The position numbers were made by a program, and so were the translations under genes. Positions 1 through 64,000 of a stretch of DNA of 64,000 nt are shown here, piece by piece. Positions within the stretch are counted from its first letter, which is position 1. The number at the start of each line of letters is the position of its first letter. Under the pieces are notes generated by a model that saw only the letters and a program-made list of their open reading frames with translations, did no database searches and had not been told where the DNA came from. The stretch is from Anaspis maculata (Eukaryota > Arthropoda > Insecta > Coleoptera > Scraptiidae): NCBI GenBank assembly GCA_949128115.1, contig OX421962.1:13343262-13407261 (forward strand), read 5' to 3'.

Positions 1-1092
1 GGGGATTAATTTAAAATGATATATCGTTAAACATGACATTCATTAGGTCTGGCTGTTCAAGTTGTCAACAACAGTTGCTGTTGCTTTTCAGTTTTTCCAT
101 TGGAGGACTTCAGATAGGTAGTGCAATAAAACGTTATCTCTAATAGCACATACGTTGGTCAAAGTTTCAACCAAACCTGACTTTATTGCCTATAAATTCA
201 TAATCGAATTTATTGCTAAGAATAAGAAATCATTGAATCATTCAACTTTAGCTCCGCGTCATTATTATGCAATTACAGCTTAATTGCATAATAATGATAT
301 GGTCTAATTAATCAACGCTTTCCGATTTCAATCCCCATTTCTGAATTCCCTCTTCATTTCACTTGAAGAGAGATAGTTCACAAATACATGGAATCGGTTC
401 TCTTTCTATTTTGAATTCAGTTCTTTGTCTTAATTACTTATCAAAATAATTAACATGACATTAGATGTAGGTAGTGATAAGCTTAAATCACAATCATATT
501 TTCTAATCATCTATGAGTAAATTGGATATGTATTAATTAGATAAACCTTTAATCAACCCAGAACAAAAATACAGCATCTCGATGTTCTCGTAGAAATACC
601 TAAATGCGTTGTAATTTTCAACTTCCGTTTTCGGCTTATTAGCTCTGAGTGAATACTGACGCTGTCTGAGAACGGGCTGAAACAAAACTTCAAAAAACAT
701 GAGGACATATTTGCGAGATTGCGGAGCCCAGGGTCAGTGATGTTATTCAGTTGCCAGCGCTGTTTAACCAGCCGATAGAATTTTCATCCTCCTGTAGGAA
801 GCCACTTTTTGTTGAAGTGTTAAGGATGATTCCATCTGTTGACTCGTCGGCAACCTGTGAACAATTTCTTGAATGCTTACATCGATTTGTGGGATATCTA
901 GCCTTGACTTCTATCGCTTAATTGGCTGCAGGCTATCGCCAGTAATTACCTGGATACTCATTACCATCGCGAGACTCATTATGCCCTGAGGCACTGGTAC
1001 TGGAATAGATAATTCTATCGACTTGCTTAGACATTCGGCCGGTATCGAATAGAATAATCATCATTAGATACGAGTTTTTTATAACAATCCAG
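1..1092. other. Intron sequence at window start
   Basis: This stretch lies upstream of the first visible kuzbanian exon and belongs to one of that gene's introns. No coding signal is visible on either strand. The only clear structure is a perfect hairpin at 260-296. The AT-rich part before 600 resembles in composition the repeats at 18 kb and 29.6 kb, but I could not align it convincingly. Confidence 0.5.
260..296. repeat. Perfect 16-bp-arm hairpin
   Basis: Arm CATTATTATGCAATTA at 260-275 is followed by a five-base loop and its exact reverse complement at 281-296. It is a short palindrome in an AT-rich intron. It could be a relic of a small MITE or chance in AT-rich DNA. Confidence 0.6.
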
Positions 1093-4000
1093 GCCCTAGC
1101 GGTACTTCTGTAGGAAAATTAAAAACGATGTAATCAAAAAAAAATTTTGGAGTCGTTCGAGGGTCATCCTAGGACAAATAATCACTCGGGTGCTTTCGCG
1201 ATTTCTGGTACATTTTCCAGAAATATCACATCAAAGTTGGCGGCTGGTCAATTCTTCAGTTCACTGATATTTCTTTGAGTTCCCGCGATTTTCTTATACA
1301 ATACAATACAATCTTCATTCAGCGCAAGAAGACCTTACAAGGTATATCGCTATATCTTCAAATAAAAGTACTGATGTACCCAACAAATAATTCTGGATCC
1401 GATGGTGCTGTCAGATATTGGGTCTCCTCACTCACCTTATACCGGGTCAAAAAAAATTAAAGGAGTTTCATTATTTTTTTCCAACTTTTTAGTTTCTTGG
1501 TCGATTTCCACAAATTTGGTGTCAAAAGCTCGCTGACTAAATCGTCTACTCAAATAAATCGTCAATTTAGCCAAATTATCAAAAATCAAGATGGCGGCGG
1601 CGAACTCAAATAAAAATGTGTCGTATGTCGAGATTTTTTTTTGGTTCCTGAACTTTATGAAGAACGACATTGATGGTGGATTCTGGAAGATTCAGCTTTC
1701 CTTTGCAATTTGGGACTAGATTCACTCGACTTCGTGCATGGCCGAAGTTTCAAAAAAATTTCAGATGATAGATGATAGATGACGTAAATCGTGGTGGTGC
1801 GCATGTCAAATATCGAATATTCTACTTTTTTGTTCTCACATGTTCTAAACGGAATTTCTACAAATGGTTGGCTCAATGGTCAGCTGAATAAACACGCAAC
1901 GAGAGTCAGATGTTGAATGAGTCGAAATGTGAAATCTTTAAGTAGACGACTTTACTTCTTTGGAGAAAATAAAACGGTTCTATCGTGAATTTCAATCATG
2001 ATCGGTTCAAGGTGGTTGGAATAAAAATACAGGGCTCAAACAAGGCACATAATATGACAGAAAAACAATAATTGTAACAATACCATTGATGAGGATCTTA
2101 CTTATATCTGCCTCTCTCGCTTAACAAAACCCAAAGAAACGTTCCGAACATTTTAGGGGAAAAAATCCTGGTGATATGACTGGAATTTAGATATTTGTAT
2201 TGTTTGGCCCGCAGAGAATGTTTGATTTGTAGGACTAGTTTGCCCCCCACAGGAGGCGAAAGGTGTCTCATCGATTGCTTGTAGAATTATTTTGCGACTA
2301 GATATTGATTTTTAAGGGTAAAGCTTTTCAAATTTTGGTCCACTTTGATAATGCTGGGCCTAGAGGGTCACTTGAAATAAACGAATCCATGACAAAATGC
2401 TAGGTCGTCAAAGAGCAAACCGACCTGTTTGAGTGGTTTTCTGGAAAAGACTGATGAATTGTCCACAAAATGATCTCATAAGCTCATCGATGACACAAGT
2501 TATATACAAACTTATGAGGCATACTTATAATACTCTTCCGCATTTCCTACGTGGACGAAAATACTCCGGAACCTGATTCACTTCTGAAATGTAGTTAGGC
2601 TGAACTTTATCTGTCAGTGATTACCTATACCATCATTGGTCAACAAAGTAAATTTCATTTTTGCATTCAGGATTAGGCACACTGCAACAATTACAAAACA
2701 AGCAGCAATAAACTTGCTTTTTTCGCACAGGCACATCTTACAGTGGTACATATTATACAATAGCGTACCCCTACGAAGTTTCCCGGCAATTTCACGATAT
2801 TTTTTTGAGAAACCAAGACGTCGTCAAAAATACCAAATTCTAATGGATTCATTACTGTAAGTTGTTGTCGATGCAGTGTATCTGTAAGTAAGTAGAGAAG
2901 TATGCTCGCAGTAAGTAATATATGTCCAGTTCTCAGAAACTCCAAAGTTGTTGAGATAAGAGGGATGTTGCGAGAGGAAGAGCTCCTTTATTGTTCCAAA
3001 CTTGCTGCTGGTATAATCATCTCCATTCAAAGCATTGAGAACTAATCAGCGTCGCCTTTATGATTTATATACCTACACTATTCGTGACTATAGTATATAC
3101 AGGACGTAGGTACTTTCACAAAAATATGGCCAATGCAGGCACCTACCTTGCATCAGGTACTCGGTCCTCAATAATTTGAACAGATGAACGCTGTCACTGT
3201 TATGTTGAAGATACCATTCTGTCATTGTCAAACACAGATGTTAAGTCTGAAGATTTGGGGCAAGCGACTAGCAAGTTTAGGTAAGTTTGATCTCTGTACT
3301 TTCATCTCAGCCACCTTACACCGATTGTAACTGGAATTCTCAAAAACCGTTTAATTTTTCCCTAAGAAGTATAGTTGTCTATTTTGAATTTTTACATTTC
3401 GACTCTCCTAACACTTGGTTTTCGTTGCTAGCTTATTCAGCTGACCATTAAGCCAACCATTCACAGAAGTTCTGCTTAGAACATGTGAGAACAAAAAGCA
3501 GAATATTCGATATTTGAGATGCGTACCTCCACCATTTACGTCATTCAATATCTAAAATTTTGAAACTTTGGCCATGCACCCACACTGTATTTGTAGTCAA
3601 TGCACATAGCTTACGATCACCACCAAGTGTGTAGAAATTGCTTTAGTAATAAAGATTTGCGGGAGGTTTTGAAACTGTTGATTTATTGTGAATTTGGAAA
3701 AAATTACATGTGAACCTTCCTTTGATTCACTATATTTTCACAGTGGAATGTGCGAATCAAGTGAATCTAGTCTCAAATTGCAAAAGAAACTTCCAGAATA
3801 CACCATCAATGTGGTTCTTTACAAAGTTCAGGAACAAAAAAAAATCTTGACATACGACACATTTTTATTTGAGTTCACCGCCGCCATCCTGATTTTTTAT
3901 AATTTGGCTATATTGACAATTGATTTGAGTAGACGATTTAGTCAGCGAGCTTTTGACACCAAGTTTGTGAAAATCGGCCAAGAAACTAAAAGTTGGAAAA

Positions 4001-4310
4001 AAAATAATGAAACGCCTTTTATTTTTTTTTCACCCGGTATAAGGTAGATACCCAATATCTGACAGCACCATTCGATCCAGAATTGTTTGTTGAGTAGATC
4101 AGGACTTTTATTTGGAGAAAATCGCGAAAACTCAAAGAAATATAAGCAAACTGAAGAATTGACCAGCCGCCAACTTTGATGCGATATTGCTGGAAAATGT
4201 ACCAGAAATCGCGAAAGCACCCGAGTGATTATTTGTCCTGAGATGACCCTCTCACGATTCCAAAAATTTTTTTTGACTACATCGTTTTTCCTACAGAAGT
4301 ACTGCTAGGG
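1093..4310. mobile_element. Long foldback element A (inverted arms about 0.8 kb)
   Basis: The left arm, 1093-1904, is matched in reverse complement by 3425-4310. The termini are CCCTAGCGGTACTTCTGTAG at the left and the complement of a near-identical string ending at 4310. The arms stay alignable along their whole length, for instance around 1200-1260 against 4140-4210. The right arm carries about 165 extra bases (3577-3740) that the left arm lacks. The 1.5-kb centre, 1905-3424, holds nothing recognisable and no transposase. The element ends less than 200 bases before the first visible kuz exon. The class is unknown; foldback-type non-autonomous DNA transposon is the best description. Confidence 0.8.
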
Positions 4311-4484
4311 ACAGGACTATGAGCAGTGACTTAGATAACAAAAGTTCAAAAATTAACACATTTGTCAACATTTTGAAGGGCTCTTTGAGAGATCCTTTCT
4401 TCATGAAATTGATAAAGTCCGCATAGAATGTAGAATGCATATTCCAGTTTTGTGGTCTGATTTTAATGAAAACTTTTGTTCCAG

Positions 4485-4609
4485 AGGAAGACTACGATGC
4501 GTTTTGCTTGGCCTACATGTTCACCTACCGGGACTTCGAAATGGGAACGCTGGGATTGGCCTGGACCGGAGATTTGAAGAACGCCGGAGGTGTCTGCGAG
4601 AAGAATGGG
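4485..4609 (+). CDS. kuz: Kuzbanian/ADAM10 exon: metalloprotease domain, first visible exon
   Basis: This exon encodes 41 full codons of the catalytic domain of a membrane-anchored ADAM10-type zinc metalloprotease, the sheddase that makes the S2 cut in Notch. The peptide begins EDYDAFCLAYMFTYRDFE and ends GGVCEKNG, which I recognise as the ADAM10/Kuz segment just before the active site. The acceptor AG is at 4483-4484 and the first two bases complete a codon begun in the previous exon; the donor GT is at 4610. It ends in phase 0 and joins the exon at 14147 across a 9.5-kb intron. Signal peptide, prodomain and the start of the protease domain lie upstream of the window. Kuz is favoured over the paralogue Kuzbanian-like by my memory of its sequence only. 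Confidence 0.93.
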
Positions 4610-6049
4610 GTAAGCATCCATTGAGTATTTGTTCTTATTTTTTCTTCATAAAAGACTTATCGCTTCAGGAACTCATGATTATCAACTTTTTGCAATTCAC
4701 GTCTCGCATTGGATTCCGCTTGAGATCAACCAGAAAAATGATCACAGCAAAAAACAAGCCTTATGGCAAACGTCAAAACTGCACTATAATTCAGATTTGT
4801 GCTGCCATCTACGGCGCCTAGTAAATTCCCTAGCATGCTCTTCCCTTTGTACTTACGATGAATACTCAGTGCTTAATACAGTTAATTATTATTCGTCAGG
4901 AATCCACTAGCACTCTCACCGTAAGCAATTCTCATTGATTTCGTCGTCGGAGTTTCAGTTACTCACACATTCCCCCGCTTTAGTGGCAGCCTTATTCAGC
5001 TGAGCCAAGCAATTAATAAAGCACTACTCTACTACATGCTAATTGGGAGTCTACCAGACTCTGCTGTAAAAGGGATGAGAAACGAGGACTTGTTTAAGTT
5101 CATATTGAATTGTACAAATCTAATCCCCTTATGCATACGGCCCCCGAGGGCTGGATTAAGCTAAGAGTATTATTGTATCATCGTCCCTTTTGTAGGTTAA
5201 TGTGGTTAGAGGTACGGCAGGAGCGCGCGCGAATTTAACAGGACCGCTTTTGTCTCTCCGAATTCTATATCTGCTAACCCACTTTCGGCAGTTTTATCCA
5301 ATTTGCGTCACATTTTTGCTAAACTACAGAGACGGGTCATAAATTGCCGCACGAAGAGCGACGTGACGGGGGTGTGTGGTGGTTTGCGCTTCGGAGGCGT
5401 AAAACTTCAGTCTTTCAGTCCTTTCGGTTAAGAACAATTTCTTGGTGGCTGGGGTGCCAACTTGAAAATGATTGCATGTGGCAGTATTCAAACGGTGCTC
5501 AGTCAAAGCTCAGATGAAACAATGAGTGACGTTAGTAAAAGTGAGGGGGCCTCTTCGTTATAGCAGAGGCTGAATACGGTATGCCGCAGTTTTACCAATT
5601 TACATCTCTGCCACAACATCAAATCATGCCTTCTACGTTAATTTGCCCTCTACGATTCTACGAAAATCTGAGTTCAGCTACTAGCTATCTCCGAAGGGCA
5701 AGAGGATCAGTGGATACATTCGGTTTTCCATTTCAGAAGTAACAAGTTTCTGGCCGGCAAAATAGATCTCAGAAGCACAAGACTTAAAATTAGGAGCCCT
5801 AGTAAGTTCTAAAGAATTGTGGATTTCGGGTTCGAACGGATTTATTCAAGAAACTTGAGTAAATAATAACATCACACAACGGTAACTCAAACACAACAAC
5901 TCGCAACTCGTTCAACAACTCGGTTTCGATTATGTTCTCCCTGCTTCAGGCTTTATAATCGCTTCAGTTGTCAACTAGCTCCCACTCGCCGTTGGCTTTC
6001 TATTTATAGATCCTACCCCCACTCCTTACTGCGAGTCGGCAAATGCCTA
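4610..6049 (+). other. Intron, unassigned part
   Basis: This is the first part of the 9.5-kb intron between the exons at 4485 and 14147. I see no coding signal. The part 5770-6040 has a TATA-like run and many CAAC/CTCG motifs and could be a worn LTR, but no partner copy or terminal repeat was found. Confidence 0.4.
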
Positions 6050-9000
6050 GGCCGCTATTCTTGAATCGTGTGAGAAATTAAGATGTCAATATTGTAACTA
6101 TACGTTACAAAGTATCCGTTACTTTATCGGATCCGAAGTACCGAATACTGATTTTCAAAAATACTCGTTACTCTATACCTACTTCGTTACTTCGTACTCC
6201 TGGAGTCGTGAATGGGGTGTTTTCTCTGCAGTTGTCAAGTTGTCAAGTAGATGGCAGCAGGGGCCAACCCGGGTTATTCTCCCGCTACTTTTTGAACGGT
6301 TCTCACATGGAGGGGGTCTGGAGGGGGTTTTCCTTTTGACTTTGGTGTCTGCCTGCCGGGTCGGCTGTCATGTCAAGTCAAGTATGAATGTGTGTCGTCA
6401 GAGGTGAGGAAGGAATTAGATGGAAAAAATTACGTACACTTGGCCTTCAGAGTAGAGGTCTTCACTATAGATGTTTTTGAAGAAGAGCATGATTGTGTTC
6501 TTGAACATAGACAGTGGGGCACACGGCACGGTGGCAGGTAGGTTGCAATAGGTTTCAAATCGGCCGGCGTGCCCGCGAACTGCTCTTCGAGTGCTGTCTC
6601 CCGGACGGTCCCTCTGGCAAACATTTGCTCGGTCATTGGGTCCTTTCAGTCCTCAAAAATCACCAAAACCGACCAGAACAACCCTGCGTTCAATATTTTT
6701 TTCATAGTGGGGGGGTTAGCGGAATGGTCTGTGCATTTTGTGATCAAAGCATGAAATTTGGCATACTTGTTCAGAAGACCCTCCTTCGCAATTCCAGATG
6801 TGGCGCCACGCGAGATTTTGCGCCAGAGACACTGTATTGCGGTTAATATACCTGCTAGGGGTAAATTCTGCAAAAATGGCTCCTGGCCGGTCTCTGGTAC
6901 CGCAGTCGGTATTTTTTAGTTCTGTTTAGTTAAAACTACATGTAGAAATGAGTGAGGAGTACATTTTCACAAGCAAAGTTCCAAATGCTGCCTTTATACG
7001 TTGTTTCAATACATCTGAGGCCAACTTTGTTTTAGTACAGGAAACATGGTGAAAAAATTGCCAAAACCTCGGCAAAGATATGAACGTCCTGAAAATTTGA
7101 CATTCTGTCCAGAATTATGTGCCCTACTACATATCTAAAATTGACCAAAATTGCATTCCGAGGCTTCGAGTAATTGGAGGGGGGGTAAAACATTGCAACT
7201 CACAATTGAAGGTATAGAACCCGATGGAACCCGTCAATCCAATGGATGCAAATACGTCGTAGTTCGACGCATCACATCCCGTTGATACAATTTTGGCACA
7301 AAAAGTGTCGATCATTGTTAAAGGGGGGTTGTGGGGAAGGGCGAAACTCGGCTGGGTGGCTCTTTTTCTTCCTGGGCCATGAAGAATCGATCACGACAAG
7401 ATTGGTATCTTTTCCGACTAAATTCGATGTCCTGAACTTGAATTCGATGTGTAAATTTGGATAAAGACAAGTTCGAACAAGTTAACTTGAGAAAACCTGT
7501 TTTTTCTTCGAAAATTTTCACGAAACTTTTTTTTACTGTTAGAGGTATTCATCTATGAAAATATTTCAGATGCCATTAGATTGAAATGTATTCTTAACGA
7601 AAATCATCTATTTGATCTGTAATTTTGATTCCCGACATGAAAAAAACCGATTTGAACTTAAGTCGGCACTGCCCGGCGACTACTAATGACCAGAACACTA
7701 CACCATGCTCCTTCAAGTAATAACTCAATACCCTGCATTGCGATTTATGACGATTTTGTTTATGTTATAGGGAATTCAGTTCTGCACAGATCCTCGAACT
7801 TTCAAAGATGAGTTATAATTTTTCAGATAGTTTGGGCTATTTTCATTTAAAGATGCATGGTGTAGTGTTCTGGTCAGTAGTAGATAACGGGCTGTGCCGA
7901 CTCAAGTTCAAATCGATTTTTTCTATCTTGAAAAACAAAGTTACAGATCGAATGGATGATTTTCGTGAAGAATACAGTTCAATCTAATGGCCTCTGAAAT
8001 ATTTTCAAAGATGAATGCCTCTAACAGTAAAAAAAAGTTTTGTGAAAATTGTCAAAGAAAAAACAGGTTTTCTCAAGTCAACTTGTTTGAACTTGTTTTG
8101 GTCAAAATTTATGCATCGGATTCAAGTTCAGGACATTGAATTTAGTCGGAAAAGATACCAATCTTGTCGTGATCGATTCTTCATGGCCCAGGAAGAAAAA
8201 GAGCCACCCAGCCGAGTTCCGCCCTCCCCCGCGACTCCCCTTCAATAATGATCGACACTTTTTGTGCCAAAATTGTATCAACAGGATATGATGCGTCGAA
8301 CTACGATGTATTTGCATCCATTGGATTGACGGGTTCCATCGGGTTCTATACCTTTAATTGTGAGTTGCAATTTTTTACCCCCCCTCTAATAACTCGAAGC
8401 CTCGGGGTGCAATTTTTGTCAATTTTAGATATGTAGTAAGGCACATAATTCTGGACAGAATGTCAAATTTTCAGGACGTTCATATTCTTGCCTAAGTTTT
8501 GGCAATTTTTTTAACATGTTTCCTGTACTAAAACAAAGTTGGCCCTTCAATGTATTGAAACAACGTATAAAGGCAGCATTTGGAACTTTGCATGTGAAAA
8601 TGCACTCGTCAATCATTTCTACATGTAGTTTTAGCTAAACAGAACTAAAAAATACCGACTGCGGTACCAGAGACCGGCCAGGAACCATTTTTGCAGAATT
8701 TACCCCTAGCAGGTATATTAACCGCAATACAGTGCCCCTGGTGCGAAATCTTGCGTGGCGCCACATCTGGAATTGCAAAGGAGGGTCTTCTGAACACGTA
8801 TGCCAAATTTCATGCTTTGATCACAAAATGCACAGATCATTCCATTTTTGGCCGTTAACCCCGCCACTATCAGCAAATGTCAGTCATATGGTCGTTGCTG
8901 TCATTTTCATTGTTCGAGTGATCAGTGGCAGGTGGCAAAGTGCTGGGTGCTGGGTGTAGCGTGATGCTGCTAGGCAATATAGCGTTACGCATACACACAC

Positions 9001-9264
9001 AGACACATCCCTGACAGACACACAAACGGGCTGAAGAAATACGAGATACCAACATGGAGCAGGTAGGCTTACCAACCAACAGTAACCTAGTGATAAACCC
9101 GGGTTGGCCCCTGCTGCCATCTATCGTCTTCTTCAGCGGCGAAACACCCCATTGTAAAAATGAATAAAAATAATCACGGGATGGGATATCCGCGATTCCG
9201 CGAGGAAATCCGAAGCCCGAAGGCATAATTTAGTGTAGTCGCTCGTGAATCGTGATATCTAATC

Positions 9265-9645
9265 ATGATCATACTACTCGAGTACTCGGATCCGGATCTC
9301 GGCTCTCGGGTCCTGGGAATTTGGATTCGGCTCGGGTCCCGGGGATCCGGTAATCGTACTCGCTGTCGCATAATATTTTCAATTTTGTTGCCCATTCCCG
9401 ACCCGGACCCGGACTCGAGTCCCGTAGTAACCGTACTGGCTGTCGCATCGCATAGGTATCGAAATTATTACATAGGTACCTGTACATTGTACTCTAAGAT
9501 TGTACTGTACTGTGATTGATACTGGTAATCCCGCGGCCCGCGAGTATGGGTAATCTACTGTTCTACTCGTATAGTACTCGTACTCGGTAACGGATACAAA
9601 GTAACGAGTACTCGTCATAAAAGTAACGGATACTTCGAGTACTCA
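9265..9645. repeat. Degenerate TACTCG/CGGATCC simple repeat
   Basis: The stretch is built of short overlapping motifs such as CGAGTACTCG, CTCGGATCCGG and GTACTCGTACTCGG. It is a cryptically simple, CpG-rich tract inside the right side of foldback element B. A shorter related tract sits at 6110-6200. Confidence 0.6.
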
Positions 9646-9670
9646 AAAGTAACTGTACTTGACATCTCTA

Positions 9671-9810
9671 GTGAGAAAAGTCCCTGAGAGTTTTATATAA
9701 TCCGTACTACACTTCTGTAGCGAAAGTTGCCTAAAAACCACGATTTTAAGCAACATTTGCTACATCAGTGTACTGCGGAATGTATTTTACTCCCAGGGAC
9801 TTTTCTCACA
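9671..9810. mobile_element. 140-bp palindromic MITE
   Basis: The ends are GTGAGAAAAGTCCCTG and its exact reverse complement. The two halves remain complementary for most of their length, with the centre near 9740. It sits inside the outer right arm of element B and is absent from the matching left arm near 6070, so it inserted after that arm formed. Confidence 0.7.
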
Positions 9811-9829
9811 CGATTCAAGAATAGCGGCC

Positions 9830-11029
9830 CTGGAATAGTCTGGAAAATACGGGTCCCGATCGTTCCGGAAAATGCCGGCGGATTCCACGTTGCTAGGAGA
9901 TTACGAGCTCAGGTATCAACTCATAGAAACCGCTGACGGCAACCGAACGACCTGCCGTCAGAATTTGTGAAAACCAGACGTCGGATTTTGGCGGGGTTTT
10001 CTTTTTAATTTTCGCAAACGAACCGCATTCCACGTTGAGGGTGAGAATTTTTCTGAATTTGTCAAGATTTTTCGAAATTTCATAATTCATTCAAAATTTT
10101 ACAAGAAAACCGATGTTCGAATAATCCATTCCAAATATCTTGTTACGTTTTCGCGGCGAAAACTCGGCTTTTCGGGGAGAATTTCGAGAAATTTGGTGTG
10201 AAATGCCGACCGGGGGGCTTCGGAGACCTAGTGTCGTCCGGTGCGGGCCATGCGGTGGCGTTTCTCTTGAAATTTTGTCATATATTTGATCAAATTCGAC
10301 CACGGCACGGCGAAAGCGACAGGAACGTCAATTGATGCTCTTGGTTTTGGGAAACTCAACACTTCGGGGGATTTCGGGTGTTTTTGGAGAAAATGTACCG
10401 TGTCAGCGTGCGAAATTGAATTGTGGTCTCTAGGAGACTTTTGAGCGTCCACCAGACACCACAAACCCAACATCTCCTTCAAATTCGACGGCATTTCGGT
10501 TAAAAATTCCCAGGCCGGGCCAGACGTTGACGGCGTATTTCACAAAAACAGACAAGTTGAGGGGGCAAAACACGTCTGGGGGGGACTCACAATTTATCTG
10601 CAATTTCCAGCGGCTTCACATTTCGAGAAAGAGGAGCACATTTCATGTAGGTTACAGGGGTTTCTTGTCGCGACTTGTTTTCTACGGAATCCATAATAAT
10701 TCCATCGGACCTTCTGGCGAGACCTCCAGAAAGGGACCGTGTTTTGATGTGCGTCCTTGTTTTGGAGTTTTTCTTGTCAAATTTTCCAAAATTTCACTAC
10801 AAAGATCGGCAACATTATTGAGCGTCGCAGTTGTGTTGTGCAATTTGCAAATGTCAATGTAATCTCTCAGCACTCCTTTGAGGCAATTTTTCGCGGACTC
10901 TTTGTGCCATTTTTCGCGAGTGCTCTTAAATACGTTGGAATGATGCTGACAGTTATGGACGTTTTCGCGAGTAAATGTAATGATGAAAGCGGAAATCGTT
11001 ACATGACATTTTTCTATCATCATTACCAC
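9830..11029. other. Intron, CpG-richer unassigned stretch
   Basis: This is noncoding sequence with more CpG than its surroundings. Open frames of up to 134 codons occur on both strands, but none resembles a known protein and they overlap each other. It may be a worn mobile element. Confidence 0.35.
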
Positions 11030-11655
11030 AAGATCCGATTGAGATTTTGAACCTATGCCAACTAGAAATAGACACTCTAAATGCATCTGTGAAATTTCGA
11101 TTTTTGACGTTTTGAGAGGCCGCCATATTGAACTCTTGCATTTTTCAACCTATCCGATTGGGATCTAGAACCTATACCCACTTGGGGTGGACAACCGAGA
11201 TGCATCTGTCAAATGTGATATTTTGACAGTTCTAGCGCCGCCATATTGAACTTTCGCAATTTTAAACCGATGCGATTGGGATTTTACTCCCATACCCACT
11301 TGAGGTTGACAATCAAAATGCATCTGTCTGATTTTGATTTTTGACGTTCCAATAGGCCGTCATATTGAACTTTTGCATTTTTCAACCGATATGATTGGGA
11401 TTTTGAACCTCTACAACAACTTAAAATAGGCAATCTGAATATATCTGTCAAATTTTTCATTTTGACAGTTTTAAGGCCGCCGCCATATCAAACTTTTGCA
11501 TTTTCAACCGATTCGATTGGGATTTTCAACATAATTGGTACTCCCCACTTGAGGTGGACAATCGAAGTGTATCTATCAAATTTGACGTTTTGACAGTTCC
11601 AAAAGGCTGTCATATCGAACTTTAGCATTTTTCAACCGATTCGGTTGCGATTTAA
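11030..11655. repeat. Minisatellite, about 120-bp unit, five copies
   Basis: The phrase CGATTGGGATTTT recurs at about 11034, 11155, 11272, 11392, 11513 and 11641, giving periods of 117-128 bases. Each unit also contains TTTTGACAGTT or TTTTTGACGTT, GGCCGCCATATTGAACTTT and TTTCAACCGAT. The copies differ by many substitutions. The array stops immediately before the gypsy fragment. Confidence 0.85.
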
Positions 11656-11658
11656 TGG

Positions 11659-11690
11659 TATATTATTCAACAAGCGGGTAATGAATGCTT
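11659..11690. repeat. MITE end shared with 24198-24325
   Basis: The 26 bases 11659-11684 contain CAACAAGCGGGTAATGA. They match, apart from a two-base insertion, the reverse complement of 24294-24321. This marks one end of a small transposon family sitting at the join between the minisatellite and the gypsy fragment. Confidence 0.55.
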
Positions 11691-11691
11691 C

Positions 11692-13020
11692 TTACTCATG
11701 AGGGTCCTCGATTATTCCCCAACCAATGAGAGGTTTCAGGATGTCGTCTTGTTGCGCCTTCTTTATTTCTTCTAAAGACAGTTTCAAATCGTCACATCCA
11801 AATTCTTCAACTTCAACTACGGTAATCACCACTCCTTTATCTTCTTGCTTCAAACAATGTTCCGGACATGGCCGTCCAAACAAGGCGTCAGCGTTGGAAT
11901 GTGCTTTTCCAGGTCGGTGCTGAATTTCCATCTTATAAACTTGTAGAGTCTTTCGATCCAACAAGCCACTTGTCCTTCTGGATTTTTCAAGTTTGTTAAC
12001 CATTTCAACGCACCATGATCAGTCCTTAGGATGAATCTTCGGCCGTACAGGTATGCATGGAAGTGCTGGATGGATTTCACGACTGCAAGTAACTCTTTTC
12101 TTGTTACACAATAGTTTCGTTCTGGCTTGTTCAACGTGCTGCTGTAGTAGGCCAGAACCTTCTCTTGTCCATTTTGCATTTGCGACAGCACAGCGCCCAG
12201 CGCTTCTTTACGGCAGTCTGTGTCAAGGATGGAAATGCCTTCGTCTCTAGGAAGTGCCAATACGGGACTCGTTATCAGAGCATTTTTCGAGTATTCGAAT
12301 GAATGTTGGTATTCTTCATCGGTCCATCGGAAGACTTTCTTGGCTTCTGTGAGGCGGTGGAGAGGTTTAGCGATCTGGGAGTATCCTTCCACAAACTTCC
12401 GGTAATAGCAACATAACTCAAGGAAACTCCTAACTTCTCAAACGTTCCCTGGCGCGTCTTCCAGTTCTTTACAGCTTCAACTTTGTCCTCGTCGGTGCGA
12501 ATACCATCTTTTGATATCGCGTGACCCAGATACTTCACTTTTCTTTGGATAAGGTGACATTTCTTTGGATTGAGCTTCAAGCCTGCCTCTTGTATTCTCC
12601 GGAAAACGTGCTGGAGTCGGTCCATTTCCTCGTGAAAAGTCTTGCCATGAACAATCACATCGTTCAAGTACACCAGAGCAGTTTTCCATGACAGTCCTCT
12701 CAGGACCTCTTCCATCAACCTGTCGAAGGTCGCCGGGGCATTACATAAACCGAACGGCATGACTTTGGAGTGCCAAAATCCGGCACACGAAACAGAAGCC
12801 GTCTTTTCCTTGTTTTTGGGTCCACTTCTACTTGCCAGTAGCCGCTCTGAAGATCTAACGTAGAAAACCAGCTTGCTCCAGAGACGGCGTCAATTGTGTG
12901 ATCAATTCTTGGCAACGGGTAAGAGTTCTTCTTGGTAACGTCATTGAGATTTCGATAATCGACGCAGAAACGTGTTGTTTTATCTTTCTTCTTCACCAAA
13001 AAAATTGAAGCGAATCGTTC
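11692..13020 (-). pseudogene. Ty3/gypsy pol fragment (reverse transcriptase and RNase H), frameshifted
   Basis: Read on the minus strand, the segment starts near 13020 with FLVKKKDK and CVDYRNLN, then FSTLDLQSGYWQ. It continues with MPFGLCNAPATF and the catalytic box YLNDV (12670-12659), then KYLGHAISKDGI and the RNase H region with DTDCRKEALGAVLSQ, RTDHGALKWL and the linker HRPGKAHSNADAL. The reading frame shifts near 12790, 12430 and 11930, so no single product is possible. The second position of the usual YxDD box is Asn (AAC at 12664-12662) where Asp is expected. Gag, protease, integrase and LTRs are absent. It lies antisense to kuz in an intron and is a dead retrotransposon relic. Confidence 0.93.
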
Positions 13021-14146
13021 AAAATATGATGCCTTACCTTGGTTTCAAAAATAACGGAAGAGCCTAGTCTCCACCATGTCGACGTTCACTCGTAGGCAAG
13101 GGAAGAATCTTCCCTTGTTGGAACGGACAAACAGACCCGACTTGGTCTAATCCGCTACACTTGTACACTCCTCAACCCTCAATACGTACTTCCTTGCTAG
13201 GAAGCTAGGTAGTTTTTTCAGCCGTTCTAATTTTATTCGTTATCGCAGAATCTCATATTGGCTGTTGTACGCATGGGAGCTAATGAGCAATGCTGCGCTC
13301 ACCACTGAAGCTAAAATTACGGCTTAATGAAGCCCTGCTAAATCCACCTTACACCATAGCACGCGTTGCACGAGTAGGGGAGAGTGGGAGCGGTGCATAC
13401 AACGTTTACCTGATCCCGATGATGCCCCATCAAGCATCACGTCCATGGCTACCGATAAACGTAAATTAATTATGTTCCAATCGAGTTTATGCGCCGCTGT
13501 ATTCTATTAGCGGTGTAATCGATTGCTTCTGCATTGTGGATGGGACTAAATTGGACCAGCCAGATCCAAATTGTTGGCATGATCCCAGAATAGGTATGTA
13601 CACATGCCCACCTACCCTTAATTGAATCCTACAAGAGTATGCAACCAGCAGTACTTAGCTCGGTCCCAGACATAACGCCGTACTATCTGACGGAAAAGAC
13701 AATGTAATCTCGAGTCAATTTCGACCGTTGTAACATTGTTTTGAAGCTGGAGCGCAAATTTTATTGCGGTGAACGTACGTGAGCGATAAAGGCCAAGACT
13801 CCCGCGCGCCACTAAAACCGTCCTACTACTCCTACTACCACAAAATTTGAAAGCGAACTTTAGTACCCACATATACTTACAATTTTGCTTCTAAAATCAG
13901 TTCCAAAATATATATACTTGATCATAAAATGTATATTGGTATTGCCGTTTTATGTTTGCGGTGTACATTGGCGCCCCTTCTGTTTTTCAAACTCCTGTTG
14001 AGCAAACACGAACTTTTCAATTTCCCATCCCTTGTGTGTAAGTAGGGTTATTGGGGTATTACTGCAGACAGAGGGGGTATGAAAACAATTTCAATCTCAC
14101 CCTCTATTCCATCACACTGATACCAATCGAATGTTTTATTTTCCAG
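13021..14146 (+). other. Intron, unassigned part
   Basis: This is the intron remainder between the gypsy relic and the catalytic exon, ending in the pyrimidine-rich acceptor before 14147. No repeat or coding signal was recognised. Confidence 0.45.
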
Positions 14147-14275
14147 CATTACAGAGGCAGCATGAAATCGTTAAACACGGGAATCGTTACGCTGCTGAAC
14201 TACGGCAAGCATGTACCGCCCGCGGTGTCCCATGTAACGCTCGCTCACGAAATTGGACATAATTTTGGATCACCG
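14147..14275 (+). CDS. kuz: Kuzbanian/ADAM10 exon: zinc-binding active site
   Basis: This exon has exactly 43 codons in phase 0 at both ends. It begins [13 protein letters not shown] and ends [12 protein letters not shown]. It carries two zinc-binding histidines and the catalytic glutamate of the HExxHNxGxxHD motif; the third histidine and its aspartate are the first two codons of the next exon. The acceptor is CCAG ending at 14146 and the donor is GTAAGT at 14276. The following intron is 13.6 kb, so the catalytic motif is physically split across a very large, transposon-filled intron. All active-site residues are intact, so the protease is predicted to be catalytically competent. Confidence 0.97.
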
Positions 14276-15276
14276 GTAAGTAACTAGACCTTTTCGAAAC
14301 ATTGCAGGGTGATTTTTTAAATTTATCGATAGATTAAATGAACCATATCGTGCTGCGTCGCCTCTGGCTGAGTTTCACTGTGTGTGCGCTGTGCATTATA
14401 AGAGGAGCTTCAACATCACTGGACTAGAGCGACGGGCGACACCAGCTGTCAGCAATGTCAGCAAACGTCAGTTCTTTGTCGATCCGTTGAGTGAAAATAT
14501 GTAAAAAGCGCCATCGTAATCTTTTGGTCCTGGCATCGGCCGATAGATGATGCCACAGTACAAGCAACTTTTGATACCAGCTTTGCTGCGGATCGTTTTC
14601 TAATATAAGTAGTGGAGTGGTGAGAATAAGCAAGGATGGAAGGACTTTGTTCTGGTATCAGTTTGTTCCTTATTTTTAAAAATTCTTCACGAAAAAACCA
14701 CAGTTCTCACCTCACCATGTGGGTCGAAGCAAGCGAATATCTTGTCAAAACCATTATCAGTGCCAGAAATGTCACCGGGGGCGGCTTTTTATCATTTTTT
14801 ACTCAACGGTCTATAAAAGTACCCACTCATTTTGCAGATTTTTTTTTTATTATGGAATTGCTAACGTGAAATCCAGAAAACGCAGCTTCAACATATCACT
14901 TGACTTAATATTACATCGCTTTCGGTGATTGCTATAAGCTGTACCTATTCCTTTTACACAAAATCTCAGATAATCTCACCTTAGTTAGAGAGAGAAAAAG
15001 CGAGAATTGCATGAGAGGGAGAGAGACACAACCTAGCAATTGAAGTGAGAATTCTCAGTTCAGATGATAAAAGGAACGCAGCTATTGAATCGATCAAAAG
15101 TTATATCTGTCAGAATATGGTCGACCAACTGTGAACCGAAAAGACTGGTCTCGGAGGCCGGTAACCAAACTCCAGCTATTATTATTGTAATTCACTTTCA
15201 GACGCTGAGATTCAAGACTTCAATCTACACAGTCGAACCAGAAAAAATGTGAAAGAGAAGTCTAATGTCAAATGAA
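14276..15276 (+). other. Intron, unassigned part
   Basis: This is the first kilobase of the 13.6-kb intron. No coding signal or clear repeat was seen. Confidence 0.45.
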
Positions 15277-16440
15277 CAGGTCAACAAAATAAGTGTCGTA
15301 GTCGATATTTTCGTCATTTTTCAACACCAGACAGCTTTGGATTCCTTCGGTCGATTTCAGATCTGTTTGGACTAACAGGGCGTCGAATAAAACTGTGTAA
15401 AACTCCTAAAAGTTAAGTCTTTCCCTCAGTCACTCCAAGAAAGGGGTCCGGTCAGCCCCGGTCAGCATGACCTAAAACCTCCGTAGGCCGGCTTGGCCTG
15501 TCGAGGCAGGTATCAAAACCAGTATGATACTGGCATCGGCATCGTGTTTAATCAGATCAACTTTTTTCGAAGGTTGATGGTTGTTTTCAAGGGCTATTTC
15601 CATAAACTTCAGAACTGATGATAATAAGTTAAGAAGATGGAAACCTAGAGGCAAAATTCTTGTTTCTTCTTCAATCGCATACATTGGTGCATTCTTCAAC
15701 CTTGAGGAATTGTTTCCAATGGCCTTTTCTATGAAGTTGCAAAATGATAACTCGAGAGCGAAAACATCTAGAGGTAAAATTTTTGTTTCATTTCAAGTCG
15801 CATACAAGTCGACATTTATTGACAATGACAATGCTTGAGGAGCTTTTCTTAAGGGGCATTTCCATAAACCTAATAAGAATTTTGTCTCTAGGTCTTTTTG
15901 TCATTGATTTGTCAATTTTCGAATTTCTGGAGACGACCCTAAAAACCACTCCTCGACACCAATTTCCAAGTTACGGAAACATGGAAATGAACCTTCAAGC
16001 CCACCCACAACCCTGGGGAAAAGGAGGAATCTACTGAAGAAGAAACAAAAATTTGACCTCTGGGTCTTTGTTCTTGAGTTACAGTTCTGAAGTTTATGAA
16101 AACAGCCATTGAAATCAACCCTCAACCAATCAGTTGAAGAGCAAATTCTCAAAAAAGTGTAAATTGTAGAAATAATAGAGAAGCTTTTTTTGAAAACTAA
16201 AATGGAGAGGTAAATTGGAAACCCTTCCGAGGAAAGACGTCATTCTTCATATTTTTGATGTCGGAATACATACAAAAATTGACAAAATAAATAATAGCTA
16301 CAAAAAGCTTACACAACACAGTTTACAAAAGCTTTGCACTGTTTTATTTGATGCTCTGTAATCGACCGAAGGAATAAAAAACCGTGTAGTTTTAAAAACT
16401 GATGAAAATATCGGTTACGACACTTATTTTGTTGACCACT
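15277..16440. mobile_element. Foldback element C, worn copy of the 34-kb family
   Basis: The ends are GGTCAACAAAATAAGTGTC near 15279 and ACACTTATTTTGTTGACC ending near 16438. The outer 150 bases are clearly inverted repeats and contain the phrases TTGGATTCCTTCGGTCGAT and ATCGACCGAAGGAAT. Inner arms are degenerate. The sequence matches the ends of the element at 34174-35853, so the two form one family. No transposase was found. Confidence 0.75.
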
Positions 16441-18049
16441 TTATATCGGTTGAATTTTTGTTCAGATTGAATTTGGACTTTCTTCAATATGGGAATAAAT
16501 GACTCCACTCAAATCAGTTGACTTTCAATTCAATATTATATGTATATAATAATAAACCGATTTTGATATCGAAACATTACATTAAGTAGAAGAGCGCGTA
16601 GCACAACAAGCTGGCCAACTTTCCTGTGGTGATAGTTCGGATTCGATTCTAAGCCCGAACCAGCAAAATACGAGTTCCTTGATTTAAAATTTTGAATGTT
16701 TGCTAAATTCTAGGGCGCATCGTATGTCGCATCAGCACCTGAAAATTTGAACGAAGGTGCTGACCCCGTGGATGTTGAGTTTTAAGATCCCTACCCTATG
16801 TTGGAAGTGTTGGAACACACAGGATTCACAAGAATTCTACAAAAATTCTACATTTGTGGCCTAAATGGCTTACATAAAATGACTTAATTCCTAGTCTCAC
16901 AGGGCTCCTCTCTTGAACAATTCTGATTCATAAAAACCAACTTGTTTTCTCAGCGTTCTCCTCCTTGAACAATCCCGGTCACGGCACCACTTCTGTATTG
17001 ATACGCACCTCACCTGCGCTTTGCCTGTGATCGTCAAAACCATTTGCTGGAACCCACATCACCGTTTTTCTTACTATATGTGATATATAGTCGTGGTATT
17101 CGGTTAATATTTCAAATTTGAATACAAAAGACATCAGGCTACAATATGCCGTCCAGCTTTTTCCAAAAGGCCAAGTGGAACTTTATTGGTGATGTTTCAG
17201 TTTGGCCACAGCTGATGGCACCTGCAAAGTTTTGGAGCGAAACTTTCAGCGGCCATCAGCCGTGTTCTTCCAGCTTGTCGCTTCATTTTTGCTCCAAAAA
17301 GTCATTCTACTGAAAATAAAAAGTGAACGGGATATAGGTCGTAGGTGATCATTGAAAACAAATTTCTGGCAAATTACAGCTAATAAATGGCCGCTTTCAT
17401 AAGACATGAGCAGCTACCGCTACGCTCCTTCGAAACTGTTGGCGTCTTACGAATGCATTGTTGGAAGTAGCGGTGACTGGCGGTGACACATTCAGCGCCG
17501 CGTCAAGAAGAGCCGGAACTTATAATCTGGTCTTGAAGAATTTCACCCAGTGCTAAAGCTCGATGGTCTATATTCAACAAGCAATTCACATTAGATGAGA
17601 AAAAACTCATAATCTCCAAAAATTCAAAACAGCACGTAAGGTAAACAGCACCGAACAACACTCTTGAACCCATAAAATGTCAGAATGGCACTTGCGAACA
17701 TCAAAATTTAACGTTTCTCTCATTCTTCCACCTTCCACTCCTATCGCTCACTATGCTACCAAAATGTAGCGAACTTCCGAGCCGCTACAAAACATGGCGT
17801 CCGCTCCGAGAGGAGCGGAAAAGTAGCACACCGTTCACATGACAAATCGGTAACAGTTCCACAACTGTTGTGACTTATGAATGCGCCCATTATCTCAACC
17901 CAATAATGAAATATGAAATATCCATGAAAACCAATAAAATGAGCTAGGTACTGTGATAGTACCCATTTCCCGCTAATTAGCGTGACCCCTACATTGTGTA
18001 TCAACTTTGTGCCGTAGATTTTCTTAATTATTTCCCTTTATCAATTGAA
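16441..18049 (+). other. Intron, unassigned part with a possible tRNA-like SINE head
   Basis: At 16592-16665 a stretch has tRNA-like boxes (GTAGCACAACAAGCTGG and GTTCGGATTCGATTC), which may be the worn head of a tRNA-derived SINE. Around 16970-17000 is a short sequence (GGTCACGGCACCACTTCTGTA) that recurs in tandem at 37858-37922. The rest is unrecognised. Confidence 0.35.
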
Positions 18050-20590
18050 TAAATTTACATATCCCCTCTTGACTCCCAGGTACTTGTTTCCCAATCTTTT
18101 CAATTACTGAGGTTCTTTGAAAGACGACTATTCAAACAAGCATTACAAATAAACAAAGTTGAAAACTACACCTGCTTAATTACCAATAAGTCAATGATCG
18201 CTAATTCAATTTATACAACCTCAAGTACTTTATCTGAATCATATATTCATCACACACTCTCACATTGTGCTGAATCCAGCTGACAATAAGGAATTAGTCA
18301 ATTCAATTTTCATTCAGTATCTGAAATTGAAATATATCTTAATTGCTTGCTGACATAATTAATTCCAATCTCCAAATTAAATTCTTGTTTCCGAATTCTT
18401 TCTGATTTTCTGATTCAAAGAGGTCTAGATGAGCCTTATTTCACAACACACTCAAGTTTGATTCCGTGCATAATTGATTAGTTGATTTTAATTAACCCTT
18501 TTCTAATTACGCCCTTACTTGTACTCGGAGAGATATCGAGCTCACTCTTATCATTCCGCTTAGAGAGAGATTATTCATCGATTATTTCTAAACGACAATA
18601 ACCTCGCTAGCATTTCTCAAACGGTTCACATTTGGAAGGAACTCAACTCGAATACTTTGACGCTGAGACCTACGAACGGTAGGTTCAATATAATTCATTT
18701 TCAAGGGAAGTGTTCGCGATGTTTTTATTTAGCCCACGTACGATTGCATATTCACTGCTAGCGCTGTGTTGTCAGCTTATAAAGTCTACAAATCACGTGT
18801 CGGAGGCTATTCTTTTTGGAGAAGGGTCATTGAGACCTCCACCATTCACCTGGTGATTCGAAAGTAACTGGAAACAATGTACCGAGAGTTCATAAATTAA
18901 ATGGGTCAAGGGTGCTTGTGAGTTTGAAAACGTCTGTCGGAACTAGCATCGTTCATTTTATGTCTATAATTCTTTGGTTGTCGTGATTTGTCAGACCAAC
19001 CGCAGTTTTCGGAAAAATTTTAATATGGTTTCCACGGCAGGGCGCAAAACCCACATGATCGAGGCGTATTTTCCAACTTGTGTGCGAAGAAATTAATTTG
19101 AGAGTACAGCCAGCGTTTATATTTAGAAGATTTCCAGCAGCACATTCCGGATTTTGCAGTGGTACCAGATAAGTTTCATAGGTGTCTGGCACACTGCATC
19201 AGTCTGTTTCCTGAAACTGGCGTAAGAAATTGGACTCCCTTTGGGAACATGCCGGAAGATTGTCAAAAAGGACTTGGTTGTGAAATCATACAGAATGCCC
19301 CATTGCCTGGAGACCACCCCAGACGGGATAATTTGATGAACGACAACCTGCGCAACTTGACTTCTTTTACTGACGAGGCGTAGTTCTATCTTTCGGAACA
19401 CATCAATTCACAAAACTCACATCGATTTACACAAATACGTGCACTTATGGCAGATCAGAGATCTATAATAATATAGGACGTACCAGGACGTAAAAAGAAT
19501 GAGGATTACCCTAGTTTCGACAGAAGTTTTTGAATTCACAGGCTTCCTGACCCATTTAATTCATGAACACTTGGTATTTAAAAGCTCACTGCTACTTACG
19601 GAATATTAACTCGGTTTGAAAAAGCTTTCGGCTAGTATCGGAATACAGCGAACTACCCTTAATGAAGTTAGTGAACAAAACAATAACTTACACCCCGTTG
19701 AAACCATTATCACTAGATTACATAAAAGGTAACTTGCCTTGGTACTTTCTTCTCTCGTCAATAATGCACTACAATTATTAATTACTGGGCCAACCCAACT
19801 CGTTAACTCTTTTAACTCACAACCACTATGGTTATTGATTCATTACATACCTAGTAGGAGGTCGGGAAGTGACCCATTGCCGACCTCCCGAGAAAGTGAA
19901 GAAATGGTAGCTTTAGAAGGGAAATTTCAAAATATGCATCTAACCAAACAATAAGTGTGTTAATCGGTATTTCCTGAACCACGTTTCAGCAAAATTAATC
20001 GGCCTATCTGGAAGTTATGACAAAAAGTTAATTTTCAGATTCCAACTTTTGCACGCCTGTAATTCTGCAAGCTGTACATGGTTGTGAGTGAAATAGTATA
20101 CATACTTTCGACGGTAAATACATCATTCCAGCTTCGGGCTAGAGCCTCCAGGCTTTGCCTTCAGGAGACTTTAACGACTGAAGCCAACCAAAAAGGATAA
20201 GCGGTAAAAATAAGAACTAACTTGAATTATTTTACTTGCAATATCAATATTAATATTGATGATGTACTTCCCGTTTCGGTATGTAATATACTATTAACGG
20301 ATATAAATTTTGAGTCTCACACACACGTCTGGTGTTTTCTCGCGCCCACACTCAAGTCCCCAGTTCGTGTCTCTCTTTCTGGACCGCACCTCTTTCACCT
20401 TTCCCTTTTACTACCCCTCAAGTGTGACCACCCTTGGCCTACAAAACCAATGCGCTGGAATGCGCTTCGTGACTCCTCCGCTCCATTTCGCTATTCTAAC
20501 ATTTTCCAACCCACGCTAATTTATTCCTAAAATTAAACTCTCTTTTTGAGATTTTAGGCTGAACACCACAGTACCTAAGTTGAGCTTTGA
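18050..20590 (+). repeat. Divergent dispersed repeat, copy 1
   Basis: A series of landmarks recurs in the same order and orientation at 29560-31140: AATAAACAAAGT, TACTTGGAGAGA-like, CTGCTAG followed by GTCTACAAATCA-like, TAGCTGGAAA-like with ACAATGTAC, CTCTCGTCAATAATGCACTACAATTAT, and a C-rich tract ending in AATTTATTCCTAAA. The two copies differ by many substitutions and indels. I find no coding region. It is probably an old transposon or a segmental duplication within the gene. Confidence 0.6.
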
Positions 20591-21325
20591 AGAGCTGTAT
20601 CTCCTTCATTCTTCATGTAGTCGTATCTTTTTGAAGCAACTTCACAGGTAATAAACTGGGATAACTAACTAGAGAGTAGAGTTTTTGTTTTATTAATTTG
20701 TGGAACACTCTGTATGGAAAAAGCAAACATAAAACAAGATTCGTAAATAAACTCCCTAGCTCTCTCGCTCCCACTCTCTTTCTCTGCGGTTTCTCTTCTG
20801 CGAATTGTAAAATCCCACTGGTGTATTCGGTGTAAATAGCAAACTCGAAATTCAATTATTTCCCCGGCGTTTTGCAGGCATTTTCTGGGATATCCGACAA
20901 TAAAATATGTATGTCGCACACGTCTTTTGCGTGTTTGCGAACATTTTAATCGCATCGTCTGAATGAACGCTAATGAATAGATATGCATTCGCGGTTGGGG
21001 AACAACAAGGCCAGTTTTGCACCATTCCTACATTTTACCCTGCTCATACCACAGAATCGCTATTGAATACAGAAACGCCGTTTCAAGTAGATATTATAAA
21101 TCAAATAGAAAATTCACCAAGTACTGGATAGTAAGGTACCCTTCGTTGCTACTTAGGAACACTTGACTGTTACGCACGGCCCCCTCGTTCAGATCGGGGA
21201 GGGGGGCACGTAGTTGACCAGTTGGCGCAGCCATTGGACTTTTTTTTTCGTCAAGGCCGGAATATTTTTCAGGGCAAAGTTTTTGACACCTGCAGTCAAA
21301 GAACAATAATTGTTTAGAATCAAGA
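20591..21325 (+). other. Intron, unassigned part
   Basis: No coding signal or repeat was recognised. CT-rich and GAGAGA-like tracts occur near 20755-20790. Confidence 0.4.
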
Positions 21326-23653
21326 CCCTGTCGGAAATTTCAGATAAAATCATTAAAAAAAATCAATATAGAATTCTATATGCTTCCTATATGTTCTGTA
21401 TTCGGTTTTTGAAACAGTAGTTTGCGAATAGAAAACATATAAAATTTCAATTGCAAAAACTTATAGGATTAGGCAAAATAGCTCATAGGGTACATATAGG
21501 AGCATATAAGATACCGCATTTGGCATATGAAAACATATAAAATTGTATACCATGTGTTTCGAACAAGATACGTAAAATAACATATAAAATCATATAGATT
21601 CATATAAATTTCAGCCAATCGCGATGGGCGACGTGCTAAAAATGATGATCCTGCCCGTTCCTGTCATATTTTCAATAAATTATAACATTTACCAAACCTT
21701 TTGAAGACCATTGTAAATAAAATCTTGTAATAAGATACACGCGTTAAAAGTGTCTTATTAATAATATGTCACTTTCAACTCTTGTATCGTAAATAGCTAT
21801 TCTATACTCACTTATTCTTATTTGCGTCGATTATTGAAAATGTAGCATGCAGGAGAATACACTAACCTGTGAAATGCGGAATCGTGGACTACACCAGCAT
21901 CGAGCAGAAACAACATACTAACAAACAACAACAACAGTAAACTAAACAAGCAAACGAAGCAAACACAGAAATAGACGCCGCGGGGCCAAAGAACAGACAG
22001 CCAGACGCCGATATGGCTAAGTCAGAGTAACTGGCATTGCTCACTGCATAATCGGCAGTTCCCGGGAAATTCAAAGTCTTCAAAAGCTATCAGTATTTCA
22101 TAATAGAAACGCAGGAGACAAGTTCTATCAGCATTTTTGCAAATAAATAATAATATAAGGTTTTCATAATAGGGATTTTTCATATAAAAACTTATAGAAA
22201 TTCAATGATGAATTCCAAATACATTCTCGCTATTATGTTTTCATAGAGGGTTATTCAAAAGTCCGGAATAAAATTCACAATTTTTTTCCATATTCATTTC
22301 GGAAAAAACGCTCGAACAGGTCAGTTTCTAAAAACGGTAAGCCGTTTTTTCATGACACGTGTCATGTTCTACCGTCAACCCCCTAACCCCAAGCCACCCT
22401 TAGTATTTTTTTTCAAATGGCACCCTATGGCTTGTGGGAGCTTGTTGGAAAGCTTGTCAAAAACTATATTCAGATCCACCATTGAAAATTAGATCGGACG
22501 CTTCACCATGAAGTTTTGAGGAACCCCCAGTTTTACTTAACAGTCCGGAATAAAATTCATAATTTTTTTCCATATTCATTTCGGAAAAAAACGCTCGAAC
22601 AGGTCGATTTCTGAAAACGGTAAGCCGTTTTTTCATGACACGTGTCATGTTCTACCGTCAACTTCCTAACCCCAAGCCACCCTTAGTATTTTTTCTCAAA
22701 TGGCACCCTATGGCTTGTGAGGGCTCGTTGGAAAGATTGTCAAAAACTTTTCAGATCTACCATTGAAAATTAGATCGGACGTTTGACTATGAATTTTGAA
22801 GGAATACAACGAGCCCCCACAAGCCATAGGGTGCCATTTGAAGAAAAAATACTAAGGGTGGCTTGGGGTTTGGGGGTTGACAGTAGAACATGACACGTGT
22901 CATGAAAAAACGGCTTACCGTTTTTAGAAATCGACCTGTTCGAGCGTTTTCTCCGGAATAAATATGGAAAAAAATTATGAATTTTATTCTGTTCAAGGAG
23001 ACCACAACACAAAAATCGAGTCTATATTTTATTTGACCAACTTATGGGGAAGGTAGTTCAAAAGTATACGGAACAAATCTAAGTTTTCAATACAAGTCCG
23101 ATCAGCCGATAAAACGTTTTGAAAATATTATCGTGACGTCACTTGGGCAGATGTTTTCACCTAGATTTTCACCTCCGATTTCCACCTATCACGTTCCCAT
23201 GGTCTTGTTATTGCTGTTATTGTCGTTCTGACAAACGTCATTGTCTTCAAACAATCAGTAATAATTATGGCAGGCTTGAAACCGTCATCGTCTCATCCGC
23301 AACGGAATCAGGTACAGGTATGCCCGTGAAAATTTTTCCCTATGACGTCATTGTCGTTCTTTAGTGGGGCCTCAGCGCCCGCCACAAGATATGTAAATTT
23401 ACAAGACCCTATGCAATCGTTCTAGTTTTTTCAACTCTTTCGTCTGAGACCAACTTGTATTTTGTGTTGTGGTCTCCTTAAAGTAAAACTGGGGTTCCTC
23501 AAAACTTCATTTTATTCCGGACTTTTGAATTACCCTGTATAAAAACATGTAAAGCTTACTATGTGATCACCTCATAGCTTATATGTCATATAGAATTCAC
23601 TACCTTCATATAGAAAAATATAAGAACAAATAGAATTTTTATCTCCGTCAGGG
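21326..23653. mobile_element. Inverted-terminal element with CATATAAAAT motifs, interrupted by a second element
   Basis: The ends are CCCTGTCGGA at 21326 and TCCGTCAGGG at 23644-23653, complementary at nine of ten positions. Between 21360 and 22220, and again at 23540-23640, short motifs such as CATATAAAAT, CTTATAG and CATATAGAA recur on both strands, as subterminal repeats of a DNA transposon might. A second element, 22246-23537, is inserted in it. No transposase is visible. The assignment rests on short ends and is moderate. Confidence 0.55.
22246..23537. mobile_element. Nested foldback element G with TA flanks
   Basis: The ends GAGGGTTATTCAAAAGTCCG and its complement at the right are flanked by TA at 22244-22245 and 23538-23539, as for mariner-type insertions. 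Inside, a roughly 285-base module starting TCCGGAATAAAATTCA is repeated directly (from 22262 and from 22544). It occurs a third time inverted (22800-22995), recognisable by the palindrome CATGACACGTGTCATG in each copy. The result is a complex snap-back structure without coding capacity. Confidence 0.75.
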
Positions 23654-24197
23654 GAGGTGCTTTTTGATGCAATAGCAAATAGAGATTAGGGAGTTGGCGA
23701 GCTTTTGTACTGTACGACGTGAATAAACAAACGTGAGAATTAGCGGGTTTGTTATTCACGGCTTTTTAGTTACAAGGAAAATGTTGCCATCTGCGTTGCG
23801 TTCCATAGTTACGGTCCATGAGACCGCAAACTCCCTATGATATGATGTGCTCATATTACGCTACGTTGTATTTCTTGTTGCATAAGCTTCCAGAAGTTAA
23901 TATTGTTTACCCATTTGTTTTTCCTACTCTTAGTTCTTACTCATCATCCGTACAACATTATGGTAAATTATGGTGGTTATAGCAAGATGGTCGGCATGGT
24001 AATTTCGAGCTGTATTAGACCAACTGAAAAAAAAAACATTTTTGGCGGTAGCACCACCACGATCCTAGTGGAGAGCGGACAAACTCAAACTTGCTATAGA
24101 AATCAACAGTTTATTAGGTACGTTTATTATCCAATCCTATTGAATGATGCACGCATTATCACGCGCATACATGCCTGCATTTTTCAATAAGACTGGA
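23654..24197 (+). other. Intron, unassigned part
   Basis: Nothing was recognised. An open frame of 95 codons at 23903-24190 has no protein-like features. Confidence 0.4.
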
Positions 24198-24325
24198 TAA
24201 AGCATAGTATTCTACTCGCGGGTAATGGTTATTACTCATTTGGATGCTTTACGACACTCGCCATGGCTCGTGTCTGCAAACTGCATGAAGCAATCATTAT
24301 ACCCGCTTGTTGAATAATATACTAT
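24198..24325. mobile_element. About 130-bp palindromic MITE
   Basis: The left end (TAGTATTCTACTCGCGGGTAA) is loosely complementary to the right end (CCCGCTTGTTGAATAATATA, then CTA). The right end matches 11659-11684 in reverse complement. It abuts foldback element E. Confidence 0.5.
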
Positions 24326-26110
24326 TAGTGCGGCGGTTAGTGGACGATTTTGAAACCTACCTTGCATTTTATTCTAGAGCATTCAAACTTGGCAGAATTG
24401 TAGTACACACTCCCAGATTACTTTTAAGAAGTGGAAACAAGGTTGCAAACCTGGGAGAGCAGCAGTATAGCGAGTTGTCTACCTAACAGGGGTAGATTTG
24501 AAAACCTCAACAAATCGTTCGTTTCGGTGACTTTCATGGGCCGGGATCGGTCCTCCACTTGACATTTACTAGTTACCGGGCACATATCGACCTTGGCGAT
24601 GAGTTGTGGCAGCGGGTTGCCTATCTTTCAGGGGCACAAACAGAAATCTGCGGAATCACAGTTAGTCCGGACGTTACGGGGCTACAACCTTGCAAAGAAT
24701 GATCAAGCGATGAGAATTGTCGCAAAATGTACATTAGGCCCCTGAGCAACTTTAAAGAGGTGATGTCACGGTGAGTCTCCTTGCAGACGTCGTATACAGG
24801 TGTTCAATAATTCAAAAATTCCAACCCCTGAACCAAAAAAGTTGGAGTTATGAAAGTCACCACATAAATTCACAATTTAATGTTTGTAAGGATAAAATGA
24901 ACCGCGTCTCATTATCTTTAGCCGTTTCTGAGAAATCCTGAAATTAGTGGTCAGTTTCATGGAAATTCATATTTTTTCATAAATCAGTAATTTCCGAAGT
25001 GATTTCCTGAAATATTTTAGTGAAATTCGGTAGTCCTTCAAAGAGTAAAGTCAAGAATGAAATGCCGTTTGTTGCTGTTGTCTCTGTCCACTATCTTCGA
25101 AAATATGACAGTCAACTCTTTTTCTTCTCATGGCCGCTATCTTGAAGTCACCCATTATTGAATAAGTGAGGAATTGATCTGTACTAATGATAATGGTCAT
25201 AGGCAATAATCTTAGTGCAAAAATTTCCATTTCCAGTGAGTAAATCCTTTTCAATTGACTATAATCCCGGCTATTTAGATGTATGAAATTTTATAGTGCA
25301 CTACCTATTTTTTCAGAATATTTTCAGGCTATTTCAGGAAAGACTGAACTTGAATCAAAATGGTTTTGTATCCCACTTCGAAAAAGATAGAGGATAATTT
25401 TAAACACCCTCCTTCATCTATCCAATGGTCATTTTGACCATGGTGAGCGCCAAAGCTCTGTGAAACTCGTGAAAATGTGTCCAATGGTCCTACAGCTCTT
25501 TTTGGTCAATTAAAAAGAAATTGCTCACTGGGTATAATTATTTTTGCATCTGTATTATTCCTTAAGACCATGATTTGTATTGCCAATTGATTTTCCAGTT
25601 AGTCAATAATGGGTGGATTCAAGATGGCGGCCATAAGGAGGAAAACAGTTGACTGTCGTATGTTCGAATATAGCAAGCAAGGACGGTGGCAGCACACGGC
25701 ATTCTCTCCCTGACTCTACTCTCTATGATTCTACCGAATCTCATCCGAATATCTTGAAAAATAACTGAGTTATTGGAAATGGTGATAGAAACACTATGAT
25801 TCCGGTATTATTTGTTTGTGCCCCTGGAAGGTAGACAAGCCGCTTCCACAACCCATTGCCAAGGTTGACATATGCCTTGAACTAGTAAAAGCCAAGTGGG
25901 GGACCGATCCTCGTCCATAGAAGTCACCAAAACAGACGATTTGTTGAGGTTTTGAAATCTACCCCTGTTAGGTAGGCAACCGGCTGCTCTTCTGGGGTTG
26001 CAACCTTGTTTTCACTTCTTGAGAGAAAGCTGGGGGTATGTACTGCAACTGTGCCAAGTCTGAATGCTCTAGAATAAAATGCAAGGTAGGTTTGACTAAC
26101 CGCCGCACTA
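24326..26110. mobile_element. Long foldback element E
   Basis: The ends are TAGTGCGGCGGTTAG (24326-24340) and the exact complement CTAACCGCCGCACTA (26096-26110). The arms stay alignable nearly to the centre at about 25430. Examples are CCTTGCATTTTATTCTAGAG on the left against CTCTAGAATAAAATGCAAGG on the right, and the GGGCACAAAC box at 24631 against 25816. The transcript of this 1.8-kb block would fold into a hairpin with arms of nearly 0.9 kb. No protein is encoded. Confidence 0.85.
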
Positions 26111-27909
26111 TATTATTATGACCAGAGGCCAGAGTGGTTATCGATAGAGGCGCCACTGGAGTTGATGCCAAAACGCGTATCGTAACTATAGGTATAGATT
26201 TTGAACTACGTAAAGAGACAGATTGACAGATTTTTCATACATCTATCATTACACAACATGCCTCCGTTGAAAGAAAACCTCAACTTTTACGATATTTCCT
26301 ATTTTCTTGTTTTGCTAGGTATGTACTGTATACTGTATACGTGTTTGTTGATTGGACTGATTGGAGAGGCAATATTCTCGGGAAGTTTCTCTACTCAAGC
26401 TCAAGTTGGTGCTCTGACAATTTTGAAAGGACATCAGCCACATTATTTAATGGAAAAATACATGAAACAGCGACATCATTGGAACACAATGCATAAAATG
26501 CTCAAGCCTCGCTTTCACCCGGTATAGGTATAGGGCCGTGCATAATCCCTGCGAAACGCGCATTTCTCGTCCTTTCAAATTAGCAAATAAAGCCAAATGA
26601 AAAAAACAACAACAGCCCCATTCACATGCAAAGACTTTGTTAGAGGACTTGAATTATGACCGGCGCTTCATTATGTCACTTTTTGCCGGATACGAAAAGG
26701 GCTGCCCGTTCACGAGGAGGATGAGGAGGTGGAGGAGGAGGAGGCGGCCCTTTTTCGCGATTCCAAATGGAATTTGCATGCAAAGAGGGCAGGCGGCATT
26801 CAATCTCGGTTTATTTTTGGAATTTTTCTCGCGTGCGCATACACACACACGCCGGAAATTTATTATCTACGAAAGTCTGATGCGTATATCCACCTAATTT
26901 TGCTCCTGCTCATGCTGGAACGGTGGAACTCGTTTAGGGGCAGAGGCGAAAAGCGCGCTAGGATATGAAACGTAATGAAATCACACAAGGATGAGCCTCT
27001 GCAGAAGGCCCGAAAGGTTATATTCTCAAAAAAAAAAAAAAAAATCTTGATAAGTTTTTGATATAGGTTAGCGGAAATTGGAATTTTTTTCCAATTAACA
27101 CATACACACACCAAGAAGTTTACAGCACCCCAACACATACTGCTTGAGGGAATGAAAGGGGAGAGATGAGTTTTGATGGGGCGTTTTGATATAGAGGCAG
27201 TTTTCGTCGCTTCTGCCCCAAAGTTTGCGCCCCCGTTTTACGAGGGAATAAAAAAGAAATTCCGTCACTACATCCGCACATATGCCCCGGCAGGAAAGTG
27301 GAAATATTCAAACCTTTATGTACCTCGGCTCTAATAGAGTATGCGCTCTTTTGATTTATGCCGTTATTCATCGTGCAGCGCACGATATATGCGCCGCTTC
27401 TTTGGTAATAAAAAAGTTTTATACTTTCCCGACATGTTTTCTGCATATCGGCCCGTTTGAAAAAGGTCGGAAAACAAAATGTGCGTGGGCTTTTCCTTTT
27501 AGCCTCGGCGCGGATCTAGTCGATTTATCATTGCTCGCGTTATTAATTTTCAAATGCTAAACAATAATTTCATGTGGGGGCCTCCACGCGGGCCCAAAGC
27601 CGGGGAAGCGATTTCAAATTGAAAATGTTTTCGATGCAGAGATGAATGAACGAGATTTATGGAAACGCGTCAATTTGCGGGCGCGTTGAATCATCACGGC
27701 GATGTAAGCAAGGGCACTGGGTCATAACCTTGAATTTTATCCCAGCAGTTCGCGGTTTTGATGAGAGAACTTGACGTAATTCCGGCAAGAGCGTTAAGAA
27801 GGTGGAAGTGGAATAAAAACCAAGTTATTACTAACGCCTACCTATATACATGTTTACGGCAGTCTGTGACGTTAAAGCGTATAATGAAAAATGTTTTCTG
27901 TACTTCCAG
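26111..27909 (+). other. Intron segment without recognised repeats, possible conserved noncoding block
   Basis: From about 26640 to the exon at 27910 none of the repeat families seen elsewhere in the gene is present. The sequence is GC-richer than most of the intron, with purine-rich, homeodomain-like (TTTATGGAAA, TTATTAATTTT) and GC-box-like patches. This is what an intronic enhancer or old conserved sequence can look like. An A17 run lies near 27027. Function is not shown by the sequence. Confidence 0.35.
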
Positions 27910-28078
27910 CACGACCCGGAACAGTGCACCCCGGGCGGCGAGGACGGCAACTTTATCATGTTCGCGCGGGCGACATCTGGCGACAAGAAGAACAACAATC
28001 AGTTTTCGCCTTGCAGCTTAAGGAGCATCAACCCCGTGCTTAATTTCAAAGCGCGCTCGCCGAAAGGCTGTTTCACAG
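27910..28078 (+). CDS. kuz: Kuzbanian/ADAM10 exon: third zinc ligand and Met-turn
   Basis: The exon encodes 56 codons plus one base. Its first two codons are His and Asp, completing the HExxHNxGxxHD zinc motif begun at 14147-14275. The Met-turn typical of metzincins is in GNFIMFARATSGDK (the Met codon is the seventeenth). The segment ends KGCFT, the close of the catalytic domain. The acceptor TTCCAG ends at 27909 and the donor GTAAAT starts at 28079. It ends in phase 1, which matches the two leading bases of the exon at 33157. Confidence 0.96.
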
Positions 28079-29559
28079 GTAAATCAAGAGGGCCTGGACT
28101 TGTGTGCTCTGGCGCTGCTTTGACCTACTATTATAACCCTGCTCATTCCCATTTCGTCCCATCCATTCTGTTTCATTAAAACTTGTGCTTTCCAATTTAA
28201 CTTTGCGCTTTCGGTACATATTTTCGCCAAATGTTGTTTGCTGATGGTGATCAGGTGGACGTTACAATGCTCTCATTGTCGAAATGGACGCTTGCTGGAT
28301 CGCGGGAATTCAAGCGATGAAATTGAAATCCTGATTCATCAAAACCCGCACAATTACCGCTTTATTATTGTGATGATCCGAATTCCAAATTCCCCAAGCT
28401 GAGTTAGTAGCACTTTCCAAGCGTTCCAGTTCATTAACTGTTCACTTTTCAAATTGCCTATCACCAATATTCAGGTTGTATTCACGCTTCTGCTTCTTCA
28501 GCCCATAAACTGTTGAGTCTTGACTGTTCAAGTCACCAACTGTTCTTTCCTTTTTTGGAATCTATGTACTATGTAGTCGATACGCATCGCCTGCTCTTAT
28601 TCACTTTTTACACTTTCGAGCCCAAAAATTGTGCACTTTTCAACTATTCAAGTCAGTTACCTACCCAGCTGATTATAGGTTCATTCCTAAAACTGATACC
28701 TCTACTCGTACCTCTATAAACTGTAGTCGATAACCTGTTCACGATTTAGATTATCACAAACTGACCATTATCATTTCTGCCCCTGCCCCCTTCATTGCTT
28801 ATCAGGCAAACTGCTTAAATTGATCAAAGTCTTCAAAAGCTTCCTAGTCGCCAAATTATTCACCTATAGGTATCAGATGTCTAGTTTTTAAGCTGTTCTT
28901 TTTTCCACGTATTCATTTGCTCAAACTATCAAAATTACACCATCACACTATTCACTCCATAGACGTTTCAGTCCTCAAAGTCCTCGCTCCAGAATCATAT
29001 TTTTTACTATAATGTATTTATCATTTTGACTCGTCAGAATTCTTAGTCTCTATAATCTGTCCGTTTTTTCTTAGTTCCACGATGTAGCAGCTGTTCACTC
29101 TTGAAAAAAATGTTCTGGTCATCATACTGTTCATTTGTCAGATGTCTAGTAGTCTAGTCCTCAAATTGTCCTTGTTTGCAAACTGTAGTTCATGTTTGGT
29201 TGTCACTTTAATTGTTGCAATATCTAATTATTTCCACAAATATGTTCACTCCACAACATCCCTAATTTCTATCAATATGCTCACTTTTAACCCGCTTTGT
29301 TTTAGTAATATACCTCTTCAATTCACTCTTCAAATTTCTTTCAGTGTCCACGACTTTGTCCTTCAAATCTTGAACATATTTGTTGTGTACTGTGAGAAAC
29401 CCGCTTTCCCTATATTAAATTAATTAGCTGTGATACGTCTAGTGACCCTACGTTATGTTTTGTTGTGTCGTAGATTTTTATTACTTTTACCTAAGTCATT
29501 AAAATCAATCACACCTACCTCGATTTCCCAGTTGTGCTCTAATGCCCCTGTCATGCGAG
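28079..29559 (+). other. Intron, loosely repetitive
   Basis: The stretch 28430-29400 contains many variants of CTGTTCACTTTTCAAATTGTC-like phrases without a fixed period. It is probably a worn minisatellite. No coding signal is seen. Confidence 0.4.
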
Positions 29560-31140
29560 TAGCCTCACGTTCTTTGAAAGAGGATGATTTGAATGAATGT
29601 TGAAAAATAAACAAAGTCATTTAACACCACATCTTATCTTTATTACGGATTAATCAATCATCGCCAATTTAATTAAGTTTAACCATAATTGTTCAATACA
29701 TAATTTCCAGACGTGCTGACATCAGCTAACGTTAGGAATTAGTAAAGTTCACATTCGGTTTCTGAAAGAAAATACACCCTTATCACATGCGAAAACCCTA
29801 CGACGAATTAGTTCAATCCGTCCAATTGAATTCCGTTTCGCATTCTTCCTAATTTTTCCGAACTATTGTTGAACCCGTTCCCTAACGCACCTGAGTTTTA
29901 ATTCCCTGCTCAATTAAGTCAAGACCTCGTCGAGATTTAAATTTTAACCCCTTCTTCTACCCAGGTCATCTTCCATATACGAATAGCAATCTCGATTATT
30001 TAATTGTACTTGGAGAGAGATTGTTGTTCACTGACTTTTGTCTTGTTATTTCAAATTTATAGCCATTATTCTAATTATCGATCATATAATTTACATAAAA
30101 TTGAATGTTTACATTCCATGCATTCTGTATCCGGCTGGGGCTATAGTTTATAACTTACAGACTTATACAGCAGCTCTTGTTCACGTTGGTTTATATAACT
30201 TCACGCAAGTCTACCTACAATCAGGTGTACAGTTTATTGCGATGAGCCTCTAATCAAGAAGCCTGCAAAAATGATGTTACATTCCTTTCTATCTTGACGT
30301 GTTTCGAAACGACACTGAATTTTCTTGGCGTTGCTCAAGGGGTTCTCTTTGGTAAACTCAACCTTATGCTCATAAACTACTTGTCGTACGAAATAAAAGG
30401 GTCAAATATTCTATTCTATGGGGGACAATTTCGCGTGAGATGTTCGCCCAGATTTGATTTGCATAAATACTGCTAGTGCTTGTCGTCTACAAAATCATGC
30501 TCTGTAGGAAGCTAGATCTCTTAGAAACGGTTACTGAAGCTTTCACCCCTTTTCTGGTGTTTTGAAGGTAGCTGGAAAACAATGTACTCAAAACCTCACC
30601 GCAACTTCAAGGCATCAAATCTATTCAACGCGTCCTATGGCTATTCGAAATCTCAAGAACAAAACCTTCTATCATTTTATAAACAAACAACTACCTTAAA
30701 CCCCATCCAACAACTATCATTTGATTACAATGAAAATCAGACTTGCATTAATGTTTTCCTTTCTCGTCACTGATGCACTACAATTATCAACAGTATTTTC
30801 AGCACTCTTCTTAATTTCTTCTCGAAAAATATGAATTTTTCTTCTCATGCACATCTGCCGTTGTCGACTGCTATGACGCCAATCCCTTTCATCCCCGTCT
30901 CTATTCTCGGACCCTTCCTGTTACCACCCCCCGTCTCACGTCTAGCACCACTGGCCCACAAACATGCTACTCAGGAATCCGGCGCGAGCACAGTATTCTT
31001 CCTTACCCCACTTCTTTCCTTCCCTATATCGCCCGTAATACTAATTTATTCCTAAATATTTAACTTCCTTTTATTTTATAATTTAAGGCGTCCCATTACA
31101 GTACCTATAATAATATATTTAATATTCACTCTCCAAATTA
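29560..31140 (+). repeat. Divergent dispersed repeat, copy 2
   Basis: This is the counterpart of 18050-20590 in the same orientation, with the same landmarks in order but shorter. Shared phrases include AATAAACAAAGT near 29610, GGAAAACAATGTACT near 30573, TTTCTCGTCACTGATGCACTACAATTAT near 30760 and AATTTATTCCTAAA near 31042. Nothing coding was recognised. Confidence 0.6.
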
Positions 31141-31189
31141 TCTCTACGTAGTCACTTTTCGGTCAAAAAGTTGTTCATTATTATTCGTA

Positions 31190-31450
31190 AAATATTAAAT
31201 TCACCGACCGCGTAACAGGAACGAGTTTTCCCTGAAAGAATTTCGCCGGGATCGATTTCCCCTGGAAGGAATTTCTCTGGAATGAATTCCACCGGAATGA
31301 ACTTCCTCGGTAATAATTTCCCCTGGAAGGAATTTCACTGAAAGGAATTCTACCGGAATGAAATTCCCTCGGAAATAATTTACCCCTAGAAAGAATTTCC
31401 CCCAGAATTAATTCCACCGTTATGAGTTTTCTTCGGAAATGATTTCCTCT
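31190..31450 (-). repeat. Degenerate GGGGAAATT array, inverted arm
   Basis: The tract is made of short units (about 17 bases, grouped into a higher-order period near 60) of the type CCCTGGAAGGAATTTC and CCACCGGAATGAA. It is the reverse complement of the array at 32630-32895. Confidence 0.75.
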
Positions 31451-31669
31451 GGAGGGAACAGTATCTCAAAACACAATATCGAACTTCCTCCTTCTTTTAG
31501 GACGTGACCGGACATCCATCTCGTGGACACTTCGTCGCAAAATAATATTTTACTTTGCATTAGCTTTAATTTGTGTTTTCTCGTTGCTTTTCGAACTTTA
31601 GTAAGATCCCTTATGTCGAATTGTATTATTTAGAGCCCTACTGTGCACCCTGGTTTCTTTATGTCTTTG

Positions 31670-32625
31670 AAGCTCTGCTTAGTCCCCTTGCATTATTCCG
31701 AGCAATTCTGCTAGTACACCAAGTTTCGGGATCTGCTCATCTTCTCTAGTGTAATTTTTGAGCCCTAAATGAGCCCTCTTATGTTTTTTGTAACTTTCAG
31801 ATTTCCCCATTTCAGAGGGCCCCATTGTGTCTTCAAGCGTAGCTGGAGTCCTGTTGATTCTTCTTATGTTTTTTCATGGCTCAGTACCAGTATGCCCCAT
31901 TCTACGTTATTCTGTTATGCAGAGCTTCATTTGGCCTCCTTGTGTCTTCAATACCGTTTAAAGTTCTGCTGAGCCCCCTCACATTTTCCGTTACTTTCAG
32001 AATTGGTAAGCACCCTTTTGCCTTCTGCCATCATATCATTCAGAGTCCTTTCCGGCCTCCTTGTGTCCTCAAATGTAATTGGAGCCCTGATGAGCCCCCT
32101 TATGTGTTTTCGTGGCATTAGAATATGTGTTTTCGTGGCATTTAAGATTCCAGGGAGACCTTTCCTGCCTTTTGATTTTACACAGCTTCATTCGGCCCCC
32201 TTGTCGTTGTTCCACGACTTTCGGAGCTCTATTTTTTATCGTATCCCTTGTTTCCTCTTCAACTCAAATGTGTAGTTTTGAGCTCTAATCAGCTCACTTA
32301 TGTCTTTATTGGCTTTCAGGGTACCAGTGAGGCCCGTTTTGCCTTCTTTTGTTATATAGAGCCTCTTGGGCCGCCTTGTATCACCAATATCGTCTGAAGC
32401 CTTACTGAACCCCCTTGCATTTTTCCGTACCGTTCGGATTTCTCTTGAGCCCCCTCATGCCGCAATGTGTCGTTTGGAGCATTAATGAGCCTCCTTATAT
32501 GTTTTTTCGTGGTTTCAGAGTTCCAGTAACCCCTCTTTTGCCTACTTTTATTATACAGGGCTTCATTGGCCCCCCTTGTGGTTTTTCCATGGCTTTCGGA
32601 GCTCTATCTGATTCGGTGAATTTAT
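31670..32625 (+). repeat. Degenerate tandem repeat, about 105-120-bp unit
   Basis: A unit recurs with phrases TGATGAGCCCCCTTATGT, TTTTCGTGGCTTTCAGA, GCTTCATTCGGCCCCCTTGTG and TTGGAGCCCTGA. The GAGCCCC box appears near 31768, 31970, 32091, 32285, 32405 and 32487. The copies are old and vary in length. The array lies between the two facing GGGGAAATT arrays. Confidence 0.7.
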
Positions 32626-32629
32626 TCTA

Positions 32630-32895
32630 TGGAAATTCTTCCCGAGGGAAATTCTTCCCGAGGGAATTTCATTCCGGTGGAATTCATTCTGGGGAAATTC
32701 CTCTCAGGGGAAATGATTTCCGAGGGAAGTTTATTCTGGTGGAATTGCTTCTAAGGAAATTTCTCGGGAAATTCCCTCCAGGAGAAATTATTTCCGAGGG
32801 AAGTTTATTCAGCTGGAATTACTTCTGGGGAAATTTCTTCCAGGGGAAATTACTTCCAGGAAATTGATCCCGGAAAAACTTGTTTCATGGAAATT
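32630..32895 (+). repeat. Degenerate GGGGAAATT array, direct arm
   Basis: The tract is built of repeats of GAGGGAAATTCTTCC, CATTCCGGTGGAATT and TTCCAGGGGAAATT. It faces the inverted array at 31190-31450 and could pair with it in RNA. Confidence 0.75.
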
Positions 32896-33156
32896 CGTTC
32901 CTGGAATCCACGGACCGTTCTGCTTACCTTTCAAGTCTCATGTTCCATATACCTAGCAATTACCTACCGCAGTCCTGACCTCGGCCATTTCTTTGAACTG
33001 GTCATTTGTTCCTGAAACTGTTCGGTGTTTCCTCATGAAACGTCCCAGTTCACACATTGTCCATCACGAGGTTCATTACAAACATTTCTATTTAGGTATA
33101 TGTGCATAAGAAGCGAAATTAAAGTGAATAATGTGGTCGGTGTGCTGCTTTTTCAG
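32896..33156 (+). other. Intron end before the disintegrin exon
   Basis: Unremarkable intron sequence with a pyrimidine tract and CAG acceptor ending at 33156. Confidence 0.6.
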
Positions 33157-33326
33157 AGCCTCAAGCGGCGCTTTGTGGAAACGGAGTCGTGGAAGAGGGA
33201 GAAGAATGCGATTGCGGTTGGGAAGAGGACTGCCGAGATCAATGCTGTTTCCCTCAAAGGAGGTATCCTCCGGTCGACGAACCGCCATGCAAGTTGACGC
33301 CAAGGAGTATTTGTAGTCCTTCACAG
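33157..33326 (+). CDS. kuz: Kuzbanian/ADAM10 exon: start of the disintegrin domain
   Basis: Two bases complete a Glu codon begun in the previous exon; 56 codons follow. The peptide has the disintegrin opening CGNGVVEEGEECDCGW, then CRDQCCFPQ, and ends CSPSQ. The dense cysteine pattern is that of ADAM10-type disintegrin domains. This domain helps position substrates such as Notch. The acceptor TTTTCAG ends at 33156 and the donor GTACGT begins at 33327. It ends in phase 0. Confidence 0.96.
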
Positions 33327-34173
33327 GTACGTTCCGCTCCAGTGTTGGTGGAGTTAATCCATTCTTGAATAATCAACAAGAGGCTGCACTACTTTAAAAG
33401 TTTCAAAACTATGTCTCTTATAGTTCAGCTAGTCTCAACAGATGGCGAGTTGAAAATCTCTTACAATCAGTGTTGGATAGAAATTCTTGTCAACTCGCAA
33501 AATGAATATCAAATGTACCTAAATTATTTGTTTATTTTAACTATTCAATATTGTATCAAACAATGAATAAACAAAATAATATGTAACATCAATTATTGAT
33601 GTTCAGATCTGAAGCAATCAAGCAATAATGAATGATGTCGCTGCGGTATTTAATATTTATGGCTCTGGTGATAGGGTAGTCGGTTTGTTTGTTTCAATAC
33701 CGCACAAATTACTGTTATTATTATTATTCATCGCACACTGAAATTCAATTATTTTTTCTCAATTATCCCAATTATAATTGAATGTGCCTGTCCCTACCCT
33801 GCTGTATGTGCATTCCATCCAAAGCGGATTCAGTAAAAAATTCAATTTGATTTACTGTTTGTGAGCACATAGTTTTTGCAGTTATTGTTTATTGTATTGA
33901 TGGCATTTAAAAAAGAAAGTGATAGAAAGGTAATTACAACAAACCGTTTGTTGGAATTTCAAAATTCTATATCAATCAGAATCTAGGTAACAAGCGTTTA
34001 ATGCTCTATAACTATATGTATTATCAATCTACAGCAAAATGCAAACTGCAACTGTACATTAGAGCTAAGACACTTTTGCTATCGCTCCACCCCACTTGGT
34101 CTGATCCTCAAAGGTGGGAGTGGCTTACAGGCGCGGAGTATCAGCAATATTTTTGGTTTTTGCTGTATTCTAA
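33327..34173 (+). other. Intron, unassigned part
   Basis: AT-rich sequence with no recognised element or coding signal. Confidence 0.45.
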
Positions 34174-35853
34174 AGTGGTCAACAAAATAAGTGTCATAGT
34201 CGATATTTTCATGGGTTTTCAAAACCAGACTGCTTTGGATTCCTTTGATCGATTTTGGATCTGTTCAAACTGATCAATAGCACCATTCTTTAGCTATCGG
34301 ATACAAGTACTGTAGAATGAAAGAAAAGTCAAATATAGTTTATATTGGGTGTCAAGTAAAACCGTGTAAAACTATTGAAGATTTGTTCATGTCCCATTTT
34401 GGCAAAAAAAATTTTGGTCGATACCAGAACCTAGAATATGAACATTGATGTCTTCCCTTGAAACGGTTTTTGATTTGCACCCTTATTATGATTTTGGACA
34501 AAGTTGTGCCAATTTTTTTTCAATGTACACTTATTGCAAAACTGCTATCAAATTTGAAGTTAAAATTAGAACTATCCCTTTTCAACATTCTCCTCACCCA
34601 CCCCTAAAAAGGCTACCCCCGCGGTCAATGCCTAACAATTGTGGGTCGCAATGTTTGGGCTGGTACCAGAGACGGTACCTACGATACTGGAATAGCGTAA
34701 TGTCATGAAAGAGATACTCTTGTTTCAAGGTCAAGGGATTGTTTTCAAGGGTTGTTTCCATGAATTGAAGAATTGATATCGCCAAAAACAAACAAGATTT
34801 CAAGAAATTGTCGGAAATATGCATTTTGAGATTACCGAAACGATCCAGACCATTTCGAGAGTTTTCTGTTAGTAATATCTTTCAGTTAGGTATTTTGAGA
34901 AACATTGTTTGAAATTGTAAAACTTATTTCCGTTAAAATTAAAAAAGTCTCCAAAGAGCTTGTTTCTTTCTTCCCAGAGTAATGATAAATTCTCTTTTAG
35001 CTAAATTTCATTACCGAAATCACATTCAGGAGAACAAAATCTTGAGAAATGATACCAAACACTTCTACAAAAGCACTTCCATTCCTTGCTAAAGGTTTGC
35101 TTTGAAGCAAATCCCAGACCTATGTTAGGTATCAGCCTGTATGTTCTTGAAAAATATGCGTTAGTGTATGCAATGGAACATGAAGCAAGAATTTCTTATC
35201 AGATTCTTTTTGTTCTCGAGATATCGATACATCAGCTTATGTAAACAACCCTTAAAAACAATCCTTTGACCTTGGAACAAAAATTATCTCTCACATGACA
35301 CGGTATCATACTGGTTTATTGTGATACCAGCCCCAATATTCCGGCCCACATGGGTTAGACACTGCCCGCGGGGGTAATCTTTTTCAGGGGTGAATGAGAG
35401 AAAGATCCACAGGGGATGGTTTTTCAAGTGAAACTATCGATTGTTCAAAATTTGCTTCGATAATTAGACCAGTTTGAGAGGATATTTGCAATAAGGTGGA
35501 CATTGAAGAAAAAATGGCACAACTTTGTCCAAAATCATAATACGGGCGCAAATCCAAATCCGTTTCGAGGGAAGACGTCATTGTTCATATTGTAGGTGCT
35601 GGTATCGACCAAAAATTTTTTTTGACAAAATAGGGCATAAACAAATCTTCAATAGTTTTACACGGTTTTACTTGACACCCTGTATAAACTTCACTTGACT
35701 TTTCTTCCATTCTACAGTACTTGTATCCGATAGCTAAAGAATGGTGCTATTGATCAGTTCAAACAGATCCAAAATCGATCAAAGGAATCCAAAACTGTCT
35801 GGTTTTGAAAACCGATGAAAATATCGACTATGACACTTATTTTGTTGACGACT
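34174..35853. mobile_element. Long foldback element D
   Basis: The ends are AGTGGTCAACAAAATAAGTG and, at the right, CACTTATTTTGTTGACGACT. The arms of about 0.5 kb (34174-34700 and 35300-35853) align closely: for example GGTGTCAAGTAAAACCGTGT at 34350 against ACACGGTTTTACTTGACACC, and TATGATTTTGGACAAAGTTG at 34487 against its complement near 35520. The centre, about 34700-35300, is unrecognised. The family has a second, older member at 15277-16440 in the same gene. Confidence 0.85.
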
Positions 35854-36042
35854 ATATGTGTATTCATGCAAGACATCTATGATGTTTCATATCAAGAAAA
35901 TGTTATTTAGTTCAGGCCTAGTGCCTATTTAAGATGTAAGCGTTCACTTAGTCTGCGGACTGACAAGCTTTCAGAATGCAGACAAATACTACTTAGTTGC
36001 AAATAAAACTCAGCTTGATAATTAATGTTTTCTTTTCACCAG

Positions 36043-36210
36043 GGTCCGTGCTGTACCTCCGAGTGCCAAGTCAAGTTCGGCGACAAGTGCCGCGACGACA
36101 ACGGCTGCCGCGACGAGTCCTTCTGCAACGGCCGGAATCCCCAGTGCCCTCCTTCCGTCAACAAACCCAACAAAACAATTTGCAATAAGGAATTCGTGTG
36201 CTTCATGGGC
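36043..36210 (+). CDS. kuz: Kuzbanian/ADAM10 exon: disintegrin domain, second half
   Basis: The exon has 56 codons, phase 0 at both ends. It begins GPCCTSECQVKFGDKCRDD and ends CNKEFVCFMG. The CRDDNGCRDESFC segment corresponds to the disintegrin loop; there is no RGD tripeptide, as is usual for ADAM10. The acceptor CACCAG ends at 36042 and the donor GTAAGT begins at 36211. The next intron is only 86 bases, the smallest in the window. Confidence 0.97.
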
Positions 36211-36296
36211 GTAAGTTTTCCCCCCGCCGCATTCGCCCCCTTCGGCAATGTGTGAAACAACACTCGACTTTGATGTCTCTCTGTGTAACATTCCAG

Positions 36297-36674
36297 GAAT
36301 GCACCGGATCCATCTGCCTGGCGTACGGGCTGGAATCCTGCCAGTGCATCCCGAAAAACGGCGATCCGAAGACGAAGGCCTGCGAGCTCTGCTGCAAGCT
36401 GCCCGGCGACAACCAGCCCTGTCTGAGCTCGTTCGATTGGAACGACATGCCGTACGACATTCCGGACATGTATTCGAAGCCGGGAACGCCGTGCAACGAT
36501 TACAGCGGATATTGCGACGTCTTCCAGATGTGCCGCGAGGTGGATCCGTCGGGACCGCTGGCGACGCTCAGGAAATTGCTGCTGAGCGAGGAGAGCTTCG
36601 AGAGCTTCAAGCAGTGGGTGATGGAGTACTGGTACGCCGTGGCGGCCATCATCGCGCTGGTCATCGTGCTGCTG
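36297..36674 (+). CDS. kuz: Kuzbanian/ADAM10 exon: cysteine-rich domain, stalk and membrane helix
   Basis: This exon has 126 codons in phase 0. It begins ECTGSICLAYGLESCQC, the start of the cysteine-rich domain. It runs through CELCCKLPGDNQPC and KPGTPCNDYSGYCDVFQ, then a stalk (DPSGPLATLRKLLLSEES), and ends in a single transmembrane helix (WYAVAAIIALVIVLL). No EGF repeat lies between the cysteine-rich part and the membrane, as is characteristic of ADAM10 and ADAM17. The acceptor TTCCAG ends at 36296 and the donor GTACGT starts at 36675. If this donor is skipped, the frame stays open to a stop at 36807-36809, giving a short basic tail. Confidence 0.97.
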
Positions 36675-38699
36675 GTACGTAACCCTTTCGGTGTGAGAAT
36701 AAATCTAACGATTTCACTGTTTGTTGCTGTTCGCAAGATCAAGATACTGATCACGATTTGCGATTACAAATCGCGTGAAGCTCGTTCGCGTATCAGACGT
36801 AAGTGTTGAGGTATCTACAGAAGCTAGAGATATTATGAAGCCTGTATTTCCCTGGGTCTTTTCCCTCTGAAAACCGTTCTATACAAAAGCTTCAGCAATT
36901 CCTGCTCAGTATGCTCAAAGGTATTCCCCACGTAATGGTCTTGAGAATGATAATGTATCTCAGCTATATTGTCAACTATTTTTGTTTTTATCGACACTTG
37001 AGGATTGTAAAATAGGTGTCTTAAAATTAGTCATCATTTAGTTACCATTGTAGGGCCTACATATAAAGAAACTAAATCATGAAATTTGTAATGCATTGAT
37101 GTACCAAATGGTTTTGGAAGTACCAAGTATTTGTCATTGATCTCCAGCTAATTGAAGAAAGTCATTTTCGACCATTTACCGATTCTCTCGCAAAATCCTG
37201 CAGCTATTCCCAAAAATTCCCAAGTCTAGTACTTTCAGCTTTAGAGTGATTCAAATACCTAAGTTATGATTTCCCGAATCTCTTATTGTTGCCAAGGGCG
37301 TTGCGAACTTTTTTTCGATCTTTGCAAATGTCAAAATTCAAAGTTCAAAGTAAATATTTTGGGTAGTCGTCGACTGCCACAATATGTACAACATGTCCCT
37401 GAAATGAATACTCGCACAATTATTCACAAAGTGGAGTTTTTGGTTGATTTTATGACCTCCTGTGAAGTTTTTTCTTCTTGGAATTCGACTTTTTCCACGA
37501 CCTCAAACTCGCTCAACTTTGAAGCCACTGACTGACTGGTTACATTTCAGCGGGACTCGACTAATAAGTAGGTTGTCATTTAAAACAAGTTTTTGGTCAA
37601 TTTCAGCTGAGAACCTCAACCTTTTTTATTATTTATTTTTGGCATTCTTTTTGAAAACCAATAAAAACTCGAGCTTTTTAGAACTGTATTCTCGGTTAAT
37701 GTTTCGCTATGGGAGCAAAATCAAATACCTGCCTATTTTTCCTTTTGGCTTGGAATATCTACCATACGAAAACTATGCGAACTATTTCTGGGAAATCCTG
37801 TATAATGGGACCCATTTTTTATTTCTGCCTCATACTAATTTATGCAGTAGATAGGTAGTGTAGTATATCCTGGTCACGGCACCATTTCTGTAGTATATCC
37901 TGATCACGGGGCACCATTTCTGTAGTGTAACCCCGTTTTTGATGTTGGCAGTGATCGTCGTTGTTCCTGCCCTTCCTCACGTCGTTTACCTTTTACCTAC
38001 GTTGTGTGAGTTCTTACTCTAGATGAGAATGTGTCCTTGGGGATGAGGTTTGATTCTTGAATGAAACGCGAATGAATCACAAGCAAAATGAATGTTTATT
38101 GGAAATCAATAAGCTAAGTTTCAAATGAATTTGTTTCTTTTTTCAAAATACCTCAAAACAATAAACTGACAATGATAAAAATGACACAACATGAATGAAG
38201 AACAACAAAATACAAGCAAATGAGACAAGAGAGATCATGACAAATTATTTAGACAATGCAGGAATTTACAACAATGGAATGAACACAAAATCAGATCAAC
38301 AAAACAAACATTCATGAAACATGTCCAACTGTCAATAATTTAATCGCAAAGGAAAAGTGACGTATTCGCTGACAGGCACACATGAGAAGAACACGTCAAA
38401 GAAACCCATGCGTATAGCCTGGTTGATTGCTGAAAAATCCCTTCCCAAATGAACCAAACAAAAATCGAGTGTGAATGAGTCATGATGAAAGACAGAGAAG
38501 TCACTGCAGTAATGCAGTAATGCATTGATCAAGTCAGCGTGAATCGGTGCTTGAACCCCTTTGAAACGTTTTCTTCGTTTAGAAGTTATTCACTTAACAA
38601 CAAAAGGAAACTCGCTCGCTTACGCTTTGGAGAAAACTTTACGCTCAGAAATTTATTTTACACTTTCACACAAACAAAGAAGTCAAATTGACAGATAAG
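36675..38699 (+). other. Intron, unassigned part
   Basis: This is the first part of the 6.2-kb intron before the last exon. Apart from the small tandem repeat at 37858-37922 nothing was recognised; 38090-38320 is rich in GAATGAA and AACAA motifs. Confidence 0.4.
37858..37922 (+). repeat. Tandem duplication of a 32-34-bp LTR-like unit
   Basis: The unit GTAGTATATCCTGGTCACGG followed by CACCATTTCTG occurs twice back to back, with a third start (TGTAGTGTAACCCC) after it. A related string is at 16970-17000. It may be a fragment of an LTR or its primer-site region; this is a guess. Confidence 0.5.
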
Positions 38700-38935
38700 G
38701 AAACAATAAGGAAATGATCGGTAAACAAGTACATGAATAAACAAGACACAAATGATGTCTTTGTATCAACAAGTGGATAAATCAGCAAGAAACAAATGAT
38801 AAGTGATGGTGTAGGTCAATGAACATGAAACAAACGATAAGTAAAGGTGTGAGTAAATCAACAAGAAACAAATAAGAGATGAATAGGCAGATGAATAAAC
38901 AAGAAACAGGTGAGAGGCAAATGAGTAGAGAAGCT
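38700..38935 (+). repeat. Degenerate minisatellite, about 40-bp unit
   Basis: Variants of AACAAGAAACAAATGATAAG recur at about 38740, 38783, 38825, 38860 and 38898. They are separated by GGTGTGAGTAAATC-like sequence. Confidence 0.6.
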
Positions 38936-39060
38936 GGAGTTGGTCATACTTTTTGTAAGCAATTGGAAGAAAGAAGTATCTATAACGCATTCGCCCGAAA
39001 TTCCCCAGAAGTTACCCATCGCAAACCCCACAGAAACATACATACAAAACAGAAGAATGG

Positions 39061-39477
39061 TTAGTAAACAGTACAGGCAAAGGTGCGACTCGAGCCAACC
39101 TGTGGCCCTCTCTTCGTCGTCTTATTTGGAATTGAAACCCCAATGTGAGTCGAAGAGGTAAATTTGGAGTCAGATGTACTTTTCTGATATCCTGATGGGA
39201 TGGACAAGGAATTCTCATGAAGCCTATTTTCGATGAGGCCCACACGTGGGATTAACCCACTCAGGTGCTTGCCGGTGAGAGTGCCGACAAGACCGCCCAA
39301 GGTACTGATCAGAGCGGGTAAAAGTAAAAGAAGTAAGACCAAATAGGAAAACACTCCTGCAAAATTGAGTGTGTCTACATCCATTCCCGAAGGTAAACAC
39401 TTATTTCCGTTAAATGCGAGATAAGTGACATTTACAGTTGAGCTTGTGAATGGACATTGTCGGTATTATCGAGAAAC
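39061..39477 (-). CDS. Possible terminal exon of an unknown membrane protein, antisense to kuz
   Basis: On the minus strand a frame runs open from about 39463 to a stop at 39061-39063. It reads CPFTSSTVNVTYLAFNG, then NKCLPSGMDVDTL, a strongly hydrophobic helix (FSYLVLLLLLLPALISTL), then GGLVGTLTGKHL and a hydrophilic tail ending SRTFACTVY. The order short Cys-containing lumenal part, helix, basic/polar tail looks protein-like. If translation began at the internal ATG (39384-39382) the product would be 107 residues. An upstream exon or promoter was not found. It could be a nested gene's last exon, a fragment of an inserted glycoprotein gene, or chance. I do not recognise the family. Confidence 0.25.
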
Positions 39478-41375
39478 AAGAATTGCAACCACAATCATTG
39501 AGTACTTACACCACTTTCGTACTTCATTCGAACTCGAACATTCAACGTACGCATTCTTGGTGAGGAGATTCCGTGATACTACCGAATATGATTATAAATA
39601 AATATGCCCGTCAAAACAGGGCAGTAAAACAGAACAAACCCGAGTCTGAAGCAGCGGCAAAAGGGATGGGAAACTAATGGATTCCCCGAAACAACACTCC
39701 ACAAACGCTCCGTTACACTAGGCAAACCAATAGCCGACAGGATTTCTTTTGAATAACAGAGTATCTACAGAATGCCATCCTTTACAGAATTGCATCATAA
39801 GTAGGAACAGCAAAGGATCACGTTAAACATTTTGAAAAAGAGGTTACATAACTCCCCCCAAATAATAAAAGGTTAGTAGACTCAACAAGGTAAATTCATA
39901 CAAGTAGGTGCCCCCCCCCCTCGGACACGGAGAAGCATGCTAGTCCCTTCTCCTTCCTTTACTTTCATGTATACCCAACTTGACAATGAACAATGAAATG
40001 TGAATGAATCATAAAAAGTACTGTTCTCTACTTAGCGGCTGATTTTGGCGTAGCAGAGTTTCTTTTTGTCGTCTTACTGTTCGTGACGTAACTGGTGAAA
40101 AAAAAACAATGATGAAACCTCGAAGTACGCGCGACGGCGCAATCCCGAGGCACGTCATGAGTGCGGACTCACTAGATTGCCATCAACATTGGGATCATTT
40201 TTTGGGGAGTTAATAAATTACACAAAACTCGAAGCAGTGCAAAGCACCTTGATTTCAAAGGGGGAAAACTGCGGGTTATGCAAGCCCGTTGAGAACAAAG
40301 AGAACAAGGAATTTCGGGTTATGTACAATAATTTTTCAGATAAAATAGGTATCGAAATACATGATTTGGTGAGTGGCTAAAAGCCAAAATTACGATACAA
40401 TAATCAAAGGAAGACCGCCCTTAAATCAGGAGAAACCGACGCACACTCGCTGCACTGAAAAATCACGTGTTCTCCACTCTACAGCTGATTTTCTTCTCTC
40501 TGTTCGCGGCTGCCGCTCGCGGGCCAGCTCAGCGTCATCTCCCTCTCCCATCGGCGAACGCTACGAACGTCAACGACCGTACCTACTTCAGGTACCAACG
40601 TACAAACAAAACAAAGGGGGAATACCACAGTAGGTACTAGAGGTGACTTTGACTCTTGATTTGGGAAACATTGAGGGAACGCATAAGTCACAAATAATAA
40701 GTGGAAATCGTTGAGTGTTCATAGGGAGTCAAGAAAAATCTTGAGTGAATTACTACACGACGAGAAAGCCTTCTTTAACCTCAGCCGAAAAAGTTCATCA
40801 TGGCGATCCAAAAGGAACTTGCTCGAGGAAATCCGAGAGAAAAAAAACATAAGAAATTAGAGGACATATCGAAAAAGACATTACTAAGCCTGCCAGTACA
40901 GCTTATCTGCAGGGAACTTAAGGGATCAAAACCTTGAAAATTAGATTAAGTATACAAGGTGGCTCAGCGATGATAGCGAAAAAATTCGACTTTGAGTAGA
41001 TCTCGTCAAAATATGACAAAAACGTATATACCTTTTTGCAATGCTCGGCCTAACGACGAAGATGCAGCCCTTCAAGTTAACTTTTTTCGGATTTTAAAAA
41101 TTTGTAACTTAGGCACGTTTCGACAAATTCAGCTTTAATTTAGCATGAGCTGGTTTGTCGTGATTATCTATATCAACGTGCCAAATTTTAAAAGAATCCA
41201 ATCAGTGGCGAAGAAGTTATAAGGGGTCACCTTAAGTCAACTTTTCTTTGGACACCCTGTTTGTATTTGGAAATTTGGAATCTAGAAGGAAAATCTTGAG
41301 AAAATCAAGAGAAACCAAAGGTTGGTTATAACAAGAATTCTTAAGAGGCCTGTGAGAAATCGGTTGAGAAAAACA
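39478..41375 (+). other. Intron, unassigned part
   Basis: A C10 run lies at 39911-39920. The segment 40955-41265 begins ACAAGGTGGCTC and ends GGACACCCTGTTTGTA, resembling the ends of common arthropod MITEs that read ACAGGGTGTCC, but I could not confirm the arms. No coding signal was found. Confidence 0.35.
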
Positions 41376-42401
41376 GTGGACAAGGAGCTGGTGCCTCAAA
41401 ACTTACGTCACAAGGTCATGATTTTAACTCTGTAGGTCTAATGTGGGTTGATGAGATTGGTGAAAATTTCTTTGTCTTACATGTCAGATGTCAGACTGAG
41501 GGCTTCAAGCTGGTATGACCTTTTCAATTTTTGAAAAATGGGGCCAAAATTTACGTCACAAGGTACATGAGTGAAACCAACGGGTTTTGTAGGGGAACAT
41601 CCCCTTAATCGAAACTCTGGTCGTAAGACAATTTTTTTGGGGGCTTTCGGGGCTTTGGGGGCCCGTAAGACAATTTTGAAATTTTCAAAAAAAAAAGAAT
41701 AAAATTTACATCCATTTATCAATTTTCTCACAGGTGTTTTGCTGACTAATACCCTGGACACACTATGAAAGCCACACTAACGATGGATCGTCATTCAACT
41801 TTCCGTGCTGTCACCAAGACAGCAAGGGAAGTTAAAATGACGATCCGTTGATAATCATTATGCTTTTCAGTGTGTTCAGGGTATAACTCAATAAGTGTGA
41901 TTTATATTTGTAATCAGGATGAAAAGCGGAATTGATTTCCGTTATAAAATACGGAGTGTCCGATTTGCGAAAAAAAAATCGATGTTGCACCCTGTAACCG
42001 ATATACCATTGAAGATTTTCGTGAACAGATTTGAAACCTATGTAAAAAATTATATAATCGTTGGTAATTCTTGAAATTTTATCCAAGGGGAAGTCTCCAG
42101 AAGGGGGTAAATTTTGGCCGTTTTTGAACATTTCAAACTTGTCTTATGGACCGAAAGCCCCCAAAAATGTTGTCTTACGACCCGATTTTTTAATTATGGG
42201 ACGTTCCCACACAAAAGTTTTTACCTTATGACGTAAATTTTAGCCATTTCTCGAAAATTGACAAGCCTATACCCCTAAAGCCCCCGGTCTGACTTGTCAG
42301 ACAGAGAAACTTCAAACAACCTTATCAATGCACATTAGACCTATAGGGTTAAAATCATGTACCTTATGACGTAAGTTTTGAGGCACCAGCTCCCTGTCCA
42401 C
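41376..42401. mobile_element. Foldback element F
   Basis: The left end, GTGGACAAGGAGCTGGTGCC with TCAAAACTTACGTCACAAGG after it, is mirrored by CCTTATGACGTAAGTTTTGA followed by GGCACCAGCTCCCTGTCCAC ending at 42401. The arms are about 300-350 bases and carry the repeated phrase ACGTCACAAGGTA or ACGTCATAAGGT. A smaller inverted pair lies near the centre (GATGGATCGTCATT near 41783 and AATGACGATCCGTT near 41837). One isolated end of this family is at 62965-63060. Confidence 0.8.
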
Positions 42402-42866
42402 AGGGAAATTAGCAAATTTCAATGAAATCGTAGGTACTTACTTAGTGGTAAATCGACTGCTATTCTCAATCAAGTGTAAGTAAGCAGCTTTATTCTTAGA
42501 AGCTTCTAAAATAACTTCGGGTATATGATTCCTGAGCAGATCTGGGTCCCCCATCATTCCCGCTTCCGTATTTCTGGAACAGTCTGAGCTTTTTGGCCCT
42601 GTCACCTCCAGCAAGACCCAGGCAATTCCACGAAATTGGTTGTAAAGTAGATATCGGGGTACTTCTGGGAATGATTTCATAGGTATTTGGTTCCCAGGTT
42701 TAGGTAGCTCAAGTGATGATTTATGAAAATCTGTTGGAAGACCATTTGCTAGACATATTTTCGGCTGTAGATACGCTCTGAGTACGTACGCTCATACTGT
42801 GTAGCTTGTTTCCCACTGGTAATTACAGTTCTTGGTCTTACTAATTTGTACTGTTTTTTTTTTTAG
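42402..42866 (+). other. Intron end before the last kuz exon
   Basis: Unrecognised sequence ending in a T-rich tract and TTTAG acceptor at 42862-42866. Confidence 0.55.
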
Positions 42867-43913
42867 GTGTTAAGCACCAAGTATCTTGGTAAACGTCCGA
42901 ACTTCAAGCTGAAATCCGTCACCATCATGCACAGCTCGCCCACAGAAGCCGTACGTCTGCCACCGGACGACGAAAACGGCGTCACCGTTCATCCGGCAGT
43001 CCGTTCCAAGCTTCCCCTCAAACGCAAAGTTCGCAACGGCAAGATCCGCCGCAACAAGAAACGAGTCGTCGGCAAGCCCGGCACCAACAACAAAGAATCC
43101 CCCGTCGGCGGCGTCAACAACAACCTCAACAGTCCCAGCCGCACCAAGAACTCGCCCAAGAAAAAGAAGCGCGTTTCCGCCCCTGTCGGAGCCGAAGAAT
43201 CCAAGAAAACCAAAACGGCCATCGACACGGCCGTCATCGAAGTGCCACACAGCAAGGTGAAGAAGCCCCCCGTCACCGCCAAGAAAAAGTCGTCCAAAAA
43301 GAAGAAGGAAATCATCGACTACAGCAACGCTCAAACCGCCGAAGGTGCCGACGGCAAGAAGGGACTGGCCGAAGTCGTCCACAATCCCCTGACCCCCGAG
43401 GCCGACCCGGTGGGCAAGGTGCAGAACTGGCTGCTGAAGAGCCAGTACGCGCTGCCCAAGTCCAAGTCCACGCCGGCCGGCCTGACGACGAGGAGGAACA
43501 GTCCGCAGAAGAGGCCGACGATACGGCCGGCGAGGGGCGACAAGAGCAAGAGCGTCGGCAATCTGCAGGAGAAGGTGCGGCTGCAGGTGGTGTACAAGCC
43601 GCCGTTCAAGTTCAGTGTGAAATTGCGCAAGCCGGAAAAGACGAGTGTCGTGATCGAGCGTCAAGAACCCGCGGCGAGGAAGGTGCCGAGGACAGGCGTG
43701 CTTGTGCGTAGCGTGAGGGAACCCAAGAAGAAGGACAACGCGGCAGTGCCGACCGCTGCGCCGCAAAATACCGCCCCTCCCGTAGCTAGTCCGAACCAGG
43801 TCGCTCCTCAGAAGAAACCCGACGTCGATGATATCGATTCCAATATACATACCGTCCAGTCCGACCTAGAGGTGTTACTGTCCGAAAGCGAGTTCCTGTT
43901 TTCGGACGACTGA
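42867..43913 (+). CDS. kuz: Kuzbanian/ADAM10 last exon: long basic cytoplasmic tail
   Basis: The exon has 348 codons and a TGA stop. It joins the helix exon in phase 0 and begins VLSTKYLGKRPNFKLKSVTI, the membrane-proximal tail. Residues 25-49 (PTEAVRLPPDDENGVTVHPA onward) and 238-256 (around VYKPPFKFSVKL) look like conserved blocks. Basic clusters lie at residues 48-67 (KLPLKRKV, RRNKKR), 97-103 (PKKKKRV) and 141-148 (KSSKKKKE). The last 30 residues are acidic. The tail is far longer than the short tails of vertebrate ADAM10 proteins; a long tail is, as I recall, usual for insect Kuz. The GTG at 42867 is a splice-joined Val codon, not a start. A 326-codon frame on the opposite strand is a shadow of codon bias. 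Confidence 0.95.
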   Translation: MLSTKYLGKRPNFKLKSVTIMHSSPTEAVRLPPDDENGVTVHPAVRSKLPLKRKVRNGKIRRNKKRVVGKPGTNNKESPVGGVNNNLNSPSRTKNSPKKKKRVSAPVGAEESKKTKTAIDTAVIEVPHSKVKKPPVTAKKKSSKKKKEIIDYSNAQTAEGADGKKGLAEVVHNPLTPEADPVGKVQNWLLKSQYALPKSKSTPAGLTTRRNSPQKRPTIRPARGDKSKSVGNLQEKVRLQVVYKPPFKFSVKLRKPEKTSVVIERQEPAARKVPRTGVLVRSVREPKKKDNAAVPTAAPQNTAPPVASPNQVAPQKKPDVDDIDSNIHTVQSDLEVLLSESEFLFSDD

Positions 43914-46345
43914 GCTAGATCCGTGCAATTATCGATACTATTTCCTGTCTAGTGTCTTGTCTTGCCACCCAATTCTCACTAATTAGGTACACGGAAGAAG
44001 GGACCAGTTGGCGTGCTAGCTCGATCTCTTCAATATAGCACTATTGCAGCGTGGAGCCGCCTCCCACAAGCATTATTCATACTGAAGACGATCAAACTAG
44101 GGGTTCAAAATGACGTTAGTGATGTGCCGACTGCTAATTCGAGGAGATATTGTCGCGGTTGATTAACGGTCAATCTGCCGGGCCTAAGACGCGGGCGGAC
44201 CAAAGTTCGGATCCGGCTTTTTCTGATCAATCGAATTCATTGATTTAGTTGGAATGCTTGCTAAGTACAAGGACCATTAACTGCTGAATCAGCGGATCAC
44301 TTTCGCATTTTTCATACCTTTTGTCCATTAGTGGTTTCAGTGCAGGTATAATATTCATGGTACATTGTACAAAAAAGTGAATCTGGCCTAAAAAATTGAG
44401 ATATCTTTTTGTGATTTTTGTCAAAAAACTAATAGTAATATAGAAAAAATCCAAGTCATTATAACGAAATTGATGCCAGTTTGGCGGCAAAATCGTGACC
44501 TCATGTTGCACTACCCTTATGGCGGCTACGTGCATGACATGTAGCGCCGCCGCGGAATGTGAAACTCTTGTGGGGGCGATTTAGCTAGCGAACATCTCAC
44601 TAGATGGCGCTCGTGTCGACTAAGAACATTTTAATAAAAAATTTAAATTTCCTTGGGGTGGTGGCTCCATCACAACATGCACAACTAACAAATACACGAG
44701 AATTAAATAATGTCATCTCTGATGTCAAAACAAATTGCAACAACCACGTCCAAGCTGTCGTCTGCCAGCTGTCTGCTGTCAAAGATCGCCACAAGATGTT
44801 TTTATTTTCACCACCATGGGCTCTGTGTGCCCTACGCGTTGACAGCTCAAGGTCATGCACATAGCTCATAGCCTGGTGGAGCTATTTTCACTTGAAATGC
44901 AAATTGCGCTACTCTTCAGAGCATGTGACGTCACGATTTTGCCTAAAAATTGAATCTGACGTGGTATGTAATAACTTGGAATTTCTCATTTATGGTTTTC
45001 ACCAAATATCATCGAATTAAACCAAAAATCGTCGAAAATCCGGACAACTTTGAAAATAATCCACTTATTTTCGTAAAGTACGTACAGCGCACCATTGTGG
45101 CTTTACACCCTATCATCTTGACTATAATTCAGTATAAACAAAAGAGGAGACATTGAATACTCTCTCACACGTACTGATCCTTCTACTGTGTACTAGGTGT
45201 AAGGAGTCAATATGCAGCAAAGCAAAACAGAAAAAATCAAGACAAGCTCAAGGCACTATGCATTCCTTTAATTATTGTTATACCTATAAGGCTGTGGAAA
45301 AACATTCCGCACTCTCAGAGCTGCTTAACTGTTTGTTTGTTTTACTTATTCAATTGATCAGGTCGAACTCAGTCCGTAAAACTTTACTAAATGCCCTTTT
45401 TTTTAACCCAAATGTTCAACTTTATTTCACTAAGTGCCTAACATTTTAGTTGACTTATTATCTACCACACACCAGATTTTAATTGCTTTATTTCTCATTA
45501 TTAACTACTCTTAGATGTGTAATTTCACTGCAACTATAATTTAAAATGAATAAGGTTGTGAACTGCATATCCCTCTCTGTGTTTTTTTAACAACACTAAC
45601 GCCTGCTTCATTTGGTAAAGTTTTAATCGGAATCATTCCCTATAATTGTAATAACAGTGATCATTAGATATAATTTAATTCAACAAAACTACTCAATCTC
45701 TTATTATCTAAATGTATAATGATAAATAATAGCAAAAGAATATATATTTATTTACGTGACTGTAAATAAATGGAAACACATTAAACTGAGATACTGCTTG
45801 TATTACCACATGGTATTTTTACAGTGCCATTTTTGTACTGTTTTAAGGCATCTAAGATTATTAGTCTTTGTTCTCTTATTCGTAAGATACTATTGTGTCA
45901 AGCAAAATATATTGTAATATAAATGAAAAAAAAAATCATGAAACTTTCAATAAAATTGTAAATTAGCGTGCCAAAAATTATTGCTTTTCCAATTTAAATA
46001 GACAAAAAAAAGACAAGAAATTTATATACACGCTGAAAGTGTTCCACTACAAAAAAAAAAGTATGATGACTATACTATTTTGTGTACCTAACTATCCCCA
46101 TTTATTCTTGTTATTGTTTCTGTACATTCCATAACTTGAAGAACAAATCTGTGTATAAGTGCTTACCTAAGTAGGTGGTACTCGCGATCATTTGCCTACG
46201 TTTTTATACTTTTTTTGTTCAAGTTGCTGTATGACTTACACATCTACCTACATTTTATTATTACTATATTTTTATTCAAAACTCACTGTACTTATTATTT
46301 TTCATGTACTTACCTTTTATACAATAAATTTATGAAATAATATTT
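43914..46345 (+). other. kuz: Presumed 3' untranslated region of kuz
   Basis: After the stop the sequence becomes AT-rich and stays without long open frames. Candidate AATAAA signals are at 45765-45770, 45949-45954 and 46323-46328; the last is my guess for the distal end. A tRNA-like stretch at 44155-44215 (with AGTTCGGATCC as a B-box-like element) may be a worn SINE. Transcript ends cannot be fixed from DNA alone. Confidence 0.5.
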
Positions 46346-48290
46346 GATTAGTTTATCATCAAGTACCTACCTTCCCTCCTAACACTGGCGTACTTATTTT
46401 GAGTACTCACCAACCTATACCTATCTACTGAGAAATTCGCAAGTTCAAATCTGATAATGAAGGAACAAGCACGCAATTGAATAATGGATGCGCCTCTTAG
46501 GGCCAAAGCAGACCCAACAGGACAGGGCTCTCAGACTACTACAACACGGGACCGTCAGAATTCCACAGGAACGTGCTTCGCGGCGTCCCTATTGGAGACA
46601 GCGTCTAGTCTGTGGTGGCTCGCGATGATCCCGACAAATTAGTGAAGAACGATATGGCGCATCAATTTTGAAAATAGTTAAATGGACACCACAAATTGAA
46701 AAACGAACATACTTTTCAAGTCCTCTGAAGTAGGCTGACTATGACTATGAATAAAAAACCAAAAACCAAAAAGGACATTTATTTTACTTTTCATAATAAA
46801 TATCGAGGTTCTTCTGTCTACACTACTTTATAAAATCGTTGTCTATTTTTTGACCAATATATATTTCTATATATTTATATTATATTATATTTATTTTACT
46901 TCAATTAATTATTATAATCTAGGTATACATTCTGCATCATATTAAATAATTAATTTAACAATTTAACTGCGTTTGTGTTTACTTCTTCACTGCTTGTAGA
47001 TTGTAGATTAGAGGTGGTCGTTTGGTCTCGGAGGATCCTTCCTGCACTGCGACCTATAAGATCTTTTGTGCGTGACCATGCTTCTATTTCTTCACTGCTT
47101 GGTTCAACCATTTTATCTGGCCTCTTCGCTGTTTTGATCTTTTTTGCGACAAACAATTTTCTTTGCAGTTGGATCTTTTCTCATGTGGAACTGGACAGGC
47201 CCAACATTATTTTAGTGAACGTTGTGATGCTGTCATTTGCTGCATGCTAGGCCTACAGCTTGCCCAAAGTGGGCCCCTCTGGATGCAGCTTGAGAGGGCC
47301 CCCAAAAACCAAAAAAAAATAGAGACGAAAAACGGGGATTGGGAAGCAAAACAGAGTAAGTACATTCGTTCGACTTCGGTACCTATATCAACAAGACTCA
47401 AAAAGAAGATTGGTGAATTTACTATGTTCATGGAACAACAAATAAACCGGCCGAATGCCGTTAGCAAATCGGTAAAAATAAAGGTACGAAGGCTAGCTAG
47501 CACTACACTATTTTCTATGGAAAATAAATGGGGCACCCTCTTCCGGAACTAGCGCGTCTCCCAGCTGCTTCGAGGGTGTGCATCCTCCATTCGAGCGATT
47601 TCCAACTTGAGACAACAGCGGCTACTTTTTCCGAAGAGAAATGCTGTTAGTAGTGGGTAGGGCGTCACGAAATCGTCTAATTTTCCGGATCTCCCGATGC
47701 TGACAGTCGATTCGAGGTAGGCGGACGACGACCACGTCTAGGAAGCGTCGACGCTAGAACACAACAATCAGGATCAGAAAAACACTCGACACACTGGCAC
47801 ATAATGAGATAAATACAATATAGCAACACTGACACCAGCTGAGACGCACTGGGCCCCCACGACGACGCAAGACAGCAGCATAGCGGTCTTGGCTGGCACG
47901 TGGAGGTTAGGTACAGAGTGTTCACGATAAAATTCACCCCCTCCCTCCCTCGAGGATATTCCCTTTGAGATATTTTGAAAAACTAAGAACTTTTTCTTCG
48001 CAATTTTTCTCAGGGACCTTGAATCGATCCTTTAAAAGTTTCTGAATTGTAGGGTGTGACGTGCAACTTTTTCATTTTGAATGCATCACCCGAGGCAACA
48101 CCCTATATATTGCGTCATTTGATGGAGCCTTTTTGCTAATTACAAATACAGGTGTCCCGAAATTAGCTTGCCATACTTCAGCTGCAGATTCTTCGAAAAA
48201 AAAAAAGAACTTAGGTACTTATAAGAAAGAACCTCATAAACTTGGGCCGAAAAATGCTTCTCAAGGGAGCTACAACCCCCGAAATGTAGG
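46346..48290. other. Intergenic, unassigned
   Basis: No supported gene. Open frames of 68-129 codons overlap on both strands around 46950-47540 and show no recognisable domain. The part 47915-48180 contains phrases typical of MITE-like repeats (AGAGTGTTCACG, ACAGGTGTCCCGAAATT). Confidence 0.4.
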
Positions 48291-48302
48291 TCCCTGGAGA
48301 TT
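48291..48302. repeat. Target-site duplication, left copy
   Basis: TCCCTGGAGATT is identical to 49075-49086 and exactly brackets the tandem ribozyme element. Confidence 0.85.
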
Positions 48303-48435
48303 AAACCACGTGGAATTCTGTTAATTCCCTCGCATGCCTGATGCCTTGAAATATAGCACCTGCGGAATGCCTTTGATAGATGGCGCCGCTTGGAGGACTC
48401 ACATATTAGGAGTCCTCTTGGGTGTATATTACCAT

Positions 48436-48571
48436 GAGTTCTCTGACTGCCACAGCATCGGATGGTTGAGCTGATCACGCCTGCGCACTGATGAGCCCCC
48501 AGTAGGGGCGAAACACGTGTCTGTGCAGTTGTTCGGTTCGACCGTCTGATGTTGTGGTAGTCGGAGAGCTT
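48436..48571 (+). ncRNA. Hammerhead ribozyme, type I, copy 1
   Basis: The core is complete. CUGAUGA is at 48488-48494. Stem II is GCCCC 48495-48499 with GGGGC 48505-48509 around loop CAGUA. GAAA is at 48510-48513. Stem III is very short (AC 48513-48514 with GU 48519-48520, loop ACGU). The cleavage triplet GUC is 48519-48521. Stem I pairs 48481-48487 with 48522-48528 (seven pairs, one G.U). After an internal loop (48471-48480 and 48529-48536) stem I continues as 35 uninterrupted pairs, 48436-48470 with 48537-48571, including nine G.U. Every invariant core base is present. Predicted self-cleavage is after 48521. Confidence 0.92.
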
Positions 48572-48856
48572 TGTTTGATAAAAATGCGAGGTGCCCGCTA
48601 TATGGCCCTAAGAGGCGCAATATTCATTTATATTCGCGTGTTTGTTGTCTTTTTAACATTGCTTTACTCGGCTTGAGTATACATGTGTACATCTACCATC
48701 GATGCTCTCTTGGCGACGGTGTTGCTTCACGTGGAATTCTGTTAATTCCCTCGCATGCCTGATGCCTTGAAATATAGCATCTGCGGAATGCCTTTGATAG
48801 ATGGCGCCGCTTGGAGGACTCACATATTAGGAGTCCTCTTGGGTGTATATTACCAT

Positions 48857-48992
48857 GAGTTCTCTGACTGCCACAGCATCGGATGGTTGAGCTGATCACG
48901 CCTGCGCACTGATGAGCCCCCAGTAGGGGCGAAACACGTGTCTGTGCAGTTGTTCGGTTCGACCGTCTGATGTTGTGGTAGTCGGAGAGCTT
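48857..48992 (+). ncRNA. Hammerhead ribozyme, type I, copy 2
   Basis: This second copy is identical in its core to the first and shifted by exactly 421 bases: CUGAUGA 48909-48915, GAAA 48931-48934, cleavage triplet GUC 48940-48942. The 35-pair extension of stem I is also preserved. Hammerheads with such a short stem III are known in other systems to cleave better as dimers, so the tandem arrangement may matter. Confidence 0.92.
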
Positions 48993-49074
48993 TGTTTGAT
49001 AAAAATGCGAGGTGCCCGCTATATGGCTCTAAGAGGCGCAATATTCATTTATATTCGCGTGTTTGTTGTCTTTT

Positions 49075-49086
49075 TCCCTGGAGATT
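49075..49086. repeat. Target-site duplication, right copy
   Basis: TCCCTGGAGATT directly follows the truncated second unit and matches 48291-48302. Confidence 0.85.
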
Positions 49087-49240
49087 GTTTCTAGTCATTA
49101 TCTGCGAAACTAGTTCGATCAAAATGATAAAATTTGGCACATACACTTATCGTCAATTGAAGTGGGACACGCACAAAATTACCTAACTTTGGGATCTTGT
49201 AACTTTTGACTATGATGTCCGATTCCAAAACTTCTTGGAT

Positions 49241-50371
49241 TATAGGATTCGATCCTTTACGCTTTGACAAACTATTGATTATACAACTCTTTTATATGGT
49301 TACTAGATCACTTTTCTGCAGGGTGATTCAGCAACAAATGTTTTTTTGTTCAAGTTTGGCCTTCTTGTCTTTCTTTGGTGATCACCCTGTATTCTTTATT
49401 TATACCATATCTTCTATTGACATGTTCCAGCTAATTCTGAAATATGATCATTCATGTAAAGGGGCTGTACTTGGACCCCAACGATTTTATTTTTGGGTAG
49501 ATTGGGCTGTGAAACGTAATGACAGTTCAAATCAAAACTGAAAATGCCACGCATTCCTGGGGTGTGTGTTAGAGCGTAGGTAGTATCGGTACCATATTGA
49601 AGCTAGTGCTTTCATCAGGAATACTGCAACGTCATAGATACAATGTTTCACGAAGCAGTGTGCATTGGACTCTGAAAGTGCATTGAAATCACTCTCCCCG
49701 TTACAGTAACGGCGGAGGTCGGGAAAGAAGTACTAATCCAGCTGCCGAAGTGCAGCGGTAGTAAACGCCTTTTTCGAGACAAATCACATCAGGCGTATGG
49801 AGTGGCCGGCAATGTCGCCGGACCTGAACCCCATCGAAAACATTTGAGATCTTTTTCAGCGGAGATTGTCGAATAGGTCAGTACCCGCAGTGAGCTTGGA
49901 AGATTTTATTAATGCCCTACAAGAAGAATGGGCTGCTTTTCCTAAAAAAGTAATTGATAACTGTATTGGAAGCATGTCCAGGAAGTGTCAGGCAGGAAGA
50001 GAGACGACAGGAGGCCCTACTCATTAGTAATTTTCAATAATCATGAGTTATGTTTTATTCAAGTCTTTTCACAGTAATTTGTTATCGTTCTACAGCTTTT
50101 ACCTCGGCTTTCACAATGTAGGTATTGATAAAAATTAAAACGGTTCAAGCTCCACATTTGGCGTTATAACCTGGGATTGAAAAGAGATAGAGCAAAAATT
50201 TGAAAAAAGGCCTCCAGCTGGAACATGTCAATACAAGATATGATATGAAAAAAATAGGGTGATCACCAAAGAAGATCACCATTGCTAAATCGCCCTGTAT
50301 AGAAGTGATCCAGTAACCGTATAAAAGAGTCGTATAACTAATACATTGCCAAAGCATAAAGGAATCCTATA
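49241..50371. mobile_element. Tc1/mariner-type element relic with long inverted ends
   Basis: The left end 49241-49437 is matched in reverse complement by 50212-50371, with shared phrases TATAGGATTC, CGACTCTTTTATACGGTTAC-like, GGTGATCACCCT and TTGACATGTTCCAGCT. The enclosed sequence contains the end of a Tc1-type transposase. The whole element is about 1.1 kb, so most of the coding region has been lost. Confidence 0.8.
49752..50027 (+). pseudogene. Tc1-like transposase C-terminal fragment
   Basis: Translated from 49752 the sequence reads AAVVNAFFETN, then EWPAMSPDLNPIEN, a hallmark of the DDE transposases of the Tc1 family. A TGA stop follows (where the family has Trp), then DLFQRRLSNRSVP, LEDFINALQEEWAAFPKK and a final stop at 50025-50027. 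The DNA-binding part and the first two catalytic aspartates are missing or scrambled upstream. The element cannot encode active enzyme. Confidence 0.88.
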
Positions 50372-50661
50372 AGTGGGTAACTTGGTAAGTAGGAAAGTGG
50401 GGTGAAAAGTATTTCAATTTTCTCTAGGTATGTTTCTTCTAGATTTTTTACAAAATTATGGAATTTCAGGGTGTTTTACTCTTGTTGAACTTCTATAGCT
50501 TTACCTACCCGATTAGGTATTAAGTTTAATCGTTTCAAAAATTTTTGTAGGCTGAAGAATCGAATTTGTAGACGATCGACTTCAAAAATTCCCATGAACA
50601 ATGCTAAAAAAATGCTTTATAACAGGACCACAGCCCCCGAGCACCCAACAGGGCTGTTACT
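50372..50661. other. Intergenic, unassigned
   Basis: Nothing recognised. Confidence 0.4.
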
Positions 50662-50680
50662 TTCCTTGTGAAGTATTTTT
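50662..50680. repeat. SINE target-site duplication, left copy
   Basis: TTCCTTGTGAAGTATTTTT, identical to 50884-50902. Confidence 0.85.
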
Positions 50681-50883
50681 TTTAATAAATGTTTTCCTCC
50701 TTCTCGGCTTATCAGCGCCATAGGAGTTTTTGCGCCTTTTATTGATAACAGTAAATTATTACATTTGAATAACAATATACGCAAATTTTTGAACACACAC
50801 AAAACATCCATGACTGACCGGGATTCGAACCCGCGCCATCCGCATCTCAGACGGCAGACGACCGACTGTGCTACGGGGCCGTC
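50681..50883 (-). mobile_element. tRNA-derived SINE
   Basis: On the minus strand the element starts GGCCCCGTAGCACAGTCGG (A-box region) and continues through GCGGGTTCGAATCCCG (B box and T-arm). It then has an unrelated body of about 120 bases ending in an A-rich tail near 50681. The acceptor stem does not close, so it is a SINE head and not a tRNA gene. A perfect 19-bp duplication flanks it, implying LINE-assisted insertion in fairly recent time. Confidence 0.88.
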
Positions 50884-50902
50884 TTCCTTGTGAAGTATTT
50901 TT
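50884..50902. repeat. SINE target-site duplication, right copy
   Basis: TTCCTTGTGAAGTATTTTT follows the SINE head and matches 50662-50680. Confidence 0.85.
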
Positions 50903-52059
50903 GACCAATCATCAAGAGGACTTTTCTTCGTGGTTTTATGCGTAGAATACGCTTATGGAATATTCAATGCTGATTTTGGAACCGGAAAAGAAGTTGGTCT
51001 CGGAAAACCGGTACGCTGAAATTTCATAATTTTGCAATAGCTCATGCATGAAACAAATTATACCTACACAAAACAGTTGGGATAATTTATACCTACCCTG
51101 TTTCTTTTCAAGTTAACTCACCCCAAAGTAATTTTTTCATTGATTTTCACCCCCTCGTTCTTATTGAGCATTAAAATTTTAGTGTGCCTACCTACCTATA
51201 TGCTAGATTTCGTAATTCTCTCCTCTATCTTTTTCCTTATTTTTGGTCGTAGAATACGCTCATGGAGTACTCAAGGGCTGATTTTAGAACCATAAAAAGA
51301 TATTCTGCAGGGATTCTTCACCCTGCGGAAACATTTCAGAACGATTTTACCCAAAAAAACGGAGTATCGATGAAGTTCAACAATAGGTACCTACCACCTA
51401 TAGGTATGTATAAGAGCACCTTTTTTTCGTGAAACACTCTGAAATTTCATATCTAATTTTGCATGAAATCTTGAAAAAATACATGCGCAAAAAAAATTTC
51501 ACCACACCTCCTACCAAGTTACTTAACTCCACTTCCGGGCAAATTTTTCAAATGACTTTCACCCCATCTTGTTATTCATAAAAACTTCTGCGTATACCTT
51601 ATACCTCTACTTATTAGGTATGTGTTGAATTTTATCATTTTGTTGCAACTATAGTTTCGGCAATATTGAATAAAAACCATCTTCAGGGACCCACATTCAG
51701 GGGGTGTAGCTCCCTTGTGGAACATTCGAGCATTTTTATATCGAGCAGTTTATATCGAGAGCTTTTATTATGTAAACTTTTTTCTTGTGTTTGATCGTAG
51801 GATCTGCTGCTGATGAAGTAGGTATAGCAGACTAATTTCGAGACACCTTAATTGTATACAGGGTGTTTCGCAATTACGGTCGTTGCAAACTTATAAGGGG
51901 GATTCCTTATCAAAAATGAACCAGGAAAAAATAGACTTCGATCCCAAAATGCTCCCTTGAAAAGTTGCAGGGTGTTCAAAATGAATTTTTCAAATAGAGT
52001 TTTTTGACATAAGTAGGAAGGGGGAGTTCTATTTAAAGAATTCCCCCTGGCGAACAATA
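50903..52059. other. Intergenic, unassigned
   Basis: The phrase TAGAATACGCT(T/C)ATGGA recurs near 50942 and 51250 with similar following sequence, suggesting an old local duplication. A short hairpin, GGGGGAGTTCTATTTAAAGA continuing to CCCCC, lies at 52020-52048. ACAGGGTGTTTCGCAATTAC at 51859 resembles the end of a MITE. Confidence 0.4.
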
Positions 52060-53110
52060 TCGTAGACAACAAGGGCCTCTCTTCTTCCGAACTGAAAGAC
52101 GCTATAAAAATGATTGGTGACGTTGCTCCCGTAAGAGCTCTTGCAGGTAGATCCAAGGACGGCACTCGGTGTCGGCACTGTTCCGACGCCGAGAATTTCA
52201 CCCGTGAAACACTGCCACACGTCCTTGGATTCTGTCAGGCGCGTGCTGGCCCGCCGGGCAGCCGAGCATTTCCCGGTAGGCCCTCAGTTGTAGGGCCTTG
52301 AGGGGCTTTTCTTGTCTTTTCTTACATTTTTGAATTTTTAATTTTTTTCAACATAAAATTGACTATTGGATAATTGGTTTCCAGACTTTTTATATCGTAA
52401 GGATATGTTCTGTATCAGTAAATCGGATCCAGTTTTTTTTTTTTTGACGTGTCCAAGTAGTTTTGATTTGCTAATATGTAGTGTTGAATTGAGCAAAAAT
52501 GGCCTGCGACGCCATTTGGCTCGCTTCGCTCGCACTTCAAAAGATAGGTAATTTATTTTTCCACTTTTTAATTCAGAAATTCTTGTCCTGATTTAAATTT
52601 TGTGAATATCTGGCACCTCTAATCGGAGGGGGGGAGAGGCCTTTCACCATGAATTTGCCCGGACCCTTTCACGGGTCCCAGCACGCGCCTGGATTCTGTC
52701 CTTTCAGGGAGCTCTTACGGAACCATCATCATCGTTCAGTACGTACACTAATAGCCGAGGCATTGCGTGACAAGGTACTTACAGTCTATGAAGAGGTGGT
52801 ATGTACTGCGAGCACCGGCAGTACCTACCCGTAGGGTTGACATCCTGGCCATTGACAAAAAAAAAATGTTGGTTGGATCATAGATCCCACCGTGAGAATC
52901 GAGCTGAACCAAGATCAGCCTAATATTGTTTTGGAAAAGCAGAGGATCTATGAACCAACAACAACATTCTTCAAAATGTCATATGGCCTGAACGAGGCCC
53001 TGAAGGATGTCAAAGTTATCGGATTGCTTGTCGGAGCCCGCGGTACCATCACTTCTCTTTTCAAGGAGTTCTCTTTTCACATTTGGCATTCCTTCAAAAT
53101 TATTGAAAAC
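52060..53110 (+). pseudogene. R2-like retrotransposon, C-terminal zinc knuckle and endonuclease part
   Basis: This is the 3' end of the protein of an R2-type non-LTR retrotransposon. A CCHC knuckle is visible (Cys codons 52170 and 52179, His 52218, Cys 52233, in CRHC, PHVLGFC). It is followed after an insertion by ELLRNHHHRSVRTLIAEALR, YEEVVCTAST, RRVDILAID and IIDPTVRIEL, then KRIYEP-like and IGLLVGARGTI. The spacing is that of the restriction-like endonuclease domain that nicks the target DNA. A frameshift lies near 52830 and a 456-bp MITE splits the knuckle. The reverse transcriptase that should precede it is absent here; a related one lies downstream instead. Confidence 0.82.
52236..52691. 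mobile_element. hAT-type MITE inside the R2-like fragment
   Basis: The inverted ends CAGGCGCGTGCTGG (52236-52249) and CCAGCACGCGCCTG (52678-52691) are perfect over 14 bases. An exact 8-bp duplication GATTCTGT flanks them (52228-52235 and 52692-52699). Eight-base duplications with ends starting CAG point to the hAT superfamily. No transposase is encoded. Ignoring the insert and one duplication copy, the interrupted frame continues cleanly. Confidence 0.85.
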
Positions 53111-53632
53111 TATAGCTCTATCCGTATTAAAACAATCAATATATATTTTGAGGAATCATTTATATAACAAGTAGGTAATAAGGTTCATATTCCACTTTAC
53201 TTCCTTTTTTCTTTACATTACAATTTATCAGTTTTATTACTATAATTATTCTTATTATTACTGTTATACATTGTTGTTGAGTATTCTTTGTTGTGAAGCA
53301 ACCCTTGTTGTTGGGAAAATGTAATTTTGGTAATAAAATTTCTTCTCCTATAACTTTTGAACCGTTAAACCAATTTTGTTCACAGTTGAACCAAAATTCA
53401 CTGAAATAAGTCTCTGTCGAACAGTTCCAAAAAAAAAATTTAGGGGCGTAGATAATGGGGGGTGTCCTCATTTTCCTTCAATATTTTCCACCCTCCCCCC
53501 CTGGTTATTTCAATATATCATTTCAGTTTTTGGATACCACGTTCAATTTAGCGAAAAGAGTTACTCTTGCAAAAATTTTGATTAGAGGCTTCATTTCCGA
53601 GATAAGTAGCATTTTTTTCATTTTTAGCAGCA
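53111..53632. other. Probable R2-like 3' untranslated tail and spacer
   Basis: AT-rich sequence after the endonuclease fragment, with AATAAAATT at 53333. It may be the 3' tail of the first R2-like copy. No coding signal. Confidence 0.4.
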
Positions 53633-54667
53633 ATGAAACAAATACGTATTGACACATCTCCCGGACCAGACAAGATACTGATGAGGGTGTTGAAATACGG
53701 AAGGACCTCTGAAGTGCTAGCAAGTATCGCATCCTTCATGTCCTCCGCTGGATTCGTACCGCGTTGCCTACACCAAGCAAGAACAGTTTTAATAGATAAA
53801 GGCGGCAACCCATCAAATGTTGCAGACTGGCGACCCATCACCATCTGTTCCATTCTGAGAAGAATTGTGGAGAAAATCCTTGATAAGCGACTGAAGAGTT
53901 ACGTATCGTTCAATCGTAACTAAAGGGGATTCGTTCCAACCCCTGGAACTAAAAGAGGTTGTTGCCTTCTTTATTTGGATATCGAAAAAGCTTACGATAC
54001 TGTAGGCCACAGCCATCTTCAATCTACTCTCGAATTGTTGCCAATACCTCACAAGCTGCATCAGATTATTTTCAATCTGCAGAAAGGAAACACGACACAA
54101 ATAGAAACGGCGAAAGGCAAAACCAAGAAGGTCACATTAGAGAGAAGAGTGATGCAAGGTTCACCTCACCAAGTCACCAAGTCTCTATAACCTTTGCGTT
54201 AACCACATTCTGGACGAGTTATCAGAAGAATCCGTTTCCAGTGAATTGGGATTCAAAATCGATCACAATTTCCCACCCGTAAGTGTCTTCGCTGCTGACG
54301 ATACTGTCGGGAAAACAAAAAAAACAGCTTCAATGCTACATGAAACAGCAATCCAACTTTTTCACGAGATTGGATTGAATGTGAATGCCAACAAGACTAG
54401 AATAATAAACATTGTGAAGGGCAAGTTAGTGGAAGACGAGATGGTATATTGAACGGAATAAGAATAAAATCTATTGGTACGAACGAAACTATAAAGTACT
54501 TGGGAATAAACTACAACAATGTAATGGAATTCAGTTCAGCCGAAATAATTAGAAAACTAGGATCAAAACTAGACATCGTCGCCTCTCATCCCCATCTAAA
54601 AGCGATTCAAAAAATGACCATTTTGAATGTCTGGCCCACCGTCACATATAACTTCAAACTGCCCTGA
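53633..54667 (+). pseudogene. R2-like retrotransposon, reverse transcriptase part, frameshifted
   Basis: Several frames in succession encode a non-LTR reverse transcriptase: DTSPGPDKI and RTVLIDKGG, NVADWRPITICSILRRIVEK (53633-53923), LYLDIEKAYDTVGH (about 53965-54190), the catalytic box FAADDT (54288-54305), then GLNVNANKTRI and IKYLGINYN to 54667. At least three frame breaks are needed, and the conserved region after the RT palm is cut off near 54667. The catalytic aspartate pair is kept. The fragment is in the same orientation as the endonuclease piece at 52060 but downstream of it, the reverse of the order in an intact element. Confidence 0.88.
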
Positions 54668-56331
54668 TGCCACTGGCAAGATTAATTCCAAAATAATTTA
54701 CCAGAGGTGGGTTAGGCGGAGGTGGAAGGGTAAAAATAACCCTAACTTTTTTTAATGTGAATTGTTTCCAAATTCAACAAGAAATTATGGAATATTGGAG
54801 TTTTCTTACCAAAAAAGGTCCCATTGTTCAACCTCCATAGATGCACCGTTTACGAGATATTTGAGTTTGAATGTATGAAAACGTGGTCAGAAATGCTGAT
54901 TTTTAATTACGATATTCAAGGCGAAAGAAAAACTTTTTCAAAGCAATTTCATTTTTGTTAGGCAGTCAAATTTTGTTAGCCATAAGAAGGTTATTAAATG
55001 TGTTAGGTTTAATTGATTTTCCTTGAACGGTTTCGGTAACACTAAATAAACAACCATCTTCAGGGAGTCCCACCTTTAGGGAGCTGTAGCTCCCTTATGA
55101 AGCATTTCCGGACCCGAAGGCTAAAGGGGACGATAAAATAATGTGTTTCTGAAACGCGAGATGGCGCGGAAACTATTAACATTTTCAAAATTCACTAAAT
55201 AGACCGATTTTGAAAATTCAAACGTTATTATTTTCAGAATATATAATTATTTGATGCTGTAGTCAAAAATTTTGATTTTTGTATTTTTTAGAAAAAAAAT
55301 TTCAATTTTCTCAAATTTTTAGAAAAAAATTAGAAAATCTCAGGTAGTCATTTTATTCTGTGGTGAATATTGTATAAAAGCCTTTTTTCAAAATTCCAAT
55401 ATCATCAATAGTATCGACCGAAATCAATTTTGAATATTTCCCTTTGAAGTTCACCGCGCGCCGCCCACCTGCAAGCGCGAGCGGATCCCATCTGGTATCA
55501 TCATACATTATGTGATGGAGCCGGGATTAAACCCCATGCACAATTATGACCTACCTACTGAACTTAAACCAAGGGAATCATTTGAATTATCTGAACCAAG
55601 AAATCATTAGAATTGATCTGGCCTAAAAACTAAAAACTATTTTCTCTCCCTGGGCACCACAATTATTTATAGTCCGCAAGAAATAAGACCTCTGTCGTAA
55701 TAGCAAAGTTAATGCCTGGACAGTATCTCCAGTCCCGTAGAAAATCCCAACAGTGTAACAATTAACTGGGCAATACCTAATCGGTTACTTCTTTGATTTT
55801 AATCATTAATAGCTTCGTGACTTGATATTGATGGAATATACTCCAGAAATAAATATGTAAGATAAGTGAAAAGCTACTATGAAAAAAGTACAGTACGGGC
55901 TTTATTTTGTTTTTGTTTTGCACAAAATGTACCTATATAACGAGATATGGAAAACGCTATCCGTCAAGTTGGCCTGTAAATCAAAAAGTAACAGTTACAG
56001 AGATGTATACTTTTCAAATGTTATAGGAAACTGCGGCTCACAAAATGAGTAAAACTAATTTTTGTTGGAATCAAATTCTTGAAACATTCGAAAATTCAAA
56101 AAAAAGTTCACCAATACACCAACGGTACACCCTGGTGCAAGTACAACAACCTTATCTCAGCAGTCTGTCGCCCCTTGGGAGCAGCCAATTCCAATCTTTG
56201 ATTTCAATAAAAATTTAGAACAGGCATTGAACCCAGTAACTGGAAGCTATGGGAAGATAAAGAGTGGTCGATCCTAGCGTAAATATCCCATAGCGGCCTT
56301 ACCGTTCAAGATAGAAAAAAAGAATAGTATT
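54668..56331. other. Intergenic, unassigned
   Basis: AT-rich. The phrase CTTCAGGGA(G)TCCCAC near 55060 also occurs near 51685 (CTTCAGGGACCCACATTCAGGG, shortened here), hinting at an old repeat shared with 51.7 kb. No gene recognised. Confidence 0.4.
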
Positions 56332-56481
56332 AAGCTTGGTTCCCAGTTGCGAATATTCGGACAGAAAATGCGAAATTTCACGTCAAAGTCGTCATATTGG
56401 CCAATCAGAGCCCCCCAATTCAAAATTTGACATATAAAATCGCATTTTCTGTCCGAATATCCGCAACTGGGAACCAAGCTT
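56332..56481. mobile_element. 150-bp MITE with about 45-bp inverted ends
   Basis: The left end AAGCTTGGTTCCCAGTTGCG is mirrored by CGCAACTGGGAACCAAGCTT at the right. Complementarity continues through TCGGACAGAAAATGCGA. TATT flanks both sides (56328-56331 and 56482-56485), a possible target duplication. There is no coding capacity. Confidence 0.85.
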
Positions 56482-56643
56482 TATTCTGTAAAAAAAACAT
56501 TCCATAAACGCTTTGTTATGTAAAAATCCGTGTCGGCAATGGAGTATTATACTAAAAATTTTTTTGATTGAAATGGAAACTACATTGAAAAATAATTGAC
56601 CCGTGTTTTTTTATTCAGTCAAAAACCGTACCGTTTGGGCGCA

Positions 56644-56690
56644 ATAAATAAATAATAATAATAATAATAATATAATAATAATTTATTGCT
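56644..56690. repeat. (AAT)n microsatellite
   Basis: About 14 near-perfect AAT/ATA units. Confidence 0.9.
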
Positions 56691-57139
56691 TTTCAAGAAT
56701 TGCATTCTTATAGCAAGGTCTACGCTACGCTTAATAGTAATGGATACCTATAATATGATAAAAATAAAATGAATTTCCAATTTTTCACAAAACAAAATGA
56801 ATACCTGACTAAAATTAAAGTAATAAATCACCATGTATAGTACCATAGATGGGCATTATCTTAAAGAATAAATATAAGACTGAAAACAAGAACAAGATGA
56901 AAAAGCAGAAAACAGCCACCCCCCAATACCCAGTCTATTCGTTTAGCACGAACGAACGCAACTTGAGTGCCGCCATTACAAAATTCGCAAGCCTTCTAGC
57001 TTCACCATCCGATAGATTGATCGTTCCCGCATAAAGATCCTCGATGTTATTGAACTTCCCAGATAACCACCCTCGTAATGTCCTGTATAAAGGACAATCA
57101 AACATGAAGTACATGCTTGCTTACTTGAGTAAGAACTTT

Positions 57140-57222
57140 CTTACTCAAGGAAGGCTGTGGTCCTGGTCATTGGCGGGAAAACGAGGCTGATTTTGGCCAG
57201 GCCACAGCCTCCCTTGAGTAAG
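57140..57222. repeat. Long hairpin, 26-bp arms
   Basis: CTTACTCAAGGAAGGCTGTGG starting at 57140 pairs with CCACAGCCTCCCTTGAGTAA ending at 57221, with one mismatch and one bulge, around a loop of about 30 bases. A third copy of CTTGAGTAAG lies at 57124-57133. It could be a tiny MITE or a small-RNA precursor-like hairpin; no choice is possible from sequence. Confidence 0.6.
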
Positions 57223-57785
57223 ACAGAGACAGTCGAGACCTCGGTCGAGACCCATTTGCATAGCGTGGGTGCCAATCGAAATAAATTCAGTATTGTGAAT
57301 AAACTACTATCTACATGAATTTCAACCAAATTCACCGAAAATATAGAATGGGTGAAAATTTTTTTGAAATGTTCGTTGCTCAAATCGGAAATCGGAGCAT
57401 TTACGGAACAGTTACTCAAATCGGAACATTTACGGAACAGAAAGTCCAATCGGAAAGTGTCTCCCGAAAACGGTACAGTTCCGATCAAATCGGAACGTCT
57501 GGTCACCTTATTGTAGGAGCATGCCCATTCGAGAAAGTTAAAATGCCATGACTTTTTTCCCATCAACGTTTCTCACTAGCCACTTTTCGACACTCAAACG
57601 CGTATCGTACTACGATACGTGATACGAATTTCATACGAAACAAGAGTGCATTCTAATGGAACGATATCAACAAAAATCAAATTAGCTGAGGTCATTCATG
57701 AAGATAACCACACAGACAGCCAGGCACACAAACAAGACAGATATCCACACAGGAGTCAAACGGACGGACAGACAGACAGACATAC

Positions 57786-57812
57786 TAGTAGGAGTAGTAG
57801 TAGTAGTAGTAG
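57786..57812. repeat. (TAG)n microsatellite
   Basis: About eight TAG/GTA units following a (GACA)n tract at 57765-57781. Confidence 0.9.
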
Positions 57813-58794
57813 TTCTTTGCAGTTTTGTTATTGCTTCCAGTGTTTATAGTATTGAATACATTTGTGCACTTGCAGTCTATTGTTTTGCAATTGCAATATG
57901 ATTTTACAATGTTTGTCCCTTTATAATTGGATATAAGTATCTTGGAGTATCAGTAGATTGTAGATCTAGATTGTGTGATCACGTGAGATGAATGATAAAC
58001 TTGAAAAAAAATTACAATTTCAGAAATCGTAGCAACGAAATATATCGGCGTAATACCACGATGTCACAAATCTTTACCACTGCTTTATTTACATCGCCTA
58101 TTTCTCAGAAAACATCATAACACGATGTGTGCAGAAAGTGATCACTACCTTTATCGTGAATGACTCATCGCGGAGAACAGCTGCAGCGGGCGGCAAATAA
58201 CAAAGAGAGATTTTCAAAATGCGTTTCGGAGGGCACCATTTGTGCTACAAAATTTCTAAAAACGGATTATTGTTTGATATTTCAATTACTTCAAAATGAC
58301 TACCTGCGATTTTTGAAAAAATTGAAATTAATTTATGAAATTGGAAAAAAAATTGAAAAAAATTTTTGGATTTTTTTTTTGACTAGTGCATCAAATAGAA
58401 TCGAAATTTCAGTATAACCCTTTTTTCAGATCTGAAATCGGACTGATGGTTTTCCCAAAAACATGTTATTACTTTTGATGTATTTTCTCTCTGTCGCACA
58501 CTTGGTACTCAATTTCAGTCCCCTTTAGCCTTAATGAGAGGAAGCTGCCCTAGAACGTTGTCGGTGTATTTTTGGGACACCTTGTATACCTAGGTATTTA
58601 CTTTTTAGATTTGAAACTTTGGAAAACATCTCGAAATCGCCACTTTCAAAAACCTAAGAATTACAATCCAAGAAAACTCATGATTCTTTAACTGAATTGA
58701 GTTTTCTAGATGTTTCAAGTTGACAAACCACCATTCTTCTGCTGAGAAACGAGGGATAGTTTTTAGAAAAAAAATTGGGCTATTAGTACAAGAA
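57813..58794. other. Intergenic, unassigned
   Basis: AT-rich sequence without supported gene or clear repeat. Confidence 0.4.
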
Positions 58795-59443
58795 AGATAG
58801 ATTTCAACCTCGGAAAAAATATGGACGTCCTGAAAATTTGATATTTTGTTCAGAATTGAGTGCTCTACAACATATCCAAAATCGCCAAAAATCGCACTCG
58901 GGGGTTTTGAGTTATTGGAGGGGGAGTAAAAAATTGCTGGTAAAAATGGAGGGGATGGAACCCGTCAACCCATTGGATGCGAATACATTATAGTTCGACG
59001 TATCATATCCCATTGATACCATTTTGGCACAAAAAGTGTCCATCATTGTTGAAGGGGAGTAGTGGGGGGGCTAAGCTCTGCTAGGTGGTCCATTTTGTTT
59101 TTATGACCATGTAGAACCGATCACGACAAGTTTAGTATCTTTTCCGACTAAATCCAATCTCTTGAACTCATATCCGATGTGCAAATTCGGATGAAAACAA
59201 GTTTGAACAAGTTAACTTGAGAAAACTAGTTTTTTCTTTGACAATTTTGCCGATTTTTTTTGTACTGTTGGAGGTGTTCATTTCCAGAAAATTTCCAGGG
59301 ACCATTGAATTAAAGTGTGTTCTCCACAAAAATCATCTACTCGAAGTATAATTTTGTTTCTCGAGTTTAAAAAATCGATTTGAACTTGAGCCGGCGCGGC
59401 GCGTCGTCTACTACTGACCAGAACACTACAACATGCACTTTTA
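58795..59443. mobile_element. Single-arm partial copy of foldback element B
   Basis: The sequence matches 7060-7715 in direct orientation throughout, with landmarks CCTCGG, GACGTCCTGAAAATTTGA, TGGAACCCGTCAA, CAAAAAGTGTC and TTGTACTGTTGGAGG-like. The opposite arm is missing, so this is a half element or the unit from which the foldback arose. Confidence 0.75.
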
Positions 59444-60024
59444 AATGAAAACGAGGTATTTACCAAAGGTTTTTTTTTTATCCTAGGACTTATTCTCGAA
59501 CTAGCCAGGGATTTTAAAGTGCATGGGTTTGTAGTGGCAGCTCTGAACTCAGTGGCGCACATGTGCAGCCTTCGACTTTTCCTATTCCTCTTCCCATAAA
59601 AGGAAAGGAAACCTTAAAAAGTGTCATTTGAAATCATGCTCATGACAAATTTTTTGATAAATGCCGTTAGGATAGTAATGCTAATTACTAAACCGTCAAT
59701 TTCCAAACGTGATTCAATTTCAAGCTCCCCTTTTGCACGACTGTCAGTTTCTTGGGGACTTTTCCGTTTGCCTCCAGGTTGTCCGTTACGGCGCCACGGT
59801 TAGTTCATATTTCAAAAGAGTGAAAATTAACCGCCTCGTTCCTCGTTCTCAAGATCTCCGACCCTGTAAGTCCAAATCAGCCATAAACGCAATAACACAA
59901 ACACTCGTTAGCTTTTAAAGCCACCAATGCACGATTGCACGACAGTGTTCAAGCTCCAAACAACTTGTCCGAAGTCGACGTGAAGTTTGAGGTTATGTCA
60001 ACTTTGAATTTTGCTTCCTTCCAG
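59444..60024 (+). other. Upstream region of the BTB gene, possible 5' exon
   Basis: The frame of the BTB exon is open upstream to an ATG at 59935, but the strong acceptor TTCCTTCCAG ending at 60024 suggests that this is intron. A possible donor (CCACGGTTAGTT near 59798) could end a 5' untranslated exon. No TATA box or clear promoter was identified. Confidence 0.4.
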
Positions 60025-60210
60025 AGGAAAACCATGAACAAGCACGGCGGAAAGTACTTTCTGCAGTGCGAAACGCACTCGAAGCAAGTGTCCAGGGGGC
60101 TGTGCATGCTGATGGAGCGCCAGTGCTTGGTGGACATTGCCATTTGTTGCGGTAGCAGCACCCTGCATGCCCACAAATGCGTGCTGGCAGCCAACAGCAT
60201 TTATTTTAAA
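60025..60210 (+). CDS. BTB/POZ-domain protein, first coding exon
   Basis: After an acceptor ending at 60024 the first ATG is at 60034, giving 59 codons to the donor GTAAGA at 60211 (phase 0). The peptide starts MNKHGGKYFLQCETHSKQV. Its second half (CLVDIAICCGSSTLHAHKCV, LAANSIYFK) is the classic first half of a BTB/POZ fold: a VD(V/I) strand, then HAHKxVLA. BTB domains dimerise and recruit corepressors or cullin-3. The two-exon layout is like that of insect BTB transcription regulators. The exact protein cannot be named without its C-terminal part. Confidence 0.85.
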
Positions 60211-60274
60211 GTAAGAATCAGAAACTAAGACCGGGCTTTGTGAACCTCTGTAATCGCTGGCTTGTTTTGTGCAG

Positions 60275-60479
60275 GAGCAATTCGAGAATAAGGCGGTGGA
60301 ACAGGTGATAATCAATGGAATGGATTTTGGGGTGCTCAAGTCTCTGGTGGAGTTCATGTACTGCGGCGAGACTACGGTGACTGAGGACCACATGCGGCAC
60401 TTCATTGCGGCCGTGACGCTGTTCAAGATCACGGCGTTGGAGAGTGTCTTTGCCGAAAATGAGTACCAAAGTCTAGGAG
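60275..60479 (+). CDS. BTB/POZ-domain protein, second coding exon
   Basis: The exon has 68 codons plus one base, continuing in phase 0 from 60210 across a 64-base intron. It begins EQFENKAVEQVIINGMDFGV and contains LVEFMYCGETTVTEDHMRHF and AAVTLFKI, the second half of a BTB domain, and ends NEYQSLGG. The acceptor GTGCAG ends at 60274 and the likely donor GT is at 60480. The domain of about 115 residues is complete. Continuation is uncertain: an acceptor near 60840 would give a stop after four codons (a BTB-only protein), otherwise zinc fingers, BACK/Kelch or other parts lie further downstream, probably outside the window. Confidence 0.85.
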
Positions 60480-60589
60480 GTCAGTATGTTCATTTTTCTT
60501 TTACTTGATGCTATATCAAGCGCTTATTGCTTTTTTTTACCACAATCTCACTTCGCCTCATATAAGCGGAAAATCGTCAAGGAGCGAGC
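60480..60589 (+). other. Presumed intron start of the BTB gene
   Basis: Unremarkable sequence between the donor and the foldback element. Confidence 0.4.
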
Positions 60590-62480
60590 AAACACCTGGG
60601 GGTGACCGTGTCATGAAAGGGACCCGAAGCCGCACATTTTACAGTAACGATTTTACCACCATTCTCTTCCTTATGCAATTTTGAGTCGATCTAGATGCGG
60701 ATGAATGCGATTTACTTACGTTAACTATTCCATTTTCGCACTTGAACATCGCCCACTGACGTTTCATTCATAACTGTCAACGTTGACAGCTAGCCGACAA
60801 GTCGACTGCTACGTGCGACATTCCGACATTGGTTATTGCAGGAAAGAAGGAATAAAACACAGAAAAGGAGAAGAAAGTCGCGAAAAATAGGTATAGTATT
60901 TATGTTCACTTGTACCGTGATTCTAGTTGGCTGTGAGATTTTGTTTTTAAGTTTTCAAATCTGAAATATGGAAAAACCCCAAAACTTTGCGGTTGGCTAC
61001 TCTGGCTTCATTTGGCACAATAATTCACGAAGAGACACGAAGTCGTTAGGTCCACTTTTGGAACACATTTTTTACGCATTTTCTCTGCAGATAGACGGAA
61101 CATTTTTGCGGGACGTGATATCTGGCGCTTTTTTCCATTTTATTGGAAAATGTTGTAATTTTTCGACCTGTTTTTAATTTTCGCCAATGAACAAATAAAT
61201 CAAAGCAGCTTTGACATTTCATAGGTGTCAAAAATATTTGTAACCTCTCGAAGCCGGTTCAACTTTACGTGATTCAAACTAAAAAAATACTAGTCCTTCG
61301 TCTAAAAGAAGGGGTCCCATGGAATCATCAATCCTTTCACCTCCTCCACTCGAAAAGACACGCCGAATCATGAAGAACTATTGGCAAGACAAGAAACATC
61401 CCAGCAGGCCTGCTGTTGCAGCAGGATTTGCGTGTGAAAAGTGTATTAACACTTTGACTCCCAAGGGGGTATTTCGAAAAAAATCCCCTCAACCCACGAG
61501 TTTTTGTTTTGTTTTTAGTTAGTTTATTATCAGAAAAGTACAAAAAAAAAAAATCCCAATTTTTGTCGTGAGAAAAAAATTTAAAAAGGGTAAAAGGACC
61601 GTGATCAAAATTGGTACCTACGCACAGTATTAGATAAAAAAAGTCAATTCTTTGGATTGAAAATACATACGACATACGTGTATACAATTTTCGGGACACA
61701 CTCTTTTTTATTTTGAAGAAGCAGTTCATGCACATTCACTTTTTGTCGCATGCTTGGCATTTTGTTTTCACCCGTGAAGTCCCCTGAACACCCCAAAATC
61801 GAGACCAAATGTGGGCACACGGGTTCCAGGGTAAGGTTCAGTGTGTACCAGAAATGGTACACGTGGGAGTTGAAGTGTTGAACCGAATTCCAAAAAACCC
61901 AGTGTTACCCAACCAAAATTCATGTGAGTACCTTCAGTTTTCACTTTGCTTTTGTTTTGAACCTTGGCGGAACGAGTTTTTGTCGGCCTTGAATGGCCGC
62001 CGTCAATATGACTTAAATTGAAGGCGGCCCCGTAGGGTTCTGGTTTCTAAATGACGATAATACAGCTCTGCGCCCCTCTAGTCGCATTTCCACGTATGAC
62101 AAGGTCAGTTTTTCAAGATTCAATTATCAATTTGATAAAAATATAACTCCACTTCTAGAGAAGTCAGTTTCACTTCAGGTAAAAAGGCGGCAAGCCTACA
62201 ATGCTAAAGTAGAAAATTTGCCCAGCCAACTAGAGTCACAGTACAAGTGAACCTACTATAGTTGATAGGCAACCAACAATACAGCTGAAGAACAGTGAAA
62301 ATGAGTAAGGAAACTGGGCGATGTTCAAGTGCGAAAATGGAATAGTTTTAACGTAAGTAAATCGCATTCTTCCGTACCTACATCGACTCAGTCAAAATTG
62401 CATTAGGAAGGGAATGGGGTGGAATCGTTACTGTAAAATGTGCGGCTTCAGGTCCCCTTTATGACACTGTCGCCAGCACC
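60590..62480. mobile_element. Foldback element H
   Basis: The left arm 60590-60755 is mirrored by 62315-62480, for instance GGGACCCGAAGCCGCACATT on the left and GTGCGGCTTCAGGTCCCCTT on the right, and GCACTTGAACATCGCCCA with TGGGCGATGTTCAAGTGC. The 1.5-kb centre has a few open frames without recognised domains. It lies in the presumed first large intron of the BTB gene. Confidence 0.75.
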
Positions 62481-64000
62481 TGTGTCAATTGAGGAGAGAC
62501 TACCTATCTGAGATTGATGGCTAAAGGAACATAGATATTCCACTTCCATGCCTTACGTGTGCTGTAGACTATCAGTCCAAATTTAAGCATGTCTATTTCG
62601 CTGTGCTCAATTTGCAGTCGGTTTCCAATGACTTCCGCGCACTTCCAGCTTGGCACGAATTTCAAATTCGCCGCGCGCAGCTTTACTGGTTCTCAGTGAC
62701 AGCGGCGACTGCGTGACTGCGACTGTCGAGTGCTGCCAGACTGTCAATGGGGTGTTAACAGGATGCATGCGCGTTTATTCAGGCGCTTGTTATAAAACTT
62801 CTAGACAAATAACGTCAGTTAACACTGTTAAAACATTAAACTGTTGAACATTAAAACAGCTCATTGTTTGCTAAACATAAGAAATAATCCATTTTGAGGT
62901 GAAGTAGTAGGTGGTTAAAGAGTTGAAGTAGGCTGGGTTCGATAAATGGTTCGAATTCCCATGATCTATGGACAGGGAGCTGGTGTCTCAAAACTTACGT
63001 CATAAGGTACCTACATGATTTTAACCCTGTATACTGTATAGGTCTGTTGATAAGGTTGTTAAACATTTCTTTTCCTACGACCACCTATGAAGGTAACCCC
63101 TTTCACACGCTATAGTAGGCCCGAAAGTTGTCAGTTACGTCAACTTACCCAACCTGTGCGTTATAAGCCGTGCGTTATTATAACGCACAGTTCATTCGGA
63201 CCACGAATCAATACGAATTCAAATGACGATTCAATCACAATTCCAAAAAACCGGCTTTCACCACCCTAACTCTGATTCACAAGCAAATTAACAATAATTC
63301 GCACCTACAGGACTCGCCTCAGTCATGTCCTCTCAACCGATAGTATGGGTTTGACATGCTTATATAACCTTATCGAAGGCCTAACCCTAGCGGTGAGATG
63401 CATAAAAACAAAAATCTTTCATAATTTCCTTTCAACAACAGTAATAGGCTACTTCGTTTGGGCAGATGCGCATGCTTGAAAGCTCCAAATTTTGAAAACT
63501 TTCGTACACCTGTCAGTTGAATGGCAACGCTGCATGCTCTGTCTAGCCGCCTGACCAACAACTGGTTCCTGGCAGTCACTTTTATACATACCGTAAATGC
63601 ATCTCTTCGTAGCTTCTTTGAACTTCCTTCTCGGTACAGCCATTTTCAACCGGTTCTGTTCTTTCGTCAAAACATGAGCAAATGAAATGTAGGTCAGGTA
63701 GAAACGAGAAGTGTGATGATAATTGTCACAAGTGGCAGTTGGCGCCGATGTCTTGTTGTTTTGTGCGCTGTTGCCATTTTCGTTGTTCCTGAACTTCCAC
63801 AAATAATCATTCAAGTTAATTTCAATTAAACATTTCCTTTGAATATACAAAAAGGGTATCTAACATTCAACCAAATTATTTGTGGAATTTTAGGTGCACT
63901 ACAATATTTTTTACTGTTAATTTTCAATATCGGTGTACGAAACTATGAAATTCGCGCCAGACATGCGCACTCAAAAAAACCGAAACGAAGGGACCTATTG
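62481..64000. other. Downstream sequence, mostly unassigned
   Basis: No further BTB exon or other gene was recognised on either strand. The only identified item is the isolated end of foldback family F at 62965-63060. A 133-codon frame on the minus strand at 63449-63850 has no protein-like features that I can name. Confidence 0.4.
62965..63060. repeat. Isolated end of foldback family F
   Basis: GGACAGGGAGCTGGTGTCTC followed by AAAACTTACGTCATAAGGTA and AATGTG-less GGTCTGTTGATAAGGTTGTT matches one arm of 41376-42401. No opposite arm was found within the window. Confidence 0.7.

Follow-up and report, generated by a model that had tools for sequence, protein, structure and literature searches.

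Retrozyme arrays with a head-to-head, two-end architecture and their likeness to Penelope-like insertions

How does a short ribozyme-bearing repeat with no long coding frame come to be inserted at dispersed places in an animal genome? The window, by which we mean the whole 64,000-nucleotide stretch of DNA that was analyzed, raises this question with an array of tandem units that each carry a hammerhead. Penelope-like elements have been favored as the mobilizer of retrozymes because the two have hammerheads and a tandem layout in common and co-occur (PMC7229834, PMC7761336), while LINEs have also been named as candidates (PMC7229834). We have compared the window copy with its relatives in the host genome and with the Penelope-like elements of the same genome.

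The insertion in the window

The array contains 1.83 units of a 421-bp repeat, all in a single direction (Table 1). The two hammerhead units had been predicted to lie exactly 421 bases apart, and this is the spacing that we obtained; where both copies of the unit can be compared (48307-48654 and 48728-49075), they show 2 differences in 348 bases, at 48359 and 48607, each a C/T change. A 12-bp target-site duplication, TCCCTGGAGATT, encloses the insert, also as predicted, and with up to 1 mismatch allowed this sequence has a single further match in the window, at 59290-59301. The T at 49075 can be assigned to either the unit or the duplication. The insert had been placed at 48303..49074, and this extent holds for the array but not for its first 4 bases, AAAC, which mismatch the unit at all of 48303-48306 and therefore fall outside it. 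AAAC is the reverse complement of GTTT, the 4 target bases beyond the right duplication. As to the proposed lack of coding capacity, the longest ATG/GTG/TTG frame wholly within the insert has 68 codons and lies on the minus strand. Besides the 421-bp unit, no direct repeats of at least 12 nt were found inside the insert.

With the insert taken out together with one of the two duplication copies, the joined flanks aligned to a minus-strand stretch of the same window (51618-51856) over 243 columns, with zero gap at the junction. This gapless alignment indicates that the retrozyme copy entered a dispersed repeat that was already present. The host repeat family that served as the insertion target is present in the window at 47900-48302, 51618-51856, and 55052-55107. 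In the genome, the best 40 of 1,738 candidates scored show 72 to 79% identity, and several copies among these 40 form inverted pairs ∼0.5 kb apart.

Table 1. Retrozyme insertion and associated features (window positions; sites A and B are defined in the text)
Feature	Position	Strand	Basis
Target-site duplication, left copy, 12 bp	48291..48302		Repeat match and empty-site alignment
Extra bases AAAC at 5' junction, outside unit	48303..48306		Mismatches to unit
Retrozyme array, 1.83 x 421 bp, single direction	48307..49074	+	Repeat comparison
Predicted 39-bp helix extending helix I, 5' strand, phases 336-374	48436..48474	+	Fold
Hammerhead ribozyme 1, predicted cut 48521/48522	48481..48528	+	Rfam, descriptor, fold
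Stem III ACACGUGU, self-complementary; predicted partner in the double hammerhead is its counterpart 421 nt further downstream	48513..48520	+	
Monomer from one predicted cut to the next, phases 1-421, predicted RNA circle	48522..48942	+	
Predicted 39-bp helix, 3' strand, phases 12-50	48533..48571	+	Fold
Site A, phases 55-64; one arm of relatives has its outer end here	48576..48585	+	End mapping
Site B, phases 126-137; the other arm of relatives has its outer end here	48647..48658	+	End mapping
Hammerhead ribozyme 2, predicted cut 48942/48943	48902..48949	+	Rfam, descriptor
Site B of second unit, real 3' end of the window insertion	49068..49074	+	End mapping
Target-site duplication, right copy, 12 bp	49075..49086		Repeat match and empty-site alignment
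Related host repeat without insert (paralogous empty site)	51618..51856	-	170/243 identities, gapless junction

Hammerheads and the predicted RNA fold

Both hammerheads match Rfam family RF00163 (48482-48527 and 48903-48948) with 25.6 bits and an E value of 0.0014 each. As this is below the Rfam gathering score of 34, a default Rfam scan of the window lists no hammerhead. A hammerhead descriptor found 2 sites in the 64-kb window, both in the retrozyme array, and 0 sites in 200 dinucleotide shuffles of the window. Each ribozyme has the CUGANGA/GAAA/NUH core of a type I hammerhead, with three helices and an open-ended helix I. Stem I has 7 pairs including one G-U, stem II is GCCCC-CAGUA-GGGGC, and the cleavage triplet is GUC, as in the type I motif of the original prediction. 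Stem III consists of just an A-U and a C-G pair capped by an ACGU loop, and in the predicted fold an internal loop of helix I separates its 7-bp part from a 9-bp part.

The stem III sequence ACACGUGU is self-complementary, and adjacent units can therefore form a double hammerhead with 8 stem III pairs. When two units were folded, the double hammerhead reached -217.4, equal to the unconstrained optimum, compared to -198.8 for separate hammerheads and -202.8 with their stem III open, under an energy model that leaves out the ribozyme core and tertiary contacts. Given the 2-pair stem III and this modeled preference, one motif on its own may cut poorly, and we take the double hammerhead of two neighboring units as a lead. 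This lead is in line with the dimer-dependent ribozymes described for amphibians, and axolotl HHR_Amex1 resembles the window retrozyme in having a palindromic tetraloop on a weak stem III (PMC7229834).

The predicted 421-nt circle folds at -167 kcal/mol against a shuffle mean of -123 (z = -7.8), with 0 of 200 shuffles as stable. The minus-strand circle also has 0 of 200 shuffles as stable, at a z of -4.0. The computed circle is highly self-paired, like those of other animal retrozymes, with 66% of its bases paired, slightly under the "above 70%" given in PMC4918200. It includes an uninterrupted 39-bp helix between phases 12-50 and 336-374 with ten G-U pairs, phase 1 being the base that follows the predicted cut, and every locus position was mapped to a unit phase in this numbering. 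The stronger fold excess on the ribozyme strand, together with the ten G-U pairs, points to a folded structure that would be maintained as RNA of the ribozyme sense. With one monomer taken per locus at 39 loci, this helix shows 110 pair-keeping versus 10 pair-breaking changes, a count uncorrected for the shared ancestry of the loci. Compensatory double changes in the helix number 0 over the same 39 loci, which can be explained by the fact that divergence is too low. Among the 99 full monomers of the first locus set described below, the core words of the ribozyme are kept in 94 and the seven-pair stem I in 97.

We also considered a Pol III promoter, using the type 2 A-box and B-box consensus strings, and rejected it. 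An A box (48463-48473) and the B-box core GGTTCGA (48535-48541) are present, but the unit lacks the fuller GWTCRANNC, and A boxes are commonplace, with 48 matches in the window over both strands. The A box and partial B box occupy the two helix I strands. ARAGORN found no tRNA over the window.

Relatives in the host genome and their outer ends

In the host assembly (757.8 Mb, 50 contigs), a ribozyme pattern with up to 2 mismatches gave 593 + 544 = 1,137 matches and its reversed control 0 + 0. One ribozyme pattern had 0 matches in viral contigs, and a different one had 0 in prokaryote genome contigs. The loop variants CAGTA, CAATA, and CAACA among the genome matches listed suggest several subfamilies. 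We examined two sets of loci. The first comprises the window copy and 39 others, the best 40 of 1,610 candidates with the insert as query. The second comprises 16 further loci drawn from the ribozyme match list, 9 picked for closely spaced minus and plus ribozymes and 7 as lone ribozymes.

Most of these loci are head-to-head inverted arrays, in which a minus arm is followed by a plus arm (43/56; 31/40 in the first set and 12/16 in the second), and tail-to-tail arrays number 0 of the 56 examined. Since the second set was partly picked for paired opposite ribozymes, 43/56 is no unbiased frequency, while 3 of the 7 lone-ribozyme picks turned out to be head-to-head. A by-eye count of neighbors within 5 kb among the matches listed (∼100 places on C1 and part of C2, exact matches only) gave 15 minus-then-plus and 0 plus-then-minus. 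Single-direction arrays account for 9/40 loci in the first set, the window copy included.

The outer ends in the first set cluster at two places in the unit, site A at phases 55-64 and site B at phases 120-140, ∼58 nt and ∼131 nt past the predicted ribozyme cut and thus ∼73 nt apart. In the predicted fold, site A has few paired bases and adjoins the base of the 39-bp helix; site B lies within a small stem-loop. The end classes (A, phases 50-66; B, phases 118-142) were fixed after the first set and left unchanged for the second. The 31 inverted loci of the first set comprise 25 with A/B ends, 1 with B/B ends, and 5 where one or both ends fall outside the two classes (both ends of L021 and one end each of L025, L037, L038, and L045), and the second set gave A/B in 12/12. 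Overall, among the 38 inverted inserts whose two ends could both be classified, 37 carry one end of each kind; the probability of at least 37/38, were each end independently A or B, is 1.4e-10. The remaining B/B locus, L036, is one where no duplication was found. This A/B rule does not depend on how the loci were chosen. The arms of inverted loci are of unequal lengths, and the single-direction loci of both sets end at A in 5 cases and at B in 8.

Many of the CAATA and CAACA ribozymes are lone among the matches listed, and one of them, L082, is an A/B inverted locus. The largest array, L021 (G000:C3:37316900-37326400), has about 4.5 + 1.9 units in minus and 12.3 units in plus orientation, with 0.13% divergence within arms, outer phases of 147 and 106 that belong to neither A nor B, and a 12-bp duplication.

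Duplications of 12 to 15 bp surround the whole insert at 38/56 loci. In the first set, they were found at 27/40 loci, being exactly 12 bp in 17 and 13 to 15 bp in 10, and a wider search found them at 11/16 loci of the second set, again at 12 to 15 bp. The target sites are AT-rich with hints of a dyad. In an alignment of 16 of the 17 loci with an exactly 12-bp duplication, with L021 left out and the A end turned left, A occurs at position -3 in 11/16 and at -2 in 9/16, T at +14 in 9/16 and at +15 in 10/16, and position 12 is A or T in 16/16, the sole background being the 57% AT of the fetched loci.

The genome search that the original prediction had called for thus turned up further unit-length tandem copies with flanking duplications, and the classification as a nonautonomous retroelement of the animal retrozyme type is upheld by the tandem type I units, the duplications at 38/56 loci, the 1,137 genome matches, and the mean divergence of ∼2% between loci. 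As in the animal retrozymes described in PMC7229834, the family consists of short tandem units with a type I hammerhead each and no long frame, has a GC content below 50% (here 48.2%), is dispersed with duplications of more than 4 bp, and has a strongly self-paired predicted circle. The 421-nt unit is slightly over the 170 to 400 nt given there for circles and within the 150 to 450 bp given for repeats. The hammerhead repeats of schistosomes, newts, and cave crickets, likened here by description, are likewise type I in short animal repeats (PMC4918200, PMC7229834), and a figure legend in PMC4918200 lists one from an arthropod, the tick Argas monolakensis. Plant LTR retrozymes are also nonautonomous, ribozyme-bearing, and dimeric in arrangement. 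They differ, however, in having a type III hammerhead, an LTR, a PBS, a PPT, a 4-bp duplication, and ribozymes 600 to 1000 bp apart (PMC7761336, PMC7229834), whereas the window element has type I hammerheads and its family 12- to 15-bp duplications.

What distinguishes this family from the animal retrozymes as described in PMC7229834 is that the loci examined are mostly head-to-head with two fixed outer ends. In that main animal retrozyme paper, the words "inverted" and "head-to-head" are absent, and in PMC4918200 and PMC7761336 "inverted" occurs once each, in another sense. A search of one open-access library by these words did not find "retrozyme" together with "head-to-head." The window element itself joins the animal retrozymes as a new member, and the head-to-head, two-end architecture of its relatives appears to be new.

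To compare the two arms, we used the first set, where 39 loci supply 99 full monomers. Monomers of the same arm diverge by 0.15% on average (133 pairs), those of opposite arms at a locus by 0.13% (92 pairs), and those of different loci by 1.95% (4,626 pairs). L021 supplies 72 of the 133 within-arm and 64 of the 92 between-arm pairs, and after its removal the values are 0.18% within an arm (61 pairs, 16 loci) and 0.26% between arms (28 pairs, 11 loci). At the 12 loci testable for arm similarity, where both arms contain a full monomer, the arm-to-arm distance is below that to the median other locus in 12/12. In 6/12 the opposite arm is nearer than any other locus, and in 2/12 it is tied with one; for L014, L019, L023, and L025, 2 to 7 of the 38 other loci are closer than the opposite arm. 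These results support a common source family for the arms of one locus, and often a common source, but as the arms are mutually closest at only 6/12 loci, they do not prove a single template molecule. The retrozyme family is young and its informative differences are few.

Penelope-type integration and its alternatives

GIY-YIG matches are frequent in the host genome, with 134 among the matches listed (the best 150 of 378 candidates scored), and both of two loci tested have a reverse transcriptase and GIY-YIG in one frame, with RVT_1 under the curated cut-off in one. Inverted arms were observed at 12/18 GIY-YIG Penelope-like loci (L048 left out), a fraction biased by the fact that 7 loci were picked for close opposite-strand GIY-YIG matches. 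Seven of these 12 inverted loci have a duplication of at least 10 bp at their outer ends, and 6 of the 7 copies (L053, L055, L059, L060, L063, and L066) carry an extra 35 to 45 nt at one end only. L061 has an 11-nt tail, L050 has just a 9-bp match and no tail, and a duplication of at least 9 bp is absent from L054, L062, L064, and L065.

Four of the Penelope-like copies are near-perfect palindromes through their centers, with 96 to 99.6% identity (L060, 488-1985; L061, 423-2150; L063, 519-2524; L066, 468-2347). The retrozyme arrays have no such palindromic centers, which suggests that the two cDNAs can be joined in two ways. The miRNA-like Rfam hits in Penelope-like loci fall on palindromes.

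No clear sequence similarity was found between the retrozyme unit and 12 Penelope-like or GIY-YIG loci, the best hits having an E value of 1.1. We regard the 12- to 20-nt hits near sites A and B in L049, L057, and L059 (E values of 1.1 to 3.9) as chance; those in L059 are opposite in orientation to the 3' end of the element and away from its real ends. The hammerhead descriptor found no site in 12 GIY-YIG loci, and Rfam gave no hammerhead with an E value of up to 10 in 5 of the 12. One of the 12 loci scanned, L048, is a GIY-YIG gene unlike a PLE. With no clear shared sequence and no detectable hammerhead in these loci, the putative partner family is recognized by its scar and not by homology.

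The purified Penelope protein PAc offers a biochemical counterpart. It starts reverse transcription at two adjacent internal RNA sites downstream of a hammerhead, the stretch between them becoming the tail. Both strands are cut and extended by this enzyme, which has a preference for AT-rich DNA and a predicted dimeric state (PMC11167929). A one-sided tail like that of the six Penelope-like copies in the host genome is described for Penelope elements, there with 8- to 10-bp duplications (PMC3846280). Inverted arms, a one-sided tail, and a duplication, which characterize Penelope-like integration, are found in the retrozyme family as well (37/38 classifiable inverted inserts). The retrozymes share with Penelope-like GIY-YIG elements the head-to-head arms, the tail at one end, the AT-rich target, and the duplication (PMC11167929, PMC3846280), and apparently also two adjacent internal start sites downstream of a hammerhead, with both strands primed (PMC11167929). 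The order of hammerhead cut, site A at ∼58 nt, and site B at ∼131 nt mirrors the PAc RNA in miniature. There are also differences. The retrozyme tail is 73 nt compared to 30 to 40 nt in the Penelope-like elements described (PMC11167929, PMC3846280) and 35 to 45 nt in those of the same genome, and its duplications are 12 to 15 bp compared to 8 to 10 bp in rotifer Penelope-like elements (PMC3846280). It also differs in its asymmetric centers, its multi-unit arms, and its lack of a reverse transcriptase or endonuclease frame. With no frame above 68 codons wholly inside the insert, the retrozyme is not a PLE and appears merely to be integrated like one.

On the strength of the head-to-head arrays with two fixed outer ends, we consider it probable that the element is a nonautonomous animal retrozyme integrated by Penelope-type machinery, where we infer the cleavage, the circles, and the enzyme. 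Transcripts of tandem copies would be cut at each hammerhead, probably best as the double hammerhead of adjacent units that folding favors, and the 421-nt monomers would be closed into circles, as known for other animal retrozymes. A Penelope-like GIY-YIG protein, probably a dimer, may then bind the RNA near the two sites ∼73 nt apart, cut AT-rich DNA with a 12-nt stagger, and start reverse transcription from both target ends. At one target end this putative enzyme would start at site A and at the other at site B, leaving the scar that we observe. Each cDNA may circle its template several times. The two cDNA ends would be joined head to head wherever they happen to meet, in some cases with a few overlapping or filler bases. 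Priming at one end only would result in a single-direction array, of which the window copy would be a B-end example.

Several other routes could be proposed. The ends of LINE insertions are set by the 3' end of the RNA. Were the retrozyme mobilized by LINE target-primed reverse transcription, with the inverted arms arising by ordinary twin priming or through template switches and the start sites not paired in any fixed way, such ends would be expected, whereas the outer ends observed lie at two fixed internal sites, one of each in 37/38. The similar one-sided tail of Penelope-like elements in the host genome also argues against LINEs, so that we judge this route improbable, even though duplications of 12 to 15 bp are LINE compatible as well, LINEs are among the candidates in PMC7229834, and LINE-like 15-bp duplications flank the Nematostella repeats of PMC4918200. 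Fold-back self-priming, discussed for Penelope in PMC3846280, in which a strand folds and is copied back to give a palindrome, would account for the head-to-head orientation, and four Penelope-like copies are indeed symmetric through the center. For the inverted retrozyme arrays it is very improbable, since their arms meet at unrelated phases: a phase difference of at most 20 nt was found at 3/31 center junctions against 3.0 expected, with apparent overlaps of at most 7 nt or gaps of at most 17 nt, and the unequal arms end at two different sites. We give almost no credence to a satellite DNA spread by unequal exchange with the hammerheads as relics. The units are tandem and L021 has a 12-unit arm, but the arrays are short and dispersed, 38/56 loci have 12- to 15-bp duplications, and the window copy has a paralogous empty site.

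The alternative that bears most directly on the circle is a template consisting of a linear multimeric transcript, with cleavage just trimming it or having no role in insertion. In vitro, PAc can insert RNA that has not been processed, and mutating the hammerhead does not prevent insertion (PMC11167929), and linear multimeric RNA from one homogeneous array could likewise yield homogeneous units. Near-identical multi-unit arms that start at internal sites are, however, simplest on a circle, and retrozyme circles are known for coral, mussel, and axolotl (PMC7229834). We therefore regard a linear template as possible but unlikely and retain Penelope-type integration from a circle.

A more specific reading, for which belief and doubt seem to us evenly balanced, is that the copying of animal retrozymes falls to a dimer of a Penelope-like reverse transcriptase, which grips a single RNA circle at two start sites, both of them obligatory and the two not equivalent, each feeding one end of the 12-nt staggered cut, and that both cDNAs are copied around that one circle and then joined head to head. 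Under this reading, the one-of-each rule (37/38) would make the two start sites a built-in asymmetric pair and not alternatives. Such pairing was not seen for PAc in vitro, where the start site is the same for top and bottom strands as described in PMC11167929. If true, an asymmetric pair of start sites would account as well for the tail that Penelope elements carry on one side.

The scar provides locus-by-locus evidence on the mobilizer of retrozymes that is independent of shared hammerheads, layout, and co-occurrence, and the main value of the two-end architecture is that it makes the mobilization of animal retrozymes testable. For the study of how these enzymes initiate on two strands, the 421-nt RNA and its two mapped start sites offer a substrate much smaller than an entire Penelope element.

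The window contains other features apart from the retrozyme. A tandem array of about five 118- to 119-bp units with 72% matches lies at 11032-11653, and remains of a retrotransposon polymerase lie on the minus strand at 11850-12760, with RNase H-like Pfam matches in 11850-12389. A very basic 348-codon open frame at 42867-43913 on the plus strand has no Pfam match and is possibly a coding exon. An exon of an ADAM10-like metalloprotease is found at 36198-36809 on the plus strand, matching Pfam ADAM10_Cys-rich with an E value of 2.6e-18.
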